Assembly (NCBI GenBank): GCA_024275315.1
Contig: JAJRZK010000003.1
Span: 1-64,000, forward strand
From: Nitrospirota bacterium
Lineage (GTDB): Bacteria; Nitrospinota_A; UBA7883
Reading direction: 5' to 3'
DNA length: 64,000 bases
Part shown: positions 1 to 64,000 of the stretch, piece by piece
How the letters are laid out: each line of letters opens with the position of its first letter
Numbering within the stretch: the stretch's first letter is position 1
Position numbers and translations under genes: made by a program
The notes under the pieces: model-generated
Databases searched by the model: none
Seen by the model: only the letters and a program-made list of their open reading frames with translations
What the model was told of the DNA's origin: nothing

Positions 1-2
1 CC

Positions 3-128
3 GATCTGAAACGTTGGTGTTCGATGGGCCGGATGCGGTACTACGGGATGGAACGGAACCGTACCTGGATGTTGGTATGCGGGTTGGCCTGCAATCTCAA
101 GCGGGCGGTAAATCTTGCGATGACCTGA
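3..128 (+). CDS. IS5-family transposase, C-terminal end (5' truncated by window)
   Basis: Reading from base 3, the frame gives a short C-terminal peptide that ends at TGA 126-128. It contains RMRYYGMERNRTW followed by GLACNLKRAVNL. This matches the conserved C-terminal block of IS5-type DDE transposases (R-x-R-Y-x-G-x-x-R-x-R ... A-x-N-L-x-R), which follows the catalytic glutamate. The catalytic residues themselves lie outside the window, so it is impossible to say whether the element is intact. An overlapping frame at 14-214 is a shadow of this one. Confidence 0.6.
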   Translation, partial: DLKRWCSMGRMRYYGMERNRTWMLVCGLACNLKRAVNLAMT

Positions 129-170
129 CACGGGAGAGGTGTGTCTTGGGATTGCGATATGAAGTAAAAA

Positions 171-186
171 CGCCCGCTAATGGGCG
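171..186 (+). terminator. GC hairpin downstream of transposase
   Basis: CGCCC (171-175) pairs with GGGCG (182-186) around a six-base loop, 43 bases after the transposase stop. A run of five A precedes the stem, so on the minus strand the hairpin is followed by T5. It could stop transcription entering the element from outside. On the plus strand it lacks a T tract. Confidence 0.4.
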
Positions 187-431
187 GCAGGATTTGAATC
201 ACATGTTGAGATAACCGGGAAATCAGTAAAAATGTCAGCTTCCAAAGGGTTTTTCAGAGGTTTCAATCTCATATGTTTATACAGGCAAAGTATTCCCTGA
301 ACCTGATATCTCAAATAATTCCAATTGACCATAGTGGCCGTTTTTGTTATCCTGCATGCCCAAGCGGTTGAAAAATCAGTCTGTTAATAGATAACAAACA
401 ATTATAGCAAGCAAAGTGGAAACAAGTTCTC

Positions 432-1202
432 ATGGGTAATCTTCGGAACAAGATTTTCCTTCAAACTATCAATGAAACTCTGGAATCGGCGCGGGCGGAG
501 TTTATAGAAAAGCATACTCCTAAAAAAGAAAACCGATTTCTCACAAAGGGAATAACATACGAAATCGGACCCTGCCAGATTTCCGATGGCTACTTTACTT
601 TTGAAATCAGCTCCAAGATACCGGAAAGCATCCTGCCCAAGAGCACCAAGCTGGAGAGATATTTTAACAGTGTGGTGAGGATAATGAACAAGGCGGCCAA
701 AAAGCCTGTCGACACCAAAATGGAAAACATTATCCACAATTCCAACAAGCTGGAGTTTAAGGAGCGCGATTACGTCAAACTGACATATCGTTACAGCGAA
801 GACGAGCTGTATACCTATGCCGAAGTGGAAAAGCGGCTAAAATATCATAAGTCGAAAAAGATACAGATCCCCGACATTCCCGGGATAGCCACCCCAAGTG
901 GAAAGTTGGTTATGGTGCTCGTCCAGGAATCGATGGCCAAGGGTATCAGGACACATGTAAACAACCTGATAAAAGCCAACGAAGAGGTGAAAAAGGTTTT
1001 AATCGCAGCGACCAGGAATAAGGGCAAAAAAACCGTGACAAAACCATCCACCAAGAAAAAAAGCGCACCTAAACCTAAAGCCGGCAAACCCGCCAAGGTG
1101 AAAAAACCAGGAGCCAAGGTTAAAACCAAAGCTGTGAAAAAATCAGCCAAACCAGCGAAAAAAAAGGCTAAAAAACCCGTCGCCAAAAGCAGGAAAAAAT
1201 GA
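432..1202 (+). CDS. Unknown protein with lysine-rich histone-like tail, coupled to prfB
   Basis: A 256-residue protein that I do not recognise. Residues 1 to about 195 look like a folded soluble domain with mixed charge and no signal peptide or membrane segment. Residues from about 199 to 256 are almost entirely Lys, Ala, Pro, Thr and Ser in AKKPAK-like runs. This composition resembles histone H1-like and nucleoid-associated tails and suggests nucleic acid binding, but that is an inference from composition only. Its TGA stop overlaps the ATG of prfB (ATGA at 1199-1202), so the two genes are probably one transcript with coupled translation. The start has only a weak upstream GGAA. Function unknown. 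Confidence 0.7.
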   Translation: MGNLRNKIFLQTINETLESARAEFIEKHTPKKENRFLTKGITYEIGPCQISDGYFTFEISSKIPESILPKSTKLERYFNSVVRIMNKAAKKPVDTKMENIIHNSNKLEFKERDYVKLTYRYSEDELYTYAEVEKRLKYHKSKKIQIPDIPGIATPSGKLVMVLVQESMAKGIRTHVNNLIKANEEVKKVLIAATRNKGKKTVTKPSTKKKSAPKPKAGKPAKVKKPGAKVKTKAVKKSAKPAKKKAKKPVAKSRKK

Positions 1203-2321
1203 GCGAGGAATCCCGATCTCTTCTGAACAAGGCTCGATCCCGTCTGGTGCGGCTCCGAGGCCATCTTTGACCTGGACATCAAAAAGTCCGAACTGGCCGA
1301 CCTGGAAAAACAAATCGCCGCTGAGGGTTTCTGGGACAATCCGGAAGCCACCCGCCCCGCGCTAAAACGCCGCTCATACGTTTCCAGGATAATCGAGGAC
1401 TTTGAAAATCTTGAAACCCAGCTTGACGACATAGAGGAAATAAGCGCGCTGGCCGAAGAAGAAGGTGACGAAAGCCTGGTGTCGCAGACTATGGAAGAGC
1501 TGGTGTCGTTGGTCGTCAGGATAGACAAGATAGAGCTTGCCGCCATGCTTTCCGGCGACCACGACGACAGCAACGCAATTGTCGAAATTCATCCTGGCGC
1601 CGGTGGAACGGAGTCGCAGGATTGGGCGGAGATGCTGATGCGTATGTACCTGCGCTGGTCCGAACGAAAGGGGTACAAAACACAAATTTTGGACCTGTTG
1701 CCCGGTGACGAGGCCGGGATAAAATCGGCTACGTTCATTGTCTCCGGAGAATACGCATACGGCTATCTCAAGGCCGAGGTAGGCGTGCACAGGCTCGTCC
1801 GAATATCCCCTTTCGACAGCAACAAGCGCAGGCACACTTCGTTTTCCTCCGTGATGGTCACACCGGAGCTTTCCGATAACATAGAAATAGAAATCAGGGA
1901 CGAGGACCTCAAGATCGACACATACAGATCCTCCGGCTCCGGGGGCCAGCATGTTAACGTGACCGATTCTGCGGTGCGTATCACCCACCTCCCCACCGGC
2001 ACGGTTGTCGCCTGCCAGAACGAACGAAGCCAGCACAAGAACAAGGCCTCGGCCATGAAAGTTCTTCGCGGAAAACTTTACGCCATGGAACAACAGAAGT
2101 TTCGGGACAAGGTAGAAGGGTTGACCGGGGAAAAAAAGGGGATAGAGTGGGGATCGCAGATACGCTCCTATGTGTTGCAACCCTACCAGATGGTAAAAGA
2201 CATTCGGACCAGGATCGAAATTGGCAACGTCAACCGCGTCCTAGATGGTGACATAGACATTTTCATCGAAGGCTATCTGCTCAAGAAATCAGGGGAAAAA
2301 ACAGCGCCGCCGCAAACCTGA
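1199..2321 (+). CDS. prfB: Peptide chain release factor 2 with programmed +1 frameshift
   Basis: RF2 recognises UGA and UAA and triggers peptide release on the ribosome. The zero frame starts at ATG 1199 (AGGA four bases upstream, overlapping the previous stop) and reads 23 codons to CTT TGA at 1265-1270. Shifting +1 after CTT continues as GAC CTG GAC and runs to 2321, for a total of 373 residues, close to the usual 365. The SPF stop-codon recognition tripeptide is at residues 203-205 and the GGQ catalytic motif at 248-250. Both sit within two residues of the E. coli positions, which supports the start and the shift. An annotation beginning at 1479 would lose the N-terminal domain. Confidence 0.95.
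1256..1271 (+). promoter_or_regulatory. prfB: prfB programmed frameshift site (CTT TGA C)
   Basis: The slippery site CTT TGA C (1265-1271) lies after GAGG (1257-1260), which can act as the internal Shine-Dalgarno-like stimulator. As in the classical case, scarce RF2 delays reading of UGA, so ribosomes slip +1 and make more RF2. The stimulator here is weaker than the canonical AGGGGG. Confidence 0.9.
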
Positions 2322-2331
2322 CCGCCCGGTT

Positions 2332-3435
2332 TTACCGGAGCTGGCCTGCTATGTCGACCGGTGTGGAGTTGGGCTTCGGGCCTGCCGCCACGTCCCGGAG
2401 CCATTCTGTGTTGAAGCGGACATGTTTCAGGGTGGACCTGTTGCCGTGCGACCAGATGATATGTATCATCCCGTCTCGCGTTTTTATTATTGTCGGATAG
2501 GAATAGCTGGCCTTGGGGTTGGACGGGTCGCTCTCCAGGTTTATTATTCGCTTAAATGTTTTGCCGGAATCTATGGAGATGGCCAGCGACAGGGGATTTC
2601 TGCCAACCCGGCTGTGGTTATAGGCAAGCAAAACCGCGTTTATCTCCTCGACGAAAATTGCGCTGATGGCGGAGCCGGGGTTGGGCACAGTGGTTATCGT
2701 AACGTCGGACCAGCTTTTGCCGTTGTCTGTGGAATAGGCTCTTCTTACGAACCTGTCGGACTTGTCACGGGTTAGCATAAGGATACGCCCGTCCGGCAAT
2801 TTTACCAGGGTCGGCTGGATAGAGTCGTAATCATCCACGGATGCGTATGTTTTCTCCAGGATTTCACCGTCCTTATATTTGATCAGCGCCGTGTATGATC
2901 CAACCAGGTTTGTCTCGTACATAAAATCGATAAAAAAGGGCGCCAGCATAGTATGGTCACCGACACGGATAGGCAGGTTTCTCGGCAGGTTGCCCAGGTG
3001 GTACACCAGGGTTTTGCCCTCGCTCCAGCTTTCCCCCTCATCGCGGGACTGCACATAGTCTATCATCGACCCGCTCCATCCACCGATCCTGACCACGGCG
3101 AAAAACATCCATAAAATGCCGTCGTCATCCCTGAACAGCGCGGTGTTGCCGACAGACTTGGAGTAATCATCAGGTATAATTGTCGCGGGCGAAGTCCAGG
3201 TATGCGTTTTACAGCTCCAGCGAGCCCCGAAAATCCTGGCGTCGCTCCCTGTCTCTACTTTTGACGAGAACCACGTGGCCAGCAGATCGCCATTTTCGAG
3301 CTCCACCAATGACGCCCCATGGGGCCTGTCAAAACCGTTGGGTGAAAAAACATTGTCTGACAGGAAAACAGGACCGCCCAATGTAGTGTGAGGGATCAGT
3401 ATCGTTCCGAGGAAGATTATCACAGACAAGCGCAT
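2332..3435 (-). CDS. Secreted sialidase-like (BNR/Asp-box) protein
   Basis: A 367-residue protein with an N-terminal signal peptide (residues 1 to about 19, MRLSVIIFLGTILIP) and a six-bladed-propeller type sequence. An early RPHGASLVELENGDLLATW block is followed by Asp-box repeats of the S-x-D-x-G-x-x-W type (SRDEGESW, STDNGKSW, SIDSGKTF). The family (BNR/sialidase-like, PF13088 type) includes exo-sialidases and other glycan-binding or glycan-cleaving propellers; substrate is unknown. It is the last gene of the polysaccharide operon, 37 bases after the PLD-like gene. No Shine-Dalgarno sequence precedes the ATG. Instead TATAAT ends six bases before it, so a leaderless transcript from an internal promoter is possible. 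A role in trimming or binding the exported glycan is inferred. Confidence 0.8.
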   Translation of the reverse strand: MRLSVIIFLGTILIPHTTLGGPVFLSDNVFSPNGFDRPHGASLVELENGDLLATWFSSKVETGSDARIFGARWSCKTHTWTSPATIIPDDYSKSVGNTALFRDDDGILWMFFAVVRIGGWSGSMIDYVQSRDEGESWSEGKTLVYHLGNLPRNLPIRVGDHTMLAPFFIDFMYETNLVGSYTALIKYKDGEILEKTYASVDDYDSIQPTLVKLPDGRILMLTRDKSDRFVRRAYSTDNGKSWSDVTITTVPNPGSAISAIFVEEINAVLLAYNHSRVGRNPLSLAISIDSGKTFKRIINLESDPSNPKASYSYPTIIKTRDGMIHIIWSHGNRSTLKHVRFNTEWLRDVAAGPKPNSTPVDIAGQLR

Positions 3436-3472
3436 CTGTTTATTATAATGGATTGTGAAGCGATAAAGGCGT

Positions 3473-4633
3473 TTACCAGATATATTTTCCCAGCGCCGCG
3501 CCCGCTTTTTCCCAGGCAGTCAGTTTATAGGGCGTTGTAACCCGCCGGGATTTTCTTATATCCTCCTCGAGCCTTGTTTTCAACCTGCTGATAAAGGGGC
3601 TGTCGCTGGAGCCGTGGACAAAAAGCGTCGCTTCACGGCTGGTCAGCATGCTTCTGGGCGTGAGGTTGGCCGAACCTACCGCCGCGATCACCCCGTCGAC
3701 CAGGGCCACTTTGGCATGGGTCATGCCCGGATAAAGCAAAACCTTGAGGTTGTCAGAGCCGGGGGAGCCGAGCAACTGGTTGATCGTAGCCATGTTTGCA
3801 TACAGGTGTGTGTCTGGTTCTTCCGGGAGAATTACATGCGTCTGGACACCACGACGCAGGGAGCGCTTGACAGCTTCGATGATTTTTCCATCAGAGAAAT
3901 ACGCATGCTCCAGGATTATATTTTTTTTCGCCCGGTCTATTATCTGGATCAGCGCGGTTCGTATTTCCGTGGCGTACCGGTCATTCGTGGCGAGCGCATA
4001 TGGCGCATCGGAAGGCCATCGGGCTGACTGGAGCGTCTTTTTTTCAAACGCCCCCACCCAGGTCGGATGATCAATTTTCACCATGTAATCGTGCCACTTT
4101 GTACGATATTCGTCGGCGATATTCATGCCCCCGAAAACGGCGATTCTCCCGTCCACGATGTAATATTTGCTGTGATCCGTGTCTGCTAGCAGGTTTGTTT
4201 TTATAGTAATGTTGTTATGGCCCCTGAAATCAGAGTCACCGAACACGGGGCTTGGCTTTCCCTTAAACAGGTCCCCCAGCTCAAAAAAACTCCCAAGCAT
4301 ATCCTTGTTTACGCTCACTTTTACACCCCTGTCCGCGGCTTCCTCCAGCTTTGCCACAACCTGTCTTCCCGTTTCGTCATCTTTCCAGATAAACGTTTGC
4401 ACGGTTATGGTCTTTTTCGCCGATTCGATAGCCTTTAACGCGGCGTTGAACCCTTCTTCGCCATCGATGAGGAGAGCTAGCGATGAAAGATCTTTTTCCG
4501 GTTGTTGAAAAAACCTGTCATCCAGGAAATTATCCGGCTCGGGACCGAGTCCGAGCGGATTAAAGACAAAATCCACCAGCAAGACTGACGAAACCGCCGC
4601 CAGGAAAATAATAAACAGTGAAAACAAGTTCAT
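3473..4633 (-). CDS. Phospholipase D-like / cardiolipin synthase-like protein
   Basis: A 386-residue protein with one N-terminal membrane segment (about residues 4-24) and two HxK(x)4D phosphatidyltransferase motifs: HSKYYIVD at 154-161 and HAKVALVD at 306-313. Each is followed by the expected GG(x)N or GSAN element. This duplicated HKD layout defines PLD-superfamily enzymes such as bacterial cardiolipin synthases, which transfer phosphatidyl groups at the inner membrane. The length is shorter than ClsA (about 480) and closer to ClsB-like proteins. Its place between a glycosyltransferase and a sialidase-like gene is unusual and might indicate phosphodiester chemistry on the surface glycan, but that is inference. 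Confidence 0.8.
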   Translation of the reverse strand: MNLFSLFIIFLAAVSSVLLVDFVFNPLGLGPEPDNFLDDRFFQQPEKDLSSLALLIDGEEGFNAALKAIESAKKTITVQTFIWKDDETGRQVVAKLEEAADRGVKVSVNKDMLGSFFELGDLFKGKPSPVFGDSDFRGHNNITIKTNLLADTDHSKYYIVDGRIAVFGGMNIADEYRTKWHDYMVKIDHPTWVGAFEKKTLQSARWPSDAPYALATNDRYATEIRTALIQIIDRAKKNIILEHAYFSDGKIIEAVKRSLRRGVQTHVILPEEPDTHLYANMATINQLLGSPGSDNLKVLLYPGMTHAKVALVDGVIAAVGSANLTPRSMLTSREATLFVHGSSDSPFISRLKTRLEEDIRKSRRVTTPYKLTAWEKAGAALGKYIW

Positions 4634-4696
4634 ATCTTTTGCGTTGGGCTCTCCACAAAACCGGCGAAGCGCCGGGAAACGGTTCCCAGAAGATCC

Positions 4697-5824
4697 CTAC
4701 AAGACGGAACGGTACGACTCCAGCGTCTTAAGCGCGGTGTTTGTCCATGAAAACCGTCCGGCCTGTTGGATGCCCATGCGCCCCAGCTCGTTTCGATATG
4801 AATCCGAAGAGGCTACTTTTACCATCGCCTCGCTGATTTCCTCTATATCGAACGGATTGATAAGCACCGCCGCGTCTCCCGTTATTTCCGGAAGCGATGA
4901 ATTTCTCGACGTGATGACAGGAGTCCCGCAGGCCATAGCCTCCAATGGCGGCAGGCCAAACCCCTCATAAAGGGTGGGAAACACAAACATGTCGGCCGCC
5001 TGGTAAAGCTTTATAAGGTCTTTCTCGTTGACGTAATTGGTAAGGATAATATCATTGCTCCTGTTCAGCCTTTCATATGTCCGCAAAATATCCCTGTATA
5101 GCCAACCTTTCTTGCCGCTAATAACAAGCTGGTACTGGCCGTTGAGCTTTTTGCTGGCGAGATCGAAAGCCTCCATCAGCCTGATGAGGTTTTTTCTGGG
5201 CTCAAGATTGCCGGCAAAAAGCATGTATCGGTCTCGAATCCCGAACTTGGTCTTGATTTCATCTGGCGCATACCCGGGATCGGGAGGGGTGAAATTGGAG
5301 CTGACCGCCTCGTAAATAACATCTATTTTATTTTTGGGGACATTGAGCCTGTCCACCAGGTCATTTTTGGTGCACATCGAGGGCGTGATCACACGATCGG
5401 CCCTGTTGGCGACCAGCCTGATGAGGAATTTCATGTAAAGCGCGTACTTCAAAGGCACGGTTTCCGGCTTTCTATACGCCACTATATCGTGAATGGTGAC
5501 GACCGTTCGAATGGGGCCCCGACGAAGAGGGATCATGAAAGCCGGTCCGTGAAAAACTTCTACGCCTTTGCGCTCCAAAAAGTGGGGCAGGTACAAGCTT
5601 TCCCAAATGTCACCAATGACATGGTTTTCATTCGATACTCTTGTTGTACAATGACTGAAATTCGGTTTGTTCTGGAATTCAGATTTGTACGCGCCATTGT
5701 TGGAGATCAGGCAATACTCGTTACATCGGTCGATTTGCTGGAATTTACGAATTAAATTAGTGACATAGTACCCCACACCGGACTTGGGCTTGTTAATAGT
5801 CCGGATATCAATCCCGATCTTCAA
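4697..5824 (-). CDS. Glycosyltransferase family 4
   Basis: A 375-residue GT-B fold glycosyltransferase. The N-terminal MKIGIDIRTINKPKSGVGYY carries the acceptor-side glycine loop. The C-terminal half holds FAGNLEPRKN and the EGFGLPPLEAMACGTPV block with the E-x7-E nucleotide-sugar-binding motif. It probably transfers a hexose (mannosyl or glucosyl types are common in this subfamily) from a nucleotide sugar to a lipid-linked saccharide at the cytoplasmic face. It lies in a minus-strand operon with a flippase, a GT2 enzyme and a methyltransferase, which supports polysaccharide assembly. The 98-base gap to the upstream methyltransferase is the largest inside the operon. Confidence 0.88.
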   Translation of the reverse strand: MKIGIDIRTINKPKSGVGYYVTNLIRKFQQIDRCNEYCLISNNGAYKSEFQNKPNFSHCTTRVSNENHVIGDIWESLYLPHFLERKGVEVFHGPAFMIPLRRGPIRTVVTIHDIVAYRKPETVPLKYALYMKFLIRLVANRADRVITPSMCTKNDLVDRLNVPKNKIDVIYEAVSSNFTPPDPGYAPDEIKTKFGIRDRYMLFAGNLEPRKNLIRLMEAFDLASKKLNGQYQLVISGKKGWLYRDILRTYERLNRSNDIILTNYVNEKDLIKLYQAADMFVFPTLYEGFGLPPLEAMACGTPVITSRNSSLPEITGDAAVLINPFDIEEISEAMVKVASSDSYRNELGRMGIQQAGRFSWTNTALKTLESYRSVL

Positions 5825-5922
5825 ATTATGATTCCCCCATTACTTCATAATATTGCCAACTTTTCGATGATTAGCGGCTCAATAAAGAAATACGCCAGGC
5901 AGGAGTGAAATTACACTACACG

Positions 5923-6477
5923 CTAACTTTTAACCGATTTTTCCCTCAGGGTCAAACGAAATTCCATGCTCATGGCAGGGAATCTGAAAGCAAACAGTTT
6001 TTCGTAAATCAGCGTAAACCGGTTGGCTAACCATTCAATCCCGAGTAATCGCCAGGCTCTCCAAAGGGTTATGCGAAGCCTGGCCAGACGCAGGTCCTGA
6101 ATTGTATAATGCCCATAACCGGGATCGTCATTAAAAAGCGTTCGCAATCCTTCTGCGGAAAAAAAGTTTCGGTGCGTAAAATCGCTATAGGCGTGCAATG
6201 AGCTGAAATGTGGAACCCGGACGGATATGAAGCCTCCATAACGCAATATGCGCGCGGCCTCTATCAGTGTCGCCCGCACATCAGACACATGCTCCAGCGA
6301 ATCGTACATTACAATTTCGTCGAAAGTCATATCCTTGAATGGAAGATGGGCGCTATCCATATCCGCCACCACATCGGCGGACGTCTCAAGGGTCAGGTCC
6401 AGCCCGATGGAGCCTTCACGCTTGGCCCTGCCACATCCCAGGTCGAGAATCCTTGACTGACGTCCCGGTTCTGTCAT
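5923..6477 (-). CDS. SAM-dependent methyltransferase (class I, type 11)
   Basis: A 184-residue protein with the class I SAM-binding motif RILDLGCGRAKREGSIGLDL near the N-terminus, then an acidic residue that would contact the ribose, and FDEIVMYDSLEHV as the motif II/III region. The size and the EHV post-motif fit small methyltransferases of polysaccharide clusters, which methylate a sugar or a lipid carrier. Its ATG overlaps the flippase stop by four bases, so it is co-translated with it. The substrate cannot be deduced. Confidence 0.8.
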   Translation of the reverse strand: MTEPGRQSRILDLGCGRAKREGSIGLDLTLETSADVVADMDSAHLPFKDMTFDEIVMYDSLEHVSDVRATLIEAARILRYGGFISVRVPHFSSLHAYSDFTHRNFFSAEGLRTLFNDDPGYGHYTIQDLRLARLRITLWRAWRLLGIEWLANRFTLIYEKLFAFRFPAMSMEFRLTLREKSVKS

Positions 6478-7718
6478 CGGTTATTTGCGGCTCCAGTTTT
6501 AATCCAGGCTATGGCGGCGCTGATTACTACTGCTGTGTCGGTCAGGCACTTTACTACAGCGGCTCCGTCTAGCCCATATAAAGGTATCAATACCAGGTTC
6601 ATTGTAACATTCAGGGGAAGCGCCCACGCCACAATGATCGCCGCGGTCCTGAATTTACCGTCTATGATAAGAGCGTACACCAATCCATGTCGTATGAATA
6701 TGACGCAAGCGGCGGCCCCGAGCCATAACAACGGACCAGAGGATGGACTGAACCTCTCTCCAAACAAGGCCGACACTATCTCCGGGGCGAAAAAAGCGAT
6801 CGATCCTCCAACCATTATTCCCGACACAGCAAGAAGACCAAGCGCCACGTTCATCCACTTGCGAAAGTCGGGATAGCGGCTTTCGGCCTTACCTGAAAGA
6901 GTTGGAAACGCTGACGCCATGAGCAATGTGGGGATGGCGAGAACCCCATCCAGTATCTTTACTCCCGCGCTGTACCACCCTATCTCTTGCAATGACAGCC
7001 CCAAAAATGGCGCCATGGCCACGTCGGCCCTGTAGTAGGCGATTGTAAAAAACGTTATCGCCGCCAGAGGCGCCGATTTTTTCAGAAGACCCTTCCATAC
7101 GACTATGTCCAGGCGGGGAGAAAGGGACACCCCCTTGCCGGCGGTCCACGTCAGCGCCCACACGGTCATCGCCACCTGCGAGCAAGTCATCACTATCAAC
7201 GTTGTTTCCAGACCCGCCCCCAGCCATAACGCCGCTATGGCGCAACCTGTGACAGATATTTTGCTGACTCCCACAAGTAGCGTCTCCATCTGCATCCGCT
7301 CCATGGACTGGAATATGGCGGAAGCGTATTCTGTCAGCGCAAATCCGGCCATCTGGATCCCCATAAGCGCCAGCAACCCTATCATCATGTGATCATAGCC
7401 GGCTATAACGCCATAGATGGCCGTAAAGACTACTGTGAATACCGTTAGCACAAGCTTGAGCCCAAGTATGGCTCCCGCCGATTCGTGAAGGAAATCCGGG
7501 TGTCGGGGAGTTTGGCGGATAAGTAGCGTGTTCAGCCCCGGGTCCACAAGAAAAACGACCACCGCCGTGACCGAATAGAGCAGGCTGAATATCCCGAACG
7601 CCTCCTCGCCAAGCCACCTGGCCAGCGCAACATAGAAAACAAAAGACAGAGTGCGCCCGATTAACTCTGTCAGAGTTTTGAAGACAAGGTTTTTACCAAT
7701 CCTTCGGACAGGCGCCAT
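6474..7718 (-). CDS. Polysaccharide flippase (Wzx/MATE-like)
   Basis: A 414-residue polytopic membrane protein of about 12 hydrophobic segments. It begins with the GRTLSFVFYVALARWLGEEAFG block that is typical of oligosaccharide flippases of the MOP superfamily. The family moves undecaprenyl-linked oligosaccharides across the inner membrane. It sits 13 bases after the GT2 gene and overlaps the methyltransferase, so its assignment is supported by context. No polymerase (Wzy) is visible in the operon. Confidence 0.85.
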   Translation of the reverse strand: MAPVRRIGKNLVFKTLTELIGRTLSFVFYVALARWLGEEAFGIFSLLYSVTAVVVFLVDPGLNTLLIRQTPRHPDFLHESAGAILGLKLVLTVFTVVFTAIYGVIAGYDHMMIGLLALMGIQMAGFALTEYASAIFQSMERMQMETLLVGVSKISVTGCAIAALWLGAGLETTLIVMTCSQVAMTVWALTWTAGKGVSLSPRLDIVVWKGLLKKSAPLAAITFFTIAYYRADVAMAPFLGLSLQEIGWYSAGVKILDGVLAIPTLLMASAFPTLSGKAESRYPDFRKWMNVALGLLAVSGIMVGGSIAFFAPEIVSALFGERFSPSSGPLLWLGAAACVIFIRHGLVYALIIDGKFRTAAIIVAWALPLNVTMNLVLIPLYGLDGAAVVKCLTDTAVVISAAIAWIKTGAANNR

Positions 7719-7731
7719 CCGCCCCGCGCCT

Positions 7732-8682
7732 TTATTCGAGAACGTTTCTGACTACGTAAGTCGGCTTGTCCTGGGACTCGTGGTATGTCCTTGACAGCAT
7801 CTCCGCCAGAAGGCCGATCGATATAAACTGCACACCGATGAAAATCAGCAACACCGCCAGCGACAACGCCGGACGGTTCGCAAGCGGCACTTCCATAAAC
7901 AGCTTTTGAACCGACAACCACAAAGCCAGGAAAAACCCCAGCGTTCCGCTGACAACCCCGATCAGGCCGAATATCTGTATGGGGCTGGCCGAATAGCTGA
8001 GCAGGAATTTTACAGTTATAAGGTCAAGCAACACACGAATCGTGCGTCCCATCCCATACTTGGAAACACCTGCGACCCTGGGCCTGTGGTTTACCTTTAT
8101 TTCTGTGACCTTTACGCCCATCCATGACGCCACCGCCGGAATGAACCGGTGCATCTCGCCGTAGAGCCGTATGTTTTTCACCACGTCCCTGCGAAAAACC
8201 TTCAGAGAACACCCATAATCGTGCAGATACACCTTTGTTGTCCATGAAATAATCTTGTTCGCCACCATGGAGGGAAGCCGGCGGGAAAGAAACTTGTCCT
8301 TACGATCATACCGCCATCCTGCGACAATATCGTAACCCTTATCGAGTTTTTCAATCATCGCCGGTATGTCCGCCGGATCATTCTGCAAGTCCGCGTCGAT
8401 GGTTATTATGATCTTGCCTCTGGCGTATTTAAAGCCGGCGGAAAAGGCGGCCGTCTGGCCGAAGTTTCCCCTGAACCGCACTACCCGCAACCGGTTGTCC
8501 TTTTTTCGCAGCATTTCCAGTTTTTCATAGGAGGTGTCTGTGGATCCGTCGTCGATGGCTATTATCTCGAATCCGCCGCTGATTTTTTCCAGCACCCGGG
8601 TTACTTCGGAAATGAATCTTTCCACATTTTCCGCTTCGTTATAAATCGGAGCTACGAGAGAAATCCTTGGATCTTTAATCAT
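7732..8682 (-). CDS. Glycosyltransferase family 2, polyprenyl-phosphate sugar type
   Basis: A 316-residue GT-A enzyme resembling dolichyl-phosphate mannose synthase and ArnC/GtrB. The N-terminal SLVAPIYNEAENVERF is followed by IIAIDDGSTDTSYEKL and ITIDADLQNDPADIP (DAD catalytic metal motif). There is a YGCSLKVFRRDVV acceptor region and two C-terminal membrane segments from about residue 230. It probably loads a sugar onto undecaprenyl phosphate. It is the first gene of the minus-strand polysaccharide operon, with a promoter candidate just upstream, back to back with the tRNA-Leu promoter. Confidence 0.9.
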   Translation of the reverse strand: MIKDPRISLVAPIYNEAENVERFISEVTRVLEKISGGFEIIAIDDGSTDTSYEKLEMLRKKDNRLRVVRFRGNFGQTAAFSAGFKYARGKIIITIDADLQNDPADIPAMIEKLDKGYDIVAGWRYDRKDKFLSRRLPSMVANKIISWTTKVYLHDYGCSLKVFRRDVVKNIRLYGEMHRFIPAVASWMGVKVTEIKVNHRPRVAGVSKYGMGRTIRVLLDLITVKFLLSYSASPIQIFGLIGVVSGTLGFFLALWLSVQKLFMEVPLANRPALSLAVLLIFIGVQFISIGLLAEMLSRTYHESQDKPTYVVRNVLE

Positions 8683-8712
8683 AAGAAAAACTTTTTGATA
8701 ATAAAGTGATTG

Positions 8713-8741
8713 ATTTTACTTCATTAAATCTGCGCCAGCAA
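8713..8741 (-). promoter_or_regulatory. Sigma-70-like promoter of the polysaccharide operon
   Basis: On the minus strand TTGCTG (8736-8741) and TAAAAT (8713-8718) are 17 bases apart, about 30 bases upstream of the GT2 start. It is divergent from the tRNA-Leu promoter. Confidence 0.45.
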
Positions 8742-8762
8742 GATATTAGCCTGTGCCTTGCA

Positions 8763-8790
8763 TTGATTTTTAAAAAAACCGGACTATAAT
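8763..8790 (+). promoter_or_regulatory. Sigma-70 promoter of tRNA-Leu
   Basis: TTGATT (8763-8768) and a perfect TATAAT (8785-8790) are separated by 16 bases. Initiation would fall about a dozen bases before the mature tRNA 5' end. Confidence 0.6.
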
Positions 8791-8808
8791 TCTATCTTCC
8801 TTTATATT

Positions 8809-8895
8809 GCCGAAGTGGCGGAACTGGTAGACGCGCATGATTCAGGGTCATGTGCCCTTACGGGTGTGGGGGTTCGAATCCCCCCTTCGGCACCA
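8809..8895 (+). tRNA. tRNA-Leu (anticodon CAG)
   Basis: The acceptor stem GCCGAAG (8809-8815) pairs with CTTCGGC (8885-8891), followed by discriminator A and encoded CCA. The anticodon stem CATGA/TCATG encloses TTCAGGG, with anticodon CAG at 8843-8845, which reads CUG. A long variable arm and GGTTCGAATCC T arm are present, as expected for a class II leucine tRNA. Confidence 0.97.
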
Positions 8896-9080
8896 AAAAA
8901 CAATACGATGGCAAAAGAGCCTCTTCAGGCCCGTGTGGCAAACGGGGAGGATTGGTCATCGCTATTGGCGGATGACGGGATCACCCATGTCCGGACCAGA
9001 CCTGCGGATCGCAACCGCGGGGCGCAAAACAATGAGCGGCGTAATTAAGCTTTAACCAGAGCCCCTGCTTTTCCGGTTCC

Positions 9081-9596
9081 CTATTTTTCTTCCGTTCCGC
9101 TCTCTATCGATTTCAGAATAGCCCTGGAATTGATGACGACCAGCAATACATCCTTTAGCTGGCATACTCCGGAGGTCAGGGCATGGTTGTAGTCCGCGTC
9201 AGACAGGTTTTTTTTCTGTTCCTTGTGTTCTACTACCTGTTCATGGTCGATATCAACCACGTCGCCGATTTTATCGACAAGCACACCGAAAGGCTCCGCC
9301 ACCCTGGATTTGAAAATGACAAGACAATTTTCATCCGAAGTTTCATCCAGCGTTTCAAACCCCATCACAGAGCGCAAATCGAGTATGAGATGGATTTGTC
9401 CACGGATATTGACATATCCCCGCACAGCTTTCGGAGCGTGATATATCGGGGTGAACTCCACCTTGGGGTGCACTTCTTTCACGTCGAGTATGTCCACGCC
9501 AAAAAGGCGGCCTGACAGCCAGAAGGTGCACAGTTGCTTATGTACCGCCGAATCTGTGGATTCTTCGTCGATCGATGCAGATTTCATCTTGTGCAC
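9081..9596 (-). CDS. cheW: CheW-like scaffold protein
   Basis: A single CheW domain of 171 residues. FWLSGRLFGVDILDVKEV is the first strand pair, and VRGYVNIRGQIHLILDLR is the strongly conserved core that docks to CheA and receptors. CheW couples chemoreceptors to the kinase. It follows the CheA gene with essentially no gap. The frame opens at GTG 9596, with an in-frame ATG at 9587, so the true start is uncertain by three codons. It is the third gene of the REC-STAS/CheA/CheW operon. Confidence 0.9.
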   Translation of the reverse strand: MHKMKSASIDEESTDSAVHKQLCTFWLSGRLFGVDILDVKEVHPKVEFTPIYHAPKAVRGYVNIRGQIHLILDLRSVMGFETLDETSDENCLVIFKSRVAEPFGVLVDKIGDVVDIDHEQVVEHKEQKKNLSDADYNHALTSGVCQLKDVLLVVINSRAILKSIESGTEEK

Positions 9597-12500
9597 TTAA
9601 GTTTTAGCAGTCGCTATTGAGTCCAGGACTTTGCTTATCGTATTAAGAAGTTGTTCCTTGTCCAGCTTCGTTTCATATCGGTCAAACCCGGCCTCCCGGG
9701 CTTTGTCCCTGTCCTCGTCGGAGTTCAGGGCCGTAAGGGCTATCGTGGGCAGGTCGTTCTGGTTGGTCCCGGCGCGAAGGTTCTTCATGAATTCGAATCC
9801 GTCCATTACAGGCATCTCGATATCGGATATGATGACATCGAACTCGCCACCGTCGATCATATCAAGCCCCTCCTGCCCGTTGTCGGCGGTTGTGACTTCA
9901 TACCCCTCGGACTTGAGAAAGCCTTTGACCAGCTGTTGGTAAAAAGGCGTATCCTCGACCAGCAATATCCGTTTCCCCGCGTTGGCGGCTTTGCTGTTAA
10001 ACCCCCTGTTGTCGAACCAGCTTGGTTCTGATTTGCGTATCATTGTGTCCATGTCTACAAACAGCGTCATCTTGCCGGACACGATTGTAGTCCCCAAAAG
10101 CCCCTCCTCCATGTATGTCTCCACGTTAAGATCGACCGTGGTTTCGTATGAGTCTATGAGGCGGGAAACCAGTATGCCAAACTGGTTCCGGCAGTGCTTT
10201 GGCAATATGAGATACATCTTCTCGTGTTCAATGCATGGAGATACATTAAGATGCTCTTCGAGCCTGAGCACCCGGGTCGACACGCCATCTATGGTGATAT
10301 ATTCCTTGTTCCCGATTTTTTCAAGCCTGTCGATTGACAGTGTTTCTATACGTCGTATGAGCGGAAGAGGTATGGCGAACTGTTCCTTTTCTCCGCTGGC
10401 GAAAAGAAGAACGGACTGATGCTCCGCCGCGGCCTTAAGCTCTAGGTCGGTAGTGTCTGCTTTGCTTACTTCAAACGCCACCTCGGCATGTTGCGCCAAA
10501 CCCTGCACATCGAGGATGAGCGCAACTCTTCCGTCGCCCATGACGGTGGCGCCAGCGTAGCACTTGAGATGTTTAAGGGACGGATGCATTGGCTTGACCA
10601 CGATTTCCTCGGTTTCCAGCACCCGGTCAACAATCAGGCCAAACCTGTTCACGCCGATTTTCAATACCGCTATATTCAGGGACTGTGTCGACCCGGTTCC
10701 GGCCTCGTTTCCATCACCATCCGATCCGGCGCTCCGCTGGCTCATCTCGAGTTGCTTCTGTCTGTATTTTTCTGTTATTTCAGAACGAACACTTTCAGAC
10801 AAAGGCTCCGGCCTTTCAAGCACCTCGTTAAGCCTGACCAGGGGCAACAAGTAGTCCCGCAACCTGTAGATCTCCCTGCTACCCGCGCATTCCACCTTGG
10901 TGATGATGTCTTCATCGTACAGACATACCAGCTCTTCGAGGTTCGCCTGGGGGATGGCGTATCTATGTTCGTCCACCATCACGAACAGGCAGGGAATAAT
11001 AGCCAGGGTCAGCGGCAGACGCATGGAGACTTTGGATCCCTTACCAAGCGATGACGATATGTCCAGCGTGCCGCCAAGCTCCTCGATGCTGGTCTTGACC
11101 ACATCCATGCCAACACCCCGGCCGGAGACGTCGCTTAACTTGTCCGCGGTCGAAAAGCTCGGCGTGAGGATAAGAAGCAGTACATCCTTATCGCTGAGAC
11201 TGGCCAGTTCCGACTCGGTCTTCACCCCTTTTTCCAGGGCTTTTTTCCTGATTACGTCCAGGTCGATACCTTTGCCGTCGTCTTCTATTTCGATGTTTAT
11301 CTGGCCGCTTTCATGAAAAGCGCGCAGTTTCACCTGTCCCGTGGGGTCTTTTCCCGCCGCGATGCGTTGTTCCGGAGATTCGACGCCATGATCACAGCAG
11401 TTGCGCACCAAATGGGTCAACGGATCGGACAGGGCCTCCAGGATCGTGTTGTCCAGCTCGACTTCACTTCCGGCAATCGTTATCTCGATGTTTTTGTTAA
11501 GCTTTTTACCAAGATCACGAACAACGCGTGTGAATTTATTGAACAGGTTACCTATCGGCTGCATCCTGGTGGCCATAATGGTTTCCTGCAACTCGGTAGT
11601 CACGATATCCAGCCGTTGCGCGTTGGCCCTTGCGGTTGGTTCTGATTTGTCCACGGACATCATCTGCTGGTTACGAACCAGCACCAGCTCGCCTGCCAGC
11701 CTCATCAGCTCATCTAAAACCCCCAGCTTTAAACGTATGGTTTCCCGCCTTCTTTCAGAAGAGCCCCATTTGTCCCGTTTGTCCTCGGACCTTCTGTCTT
11801 TCCCGTCCCACTTGCTTTGCTCCTCGTCCAGGTTCTTGGTTTCGGGGGCGGTCTCAACCTCGCTGACTTCTTTTGGCGCCGTCTCCATATCTTTTGCCGT
11901 TGTGTCGGGTGGTTGTCCGGCCTGGTCTGGTTCAATTTTTTTAAATTGCTCTATCCATTCCTCGGGCATCCCGAAAAAGTTGGCAAGAGCTTCCCGGCTA
12001 AGCTTTGTGGCGAACAAGACTTCGTTGATCAAGGGCCCTTCCGGAAGCCCCTGGCGTAAATCATGCGCGCGGGGGTCCAGTTTCGCTTCAACAACATCGC
12101 CGAGGTTTTTCAGCTGGTTAAACGCCGATATCGGGTCTTTCTGATATTTTTCCGAAAGTTCCGTAAGGTTGAGCTTGATCACATAGATGAACTCATGCTC
12201 GTTGAGCAAATCATTGAACTCGTGATCGCTAATCTCAAAACCCGAGGGACGCCCCTGCGTATCCTCCAATTCCACCTGTTTGTCCAGCGACTCGTGGGCC
12301 TCGGGCGAAATGTCCAAATCGATGACACCCTGAAGCTTGCCGATAAGCTCGGATACGTCCCTGTCATTGCTGTTTTCCACGTCGTCGAGCATTGCGAGGA
12401 TAGAATCGACCGACTGCAGGAGAACATCCACAGATTTGGAGTCGGGCTTTCTTTCGCCTGATCTAATGAGAGAAAGAAGAGTCTCCGTGGTGTGGGCCAG

Positions 12501-12695
12501 GCCGGCAAGAGTCGCCAATCCCAGGAACCCCGCCGATCCTTTGACGGTATGGACAGCCCTGAACACGTTGTTGACAAGCTCCTGGTCAGGGTTATCCGCT
12601 TGCCCTTCAAGCTGCATCAGGTTGTCCTCGACGGTCTCAAGGTGCTCCTTGGCCTCGGTGACAAATTCTTCTATGATGGATTTTTCAAAATCCAT
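9597..12695 (-). CDS. cheA: Hybrid CheA histidine kinase (Hpt-kinase-CheW-CheW-REC)
   Basis: A 1032-residue hybrid kinase. Domain order: Hpt (residues 1 to about 105, phosphoacceptor H49 in VHTVKGSAGFLG); an acidic linker with a dimerisation region; HATPase with N box LVRNCCDHGVE, G1 DDGKGID and G2 GRGVGMDVV; a CheW domain at about 560-715; a second CheW-like domain at about 770-900; and a C-terminal receiver from 908 with phosphoacceptor D958 (VIISDIEMP). Receptor-coupled autophosphorylation would pass phosphate to its own receiver and to the upstream REC-STAS protein. Two CheW domains plus a REC are typical of non-canonical chemosensory systems rather than of the simple flagellar CheA. Confidence 0.93.
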   Translation of the reverse strand: MDFEKSIIEEFVTEAKEHLETVEDNLMQLEGQADNPDQELVNNVFRAVHTVKGSAGFLGLATLAGLAHTTETLLSLIRSGERKPDSKSVDVLLQSVDSILAMLDDVENSNDRDVSELIGKLQGVIDLDISPEAHESLDKQVELEDTQGRPSGFEISDHEFNDLLNEHEFIYVIKLNLTELSEKYQKDPISAFNQLKNLGDVVEAKLDPRAHDLRQGLPEGPLINEVLFATKLSREALANFFGMPEEWIEQFKKIEPDQAGQPPDTTAKDMETAPKEVSEVETAPETKNLDEEQSKWDGKDRRSEDKRDKWGSSERRRETIRLKLGVLDELMRLAGELVLVRNQQMMSVDKSEPTARANAQRLDIVTTELQETIMATRMQPIGNLFNKFTRVVRDLGKKLNKNIEITIAGSEVELDNTILEALSDPLTHLVRNCCDHGVESPEQRIAAGKDPTGQVKLRAFHESGQINIEIEDDGKGIDLDVIRKKALEKGVKTESELASLSDKDVLLLILTPSFSTADKLSDVSGRGVGMDVVKTSIEELGGTLDISSSLGKGSKVSMRLPLTLAIIPCLFVMVDEHRYAIPQANLEELVCLYDEDIITKVECAGSREIYRLRDYLLPLVRLNEVLERPEPLSESVRSEITEKYRQKQLEMSQRSAGSDGDGNEAGTGSTQSLNIAVLKIGVNRFGLIVDRVLETEEIVVKPMHPSLKHLKCYAGATVMGDGRVALILDVQGLAQHAEVAFEVSKADTTDLELKAAAEHQSVLLFASGEKEQFAIPLPLIRRIETLSIDRLEKIGNKEYITIDGVSTRVLRLEEHLNVSPCIEHEKMYLILPKHCRNQFGILVSRLIDSYETTVDLNVETYMEEGLLGTTIVSGKMTLFVDMDTMIRKSEPSWFDNRGFNSKAANAGKRILLVEDTPFYQQLVKGFLKSEGYEVTTADNGQEGLDMIDGGEFDVIISDIEMPVMDGFEFMKNLRAGTNQNDLPTIALTALNSDEDRDKAREAGFDRYETKLDKEQLLNTISKVLDSIATAKT

Positions 12696-12697
12696 GG

Positions 12698-13480
12698 TTA
12701 TTTCCCCCCCGCTACTGCGATCCTGTACAGCTCGTCTATTCCCGCGTTATGAAAAAAATGGACTATTTCTTCGTTTGCGTTGCTGATTTTCAGGTTGTAC
12801 CCCGGGCTTTCCCGGCTGAGCATCCTTCCGAAACATAGCAACACGCTAAGGCACAGGGGGTCTATCTTTTTTACTTTACCCAGGTCGAGTATGAATTGCT
12901 TTACGTCATTATCGAGCATATCTACCAGGCAAAGCCGCAATTTGGTCGCCATACCATAAGTCATGTCACCAGCGAAGGAGATTGTCTTCCAGCCATTTTC
13001 ATCAGATATCCCTATCGCATCGTCTTCTTGTTCGTTATCCCCGCCTGGGGAAGAGGCCACACCAGCTCCAGGCTCATCGGCATCAACCTTGGAGCCGTTG
13101 GAGTCATCATTGGGCAAAAGCGCTTTCACCCTCCCTAAAAGCGATTTCATTTCAAAGGGTTTATCTATGTAGTCGGCGCATCCCAGGTGCATCAGCTGGA
13201 TTACGGCTTCTTTGCTTCCATATCCTGTTATCGCTATGGTCGGCAACGTGGAGCTGTGTTTTGTCAGAGCTTCGATAAGCTCAAACCCGGTCATCTCCGG
13301 CATTTGAAGATCGGTTATAAGAAGGTCAAAAGGGTGGCCGCTGGACTTGGCCTCCATAAGGCTTGACAGGGCTTCGGTGGATTTGGGCGTGGAGGTAACT
13401 TCGTACCCATTTTTCTCGAGTGTAACAGTTACTATTTTGAGAATTTGAGGTTCGTCATCAACGAGCATTATTCGCTTCAT
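12698..13480 (-). CDS. Response regulator with C-terminal STAS domain
   Basis: A 260-residue protein. The N-terminal receiver (residues 3 to about 120) has the acidic pair DD at 8-9, phosphoacceptor D57 (LLITDLQMP), a switch Thr in TIAITGYG and the conserved Lys in IDKPFE. An acidic Gly/Ser linker leads to a STAS-like domain (about 165-258). In that domain the usual DSSG phospho-serine motif is replaced by IDPLCLSVL, so it probably cannot be phosphorylated by an anti-sigma kinase and may act by binding only. It precedes cheA by two bases, so it is a likely phosphotransfer partner. The output is unknown. Confidence 0.88.
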   Translation of the reverse strand: MKRIMLVDDEPQILKIVTVTLEKNGYEVTSTPKSTEALSSLMEAKSSGHPFDLLITDLQMPEMTGFELIEALTKHSSTLPTIAITGYGSKEAVIQLMHLGCADYIDKPFEMKSLLGRVKALLPNDDSNGSKVDADEPGAGVASSPGGDNEQEDDAIGISDENGWKTISFAGDMTYGMATKLRLCLVDMLDNDVKQFILDLGKVKKIDPLCLSVLLCFGRMLSRESPGYNLKISNANEEIVHFFHNAGIDELYRIAVAGGK

Positions 13481-13541
13481 ACTCGACCTGCCATATATTG
13501 TTACCGACGATACTCATTAGCCACCTGAAACCTTCGATTGC

Positions 13542-13569
13542 ATTTTACCAGTTATTGTATATCTCACAA
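13542..13569 (-). promoter_or_regulatory. Possible promoter of the REC-STAS/cheA/cheW operon
   Basis: On the minus strand TTGTGA (13564-13569) and TAAAAT (13542-13547) lie 16 bases apart, about 60 bases upstream of the first gene. I saw no sigma-28 or sigma-54 motif in this 187-base gap. Confidence 0.35.
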
Positions 13570-13667
13570 CCCGTTTTTAACTAACGTCTTTTTTACCGCA
13601 GTTTATGCTCAATATGGTAAAAATTTTAATTTGATTACGAAATTTTTATACAATTTTCAGAACGCTT

Positions 13668-13994
13668 TTATTGCCAGCGATATCCGCAATCCTCGATATC
13701 ATCTTCAAACCATGGGTACCTGTGGCATATCACCGGTTTTTTTTCTGGATCAGAATGCAGCAAGCACCGGTTCTCCGCTGTCAGTTTGTCGCATGGAATA
13801 TCCATCTCAAGGCTTACGCGGTCCATATCCTTGTCGATCTCGGCTATACGTATGCCGCGAAAGGAATAATACAACCTCGCTTCTTCGAGGGATCCGTGCT
13901 GACGCTCTATGTTGCTGAGGATTCCGGTTATTCTGACCCGCCGGCAACATTCCCCGCATTGCCGGCACTCCCCCTTGCGCCCGCTTGGGTTCAT
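13668..13994 (-). CDS. YkgJ-family cysteine-cluster protein
   Basis: A 108-residue protein with CRQCGECC at residues 10-17, further cysteines, and the C-terminal block KPVICHRYPW typical of the YkgJ/UPF0153 family of putative zinc- or iron-chelating proteins. The biochemical role of the family is not established. Its ATG overlaps the stop of the phosphoglycolate phosphatase gene by four bases, so it is co-translated with it. Confidence 0.8.
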   Translation of the reverse strand: MNPSGRKGECRQCGECCRRVRITGILSNIERQHGSLEEARLYYSFRGIRIAEIDKDMDRVSLEMDIPCDKLTAENRCLLHSDPEKKPVICHRYPWFEDDIEDCGYRWQ

Positions 13995-14650
13995 TTGAGC
14001 AGGGTCCCGAGCTGGCTGAACCTGTCTATCAAAGCGTCCGGCCCGGCGTCGGCCAGCTCTTTTAGAGGTCGAAAGCCGTATGTCACGCCGACAGTGTAAG
14101 CCCCGGCGTTTTGGCCGGTTTTTATATCCACAGCAGAATCACCTACCATGAGAAGACGCGACACGGGCGAACCATATTTTTCAGCGATTTCCAGCAGGGC
14201 CTGCGGGTCCGGTTTTTTTACAGGTATCGTATCTCCACCGTAAACGGCGCCATCAAAGACAGGTTCGATTCCCAATTCATGTACGATTTTTTTCGTATAT
14301 CGCTCCGGTTTGTTCGACACAAGGCCCAACTTGTACCGGCCAGCCAGCTGGTTCACCGTCTCTTCGACTGAATCGAACAGCCTGGTATTGTCCAGCAGGT
14401 GGTCCAAATAACGCTGTCTGAACAGCGAAACCATCGCCTCTTCTTTTTCGAGGTGTCCCGCCGCTTCCAACGTACGTTGTATCAGCGGTAGCACGCCGTT
14501 ACCTACAAAAGCTCCGATAGTCTCAACAGGAAGGTGCGGATAGCCAAGCTTTTCCAATGTCCAGTTAAGCGCATTGGCGATATCCAGCTTGGAGTCTATA
14601 AGGGTGCCGTCAAGATCGAAAACGATCACATCGACGTCAAATTTTCTCAT
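13991..14650 (-). CDS. gph: Phosphoglycolate phosphatase-like HAD hydrolase
   Basis: A 219-residue HAD-superfamily phosphatase. Motif I is VFDLDGTLIDS (nucleophile Asp and acid/base Asp), motif II is in LVSNKPE, motif III is the KKPDPQ lysine and motif IV is GDSAVDIKTG. The length and the helical cap type match phosphoglycolate phosphatase, which clears 2-phosphoglycolate in the cytosol; close relatives hydrolyse other phosphates, so the substrate is probable only. It is transcribed with the YkgJ-family gene. Confidence 0.82.
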   Translation of the reverse strand: MRKFDVDVIVFDLDGTLIDSKLDIANALNWTLEKLGYPHLPVETIGAFVGNGVLPLIQRTLEAAGHLEKEEAMVSLFRQRYLDHLLDNTRLFDSVEETVNQLAGRYKLGLVSNKPERYTKKIVHELGIEPVFDGAVYGGDTIPVKKPDPQALLEIAEKYGSPVSRLLMVGDSAVDIKTGQNAGAYTVGVTYGFRPLKELADAGPDALIDRFSQLGTLLK

Positions 14651-14689
14651 GGATACCCCCGGGCGCCCGAGGCTGTTTCGCCTTGTCTT

Positions 14690-16030
14690 CTAAATAGACA
14701 GGCTCCACTGCAACACTAATTTGTTTTGGCTGTCAAAACTGGCGCCGTCAAGCTGCTTTCTGGCGTCACTGTCAGACAGGTCGAATTGAAATTCCAGGTC
14801 GATTCTGGAGTTCATCGTCGGTTTGATAGACATACGAAACTGCATCAGAGAGGCGGTCAACCCCGTAACCGGCTCGGTTACCGAGTCGACAGTTTTATCG
14901 TAATCATCATATGAAGTAAAACCATAAGCCACCCCGGTTTCAAACCATGAATTGATCAGCCATATCGCTCCTACAGAAACCGCTGTGCGGTTGATCGCTC
15001 CCTGGGAAAACGTGTGGGTTGTGTCCCCGGAGGTCAGGGACCTGTCCCCGATCGAAAACGAGGTCCTGTCCAGCGTTACATCTATTTCAAACTGTGGAAG
15101 GGCGTACCTCGCCGAAAGGATAAACTCTTCGGTCTTCTCGTCGGTGTTATCCAAAGCCGCAGGAAACACAAGCGCCTCTCCCGTAGAGGTTGTTACAGCC
15201 TGATCGATCTGGGCGCTTGTGTTGGCCCAATATCTGAGCGAGGCTGAAAACCCGCCTACGTCCATACGGCCCATGATTGTGTACGCAAGTTCAGAGTCAT
15301 CCTCACCGGCGCCGGTTATATGCGCGCCGGTATACACCCCGGCTTCATATGTGAAATTTCCATAGTTCGGCCTTCCGTACACCCTCACGCCAGTGTCGTG
15401 ATGCACGGCGGTCATGCCGATTTCTCTGGAGTTGTTGTTATAGGGGCTACCATGAAACGCCACCAGGGGAGAGCCGAACCATTCCCTGCCAGTGGCAACC
15501 GCGTCGTAATCGACGATTTTCATAACTCCGATGTCCATTCCCACCAGGCCCGGGCCAAACCAGTTGACATAACGAAGATAACCCTGTCCAACGGTGTCCT
15601 TGCCCCAGGGCAACGACACCCAATACGCCATATTGGGCGCAATAGAGCCCCCGATATCCAATGTAAGGGAGTTGCCCTCCACGCAACAAAAAAACTTGTC
15701 CTGCTGGGCGCCATCGGGCCCCTCGGCGGGCTGGATCAGCGTCATCCCTCCGTCAAGGGTTATCGAGAGGGGGGGGCTGGCGTTTCCCATGTCCAGAAAC
15801 AGGTCCTTGCCGGGCGACATCTTGGCTCTTTCGCCTCCATCTTCGGAGTCGGGGACCTGATATCCGTTAAGCTTGAATTTTACGCCTGTGCTGTTGAGCC
15901 TGGGCCATGTGCTGTGGCACAGCGTGCACGGAGCTTCGTATTTTTTTGAAAACGCCGGAATAGCCATCGCCGTATCGGGCAAAAGGCTCAGGGTGGCGAC
16001 CCAAATGGCGATTAATATGATCTTGAACAT
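14690..16030 (-). CDS. Porin-like beta-barrel with N-terminal CxxCH motif
   Basis: The best start is ATG 16030, with AGGA upstream; a longer frame reaching 16141 has no such site and adds 37 residues before the signal peptide. The 446-residue product has a signal peptide (MFKIILIAIWVATLSLLP, ending AMA), then IPAFSKKY followed by PCTLCH, a single heme-c attachment motif. The remainder is alternating, Gly/Tyr/Asp-rich beta-strand sequence and ends LVLQWSLSI, an outer-membrane barrel signature. Proteins with this IPAF-CxxCH start plus barrel occur in deltaproteobacteria and nitrite oxidisers. They are suspected to carry electrons or ions across the outer membrane, but no function can be assigned here. 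Confidence 0.75.
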   Translation of the reverse strand: MFKIILIAIWVATLSLLPDTAMAIPAFSKKYEAPCTLCHSTWPRLNSTGVKFKLNGYQVPDSEDGGERAKMSPGKDLFLDMGNASPPLSITLDGGMTLIQPAEGPDGAQQDKFFCCVEGNSLTLDIGGSIAPNMAYWVSLPWGKDTVGQGYLRYVNWFGPGLVGMDIGVMKIVDYDAVATGREWFGSPLVAFHGSPYNNNSREIGMTAVHHDTGVRVYGRPNYGNFTYEAGVYTGAHITGAGEDDSELAYTIMGRMDVGGFSASLRYWANTSAQIDQAVTTSTGEALVFPAALDNTDEKTEEFILSARYALPQFEIDVTLDRTSFSIGDRSLTSGDTTHTFSQGAINRTAVSVGAIWLINSWFETGVAYGFTSYDDYDKTVDSVTEPVTGLTASLMQFRMSIKPTMNSRIDLEFQFDLSDSDARKQLDGASFDSQNKLVLQWSLSI

Positions 16031-16277
16031 GTGATCCTGATAAAAATAATATTCTAAATGGTCTGTATGGTCTGTTTTTCCCACAACGCAACGCAACCAA
16101 ATTGGAAGCAGAAACGTAACATGACCAATAGGGTTCGTCAAGCTACAACATATCCCACGTCTCCAGGGCCGGGTGGGAATGCGGGGTGTGTTTGTTTAGC
16201 GGAACGAATCGGGGTTTGCGACATCTATGCGAGATAAAATGCGGTTTATCCTTGTGGAACAGGGCGCGGAATGCTAG

Positions 16278-16306
16278 TTTACATCCTTGTTTTTAGCTGA
16301 TATATT
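16278..16306 (+). promoter_or_regulatory. Sigma-70 promoter of tRNA-Pro
   Basis: TTTACA (16278-16283) and TATATT (16301-16306) are exactly 17 bases apart, with the mature tRNA starting 13 bases later. Confidence 0.55.
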
Positions 16307-16318
16307 TTTTGCCAATGT

Positions 16319-16395
16319 CGGGACGTGGCTCAGTCTGGTAGAGCACTCGCTTCGGGGGTGAGGGGTCGGAGGTTCAAATCCTCTCGTCCCGACCA
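16319..16395 (+). tRNA. tRNA-Pro (anticodon CGG)
   Basis: The acceptor stem CGGGACG (16319-16325) pairs with CGTCCCG (16385-16391), followed by A and encoded CCA. The anticodon loop TTCGGGG has CGG at 16353-16355, which reads CCG. Its last bases are also the first bases of the downstream repeat array. Confidence 0.97.
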
Positions 16396-16455
16396 GTGCC
16401 GTGGGCACACCAACCGGCGCCGTGGGCACACCAACCGGCGCCGTGGGCGCTCCAA
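16393..16455 (+). repeat. Three 21-bp tandem units starting in the tRNA-Pro CCA end
   Basis: Units at 16393-16413, 16414-16434 and 16435-16455 share the pattern CCRGYGCCGTGGGCACACCAA. The first differs at two early positions and the third has GCTCCAA instead of ACACCAA at its end. The first unit begins with the encoded CCA of the tRNA. Confidence 0.85.
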
Positions 16456-16727
16456 ATCTCGTCGCCATCAACCGGTCATGCCTTTACCATCTCCCATTAA
16501 AAGTTCTAAAGTCGTCCGCTATCCTGACCAGCGCCATGGGCGCTCCAAATCTCGTCGCCATCAACCGGTCATGCTTTTACCATCTCCCATTAAAAGTTCT
16601 AAAGTCGTCCGCTATCCTGACCGGCGCCGTGGGCGCTCCAGATTGCGTCGCCGCGCAGTTTACGACAGCTCCGGCTATACTCAGATAACAACCCCGAAAT
16701 CGTCCGCTATCCTGACCGGCGCCGTAG
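16435..16727 (+). repeat. 93-bp tandem repeat array downstream of tRNA-Pro
   Basis: Unit 1 (16435-16527) and unit 2 (16528-16620) are both 93 bp and differ at only a few bases. Unit 3 (16621-16715) is 95 bp, matches in its first and last parts (CCGGCGCCGTGGGCGCTCCA and TCGTCCGCTATCCTGA) but has a divergent middle. A fourth start (16716-16727) breaks off. Each unit ends CCTGACC and flows into the next CCGG or CCAG, echoing the tRNA end CCCGACCAG. Frames that stay open through the array (for example 16325-16732) start inside the tRNA and I do not consider them genes. The 16396-16759 gap otherwise holds nothing. Confidence 0.85.
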
Positions 16728-16759
16728 ATTGATTAAACAGCCTTCAGCTACCGCCTCTT

Positions 16760-18073
16760 TTATGATGGGAAACAACGACCAAACGCGAGAAGCAATCTCG
16801 GGTCTCCCCACATTACAATCTTGAAAGATAAAATCGCTGAAACCATACTCTTTTCTTTTGCGAGAAACTTGAGCCAGGTCTCGCTATCAGCGTAGACACG
16901 TATGTTTGCATTGCCATGACACCCGCGCCGTACGACAATAGCGCCATCTTTTATGACGATGGTCGCTGTAACCTGTTCGGAGCCACGAAAGAAAAAGAAG
17001 TAGGTTGCGTCCAACCCTTCGGATTGACCCGGTTGAAACAGATATTCCATTGAGTCGAGAAACGACGCCACACTGGCAGGCCGAATGTTATTAGCCACCA
17101 GCCGCTTTCGCTTATGGGGAAATCGTTTTGTCAGGTTCGCTTCCGCGTCGGAGCCTGGAACAACAAAAACCTTGCCCTTCGCTCGTCGGAGCGGCTTTAC
17201 CCATCTTTGAACAAATCCCTTCTTGTCGCTCTTGAACTCAGCTTCCGCTTCGCTCCCCGCAGGGCAGACCGCCAAACAAAAATCGCAGGTTGTATTGGAG
17301 CCGTGGCTCAGGTTCTGCCACATGGCGAATGTTTCCTGGTCATCGACCCGTGACCGATAGTCGGCCCCTGAGGAGCTTACGGCTATCTGTTCTACCCAGG
17401 CAGAGAATCCCCCCAGCTTGTATCGATAGTCGTGTGTAACGCAGGAGCTGAAATTAAAGGACCCATCCCGACCAATAGCGCCTGTAGGACAGGTTGCCAC
17501 GCAGAAATTGCAATCAAGGCAGGCTGTTTCCTCAAGCGGCGCGTCATACTTTTCCAGTTCTACGTCGATGACAATGCCGCCAAAATAAAGAAAGGGGCCA
17601 AACTGAGGATGGAGCGCCATTCGGCTTGTTCCCATCTTTCCTAATCCTGACGCCTCAGCAATGGGTTTGTGGGAAAGAAACCACATTTTGCCTGGCCACT
17701 TGTCCTGCTCCATCGGAAAGCCCCATGATTCTGCGACACTCCGTATTCCTTTTTCCTGAAGAGCAAGCATCACCCTGCGCGTGGTCGCCGTGAGCGCTTC
17801 ACCGGTTTGGTGAAACTCGATGTTGGCGGCAGACCGCAGAGGTGAGCGAACGCTATCGCGATGCATTCGCTGGGCCAGCAGGATGACGCTCCGGGTCCAG
17901 GGGAAATGTTGTCGAATGTTGTCACGCTGATCGTCGAGCGCCGGACGATCGATCTCCACAAAACCGACATCGTCCGCCCCCAGGTTGATGCAGAGCTGTC
18001 GCAACCATTGGTATGAGATAGGCGAGCTGGTGGACTCCGAGTTCATGGTTGGTTGATCGATTGTTGCTCTCAT
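16760..18073 (-). CDS. QueG-like 4Fe-4S protein fused to an SCP2 domain
   Basis: A 437-residue protein. The first 280 residues resemble the epoxyqueuosine-reductase/reductive-dehalogenase type. C185-C188-C191-C195 (CxxCxxCxxxCP) plus a separate C211 and C263-C266-C270 give ligands for two [4Fe-4S] clusters. After a basic linker, residues from about 325 to 437 look like a sterol carrier protein 2 domain, which binds lipids. True QueG lacks SCP2, so this is not simply queG. A redox enzyme acting on a hydrophobic substrate is inferred. Start ATG 18073 has GAGGAG six bases upstream. The gene lies 54 bases after marR and has its own copy of the MarR-type palindrome. Confidence 0.78.
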   Translation of the reverse strand: MRATIDQPTMNSESTSSPISYQWLRQLCINLGADDVGFVEIDRPALDDQRDNIRQHFPWTRSVILLAQRMHRDSVRSPLRSAANIEFHQTGEALTATTRRVMLALQEKGIRSVAESWGFPMEQDKWPGKMWFLSHKPIAEASGLGKMGTSRMALHPQFGPFLYFGGIVIDVELEKYDAPLEETACLDCNFCVATCPTGAIGRDGSFNFSSCVTHDYRYKLGGFSAWVEQIAVSSSGADYRSRVDDQETFAMWQNLSHGSNTTCDFCLAVCPAGSEAEAEFKSDKKGFVQRWVKPLRRAKGKVFVVPGSDAEANLTKRFPHKRKRLVANNIRPASVASFLDSMEYLFQPGQSEGLDATYFFFFRGSEQVTATIVIKDGAIVVRRGCHGNANIRVYADSETWLKFLAKEKSMVSAILSFKIVMWGDPRLLLAFGRCFPS

Positions 18074-18093
18074 AACGATCTCCTCAATAAATA

Positions 18094-18105
18094 TGTATAT
18101 ACAAC
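18094..18105 (-). promoter_or_regulatory. Second MarR operator copy, upstream of the QueG-SCP2 gene
   Basis: TGTATATACA (18094-18103) lies in the marR to QueG-SCP2 gap. The 12 bases TGTATATACAAC recur at 18587-18598 in the marR promoter. The palindrome sits about 20 bases before the start codon, so it could control this gene independently. Confidence 0.6.
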
Positions 18106-18127
18106 TAAAACGGCGAAAAAATAGCTC

Positions 18128-18577
18128 CTAGCGTTTGCCAAAGGCTACCTGATTGGCTATTGCAACGATGCTTTCCGCCTGTTCCTCTCCAAGAAGCGCA
18201 TGAGCTTTTTCTTGAGCCTTTTTCCAGGCGGGGTAGGCGCGGCCAATGGTTTCACTCCCCCGGATAGATAATTTCAGCACATGGGCTCGCCCATCCTCTC
18301 CCGGCTGGATATCTATCCAACCGTTGCTCACCAATTTATCCACGTTGCGGCTTAAGGTCGAAGGGCCAAGCTGAAGTATCGAACAGATGTCTTTTGGTTT
18401 GGCTGTGCCAAGCTTTCCGGTCACAACCAGAATATTTAATTGGCTGATGGTTAGTCCGAGAGGTCGAATCGATACGTCGTAGATTCCACTCACCATCCGA
18501 TTGAGGCTCCGCAAGCGTGCCGCAACGCAATTTTCGGCGATTTCCTCGATGTTGTCGACTGGATTGGTTTTGCTCAT
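18128..18577 (-). CDS. MarR-family transcriptional regulator
   Basis: A 149-residue winged-helix repressor. SQLNILVVTGKLG, KDICSILQLGPSTLSRNVDKLVSNGWI and the wing EDGRAHVLKLSIRG form the MarR DNA-binding unit, with dimerisation helices at both ends. Family members usually sense small phenolic or oxidising ligands and repress their own operon. Here a perfect palindrome overlaps the -10 element of its own promoter and a second copy precedes the next gene. That strongly suggests autorepression and control of the QueG-SCP2 protein. Confidence 0.9.
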   Translation of the reverse strand: MSKTNPVDNIEEIAENCVAARLRSLNRMVSGIYDVSIRPLGLTISQLNILVVTGKLGTAKPKDICSILQLGPSTLSRNVDKLVSNGWIDIQPGEDGRAHVLKLSIRGSETIGRAYPAWKKAQEKAHALLGEEQAESIVAIANQVAFGKR

Positions 18578-18584
18578 AAATATA

Positions 18585-18613
18585 ATTGTATATACAACTT
18601 AATTGGAAGTCAA
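18585..18613 (-). promoter_or_regulatory. marR promoter with overlapping palindromic operator
   Basis: On the minus strand TTGACT (18608-18613) and TACAAT (18585-18590) are separated by 17 bases. The perfect 12-bp palindrome TTGTATATACAA (18586-18597) covers the -10 box, so a bound dimer would block RNA polymerase. The transcript start would fall almost at the ATG (18577), so the leader is very short. Confidence 0.75.
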
Positions 18614-18756
18614 CTAACATGAATTCATCTGGTTTCAATGTCAGTTCCCGTTATGGTAGAGCCCTGAAGCCGTCGCCAGTGCCGTCTGTTGGTCAAACCC
18701 GGGGAAATCGCTATTTAGGCGGGTTTTTCAGGCGTCACGATTTCCGGCAAATCAGT

Positions 18757-19059
18757 TTATACCGATGTGCTTATTATCTCTTTGTACGCCTCGAGCACCT
18801 TGTTTCGAACCTGCATAGTGAGCTTGAAAGCAAGCTCTGCCTTGCTCATCGTGATCATTGTCTCGTGGATACTCTTGGACTTGCCCGTGACCAGGTCTTC
18901 GATGGCCTTATCTGCGTCGAGCTGTAGCTGGTTGACTTCATTTAGCGCCGTATCCAGAGAGTCGGCAAAAGACCCTTTTTCCGGAGTTTTGGCGCCACCG
19001 CCGATTTTGAGGGAGGACCCTAGGGGTTCCATAGCGCCGTGGATTCTCATGTCAGTCAT
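18757..19059 (-). CDS. fliE: Flagellar hook-basal body protein FliE
   Basis: A 100-residue protein with the FliE C-terminal signature MTMSKAELAFKLTMQVRNKVLEAYKEI. FliE joins the MS ring to the proximal rod at the base of the flagellum and is exported by the type III apparatus. It lies 13 bases downstream of flgB. In most bacteria flgC lies between these two genes; here it is absent. Confidence 0.95.
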   Translation of the reverse strand: MTDMRIHGAMEPLGSSLKIGGGAKTPEKGSFADSLDTALNEVNQLQLDADKAIEDLVTGKSKSIHETMITMSKAELAFKLTMQVRNKVLEAYKEIISTSV

Positions 19060-19072
19060 TTTTCATCTTCCT

Positions 19073-19489
19073 CTACCTGGTTTGATCTATACTGGAGCTA
19101 ATCATTTTCCCCCGCTTCTTCAGCGCAGAGATCACCGTCCGGTACATGATTTCATTCTGGGTCATTTTTGCCACTTCACTGTCTAGATTGACGTTGTTTC
19201 CGTCTATCCTGCCCGGCTCGGTGGAATGGACAATTTCCGGTTGAAAACTTTTCAGGCTCGAACCCGCTTTTAAATGCATCGCGTTCGTGACGCTCATTGC
19301 ACCACCTGGCCTGTAGGCGTCTTTCAGCGCCTTTTCGAACGGTTTCATCTCCAACGCTTTATAGCCGGGGGTTTCGGCGTTTGCGATGTTGCTGTTGATA
19401 AGAAGGGCTTTTTTGGAATATATATCCATTGCCTTAACGGCGAGTTTTCCTGTTTTGTTCGTATACAAAATATCGTTTATCAGTCCCAT
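19073..19489 (-). CDS. flgB: Flagellar proximal rod protein FlgB
   Basis: A 138-residue protein with the rod-protein N-terminal motif LLINSNIANAETPGYKA and the C-terminal heptad NVNLDSEVAKMTQNEIMYRTVISAL, both typical of FlgB. It forms the proximal rod in the periplasm. The gene is led by a sigma-54 promoter about 45 bases upstream, which fits middle-class flagellar gene control by a FleQ/FlrC-type activator. Confidence 0.95.
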   Translation of the reverse strand: MGLINDILYTNKTGKLAVKAMDIYSKKALLINSNIANAETPGYKALEMKPFEKALKDAYRPGGAMSVTNAMHLKAGSSLKSFQPEIVHSTEPGRIDGNNVNLDSEVAKMTQNEIMYRTVISALKKRGKMISSSIDQTR

Positions 19490-19534
19490 AACGGACTCCC
19501 GAAATTAAAGTAACAATCCTTCGCACAAAATATG

Positions 19535-19551
19535 AGCAAGTATGGCGCCAG
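19535..19551 (-). promoter_or_regulatory. Sigma-54 promoter of flgB-fliE
   Basis: The minus strand reads CTGGCGCCATACTTGCT. GG and GC are exactly 10 bases apart, in the correct -24/-12 frame (consensus TGGCACG-N4-TTGC). Transcription would start near 19524, giving a leader of about 35 bases. Confidence 0.8.
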
Positions 19552-19680
19552 AAGGACAGCGAGCGCTACCGCGATATAAGGCACTACTAATCAACAGCAT
19601 GCACTTGCATGGCATGGCGGCGGTTTGACAGCTAGGAAATATTGGTCTTGTTCGAGCGTCAAAAACCCGGCGAAAATTTC

Positions 19681-20679
19681 ATGCTACAATTAGCTATCAT
19701 GGATACGAAAATGGACGATTTCCCAAATCAGCATATCGGCGAAGAAGCTGGCGACGAGGCCATTGCAAAACCCGTAGATGAATATTTTGACAATACCAAT
19801 TCTGACCAGACACCGACCGACGCCCTTGTCCCGTCCGACCCGCTCCAGATTTACATCAGCAAGATCAAACAATATCCGGCGCTTTCCCATGAAGAGGAGC
19901 TGGAACTGGCCCAAAGATACAAGCTGACCGGCGACACCGAGGCGGCGTTCCGCCTGGTCACCTCGCACCTTATGATGGTTGTCAAGATTGCGTTTGAGTT
20001 CAGGTCACAGTTTCAGAACGTTCTGGACCTTATCCAGGAGGGTAATTATGGATTGATGCGCGCCATCAAGAAATTCGACCCGTTTAAAGGCGCCCGGCTT
20101 TCCACCTACGCCTCGTACTGGATTCGCGCATATATGCTCAAGTTCCTGCTGGACAACTGGCGCCTTGTAAAGGTTGGCACAACCAACGTCCGCCGAAAGT
20201 TGCTCTATAGGCTTCGGGAGATGGAGCTCCGCCTGGAGCAGGGAGGCGAACCGGCGACCGCGAAGCTGTTGGCGCAACATTTCGGAGCCACAGAAGACGA
20301 TGTGACGGAAGTACGTAATAGCCTTGGCGCGTCAGACACCTCAATTTACCAGCCTGTCGGCAAGGATTCTGACAGGCGGGTGATCGACATTTTACCCTCC
20401 CGTATACCCGATTACGCCGACGAACTGGGCGCCAGCCAGGTAATGAAACGGTTTCACGACGCCGTGGACAAGTTTAAGGAGGGATTAAAGCCAAGCGACC
20501 TGACTTTGCTTGAAAAACGCATACTTTCCGATGAACCGTTGACCTTGAGGGAAATAGGCGAAAAGTATGGCGTGACCAGGGAAGCGATCCGCCAGGCTGA
20601 AACCAGGCTATTAAAACGCCTGAAGGAATATCTTCGCAAAGAGCTGGGGGATATACAAGACGTGGTGGATAATTTCTGA
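19681..20679 (+). CDS. rpoH: RNA polymerase sigma-32 factor (RpoH-like)
   Basis: A group 3 sigma factor. Region 1.2/2.1 begins at DPLQIYISKIKQYPALSHEEELELAQRY. Region 2.2-2.4 holds NVLDLIQEGNYGLMRAIKKFDPFKGARLSTYASYWIRAYML, followed by the RpoH-type block FLLDNWRLVKVGTT. Region 4.2 ends TLREIGEKYGVTREAIRQAETRLLKRL. It directs heat-shock promoters. The start is ambiguous: ATG 19681, 19699 and 19711 are all possible without a good Shine-Dalgarno, and TTG 19642 has AGGA four bases before it. The N-terminal 30 residues before the conserved part are acidic and variable. Confidence 0.9.
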   Translation: MLQLAIMDTKMDDFPNQHIGEEAGDEAIAKPVDEYFDNTNSDQTPTDALVPSDPLQIYISKIKQYPALSHEEELELAQRYKLTGDTEAAFRLVTSHLMMVVKIAFEFRSQFQNVLDLIQEGNYGLMRAIKKFDPFKGARLSTYASYWIRAYMLKFLLDNWRLVKVGTTNVRRKLLYRLREMELRLEQGGEPATAKLLAQHFGATEDDVTEVRNSLGASDTSIYQPVGKDSDRRVIDILPSRIPDYADELGASQVMKRFHDAVDKFKEGLKPSDLTLLEKRILSDEPLTLREIGEKYGVTREAIRQAETRLLKRLKEYLRKELGDIQDVVDNF

Positions 20680-20681
20680 CC

Positions 20682-21257
20682 CATCCGAACCTTGCCTATC
20701 TCCTTTACGGTTTCGTCATCAGGCAGTCCGCTCACCCAGCATTTCAGCGCTCGCACCAGTCTCTTGCGCGCCTGGTCGGGGGAGGGGGGGGGAGGTCGCG
20801 GGTTTGTTTATAATCAGGTTTTTCAGACGACCCCGGCCGAATTGCTCTGTCTGGCTGTTTGTGGCTTCGGTGATTCCATCGGAATAGGTGACAATCCTTG
20901 ATCCTTTCATAACCTGGCGGTATCGAGCTTCCAGGGTGTCAAAGCCATCTCCATAAAGCGCCATCGGCAACGTAGATTGCGGGCCATCCTTTGTTCGCTT
21001 GCCCACAACGCCTGCTCGGCTTCACTCCATCGTGTGATGTGGCGCGTAACCGGCCTGTACGGCGAAACATAGAGCAAGGGAAGGACGACCAGGCTCAAAA
21101 GACCCGCGTCAAGGAAAATTTCCGTCCACGCAGTGAGAGGAGGCATGATTTCGAACAAAAGCGTAATGCAGGTCTCGGCGATAAAAATGCACCCGGTTGC
21201 AACAACCACCAGGCAGGATAGGGACATTCCCCATTCTTTAAGCTTTGGGATAGACAC
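20682..21257 (-). pseudogene. Decayed membrane sensor / SpoIIE-type phosphatase
   Basis: Three pieces in different minus-strand frames look like one broken gene. The 5' piece (21257 to about 20985) encodes two membrane segments and a PAS-type linker (ITRWSEAEQALWASEQRM). The middle piece (about 21006-20780) encodes the end of a SpoIIE/RsbU PP2C phosphatase (VMKGSRIVTYSDGITEATN, then FGRGRLKNLI). The frame then breaks at a G-rich run (20776-20793); shifting one base continues KRLVRALKCW. The PAS and most of the phosphatase domain are missing, so there was an internal deletion as well as a frameshift. It lies just downstream of gcvPB on the same strand. Confidence 0.6.
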
Positions 21258-21372
21258 TCTTGGTATTCTGGCGGTTCTGTTTGCTCACGGCACACATTTC
21301 ACCCACCGCCCGGTTTTCATTGTTTCCGAACCATGGTGACGGCGCAACGGAACCTTTCGGCCCTGATTTCAT

Positions 21373-22854
21373 TCAGCCACACAACCCGCAACGAAGCCGG
21401 GGATTTCGCGCGGCGGCGGTTTCGTCCAGGCGGCCGCGGACACTGTTTCCGGGTGCGTTTTTTATCGATTCCGGGTCCGTTTTGGCTGTCTGCGCTATGT
21501 CGATCATCGCGTCTATAAAATCGTCCAGCGTTTCAAGGCTTTCGCTTTCCGTGGGTTCTATCATGATGGCTCCCCTTGCTATCAGGGGAAAGTATATGGT
21601 GGGAGGATGAAACCCCCGGTCGATAAGCGCTTTTGCTATATCAAGAGTGGTGACCCCATATTTGTTTTGTAGTTTATCGGTAAACACGCACTCGTGCATA
21701 CACCGTGGTGTATAGGCGATATGGTAGTGATCTCTCAACCGGGCCCGGATATAGTTCGCGTTTACAACGGCCGCCTCGGTGGCCTCGCTCAACCCTTCCG
21801 GCCCCATGCTGAGGATATACGCCGCGGCTCGCACCAGCACTCCGACATTGCCATGAAAACTGTGGAACCCGCCGACGCTGTCAGGCCGGTCCCATTCACG
21901 CCTGTAAACACCATTATCCTCGACGATAACAGGCGTCGGAAGGAACGGCTCCAGCTCTTTGGTGACGCATACCGGCCCCGCGCCGGGTCCGCCGCCCCCG
22001 TGAGGCGTGGCGAAAGTCTTGTGAAGGTTGATATGGGCCACGTCCACACCCATGTCGCCGAACCTTGCCTTGCCAAGAAGAGCGCTCAGGTTGGCCCCGT
22101 CGCAATAAACAAACCCCCCGCGATCATGAACCAGTTTGGCGGCTTCGATTATTCCCGATTCAAATATTCCCAATGTATTGGGATTTGTCACCATCAGCGC
22201 CGCCACCTGGCTGTCCATCAGCCTGTCCAGTTCGGCCAGGTCGATTTTCCCGTCCGCTCCGCTTTTCAGCGTGACAACCCCGTAGCCACATAGCGCCGAC
22301 GATGCGGGGTTGGTGCCGTGGGATGAGTCCGGCAACAACACTTTGGACCGCGTTTCTCCCCGTTTGTCCAGCGCGGCCCGCACCATCATAAGCCCTGCAA
22401 ATTCACCTTGCGCGCCTGCGGCAGGTTGCGTGGTGACGGAGTCGAGCCCGACGATTTCGCATAGCCACCGCCCAAGGTCATGGATCAGCTTCAATGTCCC
22501 CTGCGCGTCTTCATCTGTCTGGAGTGGATGCAGGCCGACTAACCCTTTAAGCCTGGAGACGGCTTCACCGATGCGCGGATTGTGTTTCATGGTGCACGAG
22601 CCGAGAGGGTACATGTTCGTGTCCACGCTGAAGTTCCATTGCGACATGCGGGTGTAATGGCGGATCACTTCCGGTTCGGACAGCTCCGGAAAACCGCTCA
22701 TGGTTTTCCGGATGGATCCCTGGGGCAGAACGCTCTGCGGATCAATCCGGTCAATTCCACTTTCAGGCAGAGAGTAACCAGACCGGCCAGCGGATCCCTC
22801 ACCAAAAATCTCACCGGTCGTAAAAGACATGCCACGCTCGGAATGCGGTTTCAT
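21373..22854 (-). CDS. gcvPB: Glycine dehydrogenase (decarboxylating) subunit 2, P-protein beta
   Basis: A 493-residue PLP enzyme that, with GcvPA, decarboxylates glycine and loads the aminomethyl group on lipoyl-GcvH. The PLP lysine is K279 in INLHKTFATPHGGGGPG, and the N-terminal YPLGSCTMKHNP block is typical. The split into two chains is common in bacteria outside the Gammaproteobacteria and in archaea. The start ATG overlaps the gcvPA stop by four bases. Last gene of the gcv operon. Confidence 0.95.
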   Translation of the reverse strand: MKPHSERGMSFTTGEIFGEGSAGRSGYSLPESGIDRIDPQSVLPQGSIRKTMSGFPELSEPEVIRHYTRMSQWNFSVDTNMYPLGSCTMKHNPRIGEAVSRLKGLVGLHPLQTDEDAQGTLKLIHDLGRWLCEIVGLDSVTTQPAAGAQGEFAGLMMVRAALDKRGETRSKVLLPDSSHGTNPASSALCGYGVVTLKSGADGKIDLAELDRLMDSQVAALMVTNPNTLGIFESGIIEAAKLVHDRGGFVYCDGANLSALLGKARFGDMGVDVAHINLHKTFATPHGGGGPGAGPVCVTKELEPFLPTPVIVEDNGVYRREWDRPDSVGGFHSFHGNVGVLVRAAAYILSMGPEGLSEATEAAVVNANYIRARLRDHYHIAYTPRCMHECVFTDKLQNKYGVTTLDIAKALIDRGFHPPTIYFPLIARGAIMIEPTESESLETLDDFIDAMIDIAQTAKTDPESIKNAPGNSVRGRLDETAAARNPRLRCGLCG

Positions 22855-24194
22855 TTCTCAAACTCTGACAACACTTCGACCAGGTTGTCGATGGATTTTT
22901 TTGAGTGCGCTTCCGTTGCGCAAAAAAGCATGGTTGAATTCAGCTCCGGATAGCAGGGTGACAAGTCCAGCCCTCCGGTGACACCCGCCCTGGCCAGCCG
23001 CTTATTAACCACTTTCGGTGACACCGGAAGCCTGATGGCCACCTCGTTGAAAAAGGGTCGCTGACACGCCCTCTCAAACCCTTCCAGAGAACCGATCCTG
23101 TCCGCAAGGTAATGGCAAGCCGACAGGTTGGCCTCTGCCAGCTCTTTCAACCCCCGCTTGCCCAGGAGGCTGATATGTATCGCCGCCGCTGTGGCGCACA
23201 GGGCCTGGTTGGAGCAGATGTTGGACGTGGCTCTTTCCCTTCGTATGTGCTGTTCTCTCGTGGCCATGGTAAGCACATACCCGTCCCTGCCCCGGCTGTC
23301 CCTTGTCTTGCCGACCAGCCGTCCCGGCATCTGCCTTGCGAGTTTTTCCTTCACGGCGAACATCCCGAGACCCGGCCCTCCGAACGACAGAGAGCCGCCG
23401 AAAGACCTCCCCTCTCCCGCCACTATGTCCGCCCCGAACATTCCAGGCCCTCCCAGTATCCCGAGGCTGACAGGTTCGGCCACGGCGACAACCATAAGAG
23501 CGTCCACGGCGTCACACGCGGAGCGTATGGACCCCAGATCCTCTATTACACCAAGAAAGTTGGGCGATTGAACCACCACGGCCGCAGTCGATTTATCGAC
23601 CGCCTCTACCAAGCTTACAGATGCGCCGGTGGCGACGTCGTCTACGGTGACGATTTCGATCCCGGTGTAGCGTGTGTACGTCTCGACAACCCTCCTCCAC
23701 GCGGGGTTGACCAGGTTTGACATGACAATTTTTGGTCTTTTCCTGATTCTGCTGGCCATGATCACCCCCTCAGCAAGGGCCGACGCGCCGTCGTACATGG
23801 AGGCGTTGGCTACTTCCATCTGGAAAAGACCGGCGGTGTATGTCTGAAATTCATAACTGGCCATAAGAGTCCCCTGGCTTACTTCGGGCTGGTACGGTGT
23901 GTAACAGGTAAAAAACTCTGTCCGCAACAGTAGCTGGTCCACAGCCGCCGGGACATGGTGATAATAGGCGCCCGCCCCCAGGAAACTGTTTCGCGGCCGC
24001 GCAGGGTTGTTGGTTTCGGCCAGGTTTTCAAAATACTCCGCCAGATCAAACTCCGGCATGGCTTCAGGAATTTTCAGAAGCTCCGAGCGCAGAGCGGAAT
24101 CGGGAACATCGGCAAAAAGCTCCGACACGGACGCCACACCGATTGTCTGGAGCATGTGGGCCCGGTCAGACTCCGACAGGGGGATAAAGCGCAA
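22851..24194 (-). CDS. gcvPA: Glycine dehydrogenase (decarboxylating) subunit 1, P-protein alpha
   Basis: A 447-residue catalytically inactive-type half of the split P-protein. It has the N-terminal block RNSFLGAGAYYHHVP and TPYQPEVSQGTLMASYEFQT, both typical of GcvPA, and no PLP lysine motif. It forms the heterotetramer with GcvPB. It starts one base after the gcvH stop and overlaps gcvPB by four bases. Confidence 0.95.
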   Translation of the reverse strand: MRFIPLSESDRAHMLQTIGVASVSELFADVPDSALRSELLKIPEAMPEFDLAEYFENLAETNNPARPRNSFLGAGAYYHHVPAAVDQLLLRTEFFTCYTPYQPEVSQGTLMASYEFQTYTAGLFQMEVANASMYDGASALAEGVIMASRIRKRPKIVMSNLVNPAWRRVVETYTRYTGIEIVTVDDVATGASVSLVEAVDKSTAAVVVQSPNFLGVIEDLGSIRSACDAVDALMVVAVAEPVSLGILGGPGMFGADIVAGEGRSFGGSLSFGGPGLGMFAVKEKLARQMPGRLVGKTRDSRGRDGYVLTMATREQHIRRERATSNICSNQALCATAAAIHISLLGKRGLKELAEANLSACHYLADRIGSLEGFERACQRPFFNEVAIRLPVSPKVVNKRLARAGVTGGLDLSPCYPELNSTMLFCATEAHSKKSIDNLVEVLSEFEK

Positions 24195-24195
24195 A

Positions 24196-24588
24196 CTATT
24201 TGCTCTCTTTTATGTATTTTGCGTAATCCTCCGCCGACATCATATCGTCAAGCTGGGAAGGATCGGCCATCTTTACCTTGATCATCCACCCTTTGTCGTA
24301 CGGATTGCTGTTGACCTGCTCGGGGCTGTCTTCCAGGGAGCTGTTTATCTCAACAACCTCCCCCTCGACGGGACAATAAAGGTCTGAAACAGTCTTGACC
24401 GATTCGGCCACTCCGAATGTGGCGTTCCGCCCCAAATCAGCTCCCACTTCCGGAAGCTCCACAAAGACGATATCTCCCAGTTCGCCCTGGGCGAAATCCG
24501 TGATTCCTATCGTGGCCACTCCCTCTTCAGCCAGTACCCATTCGTGTTCTTTGGAATAGACCAAATTGTCCGGAAATTCCATACTCAT
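24196..24588 (-). CDS. gcvH: Glycine cleavage system H protein
   Basis: A 130-residue lipoyl carrier. The lipoylated lysine is K65 in AESVKTVSDLYCPVEGEV. It shuttles the aminomethyl and reduced lipoyl groups between P, T and L proteins in the cytosol. It lies between gcvT and gcvPA. The L protein (lipoamide dehydrogenase) is not in this window. Confidence 0.96.
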   Translation of the reverse strand: MSMEFPDNLVYSKEHEWVLAEEGVATIGITDFAQGELGDIVFVELPEVGADLGRNATFGVAESVKTVSDLYCPVEGEVVEINSSLEDSPEQVNSNPYDKGWMIKVKMADPSQLDDMMSAEDYAKYIKESK

Positions 24589-24615
24589 CCAGCTCCTATG
24601 TTGCGCGTATTCGTT

Positions 24616-25755
24616 TCAGCCAGCCGAGGCCCTGTCCAGCGACCTGCTTTTTTTCACGTTAGACCTCACAAATGGCAATTTGCGTATCACAGCTTCCACC
24701 ATTTTGCCACGGATGTCTATATCAATACGAGTCCCCTCCGTGCGGTTTCCCCAGTCGGCATATCCCATCCCGATGGCGCGTCCAATGGTTGGGCTCATGG
24801 TGCCACTGGTTACTTCGCCTATTTTATTCCCTTGTTTATATATCGCATACCCGGACCTCGGGATACCCCTGCCTGTCATTTCAAACCCGACCAGCCTGCG
24901 CTTCGTTCCTTCGGCTTTCTGTTTTACCAGGGCGTCGCGCCCGATAAACCCCCCCTGCTTGTCCATCTTGACCACCCACCCGAGCCTGGCTTCGTTTGGT
25001 GTTATCGTACTGTCCACGTCCTGTCCGTAAAGCGAATAACCCATTTCCAGCCTCAAAGCGTCCCGCGCTCCCAGCCCGATCGGTTTTAACCCGAAGGATT
25101 TCCCCTTGCCAAGCAGTTGGCTCCAAACAGACTCGGTTTCGCGCCAGTCGCAATATATTTCAAATCCGTCCTCGCCGGTATAACCTGTCCTGGAAAGGAT
25201 GACCATGTGCCCGCCCAGGGCGGTTGTGACAAAGTGATAATAATCAAGCTCGGACAACCGGCTCCTGGTAAGCGGTTTGAGAAGCGGTTCGCTGTTTGGT
25301 CCCTGGATGGATAACATCCCGTATTGGCGTGATATGTTCCTGACTTCCACATCGGGATATTGCAAAGCCTGGTCCGCGATCCAGTTGACGTCCGATTCGG
25401 TGTTGGCGGAGTTAAGACAGAGGAAAAACCGGTTGTCGCTTATCTTGTAAATCAGCAGGTCGTCCAGGATACATCCTTCATCGTTCAGCATCAATGTGTA
25501 CTGGACACCACCCTCGTCCAGTTCCGAAAGGTCATTGCTGGTGATAAATTGCATCAGTTCAAACGCGTGAGCCCCCTTTACCTCGGCTTCTCCCATGTGG
25601 GATATGTCGAAAAGACCCGCGCTTTCACGAACGATCTTGCACTCATCGATAATTGAAGTGTACTGCACAGGCATCAACCATCCGTGGAATTCCACCATCC
25701 GCGCCCCAAGCTCGATGTGTTGCTTGTTCAGCGGTGTTTTTCTGGCATGTGACAT
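24616..25755 (-). CDS. gcvT: Aminomethyltransferase (glycine cleavage T protein)
   Basis: A 379-residue T protein that moves the methylene group from aminomethyl-GcvH to tetrahydrofolate. It has FDISHMGEAEVKG near the N-terminus, the folate-site region SRTGYTGEDGFEIYC, and the C-terminal TSGTMSPTIGRAIGMGY. The length is normal. It is the first gene of the operon gcvT-gcvH-gcvPA-gcvPB. The 223-base divergent gap to the DciA-like gene holds a short GC hairpin but no glycine riboswitch that I can recognise. Confidence 0.95.
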   Translation of the reverse strand: MSHARKTPLNKQHIELGARMVEFHGWLMPVQYTSIIDECKIVRESAGLFDISHMGEAEVKGAHAFELMQFITSNDLSELDEGGVQYTLMLNDEGCILDDLLIYKISDNRFFLCLNSANTESDVNWIADQALQYPDVEVRNISRQYGMLSIQGPNSEPLLKPLTRSRLSELDYYHFVTTALGGHMVILSRTGYTGEDGFEIYCDWRETESVWSQLLGKGKSFGLKPIGLGARDALRLEMGYSLYGQDVDSTITPNEARLGWVVKMDKQGGFIGRDALVKQKAEGTKRRLVGFEMTGRGIPRSGYAIYKQGNKIGEVTSGTMSPTIGRAIGMGYADWGNRTEGTRIDIDIRGKMVEAVIRKLPFVRSNVKKSRSLDRASAG

Positions 25756-25978
25756 GTATAACTGTTCGCCTTTTTAGAAATTTTTTCAAAAAGTCTGTTG
25801 TCAGGCAGATCTCAACTTCTTGCCCACGGCAAGCCATCAGTGGCGCGTCTACGGCCGAGATGATATTCTTAAAGCAAATAAAACGGCGCAAACACATGGT
25901 AAAAATAAACGAAACCCGGGCCAAAATCAACCCTGCCATCGGCGTTATGGTCCCGGATTTTATAAAATCGGCGTGATT

Positions 25979-26497
25979 ATGAAGAGACCGCCAGGCAAAC
26001 CCAGGGATATCGGGACGATACTTGCCGAGACACTCAAAACCAGCAACCTGTCCACTATACTGGATTTCGCCGTAATTACCACGAAATGGCCCGAGATCGT
26101 TGGTGACAAGCTTGCCAGGGTATCCGAGCCTTCAAAACTCAAGAACAAAGTTCTGTCCATCTCGGTGACAGAGCCGGTTTGGGTCGATTCGATGATGTAC
26201 ATGCGCTCGGTGATTGTTTCGAAGATCAACTCACTGTTCCATAACCGTGTCGTGGACAACGTGAGAGTGTCGCATAAGACAGGCTTGGTTCCCTCGCCGG
26301 GAACAGAAGCGGGCGATGATGAGCGTATTAATATCCCGGATGCGGGTGGCGTTGACGATATGACCTGTGAAGATATCAATCTCCCCGGCGCAAACCTCTC
26401 CTTTGACAACCTGGATGATTCGCAATTGCGCTCAACATTCAAACGGGTTATTCTGAAAGATATTGTTGCAAAATCCAGACGCTCACGTAACCCATAA
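25979..26497 (+). CDS. DUF721/DciA-like protein
   Basis: A 172-residue protein counted from ATG 25979; an extended frame opening at 25820 adds 53 residues of non-conserved sequence. Residues from about 8 to 95 match the DUF721 (DciA-like) domain: an N-terminal helix, WPEIVGDKLARVSEP, then KLKNKVLSISV and a helix. DciA loads the replicative helicase DnaB, and small DUF721 proteins are widespread. The C-terminal 70 residues are acidic and unconserved. It is divergent from gcvT and precedes the TPR lipoprotein. Confidence 0.65.
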   Translation: MKRPPGKPRDIGTILAETLKTSNLSTILDFAVITTKWPEIVGDKLARVSEPSKLKNKVLSISVTEPVWVDSMMYMRSVIVSKINSLFHNRVVDNVRVSHKTGLVPSPGTEAGDDERINIPDAGGVDDMTCEDINLPGANLSFDNLDDSQLRSTFKRVILKDIVAKSRRSRNP

Positions 26498-26523
26498 GGA
26501 TATCCAGTTGAATAGTTGATTAT

Positions 26524-28305
26524 ATGAAACCTTTTACCAAAGCTGTGTTAGCGCTGGTGGTGTCTTTCCTGGCCTCCTGCGCTTCCACCTCCACGGGGCC
26601 GCCCCTGCCCGGCTCCAGCTTAAAGCAAGGCGTCCAGACGGCAGATTCAAATGTGGACAGGTCGGAAGCTTACAAAAATTATATCCTGGGTATGCTCGCA
26701 GAGAGAAAAGGCAAGTATGATCAGGCCATCAAACTCTATTCAGACGCCACCAAAGCCGATCCCGCCCTGGTACAGGCGTATAAGCGCGCCGCCACCTTGA
26801 GCCTGCGCCTGGGGCTTATCAAAAACGCCCTGGCGATGGCGCAAAAAGGGCTTGTCGCCGATCTTAACTACATAGGTTGCCTCGAGATAGCCGGGGGCAT
26901 TTACTTCAGTACCGGCAAATATGAAAAAGCGATAAAATATTACAACAGGATTGCCCAGATCGACCCTGAAGACCAGGACACGACGCTTTTTCTGGCGGTT
27001 TCATACCTGAAGTCCGGCCTCCACGAGGACTCCATTAAAACCCTGGAAAAATTCTCTAAAAAGTTTCCCGAGCGGCCTATTATCCCGTATTTCAAGGGGC
27101 GCGCGTATATTGGGATGAAAGACTGGCAAAAGGCCGAGAAAAGTTTCGCTTTGCTGGTGAGGAAGTACACAAGCTTTCTCCGCGGATATGAAAACCTTGC
27201 GTGGGTATACCGCGTCAGAGGGAGCTTGGACAAGGCCATAGAGGTGTATGAAAAATATCTGGTCCTGAACCCGAACGACATAAATATCCGGTCCGAGCTC
27301 GAGCAGACAGTGCAGGACAAACACTCGAAAACAGACCAGGCCGAGCTTGTATCCAGGCTTGGCGAAAACATACCGGTCGATTTAAACCTGAATTTCAGGA
27401 TCGGGCTTGGCCTGTGGAGACAGGCGGAGATGGGGGGCGATCTGGACAATTTTCACAAGGCTTTGGATCAGTTTCAGCTTGTGCGAGCCAGCAATCCGGA
27501 AAATGTTCCGGTCATTTTTTACGTGGCGAATATTTTCGAGCGGATAGGGTTGATCAACGAAGCTATCGAAACGTGGAAACGTCTCGCCGTCCACAAGGGC
27601 TCGCAAAGCCGGGATGTGCATCTGAAGATAGCGGAGCTGTACGAGCGGGTTGGCGATGTTGAATCCAGCCTGAAACACGCCTTGCTGGCGATGGAAAAGG
27701 ATCCGGAAGACCCTGAGCTAAGTTATTTTGTCGGGCTGATCTACAACAAGCTCAACAAACTCAAAAAGGCTGAAAAATATTTTAACGAAGCCATACGGCT
27801 CAAACCTGAAGAGGACAAGTACTATTTCTATCTTGGTGTCGTATACGAGAAAATGAAAAAATACGACACCTGCATAGAGGTGATGAAAAAAGCCATAGAA
27901 CTGAAGCCGGACCACTCCAACGCCCTGAACTACCTGGGCTACATTTACGCTGAGCAGGATATAAACCTCAAGAAAGCGGAGAAGTACCTGCTAAAAGCTC
28001 TTCGGCTGGAACCGGACAATGGATATTTTATCGATTCGCTAGCCTGGATATATTACAAACAGGGCAAATATGGCAAGGCGCTCGAGCAGATCCTTGTCGC
28101 CGTTCGCAACATCCCTCCCGACCCGACTGTGCTGGAGCACCTGGGGGATATTTACGCGGCGTTGAAACATTACCACTCTGCTATCAAGGCGTATGAACAC
28201 TCGCTCGAGGCGAAAGCGGATGATGGCAGAAAGCTTGACCGGAAAACCACAAGGAAAAAAATCGCCGATATAAGAAAAAAGACTGAAGAAGGAAAAGCAA
28301 AATAA
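26524..28305 (+). CDS. Lipoprotein with many TPR repeats
   Basis: A 593-residue lipoprotein with signal MKPFTKAVLALVVSFLASC, so the acylated Cys is at residue 19. From about residue 45 onwards it consists of tetratricopeptide repeats, more than ten by eye (for example YEKAIKYYNRIAQIDPED and LKKAEKYFNEAIRLKPEE). Such proteins scaffold complexes at the outer or inner membrane in the periplasm. The next gene, a LolB-like lipoprotein, overlaps or abuts its stop, so the pair may act in lipoprotein or envelope assembly (inference). Confidence 0.88.
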   Translation: MKPFTKAVLALVVSFLASCASTSTGPPLPGSSLKQGVQTADSNVDRSEAYKNYILGMLAERKGKYDQAIKLYSDATKADPALVQAYKRAATLSLRLGLIKNALAMAQKGLVADLNYIGCLEIAGGIYFSTGKYEKAIKYYNRIAQIDPEDQDTTLFLAVSYLKSGLHEDSIKTLEKFSKKFPERPIIPYFKGRAYIGMKDWQKAEKSFALLVRKYTSFLRGYENLAWVYRVRGSLDKAIEVYEKYLVLNPNDINIRSELEQTVQDKHSKTDQAELVSRLGENIPVDLNLNFRIGLGLWRQAEMGGDLDNFHKALDQFQLVRASNPENVPVIFYVANIFERIGLINEAIETWKRLAVHKGSQSRDVHLKIAELYERVGDVESSLKHALLAMEKDPEDPELSYFVGLIYNKLNKLKKAEKYFNEAIRLKPEEDKYYFYLGVVYEKMKKYDTCIEVMKKAIELKPDHSNALNYLGYIYAEQDINLKKAEKYLLKALRLEPDNGYFIDSLAWIYYKQGKYGKALEQILVAVRNIPPDPTVLEHLGDIYAALKHYHSAIKAYEHSLEAKADDGRKLDRKTTRKKIADIRKKTEEGKAK

Positions 28306-29006
28306 CCCGTTCCCATAATCGCCTGTTAGCGCTGGCTATGGTTATTGCGCTGGCGGCTTGCTCCACTTTTCAAATTCCCCCCGATGTCGCCGTTGAAGAA
28401 GTGTCGCGGTTTAACAGGCCCGGATACCCTTCATTTTCCGGGACAGGCTCCATCAGGTTTTCCGGCGGCGGCAGGGTGTTTAACGGAACTATCTTGCTGG
28501 CGATTGAAAACCACCATTTCCGGCTTGAGATAGTGGATAAATCAGGAAGAAGCATTGTCGCAAAAGCGGGGCGCCGGGAACGGATAATCAGCGTGGACCC
28601 CGCCACAGGCGAGAGAAAAATCGACACCGGATCGATGATTCGGATAACCGATGGATTTTTCGCTCCGGTATCGTTGCTAAGGTCGATGGTTACAGGTGAG
28701 GCTCCCAGCTTTTCCAGGGTTATATCCACCCGGATCAAGAGCGGACGAAGACTCGTGAACGTAACAGGGCCTGATATGGAGCTGACGTACACAGACAGGC
28801 TGGAGCGGATAAAAATCCGTTCCGGCTCCAGTGGCGAGGTTACCATGGCTTTGGGTCCGATGTCCAAAGGTCCCCTGGCGGCTTATGTGTCGACCGTAAC
28901 ATTTAGATATCGCAACTCGATGAAAGTAACCGTCAAATGGAATAACGTCGGCCAGGGCACGACATTCGCCGATGGTTTTTTTGAGTTTGACGAGAGGTTG
29001 TGGTAG
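28302..29006 (+). CDS. LolB-like / DUF4292-type lipoprotein, unusual start
   Basis: A 222-residue frame opens at ATG 28338, but that leaves MVIALAAC, too short for a lipoprotein signal, and no Shine-Dalgarno. Reading the same frame upstream gives TRSHNRLLALAMVIALAAC, a full lipobox signal, and the codon in the start position is ATA at 28302-28304, with AAGGA eight bases upstream and overlapping the TAA of the TPR gene. I therefore place the start at 28302 (234 residues). The mature part is a beta-rich outer-membrane lipoprotein-binding type (SGTGSIRFSGGGRVFNGTILLAIE), resembling LolB/DUF4292. It may be an AUA start, or ATA may be a sequence error for ATG. Confidence 0.65.
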   Translation: MTRSHNRLLALAMVIALAACSTFQIPPDVAVEEVSRFNRPGYPSFSGTGSIRFSGGGRVFNGTILLAIENHHFRLEIVDKSGRSIVAKAGRRERIISVDPATGERKIDTGSMIRITDGFFAPVSLLRSMVTGEAPSFSRVISTRIKSGRRLVNVTGPDMELTYTDRLERIKIRSGSSGEVTMALGPMSKGPLAAYVSTVTFRYRNSMKVTVKWNNVGQGTTFADGFFEFDERLW

Positions 29007-29029
29007 TTAAAAAACCTGCCAGCAGAAGG

Positions 29030-30259
29030 TTAAAGCATAAGAGCTATATAGGCTCCCACCAGCCCCGCAGACAACATCGCCCAGAAGTTCACCTGGCTGT
29101 TGGTTAACAACCCTTTGTTTTCAAGAATAGACCCCAGAAAACTGTCCGCCAGGTTCCCCGCGAGCGCTCCGGCGAAAATAGCCACGGCGCCACCTATGGA
29201 AGTGATTTTTAACAAGACGGCTCCACCCCCGATTAACAGCGCAGACGCTATGCCAACCTCAACACCCACCATTGAAATCGCACCGTTAGCCCCGGGGCGG
29301 GCAGGAGCCAATGTGTGGATATCCACGGTTTTCCCTCCATACACCCGGCCAAGCTCGCCTGATACCGTGTCAGCCAACGCCCCTCCAAGGCTGGCGCAAA
29401 AACCGACAGTAAAAACAAATGGATCGTCACAAAACAACGCCACCAGAGCAAAAAGCATCGCGGGTCCCATGTTTGCCGCTACATTATATAATCCGCGCCC
29501 GTCCGGCTCATCCCGCTTGAAATCGAAAGGCTTTTCAGCGCGGTTCCGGGAGACATAGGTCGCAATCTCCGAAAAGATAACGAAAGCCGCCAGTATGACA
29601 AATCCGCCGGTCCCTAAGGTGACATAGCTTACAACCCCTGCGACAACGCCGCCAAAAGCTCCAGCCAGATCAATTCTCCGGGCCATCAGCGCCATAAAAG
29701 CCAAAGAGCCGGACAACGCCAGACCAATCAACCAGTTTTCCGCGAATATAATGTTGCTTGCCCTGAATTGCCACGCCCCATAAATTGCCAGTGCGGCTAT
29801 GACCGTTTTGGCAGGCATCCTCCATTGTCCTTTAAGCGGCATGTAATCGCCCAGCGCGACCGTGGCTCCCGCCGCAAGGGACATGAGCGCAGTCACGGCC
29901 AATCCGGGATTCGAATCGCCTCCTGAAACCCAACCGAACAAGATGAAACCGGCAAAGATGGCGCCTGCCATGATGGATGTCTTGATGAAATAGCCCTGGC
30001 GTTTCTCCATCGCAAAGACGATCACACCAGCGGCCGCGAACACCGGAGGAACCAGATGCGGATAACTGAAAAGCCCCAGGGGAACCAGCGCGACAGCTCC
30101 CAGCGCAACACTGTCAGCAAAAACAGCCACAACAGCCATCGAAACGCCCAAAGCCGAATATACAATTATGGGAGGGAACCCCGCCACCAGGGCTATCACC
30201 ACGGCTATGGTAATTTTCAGGAAAATGTCCGCGTCCCTATATTTCAATTCGTAAACCAT
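29030..30259 (-). CDS. DUF92-family integral membrane protein
   Basis: A 409-residue membrane protein from ATG 30259; a longer frame from 30307 overlaps the hydrolase gene more and is less likely. The C-terminal half (about residues 190-409) matches DUF92 (COG1836): GLYNVAANMGPAMLFAL, GFCASLGGALADTVSGELG and GNLADSFLGSILENKG. The N-terminal half is another set of about six membrane segments. Relatives include plant VTE6, a phytyl-phosphate kinase, so a prenyl-phosphate or CTP-dependent kinase-type activity at the membrane is possible but not shown. Confidence 0.75.
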   Translation of the reverse strand: MVYELKYRDADIFLKITIAVVIALVAGFPPIIVYSALGVSMAVVAVFADSVALGAVALVPLGLFSYPHLVPPVFAAAGVIVFAMEKRQGYFIKTSIMAGAIFAGFILFGWVSGGDSNPGLAVTALMSLAAGATVALGDYMPLKGQWRMPAKTVIAALAIYGAWQFRASNIIFAENWLIGLALSGSLAFMALMARRIDLAGAFGGVVAGVVSYVTLGTGGFVILAAFVIFSEIATYVSRNRAEKPFDFKRDEPDGRGLYNVAANMGPAMLFALVALFCDDPFVFTVGFCASLGGALADTVSGELGRVYGGKTVDIHTLAPARPGANGAISMVGVEVGIASALLIGGGAVLLKITSIGGAVAIFAGALAGNLADSFLGSILENKGLLTNSQVNFWAMLSAGLVGAYIALML

Positions 30260-31001
30260 CCCAGGCAAGCTCCACTCCATCCGGCAAGCTGGACGAAGCT
30301 GTTTCAAAACCGACGCTATGGTTAAGATGTGTAAGAAACGCCCTTTTGGGCTTGAGACGGTCTATCACTTCTACCGCCTGTTCGATGGTGAAATGGGTCG
30401 GATGCGACTTTAAACCCAGGGCTCCGATAGCAAGCGTGTCAAGATTTGTCAACAAGCTCTCCGACGCCGATGGAATACCTGAACAATCAGTGATATAGGC
30501 AGTATTATTGATCTTGTAGCCAAGCACATCTATCTTCCCGTGCATAACAGGAACAGGCGTAACCAGCCTGTCTCCGACTTTCACGGGACCATTTATCGGG
30601 TTCAGGCTCAGGTCAGGCTTGCCGCCCCCGTCGGCCATACCCGGGTCGACAATATAGGCGAACATGGTCTTTATACGCTCCAGGCTCTCCTTGTTTCCAT
30701 AACATGGAATCTGTTTTTTCTGGATAAAATTAAAGCTCCTTAGCTCGTCAATGCCATGAACGTGATCGGCGTGATGGTGAGTGAAAAACACCGCGTCAAG
30801 CTTTCGCATGCCCGCGGCCAGCGCCTGGACTCTTAAGTCAGTCGACGTGTCGATCAGGATACTGCGCCCCCCCAGAAGAACCCAGGCGGAAGAGCGGAGC
30901 CTGATGTCCCTGGGGTTGTCCGAAACACAGACGGAGCATTCACAACCGATCATAGGCACACCGGTGGAAGTTCCTGTTCCTAAAAAAGTTAAGCTGTCCA
31001 T
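30237..31001 (-). CDS. PhnP-like metallo-beta-lactamase-fold hydrolase
   Basis: A 254-residue enzyme. MDSLTFLGTGTSTGVPMIGCECSVC is a PhnP/RNase Z-type N-terminus, and FFTHHHADHVHGIDEL carries the HxHxDH zinc motif, with later metal ligands in the ITDCSG and HLNHSVG blocks. PhnP is a cyclic phosphodiesterase; this homologue may act on another phosphodiester. The gene is not near any phn operon and overlaps the DUF92 gene by about 23 bases. Confidence 0.82.
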   Translation of the reverse strand: MDSLTFLGTGTSTGVPMIGCECSVCVSDNPRDIRLRSSAWVLLGGRSILIDTSTDLRVQALAAGMRKLDAVFFTHHHADHVHGIDELRSFNFIQKKQIPCYGNKESLERIKTMFAYIVDPGMADGGGKPDLSLNPINGPVKVGDRLVTPVPVMHGKIDVLGYKINNTAYITDCSGIPSASESLLTNLDTLAIGALGLKSHPTHFTIEQAVEVIDRLKPKRAFLTHLNHSVGFETASSSLPDGVELAWDGLRIEI

Positions 31002-31138
31002 ATACGCAATTATTTTTCACAACACTTATCCGATTATATCCCCGCAACCCCTCCAATCCAAATCATCGGCAAAAGTTGTTACAGTTTAATCCATGAAAAT
31101 CCGCGCATAGACACCAGCGGCATAGTTCCAATAACTAT

Positions 31139-31167
31139 TTGCATCCGGTCAAAAGAATGGCTAGAAT
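31139..31167 (+). promoter_or_regulatory. Sigma-70-like promoter of motA
   Basis: TTGCAT (31139-31144) and TAGAAT (31162-31167) are 17 bases apart, about 60 bases before motA. No sigma-28 motif was found here, which is unusual for stator genes. Confidence 0.5.
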
Positions 31168-31230
31168 GCTCGTTTAAAAACCTCTGTTTGTAATGTTTGT
31201 GATCAACACCCAAGCTTAAAACTAGACAAT

Positions 31231-31983
31231 ATGGATATCGGAACTATAGTTGGTCTACTGATAGGCATAGGTCTGTTGGGTTCGGCCATGTCGATGGGGC
31301 AAGGCGGCATTGGGTCTTTTATCGACGTGCCCAGCGTTCTGGTGGTTTTCGGCGGCACCACGGCAGGCACTCTGATAATGTTTCCGCTAAACGCTGTTTT
31401 GGCCAGTTTCAACATCGCGATGAAAACTTTCATCCACAAACCACAGCCATCATCGGAAATTATAGCCAAGATGATCTCCATGGCGACTATTGTCCGAAAA
31501 GATGGTTTGCTCGCCCTGGAAAAACAAAAAGTGGAAGACGGCTTTTTAAGCAAGGCGATCCGTCTTCTTGTAGATGGCATCGACCATAACACGATCAGGG
31601 CCATGCTGGAAAACGAGATCAAATCCATCCAGGACCGCCATTACGACGGCTCCCAGATTTTTGAGCAGATAGGGGCGCTGGCGCCGGCTTTCGGTATGAT
31701 CGGTACGCTCATAGGCCTTGTGCAAATGCTCCAATCGCTGTCAGATCCATCGGCGATCGGACCGGCCATGGCTGTGGCGCTTACCACTACACTTTATGGC
31801 GCCCTCATCGGCAACCTGTTCGCTATACCATTCGCCAAAAAACTTTCAATACGAAGCAAGGAAGAGACATCTCTGAAGGAACTTATAATTGAAGGCGTGG
31901 TTTCCATCTCGAAGAAGGAAAATCCGAACCTGATGAAAGCCAAACTGAACGCGTTCCTGTCGCCCAAGGTACAGGTCAAGTAA
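31231..31983 (+). CDS. motA: Flagellar stator protein MotA
   Basis: A 250-residue MotA/PomA with four membrane segments. The first is IGTIVGLLIGIGLLG; the last two surround PAFGMIGTLIGLVQML and MAVALTTTLYGALIGNLFAIPFA, which hold the conserved prolines that line the ion channel. A cytoplasmic loop carries the rotor-facing charged residues. It forms the stator around the rotor with MotB. It is followed by two motB genes. Confidence 0.95.
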   Translation: MDIGTIVGLLIGIGLLGSAMSMGQGGIGSFIDVPSVLVVFGGTTAGTLIMFPLNAVLASFNIAMKTFIHKPQPSSEIIAKMISMATIVRKDGLLALEKQKVEDGFLSKAIRLLVDGIDHNTIRAMLENEIKSIQDRHYDGSQIFEQIGALAPAFGMIGTLIGLVQMLQSLSDPSAIGPAMAVALTTTLYGALIGNLFAIPFAKKLSIRSKEETSLKELIIEGVVSISKKENPNLMKAKLNAFLSPKVQVK

Positions 31984-32007
31984 CATCTAGCCTCCGGATA
32001 CGCCAAA

Positions 32008-32730
32008 ATGGCCAGTAAACCACCGAAGTTCGAAGGCGCTCCGATGTGGATCGTCACCTTCGCCGACCTTTCCACGCTCATGCTCACATTTTTTGTCCTG
32101 CTCCTTTCGTTTTCCAACCAGGACATTATAAAATTTCGCGAAATGCTCGGCTCTGTCCAAGGCGCTTTCGGTGTGGAAATCCGCCGCGAAGGAGAGTTCA
32201 AGGGAACACTTACCGGAGAAGGCACAGAAACGGAAAAAGAAGAGAAGGAAAAGCAGGAAAAGGCAAAACTCAAACGGCAACTTGTACAGGTCACAAACCA
32301 GATAAAAAAAGCCGCCAAAGAGGCCAACATGTCTGATAACACTGAAATAACATCCACCCCCGACGGCGTGCTTGTCAGGGTCAAGGGAGAGGCCCTTTTC
32401 AACTCGGGGGCAACCAGGATCAACAGTTCCGCAGTCAAACTGCTGAAAGAATTGGCTTCCATATTAAAAAGCACCGGGTTCTTTCTTACTGTCGAAGGGC
32501 ATACCGATAACGTGCCGTTAAGACCGGGGGCCAACTCCCTGTACAAATCCAACTGGGAATTGTCCGGAGTGCGGGCGGCGGTGGTTGTGCGCTATTTGAG
32601 AACCAGGATGGTTGATAAATCCCAGCTTGCGGCTGCGGGATACGCCGATATGCGGCCGGTGGCCTCCAACGACACCGCCGAAGGCAGGGCCAGAAACCGT
32701 CGGGTGGAGTTTCTTATCAAGAAACCATGA
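32008..32730 (+). CDS. motB: Flagellar stator protein MotB, copy 1
   Basis: A 240-residue MotB. The membrane segment WIVTFADLSTLMLTFFVLLLSF contains the ion-binding Asp (ADLSTLM). An acidic, coiled linker leads to the OmpA-type peptidoglycan-binding domain (VEGHTDNVPL ... AAAGYADMRPVASN ... NRRVEFLI). It anchors the stator to the cell wall. It starts 24 bases after motA. Confidence 0.95.
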   Translation: MASKPPKFEGAPMWIVTFADLSTLMLTFFVLLLSFSNQDIIKFREMLGSVQGAFGVEIRREGEFKGTLTGEGTETEKEEKEKQEKAKLKRQLVQVTNQIKKAAKEANMSDNTEITSTPDGVLVRVKGEALFNSGATRINSSAVKLLKELASILKSTGFFLTVEGHTDNVPLRPGANSLYKSNWELSGVRAAVVVRYLRTRMVDKSQLAAAGYADMRPVASNDTAEGRARNRRVEFLIKKP

Positions 32731-32784
32731 AAACAATACAGAAAAAAAACAATCCCACGCTTGCCCGGGCTGATTCAGACGCGT

Positions 32785-33696
32785 ATGGCCACCATTAGAA
32801 AAGTTTCCATACCATGCCCCCATTGCTCTGTCCGGGCGAAAGCGCCTGTGGACAAAGTCACCGCCAAAGGCCTGAAATACAACTGTCCGAACTGCAAAAC
32901 CACCATTATCGCCACCAAGACTGAAAAAGGCATTTCCGTCCGGCGCGCCAAAGCCGATGAACTGGAGAAAAGTGAGGAGCCCACCGCGAAAAAAGAAAAG
33001 AAACAGCTTGTCGTTCAAGGCGCTCCAATGTGGATCGTCACCTTCGCCGACCTGGCGACACTGCTTCTTACGTTTTTTGTTCTGATGCTTTCTTTCGCCA
33101 ACATGGATATCGTCAAATTCCAGGATTTGATGGGTTCTGTCCGGGAAAGATACGGCGTGACCATGCTCGAACGAGGTGACTTCCAGGCGGTGTCTGAGGG
33201 ACGTCTGGAGGAGGTCGACAGCAACGTCAAGCAATCCTCGGAAATGGTCGCTCGCGAAAAGCTTGTCAACGTTATTTATGATTCGGTTATCCGTGCGGGG
33301 TTCAAGGGGTCCACCTCGATTACATCCACAGACGAGGGTGTGCGGGTCCGTGTGAAAGGCAGGGCCTTGTTCAAACCGGGGCAGGCGACCCTTGTGCCTT
33401 CCAGCGAAAAGTTCATTGACGAAATCTCAAACGTGATAAAGACCACCAAGAACCTTTATATGGTTGTCGAGGGGCACACGGACAACAGGCCTATCCGTAC
33501 CAAGAAATTTCCGTCCAACTGGGAGTTGTCGGTTCTCCGGGCTTCGGCGGTTCTTGAAAAACTGCTGGACAAAGACGTGCCCCCAAAAAAGATTTCCGCG
33601 GCGGGTTACGCGGACGCCAGGCCTCTTTTTTCAAATGATCGGGAAGAAACACGACCACTTAACCGAAGAGTAGAATTCTTGTTCAAAAGAGGATGA
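32785..33696 (+). CDS. motB: MotB copy 2 with N-terminal zinc ribbon
   Basis: A 303-residue protein from ATG 32785; a TTG at 32761 would add eight residues. The cytoplasmic N-terminus holds CPHC and CPNC (C11, C14, C34, C37), a CxxC-x19-CxxC zinc ribbon of the MJ0042 type. After a charged linker come the MotB membrane segment WIVTFADLATLLLTFFVLML with the conserved Asp, and the OmpA-like peptidoglycan-binding domain (VVEGHTDNRPIRTK ... NRRVEFLF). The zinc ribbon is not part of ordinary MotB. It could act as a rotor- or regulator-contact module; that is inference. The two MotBs could make a heteromeric stator or give alternative stators with a single MotA. Confidence 0.88.
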   Translation: MATIRKVSIPCPHCSVRAKAPVDKVTAKGLKYNCPNCKTTIIATKTEKGISVRRAKADELEKSEEPTAKKEKKQLVVQGAPMWIVTFADLATLLLTFFVLMLSFANMDIVKFQDLMGSVRERYGVTMLERGDFQAVSEGRLEEVDSNVKQSSEMVAREKLVNVIYDSVIRAGFKGSTSITSTDEGVRVRVKGRALFKPGQATLVPSSEKFIDEISNVIKTTKNLYMVVEGHTDNRPIRTKKFPSNWELSVLRASAVLEKLLDKDVPPKKISAAGYADARPLFSNDREETRPLNRRVEFLFKRG

Positions 33697-33701
33697 CAGC
33701 C

Positions 33702-35841
<2,140 letters not shown>

Positions 35842-35864
35842 TAACTTGATACATAATATCAGGT

Positions 35865-36179
35865 ATGGAAAGTACAAAACCAACCGCGCTACTGGGAGTG
35901 TCCGCGATCTTTTTCTGCCTTGTTACGGTGACTTCTTATTACAAGGAAAACGGCCTGAAAGATGTGGGCAAGCTCAAACAAGCCATCATCTCCGTTAAAA
36001 AGGAAAAATCCGATATTCGCCTGGAAAACGAGCGCATTCGCCAGGAGCTATCTTCCCTGAACAACTCCAACGCATATGTGGAGTCCATCGCAAGAGAGCA
36101 ACTGGGGCTTGTCAAGCCGAACGAGGTAGTGTACGAATTCATAGATGCGGAAAGACTCAAAGACACTTCAAGGATGTGA
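35865..36179 (+). CDS. ftsB: Cell division protein FtsB (septum formation initiator)
   Basis: A 104-residue single-pass protein. A short cytoplasmic N-terminus is followed by a membrane segment (about residues 9-26), then a coiled coil (LKQAIISVKKEKSDIRLENERIRQELSSL) and the C-terminal REQLGLVKPNEVVYEF block of FtsB/DivIC. It forms a complex with FtsL and FtsQ in the divisome. Placement after eno is conserved in many bacteria. Confidence 0.9.
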   Translation: MESTKPTALLGVSAIFFCLVTVTSYYKENGLKDVGKLKQAIISVKKEKSDIRLENERIRQELSSLNNSNAYVESIAREQLGLVKPNEVVYEFIDAERLKDTSRM

Positions 36180-36282
36180 GCGCCATTTGCCAAAGATGAC
36201 CGGCCCTATCCGCGCTGATACCTGCCTGTGACATTATGTGTTAAAAGTTCTTTACAAACACTTGTGTAATTTGGTAGAAACA

Positions 36283-36296
36283 CCCGGTTAGCCGGG
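36283..36296 (+). promoter_or_regulatory. Small hairpin in the rpsO leader
   Basis: CCCGG (36283-36287) pairs with CCGGG (36292-36296) around TTAG, 34 bases before rpsO. It might take part in S15 autoregulation, but the pseudoknot known in E. coli is not evident. Confidence 0.35.
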
Positions 36297-36329
36297 AAGC
36301 ATAAAAAAAAGAGAAAGAGGTATAAACTA

Positions 36330-36599
36330 ATGACTGTTCTTAAGGAGCGGAAAGCGGAAATAATGGAAAAGTTCCGCACCGCCGAAAGCGACACGGGTTC
36401 TCCCGAAGTACAGATCGCTCTTTTGACAGAGCGAATCACAAATCTTACCGAGCACTTCAAATCACACAAAAAAGATTTCCATTCGCGCAGGGGCCTGCTG
36501 ATGATGGTGAACAAAAGGCGGCGGTTGCTCGACTATATCAAAAAGAAGAATTTTCAGCGATACAAGGATATAATAGGCGCGCTTGGTATCAGGCGTTGA
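36330..36599 (+). CDS. rpsO: 30S ribosomal protein S15
   Basis: An 89-residue S15, the usual length, with [35 protein letters not shown] and [14 protein letters not shown]. It binds 16S rRNA in the platform early in assembly. It precedes pnp, the conserved arrangement. Confidence 0.97.
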
Positions 36600-36718
36600 T
36601 AACCAGCTTCCTGTTTGGCGGCCGGTCCGCATTCTTGACATATCGATCACCACGAACAACCCAGATTTAAGCCGACTCTCCCCTTTAAGGCCAGGACTGA
36701 AACTAAGGAAAGAACAAG

Positions 36719-38920
36719 ATGCAAATAGAAAGAGTGGAATTACAACTAGGCGAAAAAACATTGTTTATAGAAACCGGACTCCTCGCCAAACAGGCCGCCG
36801 GTTCTGTGGTTGTAGGTTTTGAGGAAACGTTGATACTGGCCGCCACCACAGCCTCCGACACACCGCGTGAAGGTGTGGATTTCCTGCCGTTGACCGTTGA
36901 TTACAGAGACAGAACCTCTGCGGCGGGCCGTATCCCGGGTGGTTTTTTTAAACGGGAGGCGCGCCCATCGGACAGGGAAACACTGACCTCGCGCCTTGTG
37001 GACAGGACGATCCGGCCCATGTTCGCCGATGGTTACGCCAACGAAACCCAGATCATCATCAACCCGCTTTCTTTTGACTATGAACACGAGACAAACGTTC
37101 TGGCCATAACAGGCGCCTCGGCCAGCCTGATGATCTCGCCACTGCCGTTTACCGCCCCGGTTTCCGGTGTCCGCATCGGCAGGGTAGAAGGTGAGCTGAT
37201 CTGCAACCCAACTATCGAGCAATTGAAAAAATCGGATATCAACCTGCTGCTAAGCGGCACCGAGGAATCGCTGGTCATGGTCGAAGGTGGCGGGAATGAA
37301 ATATCCGAAGATGACCTGATCGCGGCTATGGAGTTCGGACATGAATGGATAAAGAAAATCTGCCGAATCCAGAAGGAACTCGCCGCAAAAGCCGGCAAAC
37401 AGAAAATGGAGATTCCACAGCCGGAGGAGAGCGCGCAGGTTGGGGAAATCCTGGCGAAAGTTGAAAGTTCCCTTAAAGAAGCGGTGTTAACACCTGGCAA
37501 GGAAGAGCGATCCAAAGCGTTGAAGGCCCTCCGTAACAGCGCGATCAAGGAACTCATGGGGGATGACGAGGACGAAACCAGGAAAGCCGCACTCAAGGAG
37601 GCGTTCGGGACTGTTCAAAAACAATTTGTGCGAAACATGATTTTAAATGAAGGTCTCCGAGCCGATGGCAGGGATCTGCGCCAGATCCGTGACATCAGTA
37701 TCGCGGTAGACGCCCTTCCACGAACTCATGGTTCATGCCTGTTCACCCGTGGCGAGACCCAAGCGCTGGTGACCACCACTCTTGGCTCCGGTCAGGACGA
37801 GCTGACGGTCGACAACCTGGAGGGACGTTTCGTTCGAAACTTCTTTTTACATTATAATTTCCCGCCGTTTTGTGTGGGGGAGGTAAAAAGGATGATGGGT
37901 CCGGGGCGCAGGGAAATAGGTCATGGCTCTCTTGCAGAGCGCGCCATCGAACCTGTCATACCATCGATCGAAGATTTTCCGTATACCATCCGTGTCGTGT
38001 CTGAAATTCTGGAGTCAAACGGTTCATCATCCATGGCCAGTGTTTGCGGGGCGGCGATGAGCCTCATGGACGCAGGGGTGCCTATCAAGGCCCCGGTGGC
38101 CGGCATAGCCATGGGCCTGGTGCAGGAGGGAGACAAAGTCGCCATCTTGTCCGACATCCTGGGGATGGAGGACGCCCTTGGGGATATGGACTTTAAAGTC
38201 GCCGGTACCAGAAACGGAATAACCGCCGTGCAGATGGATATCAAAATAGAAGGCCTTAATGTGGATCTTCTCAAACGCGCCCTCGGCCAGGCTCTGGATG
38301 GACGGTTGCACATTCTCGACAAGATGGATGAAATCTTGTCCAAACCACGGGAAAACCTGAACGAAAACGCTCCTCGAATTCATACCATCAAGATTCATCC
38401 GGACAAAATCCGCGATATCATCGGACCTGGCGGAAAGGTTATCAAGGGGATAGTCGCCGACACCGGTTGCCAGGTCGAGGTAAACGACGATGGCATAGTA
38501 AAGATATTCTCCAAGGACGAGGCGCAACTCCAGGCCGCCATAGGTATCGTGGAATATATTACCCAGGAAGCCGTTGTGGGCAAGATATATAACGGGACTG
38601 TCAGGAGGATCGCTGATTTCGGAGCTTTTATCGAAATTTTCCCTGGCACAGACGGATTATGCCATATCAGCCAACTGGCCGATTTTCGCGTCGACTCTGT
38701 CGAGGATGTTTTCTCTGTCGGTGACGAAGTCCCTGTGAAAGTTATAGAAGTGGATCCGACCGGCAAGGTCAGGCTCTCCTACAAAGAGGCTGTCGCCGGA
38801 ACTGACCAGGAGTTGAAAAGCCCGCCGGCGTCGTCCAACCGGGGCGACAGGTACCAGGACTCCGGCAGGAGGGGCGGACCATCTCGCGGCGGCCGGGGTG
38901 ATAGAAACAACCGAAGATAA
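36719..38920 (+). CDS. pnp: Polynucleotide phosphorylase
   Basis: A 733-residue PNPase that degrades mRNA 3'-5' by phosphorolysis. It has two RNase PH domains (the second starts near TRGETQALVTTTLG), a helical linker between them, then KH (IRDIIGPGGKVIKGIVADTG) and S1 (GTVRRIADFGAFIEI) domains. The active-site aspartates lie in MLILSDILGMEDALGDMDFKV-type sequence, here IEDALGDMDFKV-like. The tail is Arg/Gly-rich. The stop overlaps the M16 peptidase by 23 bases. Confidence 0.97.
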   Translation: MQIERVELQLGEKTLFIETGLLAKQAAGSVVVGFEETLILAATTASDTPREGVDFLPLTVDYRDRTSAAGRIPGGFFKREARPSDRETLTSRLVDRTIRPMFADGYANETQIIINPLSFDYEHETNVLAITGASASLMISPLPFTAPVSGVRIGRVEGELICNPTIEQLKKSDINLLLSGTEESLVMVEGGGNEISEDDLIAAMEFGHEWIKKICRIQKELAAKAGKQKMEIPQPEESAQVGEILAKVESSLKEAVLTPGKEERSKALKALRNSAIKELMGDDEDETRKAALKEAFGTVQKQFVRNMILNEGLRADGRDLRQIRDISIAVDALPRTHGSCLFTRGETQALVTTTLGSGQDELTVDNLEGRFVRNFFLHYNFPPFCVGEVKRMMGPGRREIGHGSLAERAIEPVIPSIEDFPYTIRVVSEILESNGSSSMASVCGAAMSLMDAGVPIKAPVAGIAMGLVQEGDKVAILSDILGMEDALGDMDFKVAGTRNGITAVQMDIKIEGLNVDLLKRALGQALDGRLHILDKMDEILSKPRENLNENAPRIHTIKIHPDKIRDIIGPGGKVIKGIVADTGCQVEVNDDGIVKIFSKDEAQLQAAIGIVEYITQEAVVGKIYNGTVRRIADFGAFIEIFPGTDGLCHISQLADFRVDSVEDVFSVGDEVPVKVIEVDPTGKVRLSYKEAVAGTDQELKSPPASSNRGDRYQDSGRRGGPSRGGRGDRNNRR

Positions 38921-40145
38921 CGAAATACAGATCGTCTGCGAGACGATTCCGTTTTTCAAATCGGTCTCGTTCGGGATCTGGGTTTTCGCCGGATCCCGGG
39001 ACGAGACGGATCAAAAGTCAGGCCTGTTTCATTTCCTGGAGCACCTTGTTTTCAAAGGCACCAAAACCAGGGACACAGCCGCTATCGCCATGGAGATAGA
39101 TGAGCTTGGCGGCCGTATAGACGCTTTTACTTCCCGCGAGATAACATGTTATTCTGGACATGTTATGGCCAGTCGGCTGGGTCGGGCGTTTGATATTGTG
39201 GCTGATATCATGCTCAACTCGGTTTTTCCGGAAAACGAGATGGAGATGGAGCGGCAGGTCATACTGGAGGAGATCCGCTCTGTAGAGGACAACCCGTCCG
39301 ATTATATCCATGACCAGCTTTATCCCGCCACGTGGAACGGTCACCCGCTGGGAAACCTGATCGCAGGCACAGCCGAGTCGGTAAAATCAATCACCCGCGA
39401 TGATCTTCTGGATCTGCGGGAGACGTTCTATCGCCCTCCGCAAATACTGATCGGCGCCTGCGGCATGATAGAGATGAATCAGCTTAAGGGGCTTGTGTCG
39501 AAATATTTCGGCCATCTGGCGCCTGCGAGAGTGGAAAGGCTCCTGATCAAACCAGAATTTTCATCGGGTGTGAGGGTCATAACGAAACCCATCGAGCAGG
39601 TGCATCTGCTGTTGGCATCCGAAGGACCGCCCATTTGCAGTCATAAACGGCACACTCTTTCGATTCTCAATACTATCCTCGGAGGGGGTGTGTCGTCGCG
39701 GCTTTTTCAGACGGTACGAGAACAGCGCGGCCTGGCCTATTCCATATACAGCTTTATCGACCAATACCTGGAGGCCGGGCTTTTCGGTGTGTACGCCGCA
39801 TGTTCTCCAGCCGCCGTAGAGCTACTGTGGGGGACAATAATGGACGAAATAAAAAGAATCACCGACATCCCGCCAACTCACGGGGAAATCGACCGCGCCA
39901 AAATCCAAAGTATAGATAATCTGATATTGTCCCAGGAGTCGCTTGGCGTTCGCCTGTCACAGGTAGCTCATCAGACCCTGTATTATGGCAAAGTTTTTTC
40001 CATGGATGAGATGATCAGCGATATCAGAAATGTTACAAAAAAAGAGGTGAGGGAGCTGGCGGACGAGCTACTGGGCAGGATGGATCTGGCTGTACTTGCG
40101 CTCGGCCCGGTGGACGAGGCGCAAATTCACTTTGAAAAACGTTAA
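38898..40145 (+). CDS. M16-family zinc peptidase
   Basis: A 415-residue pitrilysin-type peptidase. HFLEHLVFKG is the HxxEH zinc motif and the distal glutamate lies in the VILEEIRSVEDNP region. The C-terminal half has the R-Y-like substrate block seen in small processing peptidases (SSRLFQTVREQRGLAY). It starts at GTG 38898 and overlaps pnp by 23 bases. M16 genes next to pnp are common. The substrate is unknown. Confidence 0.88.
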   Translation: MIETTEDNEIQIVCETIPFFKSVSFGIWVFAGSRDETDQKSGLFHFLEHLVFKGTKTRDTAAIAMEIDELGGRIDAFTSREITCYSGHVMASRLGRAFDIVADIMLNSVFPENEMEMERQVILEEIRSVEDNPSDYIHDQLYPATWNGHPLGNLIAGTAESVKSITRDDLLDLRETFYRPPQILIGACGMIEMNQLKGLVSKYFGHLAPARVERLLIKPEFSSGVRVITKPIEQVHLLLASEGPPICSHKRHTLSILNTILGGGVSSRLFQTVREQRGLAYSIYSFIDQYLEAGLFGVYAACSPAAVELLWGTIMDEIKRITDIPPTHGEIDRAKIQSIDNLILSQESLGVRLSQVAHQTLYYGKVFSMDEMISDIRNVTKKEVRELADELLGRMDLAVLALGPVDEAQIHFEKR

Positions 40146-40158
40146 CATTACTTTACAG

Positions 40159-40473
40159 TCATTTGCCCTGCTTGATGATATCTTCGATTATCTTGCCAGC
40201 GATCTTATCACCACTTACATGATATTCGCCCTTGGCTATACTTTCTTTGATCGCCTGGATTTTCTCTTTTCGCACATCCGGCGTATCATGAACGGCAGAC
40301 TTGATCTTGCCGATTTCCCTGGCCATACCAGACACCGCCACTGTTTCTGACGACCGCACCTGAGAGGCGCCATCCCCGGATTTACCGCTCTTTACGGGCG
40401 CAGAGCGCTCCCGGCTCCTTAGCTCGTCTATTTTCGCTTGGTTATAGGCGTTGTCAGCTCCAAATATCTTCAT
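40159..40473 (-). CDS. flgM: Anti-sigma-28 factor FlgM
   Basis: From ATG 40473 the product is about 104 residues and has GGAGG eight bases before the ATG; a GTG at 40482 is an alternative. It has the FlgM pattern: a basic, disordered N-terminal half and a C-terminal sigma-binding helix region (VRKEKIQAIKESIAKGEYHVSGDKIAGKIIEDII). It holds sigma-28 inactive until the hook is complete and is then exported. The gene is isolated, convergent with the M16 gene and has a hairpin leader and a sigma-28-like promoter, so it may be fed back by sigma-28. Confidence 0.88.
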   Translation of the reverse strand: MKIFGADNAYNQAKIDELRSRERSAPVKSGKSGDGASQVRSSETVAVSGMAREIGKIKSAVHDTPDVRKEKIQAIKESIAKGEYHVSGDKIAGKIIEDIIKQGK

Positions 40474-40497
40474 CCTTATCACCTCCCAGTGATCCTG

Positions 40498-40521
40498 TTA
40501 AGGTTTCCGCTTAAACCTTAA
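40498..40521 (-). promoter_or_regulatory. Hairpin in the flgM 5' leader
   Basis: TTAAGGTTT and AAACCTTAA form a perfect 9-bp stem around a six-base loop. It lies between the sigma-28-like promoter and the ribosome-binding site and might control flgM mRNA stability or translation. Confidence 0.65.
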
Positions 40522-40525
40522 CTGC

Positions 40526-40553
40526 TTATCGGTATTGGATTGGTAAAACTTTA
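40526..40553 (-). promoter_or_regulatory. Sigma-28-like promoter of flgM
   Basis: The minus strand reads TAAA (40550-40553), 16 bases, then ACCGATAA (40526-40533). This is close to the FliA consensus TAAA-N15-GCCGATAA, and the bases after TAAA are GTTT, matching the extended -35 region. Confidence 0.75.
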
Positions 40554-40694
40554 GCATTTTCCTAAATGTATGTTATTGAATTAATGGAAGATAAAAAATA
40601 TTTCGTTTTTTTACCTTAAAAACATCCCCTCCTGTGACAGTTTCAACGGCGAAAACGCTTTTTATCGCCGCTGTTTATTTTAAAAACATACACT

Positions 40695-41051
40695 TTAGCG
40701 CATCCTGTCCATCAGCTCGGTTTTCCGCGTTTCATATTCTTTTCTGTCGCGCAAATATATCTCCCGGGCCTCTTCAAACATCGCCTCCTGGGTCGGGTTC
40801 ATTAAAAGATGATGAGGGTACCCAAGCTCCACCAATGATACGGCCTTGTCCAGGAACATGTCACAATGAGGACAAATCGACCCGCAACAATTGTCCACCA
40901 TCTCCGTTGTCACACCCAGAAGCTTCGCCACCTTTTCGGACACGTCGGAGCTTTGGTCCTTTTCCCCGCTGGCGGATTCCTGCCTGGACTTTTTGCGCTG
41001 ATTTTGACTTTCGGCCGCTTGTTGGCGAAGTTTATCCAGATAGTCGCTCAT
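40695..41051 (-). CDS. Unknown small protein with CC/CxxC cysteines
   Basis: A 118-residue protein that I do not recognise. The first 45 residues are hydrophilic (Gln, Lys, Ser, Glu rich). The middle holds NCCGSICPHCD, four cysteines that could bind a metal or form a redox pair, followed by a helical C-terminus with many charged residues. No signal peptide or membrane segment. It is monocistronic between flgM and tRNA-Glu. Confidence 0.55.
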   Translation of the reverse strand: MSDYLDKLRQQAAESQNQRKKSRQESASGEKDQSSDVSEKVAKLLGVTTEMVDNCCGSICPHCDMFLDKAVSLVELGYPHHLLMNPTQEAMFEEAREIYLRDRKEYETRKTELMDRMR

Positions 41052-41217
41052 AACATTTGGTTAACATGATACAGAACACGAAATGTAATGTCATCGAATA
41101 TCAGCTACCCTATAATTCGCCCCGTGGTTGTTCACGCCTGAATTTGCCGTAAACGCTGATATTGCTATACTAATCCAAGACGGTTATTGTATAATTTTCA
41201 GTTGTCATACCATCTTT

Positions 41218-41293
41218 GGCCCCATCGTCTAGTGGCCTAGGACGCCGCCCTCTCACGGCGGAAACAGGGGTTCGACTCCCCTTGGGGCTACCA
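41218..41293 (+). tRNA. tRNA-Glu (anticodon CTC)
   Basis: The acceptor stem GGCCCCA (41218-41224) pairs with TGGGGCT (41283-41289, first pair G-T), followed by A and encoded CCA. The anticodon stem CCGCC/GGCGG encloses CTCTCAC with anticodon CTC at 41252-41254, which reads GAG. A perfect -10 box TATAAT is at 41190-41195; its -35 box is poor. Confidence 0.95.
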
Positions 41294-41301
41294 GTTTTTC
41301 A

Positions 41302-41613
41302 TTAATTGGCGTTTGCCGTTAATTTCCTGAATCCCTCAGATAAAGAGCTACAGACAATTACGTTTCGTTGCTGTTTTCTTGCTACGTATTCAGCGCCTGA
41401 TCGTAGAAAACCATCGTTTGTTATTAATGCGTCACAGTAAGCTAAAGCCGGCGCCGCGTGCATGAGGTCACGGAGCCGTCGGGCGCCGCCCGGATGTGTC
41501 TTGTAATATTCCACCTTACTTGATAGGATTTCGGCAAACCGGATTTGCGTGGCAGGCCCGCCAGGCAAACGCCTGGCGGTATGTAACCCTAAGGATTGAC
41601 AGCAGGGTTGCAA
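41302..41613 (-). pseudogene. PIN-like nuclease C-terminal remnant (tentative)
   Basis: A 103-residue frame whose C-terminal part (AAPALAYCDALITNDGFLRSGAEYVARKQ) resembles the YCD-x-hhTxD block of PIN-type ribonucleases. The N-terminal active-site Asp and the antitoxin partner are missing. The frame start overlaps the leader of the downstream gene, so the true 5' end is probably lost. I call it a remnant with low confidence. Confidence 0.35.
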
Positions 41614-41640
41614 AAGGAATTATACAAGGGGCTTTAAAAC

Positions 41641-43281
41641 ATGAAAGCGTCCGATCTCTTAGTCCGTTCCCTCGAAAACGAAGGCGTCGAATATATATTC
41701 GGCATCCCCGGTGAAGAAAATCTCGAGTTTCTGGAATCATTGAGAAATTCGAAAATCAAGCTCATTCTCACCCGTCACGAGCAGGCCGCCGGATTCATGG
41801 CCGCCACCTATGGCAGGCTTACCGGCCGGGCCGGCGTATGCCTGTCAACTCTTGGGCCAGGCGCCACGAACTTCGTCACCGCCGCCGCGTACGCCCAGCT
41901 TGGCGCGATGCCGATGCTGATGATAACCGGCCAGAAACCTATCAAAAAAAGTAAGCAAGGCCGTTTCCAGATAGTCAACGTAGTAGAGATGATGAAGCCA
42001 CTCACCAAGTTCACGAGGCAGATCATCAACGGGAACACCATCCCGGTCCTGGTGCGTGAATCCATAAGAATCGCGCAGGAAGAGCGGCCCGGCGCGGTTC
42101 ACCTGGAGCTACCGGAGGACATTGCGTCCGAGGAATGCGACGCCGAGCTGTTCGAGGTTGTAAAGGTCAGCCGCCCCAGTCCCGACTTATACGTGATCGA
42201 TAAAGCGATTTCGATGATTCACGCGTCCAAAACGCCGCTTCTTCTCGTGGGCGCCGGGGCGAACCGGAACAGGACATGCAAGCAACTGCGCAAGTTTGTG
42301 GAAATCACGGGCATTTACTCGTTCGACACACAAATGGGGAAAGGTCTGATAGACGAGCGAGACCCCCACTTTCTCGGCACCGCGGCGCTGAGCAACCAGG
42401 ACTACCTCCACTGCGCCATCGACCGCGCCGACCTCATCATCAACGTTGGCCACGATGTTATCGAAAAGCCCCCCTTCTTCATGGAACGGGGGGGGACAAA
42501 AGTCATCCACATCAATTATTTCTCGGCCAACATCGACGAGGTTTATTTTCCACAGCTCGACGTGGTGGGAGATATCGCCGACAGCATAAACAAGCTTAAC
42601 GAAAGAATAGAAAAACAGGAGCATTGGGATTTCAGCTATTACGAGCGTGTGAAAAAGGAGATCGAATTCCATATCCAGGAGGGAAGCGACAACATGGGGT
42701 TTCCCATAAAACCGCAACACCTGGTTTCCAGTGTCAGGTCCGTCATGCCTTACGATGGAACGATATGCCTTGACAACGGCGTCTACAAAATCTGGTTCGC
42801 TAGGAACTACAAGGCGTACCGTTCCAACACCGTCCTGCTTGACAACGCTCTTGCGACGATGGGCGCTGGCCTGCCCTCCGCGATAGGCGCAAAAATTGTC
42901 TATCCCGAAAGAAAGGTTATGGCGATCTGCGGTGACGGCGGGTTCATGATGAACTCGCAGGAGATTGAAACCGCTGTCCGCCTGAAGCTGGACATAGTGG
43001 CGCTGGTTTTAAGGGACAACGCTTTTGGAATGATCAAATGGAAGCAGGCCGGTATGGGGTTTGAAGACTATGGACTCGATTATGGGAATCCCGATTTTGT
43101 CAAATATGCGGAGAGTTACGGCGCCAAAGGGTGCAGGCTCGAATCGGCCGAGCAACTCACGCCCCTTATGGCCGAGTGCCGCGACAGCCCCGGCGTTCAT
43201 GTTATCGAAATTCCGGTGGATTATTCGGAAAATGAAAAGGTGCTTATCGAGGAATTAAAAGCCAGAACATGCATTTTATAG
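41641..43281 (+). CDS. Acetolactate synthase-like thiamine-diphosphate enzyme
   Basis: A 546-residue ThDP enzyme. The N-terminal GVEYIFGIPGEENLEF has the proton-relay Glu, STLGPGATNFVTAAAYAQLG is the substrate loop, and CGDGGFMMNSQEIETAVRLKLDIVALVLRDNAFG is the ThDP/Mg site (GDGG...N). It resembles catabolic AlsS or acetolactate synthase large subunits, which join two pyruvates. No small regulatory subunit gene is near, favouring a catabolic or non-biosynthetic type. Other ThDP carboligases cannot be excluded. Confidence 0.8.
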   Translation: MKASDLLVRSLENEGVEYIFGIPGEENLEFLESLRNSKIKLILTRHEQAAGFMAATYGRLTGRAGVCLSTLGPGATNFVTAAAYAQLGAMPMLMITGQKPIKKSKQGRFQIVNVVEMMKPLTKFTRQIINGNTIPVLVRESIRIAQEERPGAVHLELPEDIASEECDAELFEVVKVSRPSPDLYVIDKAISMIHASKTPLLLVGAGANRNRTCKQLRKFVEITGIYSFDTQMGKGLIDERDPHFLGTAALSNQDYLHCAIDRADLIINVGHDVIEKPPFFMERGGTKVIHINYFSANIDEVYFPQLDVVGDIADSINKLNERIEKQEHWDFSYYERVKKEIEFHIQEGSDNMGFPIKPQHLVSSVRSVMPYDGTICLDNGVYKIWFARNYKAYRSNTVLLDNALATMGAGLPSAIGAKIVYPERKVMAICGDGGFMMNSQEIETAVRLKLDIVALVLRDNAFGMIKWKQAGMGFEDYGLDYGNPDFVKYAESYGAKGCRLESAEQLTPLMAECRDSPGVHVIEIPVDYSENEKVLIEELKARTCIL

Positions 43282-43449
43282 ACCCACTCAACGCCGGGTT
43301 GCGTCGGTCAATCAGCCCGTCTGGAGGCGGGCGAGCCTCCTGCGGTTCCAATCGTGGTGATGCGCCTTTGCCGGTGCGGGCGCTCCCGAAGCGGTCCATA
43401 TGGCGCCGCTCCGGCGCTGGTTGCAATTCCAGGCTTTTAGTCACTTGAC

Positions 43450-44874
43450 ATGGACAATCATCCGATACGAGTTGTTCATTGCTCATTGTCCGCCGGTGGG
43501 CTCGGCGGTGGGTTGGAGCGCATGGAGACGCTTCTTTACCGTTATCTCGACCGAAACCTGTTCGACCCGGCGTGGGTTGTGATGACCGAAAGAGCGCCCG
43601 GTCTGGCCCAGTACGATCCGTCCATTCCATACGTTTACACCGGCCTTGAAAACCGTTTCGGCCGATTGCTTGGGGAGCTGTCGAACGCGGATATAGTGGT
43701 GTTCAACGGTGGGTTCGACCCGGTTGTGTGCCAGGCGGCGAAAATTTCGAAAGTCCCGGCCCTCGTGGAAATAATAAGCAACACGGCTCCCAGCCAGGAG
43801 CATGTCGAGGTCGATCTTTCCATCTGTGTTTCCGAAACTGTTAAAAGCGTGCAACCACACCCGGAAAAGGCGACGGTGATACTTAACGGAGTGGAGCTGG
43901 AGCGGTTCACTTTCGAACCGGGGGATGGGCCGGCGGAAACTGTCGCGATCCTGGAGGCGGGCAGACGTGACAAGCCGGTGAGGTTTCACCTGGATGAGCT
44001 CGCCGACGACCTCCTGCCGCCGGATTCCAGAGTGGAGCTGTGGCTTGCGGGCCGTGGGCAGGTTGGACAATCGACCGACAGGATTCGGTATCTCGGGATT
44101 GTCGACAAGATAGAGCAGGTGTACGGCCAGGCGGACATCCTTGTTATGCTTTCGGAAAAAGAAGCGCTGGGGCTTTGCGCCATCGAGGCCATGGCGTGCG
44201 GATGCGTCCCTGTTGTCGCGGCCGACACCGGGTTGCGGGAGGTGGTGACTGATGGTGTAAACGGCTTTACCGTGGACGCCACGGACAGGGCGACGGTGAC
44301 GGCCACCATACAACATGCCATTGAGATGGTCAGAACCGATTCATGGGAAAAAATGCGCCATGAAGCCCGAAAAACCGCAGAGCAAAAATTCGACATCCGC
44401 AGATGTGTAAGAAAATATGAACAGGCTTTTATGGAGGTGGTGAAGAAAAAGGGCAGAAGACGCGATCCCGGACCAACGCAGGGGGAGCCTGCGCCCGATG
44501 TCGACCTAGCGGACGCCTTTTTTTCCCTGTCGACAGGCGACGACAGGTTAGTGCGGCAGGCTGTGACCAGGATGGAGGGCCGAAAAGAAAAACTTCAGCA
44601 CCCAAAAGCCATCTCGGCCGCTCGTTCGCTGGGGGAGCATTTCACGGCTAACGGAGCGCCCGACCTGGCGCTGGCGGTCTATTCCACTCTTTTCAGGTCA
44701 GGATCCACAGATCCGGAAACCATAATGATGAAAACGGAGGCAGAGCTGGGTTTGGGAAAGGTTTCCGATGCGGTCGGAACACTGAAAACCGGAATAAAAC
44801 TCAATCCGGACGTGGCGGATTTGCCGGATCTGCTCGACGCTCTTGAATCCAGGTTAAGCAGGGGTCAAACCTGA
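43450..44874 (+). CDS. Glycosyltransferase family 4 with TPR-like C-terminus
   Basis: A 474-residue protein. Residues 1 to about 335 form a short GT-B enzyme: VHCSLSAGGLGGGLERMETLL at the N-terminus and SEKEALGLCAIEAMACGCVPVVA with the E-x7-E motif at about 234-252. After a linker (PGPTQGEPAPD), residues from about 360 to 474 are helical and TPR-like. It heads a four-gene plus-strand run with a radical SAM enzyme, FkbM methyltransferase and a spermidine-synthase-like protein. A TPR-bearing GT near a methyltransferase could modify a protein such as flagellin; that is speculative. Confidence 0.82.
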   Translation: MDNHPIRVVHCSLSAGGLGGGLERMETLLYRYLDRNLFDPAWVVMTERAPGLAQYDPSIPYVYTGLENRFGRLLGELSNADIVVFNGGFDPVVCQAAKISKVPALVEIISNTAPSQEHVEVDLSICVSETVKSVQPHPEKATVILNGVELERFTFEPGDGPAETVAILEAGRRDKPVRFHLDELADDLLPPDSRVELWLAGRGQVGQSTDRIRYLGIVDKIEQVYGQADILVMLSEKEALGLCAIEAMACGCVPVVAADTGLREVVTDGVNGFTVDATDRATVTATIQHAIEMVRTDSWEKMRHEARKTAEQKFDIRRCVRKYEQAFMEVVKKKGRRRDPGPTQGEPAPDVDLADAFFSLSTGDDRLVRQAVTRMEGRKEKLQHPKAISAARSLGEHFTANGAPDLALAVYSTLFRSGSTDPETIMMKTEAELGLGKVSDAVGTLKTGIKLNPDVADLPDLLDALESRLSRGQT

Positions 44875-45024
44875 CTGTTCATAAATGGAATAGCCTTTGC
44901 GCTGTTTAGTGACGACAAAAAAATGTCGCGATAACAAGCGGGTTCGGTTATCTAATTGTTATACAAGCGGTTTTGCAAGCAAATAGAGCTAACCCTTTTT
45001 GTGGAAGATACCGATATAGACATT

Positions 45025-46011
45025 ATGACGCGAGAATTATTGAGAGAAACCGACAAAAGCTCCCCGATGAGCTTTGTTTCGGCCGGTGTTTTGCCGCTCA
45101 AGCTTTTACAGAGCAAAGACGCTGTCGTAGACGGCGCAATCCGGCCGATCCACATCCAGCTTATCCCCACCAACCGATGCAACTCCGGCTGTTCCTGGTG
45201 TTCGTGTCGGCGTGTGGATCGGAAAAAAGAGATGCGCTGGGCGGAACTTCAGGAGCTTTTGCAATATTTCAGGGAGCTCGGCTCCAAATCCATCACCATA
45301 ACAGGAGGGGGAGAGCCGACCCTCTACCCCCATTTTGATGAATTCCTGGAGTTGGCCGGCGACCTCGGGTATGACCTGGGGCTGGTGACCAACGGTTTGC
45401 GCTGGGGAAAAAAAGAGGGTGAACTGCCGGCTAACCATCGCCTGACCTGGGTCAGGATGTCCATAGTGGATACGCAAACCGGCGAATATGACTCTTCGAG
45501 GGTAAGAAGGGTGGCAAACAGGCTTCCGGACGTGGATATGGGAATAAGTTTCACTGTCCCGAAAGACGTCTCTTTAAAAACCGCCTCCGAGATTTGCCGG
45601 ATCGCGGAGGAGACGCCGAACATCACGCACATACGTTTCGTTGAGAACATCGTGGATTTTTCAGGGGACGCCATGGATCGGGTGGAATCCAGATGCAGGA
45701 CAATCAGCTCAAAGGCGATTTTTCAAAGAAGATCAGCCTATTCCCGCGGCCAGTCGCCTTGCCACATCTCCTTTTTGAAACCGATGATAGACGTGGACGG
45801 ATCGGTCTATCCATGTTGTGGTGTTCAATACGCCGGGGGGGGCGAGTCACAGGATCTGAAAATGCCACAAAGATTTCGCATGGGGCACTGGACTGAATTT
45901 CACAGGCTGAACAAGTTCGACGGGTCGGTTTGCAACAAGTGTTATTATGAAAATTATAATAACATCCTGTCGGGGATGACCCGGGAACTTACCCACAAAA
46001 CCTTTCTATAA
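45025..46011 (+). CDS. Radical SAM enzyme with SPASM-like C-terminus
   Basis: From ATG 45025 the product is 328 residues; GTG 45001 and TTG 44956 are upstream alternatives and none has a good ribosome-binding site. The radical SAM cluster is in PTNRCNSGCSWCSC (CxxxCxxC), with GGGEPTLY as the SAM-binding loop. The C-terminal SPASM-like region has CHISFL, YPCCGVQY and CNKCYYE, seven or more cysteines that could hold auxiliary clusters. It may modify a peptide or sugar in the glycosyltransferase cluster. Confidence 0.82.
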   Translation: MTRELLRETDKSSPMSFVSAGVLPLKLLQSKDAVVDGAIRPIHIQLIPTNRCNSGCSWCSCRRVDRKKEMRWAELQELLQYFRELGSKSITITGGGEPTLYPHFDEFLELAGDLGYDLGLVTNGLRWGKKEGELPANHRLTWVRMSIVDTQTGEYDSSRVRRVANRLPDVDMGISFTVPKDVSLKTASEICRIAEETPNITHIRFVENIVDFSGDAMDRVESRCRTISSKAIFQRRSAYSRGQSPCHISFLKPMIDVDGSVYPCCGVQYAGGGESQDLKMPQRFRMGHWTEFHRLNKFDGSVCNKCYYENYNNILSGMTRELTHKTFL

Positions 46012-46036
46012 ACTTCAAGGTTGGATTGCCCTGGCC

Positions 46037-47104
46037 ATGAATAACGAGCGACCTGCAGCGCTTTCGGCTCGCATGGAAAACCTTCAAACGCAGGTGGATG
46101 AACATTACGCGGCCCTTAAAGAGATCATCCAGATTCTCAAGGCGAACGAAACTAGGATAAACAGGGGTATCGATGTCGTCGATTTCGGTGATTATCGCCT
46201 TTTCATGTTCACCAACGACAATCTGTATGACCGCCTTGTAGACGACAGCGCAAAACACTTCAGCCTCGATGGGCATTACAGGAATATAGCCAGCTCAGGT
46301 TATGATAAATCACCCGTGGACCGGAGCAACTCGGCCTCGGTCGAAGAGACGAGATGGGGGCTTTATATCCTGCTATTGCACCTTATAGATAATTGTCAGA
46401 ACCTTGCGTTTATCGATGTGGGCAGTTTTGTCGGTGATGTGGCGGTCCGCTATGCGAATTTTTTCCGCACCATTGACCACCATGGCAAGGTCATATGTTT
46501 CGATCCAACCGTCGCGGGGGGGCTTGTTCCGCACAACGCGGCGTTTAACGGCCTTGAAAACATCATTGAATATCACCCGGTCGCCGTCTCGCACATCAAT
46601 GGTCCGCTGCTTTTTGCCGAACGAAGCGGGCACACCGACTCCAGCCACTCCACCCTTGTCATAGAAGAGGCTCCGAACACGATTTATTCTTCGATCAGGC
46701 TTTCCGATTTTATCGCGGCTAACAAAATAGGAGAAGCTTTTATAAAACTCGACGCAGAAGGTCTCGATTTTCAGATTATAGAGGATATAAAACCATTTCT
46801 CGACAAGACCGGATCGTCGTTTGCCTTTGAATATATAATCGAGAAACACCATTCCCAAAAGAATTTTGTAATTAAACTGATGGAAACCCATTTTTTGCTG
46901 GATGTAGGGTATCTGCAACACCCCTCCTTTTTCAACCTTGTCCAGGCCGATAATCTGGATTCGTATATCGCCGATATCATGACCCAGCGGCCACATGGAT
47001 TCACCGACATGGTAGCCGTGTCCAAAAAAACCCCCATGGTGGACAAGCTGATCGATCGCCTGGTCAACCTCCCGAAACACCAGGTGCAGTTCAGGCTTGC
47101 CTGA
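46037..47104 (+). CDS. FkbM-family methyltransferase
   Basis: A 355-residue protein. The N-terminal 90 residues hold a coiled segment; the FkbM-type methyltransferase core runs from about 115 to 300 (FIDVGSFVGDVAVRYANFF, VICFDPT, FIKLDAEGLDFQII). FkbM enzymes usually O-methylate sugars or polyketides. It lies 25 bases after the radical SAM gene. The long N-terminal extension could tether it to a partner. Confidence 0.82.
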   Translation: MNNERPAALSARMENLQTQVDEHYAALKEIIQILKANETRINRGIDVVDFGDYRLFMFTNDNLYDRLVDDSAKHFSLDGHYRNIASSGYDKSPVDRSNSASVEETRWGLYILLLHLIDNCQNLAFIDVGSFVGDVAVRYANFFRTIDHHGKVICFDPTVAGGLVPHNAAFNGLENIIEYHPVAVSHINGPLLFAERSGHTDSSHSTLVIEEAPNTIYSSIRLSDFIAANKIGEAFIKLDAEGLDFQIIEDIKPFLDKTGSSFAFEYIIEKHHSQKNFVIKLMETHFLLDVGYLQHPSFFNLVQADNLDSYIADIMTQRPHGFTDMVAVSKKTPMVDKLIDRLVNLPKHQVQFRLA

Positions 47105-47220
47105 GAAAGTTTCCGGCGCATCCTGACCGCCACCCGAACATTTGCGAAAATTGCGGGAAACGAATATCATCCCAGTCTCGACCTCATATATAAATCTCTG
47201 AACAGGTAAACGCGGGATCT

Positions 47221-50193
47221 ATGGACATCCGGATTAACGATATATCGGTACGGCGAATCTATTTCGCATTATTCGCCGTTTCAGGTTTTTCCGGCCTGAT
47301 TTATGAATCGATCTGGACCCATTACCTCAAGCTTTTTTTGGGCCACGCGGCGTACGCCCAGACCCTTGTATTGACAATCTTCATGGGGGGTATGGCCCTG
47401 GGCTCGTGGTTGGCGGCGCGATACGGAAAGAATATACGCTCCCTGTTGCTGAGCTATGCCATGGTAGAGGGGATTATAGGTTTGCTTGCGCTCGGTTTTC
47501 ATCCCGTGTTTGTGGGAGCCACCAATTTTTCGTTTTCAACCATTATCCCGGTCCTACCCTCGTCGGGCGCGGTACAGGTGTTCAAATGGACAATGGCGGC
47601 GGGGCTTATCCTGCCCCAGTCCGTTCTGTTGGGAGCCACCTTTCCTCTGATGAGCGCAGGATTGATTCGCAGATTCGGGGGGGAGCCCGGCAAAGCGCTG
47701 GCCATACTCTATTTTACGAACAGCCTGGGCGCCGCCGTCGGGATTCTGGTTTGCGGATTCGTGTTCGTGGGAACGGTGGGGCTTCCCGGAGCCATTTACA
47801 ACGCCGGTATGCTGAATATAACCGTGGCGATGATGGTATGGCTGCTTGCAGGAAAGTATGGAAGGGATGAAGGCCCGGTCGCCACACAGGCCGCGAACGA
47901 GCCCAACGCCGGGTCCACGCTGGTATACAGGGCCTTTCTGGTTTGCGCGTTGTTGACGGGAACCGCATCGTTTCTTTATGAAATCGGATGGATCAGGATG
48001 CTCTGCCTTGTCCTTGGCAGTTCCACCCACTCGTTCGAGCTGATGCTAAGTTCGTTCATACTCGGGCTTGCGCTGGGTGGATACTGGATCAAGGGACGTA
48101 TAGATAATCTGGCAAACCCCCTGCGGACCCTCGGTGTCATCCAGCTTATCATGGGCACGCTGGCTCTTTTAACCCTGCCCATGTACGATACGGCTTTTTA
48201 TGCAATGGACTTTGCGTTGTCCGCGCTCGCCAGGTCGGACCAGGGATATCTGCTTTTCAATCTTTTCAGCCACGGATTGTCCATGGCCATAATGCTTCCA
48301 ACCACCATCTGCGCCGGCATGACATTGCCCCTTATCACCTACTGCCTGGTGTCCATAGGTTACGGAGAGCGTTCCATCGGGGGCGTCTACGCCGCGAACA
48401 CGGCAGGGGCGATCATGGGAATTATCGTCGGTGTACAGTTCATCATGCCTGTCTTGGGAGTGAAAAACCTGATAACAGCCGGGGGTGGTGTTGACATCCT
48501 CCTGGGGCTTGCGCTGGTCAAACACTCCTCCCCCGGTCTCAAGCCCGGCAGGCTTGGGGTGATCACTATGGTGGCTGTCGCGTTTTACACGGCGATCATT
48601 TTCGGCGTCGAGCTCGATACCGGCAAGATGTCCTCCGGTGTGTTCCGTTATGGATTAAAATCCAGGCAGGACAAGGTGGTGGTTTTTCACAAGGACGGGA
48701 AAACAGCCTCTGTAGACCTTGTCAGAAGCAAAAGTGGCAAACTGACCATCAGCACAAACGGCAAGCCGGACGCGGCCATAGGCGCCGGCAAAGTATCCGC
48801 CGACGAGCCGACCATGATCCTTTTAGGGGCGCTCCCCCTGGCCATACATGGCCAAGCCAAAACAGCGGCCACCATAGGTCTTGGTTCCGGACTGACCAGC
48901 CATACACTGCTATCGGCGCCGTCCATAGAATCGGTGGACACCATAGAGATTGAACCTGCGATGGTTCAGGGCGCCAAATGGTTCGGCGAACGGGTGGCCC
49001 GGGTGTACAACGATCCGAGGAGCCATATTTATATAGAGGACGCCAAAACATTTTTTACCAGCCGAAGAAAAACCTATGACCTAATCGTGTCTGAACCCTC
49101 CAACCCATGGGTCAGCGGGGTGGCGGGGCTTTTTTCAGTGGAGTTTTACAGGCTGGTGAGGGAGTACATCGCCGAAGACGGGCTGTTTACGCAGTGGCTC
49201 CATCTTTACGAGCTCGACGTTTCCCTGGTCGCTTCGGTCGTGAAGGCTATCTCCATGAATTTCGAGGATTACGTCGTCTATTTCACCACTGACGGCGACA
49301 TGGTAATCATCGCCAGCAAAAACGGCAAGGTGGGCGAACCTGCCGGCTCCATTTTCACGGTTCCGGAGCTTAAAGCGGCCCTCCAAAGAATCAGGATCAC
49401 CAGCCTGGAGGACATATCGCTTCGCAAACTTGGCGATAAACATACCCTTGACCCTCTTTTCTATACGTTCAGAGTCAAGCCGAACTCCGACTATTTCCCT
49501 GTCCTGGACCTGGGCGCCGCAAGAACCCGATTCCTTGGATCAGGCGCCAACGAGTTGCAGGATATTCTGACATCGCCCCTGCCCGTCATGGAGGTTTTAG
49601 GTGGCAAACCCGCGCTGGCCCTGGGAGCCTCAACGGGCGAAAATCCTTATTATGAAGCGTCTAAACGGGCCGTCCAGGGTCTTGCGGTTTACCGGTATTT
49701 CCTTGACCCATCCAGACCGTATCCAAAAAAAATGAGGAGCGACACACAGGCCATGGTTCGCAACGTAAGAGCGATTCACGACGGGTTGACGCCGGATGAG
49801 CTGGAGAAGAGCTGGGCGCCATACCTCAAGCAAATGGCTTCTTTGACGATTCCGTATCTTTCCGCACAGGAGATGGATGTTATCTGGGATGATATAGAAT
49901 CCGCCCGGAGTTTTGATGATATGCCCCAGGTGGTTTTGAACTGGGTGAGGCTGTTTATGGCCGTTAGCAGGCGTGATCTTGCACGGGCGGCGCGGTATGC
50001 TGAAAAACTCACGCCTGCGGGGAAAATCAGACCCACTCCCGACAACAATTATCTCCTGGCTGTGTCTATGCTCGCAGGTATCGTAACGAAGGATATGTCA
50101 AAAGCGGATCTGCTGTGGAACAGGTACAGCGGAAAAGCGACGGCGCCCCTGCAACTGCGTCTTTTGAAAATGACATCGCTAAGGCCAAACTAA
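47221..50193 (+). CDS. Membrane protein fused to spermidine synthase-like domain
   Basis: A 990-residue protein. Residues 1 to about 455 contain two sets of six or so membrane segments (FSGLIYESIW and SFLYEIGWIRML mark the repeated half). Residues from about 540 to 720 match the spermidine-synthase-like fold (TIGLGSGLTSHTLLS, TIEIEPAMV, VSEPSNPWVSGVAGLFSVEFY). The remaining 270 residues are soluble and helical. This membrane/spermidine-synthase fusion is a widespread bacterial family whose reaction is unknown; the aminopropyl-transfer residues are not clearly retained. It closes the 43450-50193 cluster. Confidence 0.85.
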   Translation: MDIRINDISVRRIYFALFAVSGFSGLIYESIWTHYLKLFLGHAAYAQTLVLTIFMGGMALGSWLAARYGKNIRSLLLSYAMVEGIIGLLALGFHPVFVGATNFSFSTIIPVLPSSGAVQVFKWTMAAGLILPQSVLLGATFPLMSAGLIRRFGGEPGKALAILYFTNSLGAAVGILVCGFVFVGTVGLPGAIYNAGMLNITVAMMVWLLAGKYGRDEGPVATQAANEPNAGSTLVYRAFLVCALLTGTASFLYEIGWIRMLCLVLGSSTHSFELMLSSFILGLALGGYWIKGRIDNLANPLRTLGVIQLIMGTLALLTLPMYDTAFYAMDFALSALARSDQGYLLFNLFSHGLSMAIMLPTTICAGMTLPLITYCLVSIGYGERSIGGVYAANTAGAIMGIIVGVQFIMPVLGVKNLITAGGGVDILLGLALVKHSSPGLKPGRLGVITMVAVAFYTAIIFGVELDTGKMSSGVFRYGLKSRQDKVVVFHKDGKTASVDLVRSKSGKLTISTNGKPDAAIGAGKVSADEPTMILLGALPLAIHGQAKTAATIGLGSGLTSHTLLSAPSIESVDTIEIEPAMVQGAKWFGERVARVYNDPRSHIYIEDAKTFFTSRRKTYDLIVSEPSNPWVSGVAGLFSVEFYRLVREYIAEDGLFTQWLHLYELDVSLVASVVKAISMNFEDYVVYFTTDGDMVIIASKNGKVGEPAGSIFTVPELKAALQRIRITSLEDISLRKLGDKHTLDPLFYTFRVKPNSDYFPVLDLGAARTRFLGSGANELQDILTSPLPVMEVLGGKPALALGASTGENPYYEASKRAVQGLAVYRYFLDPSRPYPKKMRSDTQAMVRNVRAIHDGLTPDELEKSWAPYLKQMASLTIPYLSAQEMDVIWDDIESARSFDDMPQVVLNWVRLFMAVSRRDLARAARYAEKLTPAGKIRPTPDNNYLLAVSMLAGIVTKDMSKADLLWNRYSGKATAPLQLRLLKMTSLRPN

Positions 50194-50207
50194 ACGGCCG
50201 CCCGTTT
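50192..50207. terminator. Possible bidirectional hairpin between convergent genes
   Basis: AAACGG and CCGTTT form a 6-bp stem around CCGC, at the end of the spermidine-synthase-like gene (its stop codon overlaps) and 28 bases before the end of the DUF3343 gene. There is no T run on either side. Confidence 0.35.
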
Positions 50208-50234
50208 ACGCGCGAGACGAAACGCAACCCCTAT

Positions 50235-50486
50235 CTATATTTCTAACCAGTTTCCGTTGCAATCTTCTCTATAGACACCGGTCATTTCCAGGCCGCTTTT
50301 TTTTACCAGCCGATAAATATCTTCAAGAAAAGTATCGGGGAAAGCCAGCGCCATTCGGCAATTGGCGCCAATACTCCTCGGTTTTATCCGTGTACGTATT
50401 TTTATCCCGGCTTCTATAAAAACTTTTTCGGCTCTCAATGTTTCATGAGTCGAGACGAATACGGCGATGATTTTGGCGTCAATCAT
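50235..50486 (-). CDS. DUF3343 putative Se/S carrier protein
   Basis: From ATG 50486 the product is 83 residues; an upstream frame to 50615 lies inside the desulfurase gene and is not credible. It matches DUF3343 (Se_S_carrier): IIAVFVSTHETLRAEKVFIEAG at the start and DTFLEDIYRLVKKSGLEMTGVYRED at the end. It starts two bases after the desulfurase stop. The genomic pairing with a class V desulfurase is a known pattern thought to serve selenium or sulfur handling. Confidence 0.78.
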   Translation of the reverse strand: MIDAKIIAVFVSTHETLRAEKVFIEAGIKIRTRIKPRSIGANCRMALAFPDTFLEDIYRLVKKSGLEMTGVYREDCNGNWLEI

Positions 50487-50488
50487 CG

Positions 50489-51613
50489 TTAGAGAACCTT
50501 GTTGATCGCCTTTAGAAATTTGTCGATATCGGATTTTGTCGTCATGGCGCCGGGGCTGACCCTGATGGCGCCATGAGGAAATGTTCCGATAAACCTGTGC
50601 GCCTGCGGGGCGCAATGAAGCCCCACCCTGCTGGCTATCCCGTATTGATTAAGCCGCTCCCCCACTTGGGCCGGGTCCATCCCGCGGATATTAAACGACA
50701 CCAGGTTGGCCCTTTGTTCCGGATCGTATGGAGGATAAAGCAATATATCGCCTCGCGAACCTAGCCTTTCCATGATCAGCCTGCACAGGCCGGTTTCATG
50801 GCTCCGGATCGACTCTACGGTTCGTTTCGCTAGATATTTCGCCGCCGCGCCAAGTCCTGCGACTCCGGGTGTGTTCAAGGTTCCCGCTTCATGCCGGTCC
50901 GGCCAGGCTTTCGGCATGTCGACGCTTTCAGAATCGGACCCCGCGCCCCCCTCGATCAGGGTGGCAGGCTCCACACCTTTCCGAAACCAGATAAAACCGG
51001 TACCCTGGGGTCCCAGCAGGCCCTTGTGGCCCGGGCACGCCAGAACATCCACGTTTGATACGTCAAGAGGGCTTGAACCGGCCGTTTGAGCCGCGTCCAC
51101 CATGAGCATAACCCCCTTTTTGGCGCATGCCCCGCCTATGGCGCCGATATCCGCCATGGCTCCCGTAACGTTGCTTGCGGCCACCGTGACAAGCATTTTG
51201 ACGTCGGGAATCTTCGCCGGATCGGGAAGGCCGTTTTCGTCACACTCCGCGAATTCAACCAGGACGCCGCGTTTTTTCAGCGTGTGAAGCGGCCGCATCA
51301 CCGCGTTGTGCTCCAGCCTGGAAATGGCGACACGGTCTCCTCGTTTCAGGAGTCCTTTTAGGGCCAGGTTAATCCCCTCGGTTGCGTTTCCTGTGAATAT
51401 TATCCTCTCCGGATTGGCGAGTCCCAGGATTTGGGCGAGCGCCATCCTCGCTTCAAACACTATGCGGCTGGCCTTTAGAGAAAGATCGTGGCTCGACCTG
51501 CCGGGGTTTGCGCCGATCAGATTGATGGTATCGGCCGCCGCTTTTGCCACGGCTTTTGGTTTGGGAAACGAGGATGAGGCGTTGTCGAGATAAACGATTC
51601 GTTTTATAGACAT
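50489..51613 (-). CDS. Class V aminotransferase / cysteine desulfurase-like (TIGR01977 type)
   Basis: A 374-residue PLP enzyme. The start KRIVYLDNASSSFPKPKAVAKA is typical; the PLP lysine is in ACPGHKGLLGPQGTG. The C-terminal block GLHCAPQAHRFIGTFPHGAIRVS carries a Cys in the position seen in the group paired with DUF3343. It would release sulfur or selenium from cysteine or selenocysteine for its DUF3343 partner. It is unlike the Fe-S assembly IscS, whose C-terminus and length differ. Confidence 0.85.
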   Translation of the reverse strand: MSIKRIVYLDNASSSFPKPKAVAKAAADTINLIGANPGRSSHDLSLKASRIVFEARMALAQILGLANPERIIFTGNATEGINLALKGLLKRGDRVAISRLEHNAVMRPLHTLKKRGVLVEFAECDENGLPDPAKIPDVKMLVTVAASNVTGAMADIGAIGGACAKKGVMLMVDAAQTAGSSPLDVSNVDVLACPGHKGLLGPQGTGFIWFRKGVEPATLIEGGAGSDSESVDMPKAWPDRHEAGTLNTPGVAGLGAAAKYLAKRTVESIRSHETGLCRLIMERLGSRGDILLYPPYDPEQRANLVSFNIRGMDPAQVGERLNQYGIASRVGLHCAPQAHRFIGTFPHGAIRVSPGAMTTKSDIDKFLKAINKVL

Positions 51614-51776
51614 TATTCCGTATTACCCGGGGTTGTCACTGGTATCACTTTAGTTCCTTTAGCGCCAAAAGATCAACCTGGCCGGAGCGCAACACCAGTC
51701 CCGCCCGCTGTTTTGCGCATTGACCCACGCCAGGGCAAGCCGACTGGGATTCACCGGGGAAATTGTCAATCAAGGC

Positions 51777-52754
51777 TCATTTTTTCGAGCCCGGGTTGAC
51801 TATCTTTGAGACAAGGTACTCGATCTCGTTTACGCGTTGCTTGGATAACACGAACATACTGTCATTCTGGTTCGACGACGCGGCATGGTTTCCCGAATCG
51901 TCGTCGATTTTTCCAAAAATCCTGATTTCATACTCCTTGTCAGAGCTTTTAAGCGTCACACCCAGCAAAGGGTTTGTGTAGTCCGACTTTTTCCTGTCAT
52001 AAATGTACGAATCGAGCTTCAACTGTGAGAGAGCCAGCGTCAGATTATCAATCTCAGGTTTGCCGATTTTTTCGCCTGTGTCAGTTTCCCATGTTATGGT
52101 TGACCCAACCGCTTTCAAACCGTTCGACTTGTCACTGCTCGCTCCTTCCATTTCCTTTTCGGTTTTTTTCCGTGTGATCCGAAGCGATTTTTCCCCGGTG
52201 AACAGAGAAATATCTCTGATGCTGTTCTCATCGAATGAAAGAGCGGTTTTATCCCGCAGGTCATCCATGCTGATTTCGAAAGTGGACCGCAGGGAGCCTT
52301 GCGCATGGTATACGTTTGGATCACCGGGAATGGTGATGAATGTATGGCGATATGTTGAAGCGGTTTTACCAATCGCAAACTCCCGGTTTAAAACATCGCC
52401 CTCGAAGGCTTTAACCGATATTTTCATTTTATCGTCCAGGCCGTATCTTTTATAGGATCCCGATTCGGAAATAAGGGCCGTCACCGTAAGGTTCGCAACC
52501 TTATCGAGAATGTTGTCCATTTTCCCTTTCCCGGTTTTATAACCGCCAGGGGTTATTATCCAACCATCTTTTGTCTTAGTGACTGTAATGACGTCGTCTG
52601 CGCGGGTGATTACAATTTTTGTTATCGCCGAATCCGACAGCGCCGGCGTCGAGGGCAATGAAAAGCTTTGCCGGTCAGTTTTCCTGTTAGCAAGATACAG
52701 CGCCAGCCCCAGAACCACTATCGCCAGAACCGCATACTCTTTTATGGATTTCAT
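51777..52754 (-). CDS. DUF4340-domain membrane-anchored protein
   Basis: From ATG 52754 the product is 325 residues; ATG 52775 is an alternative. One N-terminal membrane segment (YAVLAIVVLGLALYLA), then beta-rich periplasmic repeats: DSAITKIVITRADDVITVTKTKDGWIITPG is the first DUF4340 repeat. It is the last gene of the ABC set and its relatives always follow a GldG-like auxiliary protein. Confidence 0.85.
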   Translation of the reverse strand: MKSIKEYAVLAIVVLGLALYLANRKTDRQSFSLPSTPALSDSAITKIVITRADDVITVTKTKDGWIITPGGYKTGKGKMDNILDKVANLTVTALISESGSYKRYGLDDKMKISVKAFEGDVLNREFAIGKTASTYRHTFITIPGDPNVYHAQGSLRSTFEISMDDLRDKTALSFDENSIRDISLFTGEKSLRITRKKTEKEMEGASSDKSNGLKAVGSTITWETDTGEKIGKPEIDNLTLALSQLKLDSYIYDRKKSDYTNPLLGVTLKSSDKEYEIRIFGKIDDDSGNHAASSNQNDSMFVLSKQRVNEIEYLVSKIVNPGSKK

Positions 52755-52761
52755 CTGATTG

Positions 52762-54945
52762 TTACGCCTCGTCAAACATCGTCGCGATCAGCCTTTTCCT
52801 GCGGAGTCTGAACATCCATACGCCAATACCGAACAGCGAAACCAACGCAGGAAGCCCCGCGATGTTAAAAGTCTTGATTGCGGTTTTTAAAAATGACGGC
52901 GTCTCGTTAAGCGGGTTGAAGCTATGCTCCTTGTTCCTCATAACCGCGATATCCTCATGACCGCTTAACGCGTCTATGACATTAAGGATAAAAAGGGCGT
53001 TGGGCGTTTTACCCTCGGGATCGACCATGTTGTCCTTTATAGCCTCGCTTGAACCCATCACAAATATCCTGGCGGGTTTGCCTTTCGTCAACACGTCGCC
53101 TTCCATTTTGACAGGTGAAACGTCCGGCCCTTTCTGCGCCGACGTGGCCCCGGCTGTGTCGGAGCTTTTCGGATCGGAATTTGATTTTGCATCTTCCCCT
53201 TTTTTTATCGGCGCCGGTTTCCCCGCGAAATAGCTGGGGAACTCCCCCTCCAGCAGATAGGCCAGCGCAAAGCTTTTCATTTTGGAGCTGTCTTCCGGGG
53301 GTTGTATGAAGTTCGGGTTCAAATCAATACGGTCGCCGGTTTCCCATGACTTATCCGATGACGAAAACAGGCGGTACGACTTGATCCCGTTCTTGGTGAG
53401 TTTGGCTTCGTCGACTTCCAACGGCGCGATTTTTAAGGTGACCATTCTTTTAACGTTTTTCATGAAATCCAGGTCATGGTTGATGAACCTGTTCTTGATG
53501 AGCGGAGCGAAAAATATGTCACGGCTCCCGCCACCGAACCGAGGAGAGATTCGTTGTTTGAAACAGCTTTTGTCCAGCACATATGATTTTTTTACACGAA
53601 TCCCGTAATGTTCCAGCAATTTTTCCAGGCCGGTGTTTATCGGGGAATACACAGGCGGCTGGCCATATTGGGCTCCCTGCCCCGGAGGAGCCTTTTCTTC
53701 ATACGGATCCAGGAATATCACCAGGTTCTGTCCGCGCATCAACGCCTGGTCAATCTGAAAAAGTTCATAATCGGTGAACTTGCTTTTCGGGCCGGCGATA
53801 ACCAGCGCCCTGGCGCTTTTATCGATTGACTCGCCCCCGAGCTTGACCGGTTTAATGTTATAGCTCCGCGAAACCAGTGACCTGAGATTGGATATCGGGC
53901 CGCTACTCTGGAACGGGGATGCGGACACGCTGGCCAACGGGACCGATCCGTGGTCTACGAGATATTCCAAATCCTCGTTGATATCAACAAGCGCTTCAAC
54001 GCCGTCGTTTATGGCTTCCTTGATTTTGCTTATGTCCACAAGGTCATACCGTGTACCGAACAACGGAATGCGCACAACGTTAAGCACGGGGATTTCCACG
54101 CTCCTTTCGCCGGACTCCATCACGATCCCGAGCACGCCGCTACCTGCGGAAGGGCCACCTTCAGACAAATCCGGCCATTTTAGTTTTGCGATATTGCGCC
54201 TGGCGAGAACCGGATCTTCGCTTTTATCTTTTGTCGGGTCGATATAGGAAAACTTGAGCTTGTCGTAATTGCGTTTGTTCAGTTCATTAACCGCTTCTTC
54301 GACTTTTCCCGGAAGGGTATCGAGGTTTTTCAGTCCGATGTAGGGTCCCACCTTTTCGAGTGAAGAAGACAGATACAGTTTCACCCTGATATTGTCCTGC
54401 AACGCAAGCAGTGCGCTTGTCCTGTTGTGAAGCTTTCTGATGGCCGTCGTCAGCTTGTACTCGAGCCTGTCGGCCGATGTAATCGCAGGAATCTTTTCGA
54501 CCGCGTCGCCATGGATAAGAACCATGCCCATGTACGCTTTCTGAAATTTCACTTCATCTTTTTCTATCTTCTGAACCTGAACGGGACGTATGCCATAATC
54601 GCTGGCCAACTTTCGGTTTCTGGTGGCTTCTGGGCTTACGTCGCCCTGGTCGGGACTTACGTCGTAAAACCTGTAGTTAAAACGCCGGTCGGCGTGAACG
54701 GCGTATTCCTCCAGCAGATCGTGAAGATACTTGCCAACGCTGTTATATGGCGCCGGGAGGTTCCTGGTGAAAAAGACGTTGATGGTCAAAGGTTCAGACA
54801 GGTTGGAGACAGCTTTTACGCTTGCCTCCGAAATGGAATAAATCTTGTTCCCGGTGAGATCTACCCTGGCAAAAAGCGTAACCCCCGCCATGTTTACAAG
54901 TATGACTGCGATCAGGTATAGGACAAATTTGAAATATTTCGTTGT
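52762..54945 (-). CDS. GldG-like ABC auxiliary (ABC_transp_aux) protein
   Basis: From ATG 54945 the product is 727 residues; ATG 54981 would add 12. An N-terminal membrane segment (YLIAVILVNMAGVTLFA) is followed by a large periplasmic region (about 30-690) with the intraflagellar-transport-like fold of PF09822 (LTINVFFTRNLPAPYN, MGMVLIHGD, LVIFLDPYEE) and a second membrane segment near the C-terminus (FGIGVWMFRLRRKRL). In Bacteroidetes GldG is needed for gliding; here the role is unknown. It follows the permease gene. Confidence 0.85.
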   Translation of the reverse strand, partial: TTKYFKFVLYLIAVILVNMAGVTLFARVDLTGNKIYSISEASVKAVSNLSEPLTINVFFTRNLPAPYNSVGKYLHDLLEEYAVHADRRFNYRFYDVSPDQGDVSPEATRNRKLASDYGIRPVQVQKIEKDEVKFQKAYMGMVLIHGDAVEKIPAITSADRLEYKLTTAIRKLHNRTSALLALQDNIRVKLYLSSSLEKVGPYIGLKNLDTLPGKVEEAVNELNKRNYDKLKFSYIDPTKDKSEDPVLARRNIAKLKWPDLSEGGPSAGSGVLGIVMESGERSVEIPVLNVVRIPLFGTRYDLVDISKIKEAINDGVEALVDINEDLEYLVDHGSVPLASVSASPFQSSGPISNLRSLVSRSYNIKPVKLGGESIDKSARALVIAGPKSKFTDYELFQIDQALMRGQNLVIFLDPYEEKAPPGQGAQYGQPPVYSPINTGLEKLLEHYGIRVKKSYVLDKSCFKQRISPRFGGGSRDIFFAPLIKNRFINHDLDFMKNVKRMVTLKIAPLEVDEAKLTKNGIKSYRLFSSSDKSWETGDRIDLNPNFIQPPEDSSKMKSFALAYLLEGEFPSYFAGKPAPIKKGEDAKSNSDPKSSDTAGATSAQKGPDVSPVKMEGDVLTKGKPARIFVMGSSEAIKDNMVDPEGKTPNALFILNVIDALSGHEDIAVMRNKEHSFNPLNETPSFLKTAIKTFNIAGLPALVSLFGIGVWMFRLRRKRLIATMFDEA

Positions 54946-54967
54946 CATGGCCGTTTCAATACGAATT

Positions 54968-55669
54968 CTATTTTTCATCAACAGCTAGCCACGCGCCATA
55001 CAGGCTTATAAATATCAGGCTGGCAAAATAAAGAATGTCCCGCGAGTCGATTATCCCCCGCGCAATGTTGCGAAAATGATAGTCCGCCCCCAGGTACCCG
55101 ATGACGGACAGGAACTGGCCGGGGAAAAAAACTAGCATCTTGTCTATGACTGTCAGCGAAAAACAGGTGATCAATCCGACAATGAAAGCTATTATCTGGT
55201 TCCCCGTCAATGAAGAGGCGAACAGCCCGACGGAGGCGTACGCCCCGCCCAGCAGAAGCGCCCCCAGATAGCCGCCGGCGACCGGTCCCGGATCCAGATG
55301 TCCCATGCTCGATATGAACAGGGGATACGAAACGGTAGGAACAAGCATGACCGCGATAAAGGCGGAGGCGGCGAAATATTTGACCAAAACAATTTCACCG
55401 CTGGTTACCGGCAGCGTGGCCAGAGTCTCATAGGAGCCTACGTTGAACTCCTCTGAAAACAGTTTCATGGTAACCGCGGGGATAACCAGAGAAAATATCG
55501 TTGGCAGTAAGCTGAAAAACCCTCTCATGCTGGCCTGGTTGAAAATAAAAAATGTGGAAAAAAAGAACCACCCCGTCACCAGGAGAAAAATCGATATCAC
55601 GATATACGCGATCGGAGATACGAAATAATCCTTGAACTCCTTGATGGCTATGCGCAAGACACGTTTCAT
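54968..55669 (-). CDS. GldF-like ABC-2 type permease
   Basis: A 233-residue permease from ATG 55669, overlapping the ATPase stop (ATGA); the open frame continues to 55930 but that part overlaps the ATPase and lacks conservation. It has six membrane segments, the DYFVSPIAYIVISIF start and the KLFSEEFNVGSYETLATLPV coupling region typical of ABC-2 permeases. It forms the transporter with the downstream GldG-like and upstream ATPase proteins. Confidence 0.88.
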   Translation of the reverse strand: MKRVLRIAIKEFKDYFVSPIAYIVISIFLLVTGWFFFSTFFIFNQASMRGFFSLLPTIFSLVIPAVTMKLFSEEFNVGSYETLATLPVTSGEIVLVKYFAASAFIAVMLVPTVSYPLFISSMGHLDPGPVAGGYLGALLLGGAYASVGLFASSLTGNQIIAFIVGLITCFSLTVIDKMLVFFPGQFLSVIGYLGADYHFRNIARGIIDSRDILYFASLIFISLYGAWLAVDEK

Positions 55670-56604
55670 GTCAAATGTTCCTTTGTTAGCTCTCGGAATA
55701 TGCTTTCCAATGACTTGGTTTCCCTTTGGAATTTGACCAGTGTCCAGTCGGTAGCTTTTATTTTTTGATAAATCGGCCCCCTCTGATCCGGATCGGTGTC
55801 GCAAAGCAACCTGAGACTCACACCCTCTTTTTCCGGAAGCCGCTCCACGCTCAGCACCCCAGGGACAGAGCCCAAAAGCCCTTCCGCCGACTCGTAATCC
55901 GAGTTCAACAGGGAAACATGGATGTAGCATTGATCGCCAGCGGATTGCTTCAGCGCGTCCGCGCTGTCGTCCGCCACGACCTTGCCCTTGTTTATTATCA
56001 CCACACGATCGCAGGTGGCTTCCGCCTCGCTCAATATATGAGTGGAGAGAATTACGGTTTTCTCTTTTCCTATCTGCTTGATAATCTCCCTTATTTCGAT
56101 TATCTGGTTCGGGTCCAGCCCGGAGGTGGGTTCGTCGAGCACGAGTATTTCCGGATCACCCATCATGGCGTGAGCCAGGCCAACACGCTGTTTGAGCCCC
56201 TTGGAAAGCTCGCCTATCGATCGGCTCATGATTTCGCGCAGGCCGCACATTTTCGCCAGAAGACGGATCCTGGATAACGCCTTGTCTTTGGATATTCCCC
56301 TCATCCCCGCCACAAAGAGCAGGTAGTCGTATACAAGCATCCCGTGGTAAAGAGGGGCGGATTCCGGAAGGTAGCCCATCATCCGCTTGACCTTGATCGG
56401 GTCGTCTTCTATTGAAAAACCCCCGATCGTCACAGCGCCGGACGATGCAGAGAGATAACCTGTCAGTATCCGGAGCGTGGATGTTTTACCAGCCCCGTTG
56501 GGGCCGAGCAGTCCAACTATCTGTCCTCTGCTGATCTCAAAACTGATCCTGTCTACCGCCAGAAAATCACCGTAGTATTTGGTCAGGTTCTCAACTTGGA
56601 TCAT
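55666..56604 (-). CDS. GldA-like ABC transporter ATPase
   Basis: A 312-residue ATPase from ATG 56604 (ATG 56610 is an alternative). Walker A GLLGPNGAGKTST, signature LSKGLKQRVGLAHA, Walker B ILVLDEPTSGLDPNQ and H-loop STHILSEAE are all intact. The C-terminal 80 residues resemble the regulatory domain of ABC-2 exporters. It powers the GldF/GldG/DUF4340 complex. Confidence 0.93.
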   Translation of the reverse strand: MIQVENLTKYYGDFLAVDRISFEISRGQIVGLLGPNGAGKTSTLRILTGYLSASSGAVTIGGFSIEDDPIKVKRMMGYLPESAPLYHGMLVYDYLLFVAGMRGISKDKALSRIRLLAKMCGLREIMSRSIGELSKGLKQRVGLAHAMMGDPEILVLDEPTSGLDPNQIIEIREIIKQIGKEKTVILSTHILSEAEATCDRVVIINKGKVVADDSADALKQSAGDQCYIHVSLLNSDYESAEGLLGSVPGVLSVERLPEKEGVSLRLLCDTDPDQRGPIYQKIKATDWTLVKFQRETKSLESIFRELTKEHLT

Positions 56605-56774
56605 CTGCAACTACTCAAGTGTGTTATCAGGCTGTCAGATATTTTAACCAATGTTTACCGGCAAGCCAGAACGGGAGCGCATCCGCTTCCCTGGACAAAT
56701 CAATTATATTGGCGTTTCCCATGTTGTCAAGCTCCCAGGGGAAATATAGCGCAAGCGGGGTTCGCCGCAGGGGG

Positions 56775-58337
56775 CTAGGTTCGGAAACGCTCCACCACCT
56801 GGTACAGCTTCAAGGATTGGTTGTTTATTTCAGCGGCCACCCTCTTGGTTTTGTCCGCGTCCATGGAAAACCCTTTGCTAAGCTTGTGGACAGAATGGAC
56901 GCTGGCCAGCATTTTTTGCGCAATTTCGGACTGGATCCTGGCGGATTTGACTATCTCGTCAACCATCCTGTCCACCTTGGTGGCCTGGTTGATGATAGTC
57001 TCCATAGCCTGGCTGGATTCCTCCATGGTTTCCACCGCGTTTGCGGTCAGCTTTTGTATATCGCTTACCATGTTGCTTATTTCGACAGTTGACTGGGTGG
57101 TTTGTTCAGCCAGCTTTTTCACCTCTTTTGCGACGACCCTGAACCCCTGGCCATGATGGCCCGCTTTTGCGGCTTCTATAGCGGTGTTTATGGCGAGAAT
57201 ATCCGTTATATTCGCGATGCTTTGTATGGCCTGCGTGATGCCGTCTATCCGGCTTGAATATTCGGACAACCGCTCAATCGTTTTGACGCTTCTGCTTATC
57301 ACCTCTCCGCCATCCATGGCGCACTGCCGCGTCGTCTCCGATGTAGCGGAAAGAGCCGCTGTGTTTTGTGTGACATCGGCGATGGCGTTATGGGTCTTTT
57401 CTATGTTGCTGGTCATGCTGTTGACATCAAGAGAATGTTTTTTGGCCTGGGCCGCGTTGCGCTCGGTGGTGGAAAACAAGGTGGTGGTGGCGGAGGTGAG
57501 GTGATCGGCCGATGTGGCCATCTCCCTTATTATCACCTGGAAGTTTCCCAGCATCGTGTTAAAAGCGTTGGCGGCCATGCCTATCTCGTCCTCGGACACA
57601 ACTTCGATCCGTTTGCTCAAGTCAGAGTCGGACTGGATAAGCTGCATCGTTTCCTGTAGTGTTTCAATCCGCTTGATGGACCTTATAACCACTATGTAAA
57701 AAAGAACGATCGAAACCGCCACCGCCATCAGCGCCAGTTTCGACGATGAAACGATGATATCTATTGTCTGTTCATCCATCGCCCTTTCAGATTCAGCTAT
57801 TATATCGTTCACCCTCTGCATGGAAAACCCGAGCCGCAGCACACCCCACGGGTTCTCGTCCTGCTTGATCGGCAGGACAAACTCCAGGAACAACTCACCG
57901 TCTCTCTTGTATTCGTTCGTGCCGGGTTCATCCAGCTCGGCCGCGTAAAGATCCTCCGGTCCGGACAGGGTTTGTCCTTCCAGCTCTTTCTGGAGAGTGT
58001 GCACCGCCGCCTTGCGATCTTTATCCATCAATATGGCGTATGTAAGCTCCGAAGCTTCCTCCACCATGGTGTTCAAAAGCTCTTTTACAAAAGGCATGTC
58101 CGAAGTGGCGATGCCGTTTTCCACCTGCAAAGTAAGCGCTTCTGATATGGCGTACGCCCTCTGGATCAGGTCACGTTTTATCAGAGCCAGTCTCAGCCCG
58201 GTTTCCCTTTCGATGGTCTCGCGCTGGGCGACCACCTGTTTATACGCCATTATGGATGTCAGGGAGAGCAGCAGCATGGTCATGGTAAGAAGCATTTTCC
58301 TGCGTATCTTGTAACTTTTGACTATTTTCTGGCCCAT
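56775..58337 (-). CDS. Methyl-accepting chemotaxis protein
   Basis: A 520-residue receptor. One membrane segment near the N-terminus (LLTMTMLLLSLTSIMAY), a periplasmic sensing domain (about 35-190), and a second membrane segment (LALMAVAVSIVLFYIVVI). HAMP follows (SIKRIETLQETMQLIQSDSDLS), then a signalling coiled coil with the hairpin tip DILAINTAIEAAKAGHHGQGFRVVAKEVKKLAEQT. There is no C-terminal CheR-binding pentapeptide. It might feed the CheA/CheW cluster at 9081-13480, but this cannot be shown. Confidence 0.93.
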   Translation of the reverse strand: MGQKIVKSYKIRRKMLLTMTMLLLSLTSIMAYKQVVAQRETIERETGLRLALIKRDLIQRAYAISEALTLQVENGIATSDMPFVKELLNTMVEEASELTYAILMDKDRKAAVHTLQKELEGQTLSGPEDLYAAELDEPGTNEYKRDGELFLEFVLPIKQDENPWGVLRLGFSMQRVNDIIAESERAMDEQTIDIIVSSSKLALMAVAVSIVLFYIVVIRSIKRIETLQETMQLIQSDSDLSKRIEVVSEDEIGMAANAFNTMLGNFQVIIREMATSADHLTSATTTLFSTTERNAAQAKKHSLDVNSMTSNIEKTHNAIADVTQNTAALSATSETTRQCAMDGGEVISRSVKTIERLSEYSSRIDGITQAIQSIANITDILAINTAIEAAKAGHHGQGFRVVAKEVKKLAEQTTQSTVEISNMVSDIQKLTANAVETMEESSQAMETIINQATKVDRMVDEIVKSARIQSEIAQKMLASVHSVHKLSKGFSMDADKTKRVAAEINNQSLKLYQVVERFRT

Positions 58338-58509
58338 GCTTTTACTCGAATCCGCGCTGGTGACGAAGTTAATTTTACATTATAATCAGAATTTGGCCCT
58401 GGGAGCGCATGATAAGAGCCACGATCAGCGCTTCGCCGATTCAATTAAACCAAACGCGGATGTTCAGCTGAAGGTGATGAAAGTATTGGAGGGCCGACGG
58501 AAATACGCT

Positions 58510-59670
58510 TCAGAACGAATAGACCATTCCGACTTCAAGGGTTATCACATTGTACCTGGCGTCTTCGGGTGAAAAATCGTCCTGATAATCTGACACGGTC
58601 GCGTATCTCAGTTTGGCGGTTACATAGGCTTTCGAATCAACTATCCATATCAGGCCCGGCTCCAGGTAGACCACGTCTCTCCCGGCGTCGGCCAGTCCCT
58701 CCCCCATGGAATAGCTGTTGGCGGCGACATGTTTTGTTCCCAAAACACCGGTAAGACTGTAATCAGACGCGACCCGGCGCCTGCCACTGAAAAAAATCTC
58801 CATGATATTGCCGTTGGAATTTCCCGTTTCACTGGTGATGGAGTTGTCAGTCCCGACAATATCGTTTTTCCCCTGCATGGAAATTTTTCCTCCCAGCGTC
58901 CCCTTAAACAGATCGAACCAATTTCTCACATACCTGGCCTCCAGGGCCACGACATCGCCCTGGCGGTAAATGTCATCTCCATCAAGCGTGTCCCTGCCCG
59001 CCGTTGTGAACGAAAGGGTAACCAGGGCGAACTGATCGTCTCCCGTGTCTATGTTGGCGCTTATTACCGCCACGAGTTTATCGCCCGGATCGTAAGTGTC
59101 GTTTTCAAGGTCGCCGGAGGTGTCGTACGAACCGGAAACGAGATAGTTGAAACCAGCCGCCCACGCCACACGCCCCCTTTTCACGGCCGCTATGACATGT
59201 GGCCTGAAACTCAGACCGCCACCGAAATGGTTCAGCAACATCAGATCACTGTTGACGTCATCTGTGATCATGCTCTGGCGTTCGTCCAGAGGAAAGGAGT
59301 TTTTGCCCGTGGGAACGATCAGGTCCACCCCGGCCCGTATCGACACGTCATTGATTTTTGCGCTATAATACGTGCCGATAACGGTGTCCGTCAGCCCGCT
59401 GACATTGAAAGAGTTGTCGCTCTGGATGGTGTCGTATGAGGTGGAGGCGTAAGTCATCGTCACCGAAGCGCCCCAACTAGAAGCGTCATACACGAGTTGC
59501 GAATAGACCATGGACTGGCCGCCGCTGTTGTCTATGCTGTCCGCGTTCCAGCTTCCATAGTTGCCGTATACGGAAAACATCAATGTCCCCTTCTCGTCAG
59601 CTACGGCGTCTCCAATCCCTGTCGCGCACAGGGTCACAATCAGGGTTGTAACAAATTTTCTCAGCAACAA
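58510..59670 (-). CDS. Outer-membrane beta-barrel protein
   Basis: A 386-residue protein with a signal peptide ending GDAVA, then alternating beta-strand sequence and a terminal VITLEVGMVYSF, the C-terminal Phe signature of outer-membrane barrels. The start is TTG 59670 or TTG 59667, both placed behind GGGAGG and with no suitable ATG. It is the third gene of an operon with a PKD-like lipoprotein and a FecR-domain protein. No family name can be given. Confidence 0.75.
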   Translation of the reverse strand: MLLRKFVTTLIVTLCATGIGDAVADEKGTLMFSVYGNYGSWNADSIDNSGGQSMVYSQLVYDASSWGASVTMTYASTSYDTIQSDNSFNVSGLTDTVIGTYYSAKINDVSIRAGVDLIVPTGKNSFPLDERQSMITDDVNSDLMLLNHFGGGLSFRPHVIAAVKRGRVAWAAGFNYLVSGSYDTSGDLENDTYDPGDKLVAVISANIDTGDDQFALVTLSFTTAGRDTLDGDDIYRQGDVVALEARYVRNWFDLFKGTLGGKISMQGKNDIVGTDNSITSETGNSNGNIMEIFFSGRRRVASDYSLTGVLGTKHVAANSYSMGEGLADAGRDVVYLEPGLIWIVDSKAYVTAKLRYATVSDYQDDFSPEDARYNVITLEVGMVYSF

Positions 59671-59684
59671 AACCTCCCGGAGGG

Positions 59685-60554
59685 TCAGTGAGTGGTGTTA
59701 ATGATAATCGAACCGCTTACGTAAGGGTCTGCTGTTGACCCGGAATTGTCATCATGCATGCCCCGGCCAATATCGTACTGGTTCTCCAGGTTTTCATAGA
59801 AGCTGTCATTACCGCTCCGGCTGACGGTAGGCACAGAGAGTTTTCGCGCAAGATGGTTAACAAGCGCACCAGTTTGCGCGTCTGTAGCCGCTTTTTTCTC
59901 CGACGAAAAACTCAGGGCCCTGTTAAGCGCGTCCAGCCTGTCCGCAGAAATCGCGAATGGCTCGGCGGGATCTCCATCCGGGCCCACCGTCGTCCTGTAG
60001 CCAGGATCGAGACAAACCTGGCGATTGGCGCCATCGACACATACTTTCCCTCTTTCTCCTGGTGTAAGGTCCACATCCGTAGACCCATCCTCCCCGGCTT
60101 TTACGTAAAAAGGAGGAGTCCCTCTCACTTTTACTACAGCGCTTTTCGTGTGGATTTCGAACCTGGAGTCCTTGCTTCTCAATTTGCGCACCAGCGATTT
60201 CATACTGCCGACCGAAAGCCCGAAAATCGACCTGGAGCCGCCTCCTCTGGTTTTGGACATCGCCTGGATCACCACGTTGCTTTTCTCACCCAGAGCCACG
60301 GTATGGCCGGTGTCGAACACAATCTCCACCATCGATTCAACCTCCGTCCTAACCGTGTCCCCTTCGGAAAAACCGGTGCCCACACGCACACGGCGCTGTT
60401 CCGTCTCTCCGGTGGATGTGACTCCCACATGCCCCTTGACGACAATGGCTGTAGCGCCTATACGTGAAGCGGCGATTGAAAAAACGGCGAACGCAACCAC
60501 GGCGACCGGCACCGCGACAATCGTAATCCTACCTTCCGTTTTATTGATATTCAC
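59685..60554 (-). CDS. FecR-domain periplasmic protein
   Basis: A 289-residue protein starting at GTG 60554 (GGGAG upstream). One N-terminal membrane segment is followed by a FecR domain (about 55-185): VRVGTGFSEGDTVRTEVESMVEIVFDTGHTVALG and DSRFEIHTKSAVVKVRGTPF-type sequence. No cytoplasmic sigma-regulating part or sigma gene is present, so this is the structural or surface type of FecR protein. It lies 14 bases before the barrel gene. Confidence 0.85.
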   Translation of the reverse strand: MNINKTEGRITIVAVPVAVVAFAVFSIAASRIGATAIVVKGHVGVTSTGETEQRRVRVGTGFSEGDTVRTEVESMVEIVFDTGHTVALGEKSNVVIQAMSKTRGGGSRSIFGLSVGSMKSLVRKLRSKDSRFEIHTKSAVVKVRGTPPFYVKAGEDGSTDVDLTPGERGKVCVDGANRQVCLDPGYRTTVGPDGDPAEPFAISADRLDALNRALSFSSEKKAATDAQTGALVNHLARKLSVPTVSRSGNDSFYENLENQYDIGRGMHDDNSGSTADPYVSGSIIINTTH

Positions 60555-60576
60555 CCTGCTCCCGTTTTCTTAATTG

Positions 60577-61884
60577 TCAACAGTTTACCTGCTGTGTGCA
60601 TCCACCGGGCCAGGTGAGAATCTGGCCATCCTGGAGCTGGTACGTGTTGTAGTCCTCACCCAAAATCCACCAGACAATGGAATGACACCCAGAGGCGGCG
60701 TCGCAATCAGCCCACCCTCCGGGGTTGGCTATGATAGTAAAGCTGGACGCCGTGTCGCACAAACATGTCGAGTTTTTCACCACCAGTGACACGGTGGCGG
60801 TCGTGGAGACACCCCTGCCATCGACAGGGTCGGAGTCTGTGGCGGTGCAGGTGGCTTCATATGTTCCGGGAACACTGAAAGATTGAGTGTCCACAACCTG
60901 GTCGTAGCCCGAACCAGACGCCACACCGCTCCACTTGACCGACACACTGTCATGCCCGTCCGCGTCGTCACCCCTGCATGTGAACGTAACCGGCTCGTCC
61001 GGCGAAGCGGGGTTGGGGCTGGCGGTGGCCGTAACCGCCGGGGGGCGATTGATGATGTTTACGGTCCATGTTATGACGGCCACCCCTCCATGGTTATCAT
61101 CCAGGGTGACCGTAACCAGGCTGACACCATCGTTTAGTGACGCTGTCCAGGATACGGTAATAGTGGTTACGCCCCCGTTTGTGGTCTTCTGGGTATTCGT
61201 TACTTCCCCGAGATCTCCGCCACTGACTTTTTCAATGATATCGTCACCGTCAGGATCGTGGGTTTTAACCGTGAAGTTGACCTTCTGGCCCTTGTAACAG
61301 GTAATGGTCTTTTCATAATTCTTTTCAACAGACCCTTCGTTTTCGCTGTTATCCCTGGAAGTCCTGACAAACTGGCTGGTGAGAGCGGATTCGAAAGCAT
61401 CCACTATGGGCGCAATATTGATCTTAAGATCGAACACCAGGTTTACACTGGAGCCTGAAGACAGGGTGACGGTTTTCTGGTCGGTGAACGACTGGCCCTC
61501 CACATCCGTGGTAACCAGGATATAGAACGTATAAGTCCCCGGTTCCAGCGTGAACGGGATCACCATATTGTCATCAAGCGCCAAATCCTGGTCTATGACA
61601 ACCACGTTAGACGAGTTTAGAATGGTGACATGGATACCGGTCATATACGATGGCAGGTAGTTCATATGGCCGTCAGAGGGGCCGGTGATTTTGTGCGTTT
61701 CCCGGTCGAATGAAAACCCTTCCGGCCAGGACAGGTTATACGTTATGGAACCGGCGGAGCCGGATTCGCCGTTCTTGTCTTTCCCCCCATCCCCCAACCC
61801 GCAAGATAGGTGCAACAGGGAAAAAGCAATTATCGCCAGCAGGGCCACCTTGCGGAAGAGCACCAAGAGCATAGTGTATGGCAC
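60577..61884 (-). CDS. Lipoprotein with PKD/Ig-like domains
   Basis: A 435-residue lipoprotein (lipobox LHLSC). GTG 61884 or ATG 61872 starts it. It has a first beta domain with an FTLEPGTYTFYILV block, and then at least two PKD/Ig-like repeats (NRPPAVTATASPNPASPDEPV and a TWTVN-ending copy before it). The C-terminus is Cys-rich (TCLCDTAS...CDAASGCHSIVW). It is the first gene of the operon with FecR and barrel proteins and is likely surface exposed. Confidence 0.78.
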   Translation of the reverse strand: MPYTMLLVLFRKVALLAIIAFSLLHLSCGLGDGGKDKNGESGSAGSITYNLSWPEGFSFDRETHKITGPSDGHMNYLPSYMTGIHVTILNSSNVVVIDQDLALDDNMVIPFTLEPGTYTFYILVTTDVEGQSFTDQKTVTLSSGSSVNLVFDLKINIAPIVDAFESALTSQFVRTSRDNSENEGSVEKNYEKTITCYKGQKVNFTVKTHDPDGDDIIEKVSGGDLGEVTNTQKTTNGGVTTITVSWTASLNDGVSLVTVTLDDNHGGVAVITWTVNIINRPPAVTATASPNPASPDEPVTFTCRGDDADGHDSVSVKWSGVASGSGYDQVVDTQSFSVPGTYEATCTATDSDPVDGRGVSTTATVSLVVKNSTCLCDTASSFTIIANPGGWADCDAASGCHSIVWWILGEDYNTYQLQDGQILTWPGGCTQQVNC

Positions 61885-61996
61885 AAACAGGATTTATGTA
61901 TAATGCACTTTATTGTTGTTTTACACGGTTATCCGGTTTTTGTCAAACCAGGGAGACACGCCTGATGGTTAAAGCCGGGGGAAATGGGCGGACCAG

Positions 61997-62956
61997 CTAT
62001 ACGGTCCGGTAGGTCGCAATCCAGTAAATAAATCCTGAATATCCAAAGAGCAACAGGACGCCTGTCACCCTGTCCATCTTAAGCCGCCAGGCGGCTGGGA
62101 TAACAGCGATGGAGAAAAACATCATAACCATCATGTCACCGGTCATCATTTCCCGGGTGACTGGCAGAGGTTTGTATATGGCCGTTATCGCCAGAACAGA
62201 CCCGATATTGAATATGTTCGACCCAATAATGGTCCCCACCGCTATATCAGAATGCCTTCGAAACGCCGCGATGGCAGTTGTCGCAAGCTCCGGCAACGAG
62301 GTGCCTACGGCCAGGACGGATATCCCTATCACCAGCTCGCTCACACCAAGAAACCTGGCTATGGCAGTGGCCGACTCGACCAACAGATACGCGCCTGCAA
62401 CCACTCCCGCCACGCCCAAAACCGTTATCGACAACTCGACCCAAAGTTTGCTGTCACTTACGACGATATCGCCGATTTCCTCCTCTACCGAAGAGGCGTC
62501 CTCCTTTTTTCGCATGGCGTTACGAATGCTATAGCCGGTGAATAACAGTATACCGGCGAATAGCGCAGCGCCGTCGAGCTTCGATATTGTCCCGTCAAAA
62601 CTGAAAAATATCATCAACCCGGAGAAAAAAATCATGTATGGCAGGTCACGGGTCAATGTCCGTCTCTGGATGGATATCGGATAGATGACCGCTCCTGTCG
62701 CCATGACAAGACCTATGTTGGCGATATTAGAACCGATTACATTGCCCATGACCATTGAGCCGGAGTCCCGATAGGCCGCAATCAGGCACACTACCAGTTC
62801 CGGCATGCTGGTTCCGAAAGCGACAACGGTAAGCCCGACCACTATCGGGCTCACCCCCAGAATCACGGCGGAACTGGCGGAGCCTTTTACCAAAAATTCC
62901 GCGCCATAATAGAGTATGGCAAGGCCGGCGAAAAACATAAGTATGGTAAGTAGCAT
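61997..62956 (-). CDS. Calcium/sodium antiporter (YrbG/CaCA family)
   Basis: A 319-residue membrane protein from ATG 62956; TTG 62971 is an upstream option. The two internal repeats each hold an ion-binding motif: VVAFGTSMPELVV with GNVIGSNIANIG, and VLAVGTSLPELATT with GTIIGSNIFNIG. About ten membrane segments flank a cytoplasmic loop (MRKKEDASSVEEEIGD). It exchanges Ca2+ for Na+ at the inner membrane. Confidence 0.93.
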   Translation of the reverse strand: MLLTILMFFAGLAILYYGAEFLVKGSASSAVILGVSPIVVGLTVVAFGTSMPELVVCLIAAYRDSGSMVMGNVIGSNIANIGLVMATGAVIYPISIQRRTLTRDLPYMIFFSGLMIFFSFDGTISKLDGAALFAGILLFTGYSIRNAMRKKEDASSVEEEIGDIVVSDSKLWVELSITVLGVAGVVAGAYLLVESATAIARFLGVSELVIGISVLAVGTSLPELATTAIAAFRRHSDIAVGTIIGSNIFNIGSVLAITAIYKPLPVTREMMTGDMMVMMFFSIAVIPAAWRLKMDRVTGVLLLFGYSGFIYWIATYRTV

Positions 62957-63138
62957 CAAACGCCCCGGCAAACCGCCTTTTCCACATGGCGATAGCTGTT
63001 CGTGTTGTTCATAAGGTTAATATCCAGCGGGAGACAGGTAATATCGATTGTTGAAACAGCGCGTTTACGATACCCCGTTTCGGAAACACTATATGCTGGA
63101 AAAAGTTTTTCTACAACTGTTGATATGCGCGGAGCAGT

Positions 63139-64000
63139 TCAGATTTCCTCAAGGTCGTCGAGCCACTTGGCGGAGTCATCTCTTTTGAAAATTGCAAACC
63201 GTTCAGAATCGGCAGGATCTTTCGCCCTGTGATATCGCATGTAAATACGCTCATCGTCGACACCGACAATCTCTATCTTGCCCGACGAATGTGACAACAC
63301 CAGACGGGCCCGTTTGGACAAGCCGGACAGGCGTTTGCGCGCCAGGTGAAAAATCGTGTGAGCTTCGACTATGGGCACGCTGTACATTTCATTGCCTTTC
63401 GTGGGGCGGCAGACAAAAAGATAATATGGAGCGCATCCCGCCCAGCTAAGCCTGTCAAACAGCTCCGCCAAAACCTCTGGATCGTCGTTAACACCACGAA
63501 TCACAGGACATTGGTTCAAGACGATAACCCCGCAATCACGGTACAGCCCAATTTCATTAACAGCCTGGCTGGTCAATTCACGCGGATGGTCGAAATGTGT
63601 CATCAAATGGATTTTCTTGCCAGACAGGGCAAACTCCCTGAGGCAATCGGCCAGCTCCGGGTCTCCAGACAACCGCCATGGGTTGAAAGCTGGTGTTTTC
63701 GACCCGAACCTTAACACCTTTATATGTGGAATTTTGCTAATCTGCAAAAGAAAACCGGAAATCCTCCTGGTGGACATCAGCAGAGGATCACCGCCTGTAA
63801 GAAGGATTTCTGATATTTCGGGATGGTCCTTGATATACGCCAGCCCGATGTCTATGTCGTTATTGACCTCACTGTTATCCTCGGCAAAAAGTCTTTTGCG
63901 AAAACAATACCGGCAGTAGGCGGCGCATGTGTTGTTAACAAGAAGCAGGGCGGTGTCCGGATACTTGTGCTGAACACCGTGGAGCGGAGTGACCGCCGAT
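63139..64000 (-). CDS. KamA-family radical SAM enzyme (5' end outside window)
   Basis: The gene is cut by the window edge; the frame stays open to 64000, beyond a Met at 63777. Near the edge TCAAYCRYCF is the CxxxCxxC cluster motif, and ILLTGGDPLL is the next KamA signature. These and the LRFGSKTPAFNP and FDHPRELTSQA blocks match the lysine 2,3-aminomutase/EpmB group. Such enzymes use PLP and a radical to move an amino group; EpmB modifies elongation factor P. The C-terminal PLP-lysine region is present in the LFVCRPTKGN part. The substrate is undetermined. Confidence 0.85.
   Translation of the reverse strand, partial: SAVTPLHGVQHKYPDTALLLVNNTCAAYCRYCFRKRLFAEDNSEVNNDIDIGLAYIKDHPEISEILLTGGDPLLMSTRRISGFLLQISKIPHIKVLRFGSKTPAFNPWRLSGDPELADCLREFALSGKKIHLMTHFDHPRELTSQAVNEIGLYRDCGVIVLNQCPVIRGVNDDPEVLAELFDRLSWAGCAPYYLFVCRPTKGNEMYSVPIVEAHTIFHLARKRLSGLSKRARLVLSHSSGKIEIVGVDDERIYMRYHRAKDPADSERFAIFKRDDSAKWLDDLEEI

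Follow-up and report, generated by a model that had tools for sequence, protein, structure and literature searches.

What might a zinc ribbon be doing on the B subunit of a flagellar stator, and why should that subunit be the second of two that appear to share a single MotA? These questions are raised by a locus in a 64,000-nucleotide stretch of a Nitrospirota bacterium genome (contig JAJRZK010000003.1, positions 1 to 64,000), here called the window. Control of stators is known to work through rotor load, peptidoglycan, plug release and regulators such as YcgR, MotI and FliL. A conserved cytoplasmic docking domain in a B subunit would, if true, be a further stator control point.

One MotA gene followed by two MotB genes

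All genes of the set lie on the + strand. The first, motA (31231–31983), encodes a MotA/PomA-type stator A subunit of 250 aa (Pfam MotA_ExbB, 7e-30). It is followed by motB1 (32008–32730), encoding an ordinary B subunit of 240 aa (MotB_plug 7e-15, OmpA 3e-16), and by motB2 (32785–33696), encoding the ribbon-bearing B subunit of 303 aa from its ATG (MotB_plug 3e-15, OmpA 2e-18), which was further identified through its orthologues and a tree. For motB2 the ATG at 32785 was preferred over a TTG at 32761; homology sets in a few residues after the ATG. A first-pass annotation had placed one MotA and two MotBs within 32008–33696; both motB genes are there, but motA is just outside. Its count of one MotA to two MotBs holds for this locus and not for the genome, where two more MotA/MotB sets (C10, C17) were found.

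Both MotBs have the features of a B subunit, namely a single transmembrane segment, a channel Asp, a plug and a C-terminal OmpA-like peptidoglycan-binding domain, as had been annotated for the Asp and the OmpA-like domain; MotB_plug and OmpA scored above the Pfam curated cut-offs in each. The channel Asp is D20 in MotB1 (codon 32065–32067) and D89 in MotB2 (codon 33049–33051). The transmembrane and plug segment of MotB2, supported by its identity to that of MotB1, spans 33025–33162, and its OmpA-like domain 33367–33666 (Pfam OmpA 1.7e-18, residues 194–293 of a 302-aa query).

A lipoprotein gene (33693–34505, lipobox-like LTFTGC) adjoins motB2 at its 3′ end; it starts either at 33693, with a 4-base overlap of the motB2 stop, or at 33702. 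Further downstream are eno, a short ftsB-like gene, rpsO and pnp, all named by eye. Scanning upstream of motA, motB1 and motB2, here and in related loci, gave no convincing sigma-28 promoter relative to shuffled sequences. Also named by eye in the window, both on the − strand and away from any flagellar cluster, were a FlgB-like rod gene (19073–19489) and a FlgM-like anti-sigma gene (40159–40482).

A PomA-type MotA probably shared by two B subunits

The best NCBIfam match of MotA was PomA (4.8e-81, though under that model's cut-off), and its best PDB match, hence closest solved relative, was Vibrio PomA (8brd, 6e-60). The Na+ triad of PomA (T158, T185 and T186) aligns with T159, T186 and T187, and is likewise present in both other MotAs of the genome. 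Most of the FliG-contact residues are kept as well: R88, K89, E96 and D114 of PomA correspond to R89, K90, E97 and D115, while R232 is replaced by N233, leaving four of the five. The roles of these threonines and contact residues have been described for PomA (PMC10374538). We infer from the alignment that the stator is probably coupled to Na+ and that the MotA/MotB1/MotB2 set probably acts on the flagellar rotor. All eight genomes found to encode MotB2 (below) are flagellated, based on FliG in seven and FliM in G003. Vibrio, by contrast, has one B subunit only, PomB, which is not known to carry a ribbon.

Comparison of the two B subunits bears on whether they use the same MotA. In the eight genomes, the transmembrane and plug segment of MotB2 was 65–76% identical to that of MotB1 from the same genome, while their C-terminal domains were only 38–50% identical; the same MotB2 segment was about a third identical to those of the MotBs from the two other stator sets. 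Because MotB1 and MotB2 are alike in the transmembrane and plug segment, and far less so in the C-terminal part, they are likely to pair with the same MotA. They are old, separate clades that appear to share one PomA-type MotA. Stators containing MotB2 would then be either homodimers or MotB1/MotB2 heterodimers with respect to their B subunits.

One MotA with two MotBs is already known, and the first-pass annotation had noted that duplicate stator sets occur. In the parts of the Aquifex aeolicus report consulted here (PMC4525482), a single motA is followed by two tandem motB genes (motA-motB1-motB2), the stator is Na+-driven, and the two MotBs have similar transmembrane regions and divergent periplasmic domains, as at our locus. 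Those parts report no ribbon, whereas here there is both a ribbon and a companion lipoprotein; and unlike the Aquifex tandem they describe, motB2 here often forms with the lipoprotein gene a unit separate from motA-motB1.

The N-terminus of MotB2 is a conserved zinc ribbon

Some 80 residues of MotB2, opening with MATIRKVSIPCPHCSVRAKAPVDKVTAKGLKYNCPNCKTT, precede its transmembrane segment. They include C11-x2-C14-x19-C34-x2-C37 (CPHC-x19-CPNC, the Cys codons spanning 32815–32895), which is exactly the CxxC-x19-CxxC annotated at first pass. We mapped the ribbon to 32797–32946 using profiles, an AF2 model and Foldseek; the poorly conserved alignment columns after it mark a charged, variable linker (32947–33024) that leads to the transmembrane segment.

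MotB2 orthologues bearing the ribbon were found in G001, G003, G008, G009 and G010. The four Cys and their x19 spacing are invariant in all six proteins, which come from four families and are as little as 52% identical, and each of the four Cys codons switches synonymously between TGC and TGT among species. This combination of invariance with synonymous codon differences argues that the ribbon is not due to chance, and a fortuitous CxxC pair was ruled out by conservation of the Cys and their spacing. In the six-way alignment, the invariant positions (numbered without Met) are P9, C10, P11, C13, P20, G28, C33, P34, C36, K37 and T38. Unlike this core the linker is variable, and the distance from the last ribbon Cys to the channel Asp is 47–54 residues across the six species.

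Two profiles, Zn_ribbon_4 (best 1e-6) and TIGR02098 MJ0042_CXXC (best 1e-5), matched all six N-termini; the ribbon of the window's own MotB2, taken alone, scored under the curated cut-offs of both. Its AF2 model had a pLDDT of about 80 over the core, and the top PDB match of that model by Foldseek was the ZitP zinc finger (2nb9; probability 1.00, rmsd 1.8 over 41 columns, E 0.066). The ribbon profile gave a weak match (E 0.07) to the GltJ/AgmX ribbon (7zok). Stator B subunits have cytoplasmic N-termini, which the MotA ring surrounds. The N-terminus of MotB2 is thus, by profile, conservation and predicted fold, a real and conserved MJ0042-type predicted zinc ribbon at the cytoplasmic end of the protein, and it probably binds Zn2+. 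The first-pass annotation had asked for a domain search here and for conservation of the cysteines among homologues, and both came out in favor of its ribbon.

We also asked whether the ribbon is of the PopZ-binding type. Four positions after the last ribbon Cys, these proteins have Ile or Leu, like AgmX; the equivalent residue of ZitP is Trp35, which contacts PopZ and on which PopZ binding depends. This replacement makes PopZ-type binding unlikely, and we rejected that assignment.

Distribution and history of MotB1 and MotB2

MotB2 was found in 8 of 24 genomes of the phylum, so the second MotB expected in close relatives is present. The ribbon is absent from two of the eight orthologues (G012 and G018) and is therefore lineage-specific. 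In a MotB tree built from the transmembrane segment onward, with the ribbon excluded, the eight MotB1s and eight MotB2s formed separate groups, the MotB1 of the window falling in one clade with its seven orthologues; the duplication therefore predates the split of these families. Within the MotB2 group, the six with ribbons separated from the two without (support 99/98), for which the simplest history would be that the ribbon was gained once or lost once. In G012 the MotB2 gene (L070:85-882, G012:C12) contains an in-frame TAG downstream of the plug region; the adjoining lipoprotein gene is intact.

The ribbon profile, run on 385 genomes, and the full profile, run on 199 genomes of two additional phyla, yielded no ribbon-MotB beyond the six. 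Among the genomes searched ribbon-MotB is limited to one order; its rarity elsewhere holds for this sample of about 580 genomes. The next-best ribbon matches with translated loci were other proteins and not MotB. One of the candidates, L090, fits a crude MotB pattern, but its single transmembrane segment is far downstream and its context is different. No paper joining MotB, stator and "zinc ribbon" was found in the literature searched, in which a ribbon on the B subunit of a one-to-two stator set thus appears to be undescribed. Its closest known parallels are the Aquifex one-to-two stator and the ribbons of ZitP and GltJ. The first-pass annotation had called a zinc ribbon on MotB unusual.

Across the phylum we noted a protein of ~245 aa with an N-terminal MJ0042-like ribbon and a body that is response-regulator-like by appearance (L104:6871-7602, L105:4291-5028, L106:13201-13935); in G003 and G009 its gene is directly upstream of a pilC/gspF-like gene. 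The MotB2 ribbon may have come from this protein.

A lipoprotein is the constant companion of MotB2

The order motA, motB1, motB2, lipoprotein gene runs together in the window's genome, G001 and G003. In four others (G008, G010, G012 and G018) a motB2-lipoprotein pair lies on the strand opposite motA-motB1; G009 has the two pairs on different contigs. With the lipoprotein profile, every one of the eight genomes encoding MotB2 gave a match, at E 1.6e-82 or better, and the 16 other genomes of the phylum gave none; a random draw would take the same 8 from 24 with odds of 1 in 735,471, kinship ignored. From the co-occurrence and the gene arrangements, the lipoprotein and not motA is the fixed partner of MotB2, a subunit that lacks a dedicated motA gene. 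In place of a fixed motA-motB-motB operon, motB2 and the lipoprotein gene form the constant unit.

The lipoprotein begins with a TPR-like helical region, and its core gave a weak match to T2SSG (pseudopilin-like) in four of the eight members. Searched against the PDB, its AF2 model (pLDDT 68) had no significant fold match, none being below E 0.7, and neither Pfam, NCBIfam nor the PDB fold search named it as one of the Vibrio proteins MotX, MotY or FlgT. Its tail has three short similar motifs, echoed in the orthologues, that are perhaps binding motifs.

A possible docking role for the ribbon

What the ribbon does is best approached through ribbons of the same class. In Caulobacter, ZitP carries its ribbon at its N-terminus, where it binds polar PopZ; Cys mutants lose that localization and motility, and the motility defect of zitP is suppressed by a fliG mutation (PMC5182065, PMC5182063). 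ZitP, which crosses the membrane once and affects motility, resembles MotB2 in the fold of its ribbon and in the place of that ribbon at the cytoplasmic N-terminus; unlike MotB2, it is not a MotB. For Myxococcus, a list of MglA effectors names GltJ next to the MotA homologue AglR (PMC12288465). That system likewise combines a ribbon on a membrane protein with a MotAB-like motor, AglRQS, that has two MotB-like subunits; there, however, the ribbon is on GltJ instead of a MotB-like subunit, and the motor drives gliding and not a flagellum. Because such ribbons at cytoplasmic N-termini are protein-docking modules in ZitP and GltJ, we favor docking for MotB2 also.

Our preferred reading, to which we give somewhat better than even confidence, is an auxiliary sodium-type stator in which MotB2 is an alternative B subunit, the ribbon a cytosolic docking module and the lipoprotein a periplasmic helper. 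One MotA ring would be served by either B subunit, MotB1 being the ordinary one. The MotB2 ribbon, on a flexible linker of roughly 50 residues, would sit near the rotor, on the side of the MotA ring that faces it, and dock a cytosolic positioning or regulatory protein; in the periplasm MotB2 would work with the lipoprotein that accompanies it. Any stator that includes MotB2, whether as a homodimer or paired with MotB1, would in this way be brought in or licensed at a given place or moment. Sequence comparison supports the stator identity, the ribbon with its conservation, the lipoprotein linkage and the likeness of MotB1 and MotB2 in the part facing MotA; the docking role and its partner are proposed by analogy. 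Against this reading stand the two MotB2 orthologues missing the ribbon, and the location of the genes among housekeeping genes with no sigma-28 promoter found. The regulatory or adaptor module of the first-pass annotation fits the roles of the ZitP and GltJ/AgmX ribbons and fits less well with the two ribbon-less orthologues; by this analogy the adaptor idea is plausible, and better founded now. The analogy suggests that stators may be recruitable or controllable from inside the cell through the MotB2 ribbon.

The ribbon might instead be a folding or stability cap, or a local zinc or redox switch, of MotB2 with no external docking partner. Small four-Cys ribbons are often structural. In addition, ZitP behaves differently in its Zn-bound and unbound states (PMC5182063). 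We consider this unlikely, since MotB1 and the ribbon-less MotB2 orthologues manage without a ribbon, and since positions other than Cys are also invariant, the KT that follows the final Cys among them.

A second alternative concerns the whole set, which could be a non-flagellar 5:2 motor, either for Agl-like surface motility or as an envelope energizer. Its location outside flagellar clusters and beside eno, rpsO and pnp would suit such a motor, as would the presence of MglA/MglB, a separate stator set beside fliL/fliM in the same genome, and the AglRQS/GltJ-like combination of one MotA-like and two MotB-like subunits with a ribbon. Yet of the five PomA rotor-contact residues compared, MotA retains four; the B subunits each have a MotB plug and an OmpA domain and not the ExbD/TolR form; and every sampled genome with MotB2 is flagellated. 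A non-flagellar motor is therefore improbable in our judgment. That the ribbon fusion is an annotation accident or a functionless neutral relic, as its restriction to a single order of the searched genomes might suggest, is very improbable and already largely contradicted by six intact orthologues in four families, silent changes at invariant Cys codons and a ribbon core better conserved than the linker.

Returning to the docking reading, the leading candidate partner by analogy is the MglA/MglB polarity GTPase system. MglB-type roadblock proteins were found in 17 of the 24 phylum genomes, including all six with the ribbon and neither of the two with a ribbon-less MotB2. This co-occurrence is suggestive only: MglB is also common in phylum genomes without MotB2, and the six-versus-two contrast may reflect a single evolutionary event. 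In a bolder form of the proposal, which we hold to be a long shot, the ribbon would be a cytosolic address tag binding MglA/MglB or another polar hub, such that position inside the cell, and not only peptidoglycan and rotor load, determines the placement or activation of a dedicated MotA5-MotB1/MotB2 stator with its lipoprotein. In the window's genome and in G009, an MglA-like GTPase gene lies between two roadblock genes. These MglB-like/MglA-like/roadblock clusters (L129:3729-5860, G000:C23; L130:3520-5722) encode an MglA-like protein with a C-terminal extension that has a SurA-N-like match.

Other stator sets

If two B subunits compete for or co-occupy one MotA ring, the question of MotB heterodimers, which has been raised for AglQ/AglS (PMC9389320), becomes testable in a flagellar stator. 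Another set in these genomes, adjoining fliL/fliM, also has one MotA and two MotB-like proteins, the first of which is without the channel Asp (KMNVTLMMILLAFF vs TFGDLLSLLITFF). We found it at L072:5572-7821, L107:2843-5152, L110, L131:2423-4668 and L132:3288-5565; the pairing of an Asp-less with an Asp-bearing MotB is kept in the window's genome, G003, G009, G012 and G018, and may represent a heterodimeric stator. An Asp-less MotB was also seen in another phylum (L019). In the window's genome, the Asp-bearing MotB of this set (L072 about 7078-7821, G000:C10) has an in-frame TAA just after the plug; its frame is intact in G003 and G009. A third MotA/MotB set lies beside a PilZ-like gene (L073:6091-7984, G000:C17; L109:5957-7874) and is also present in G007, a genome without the MotB2 set.
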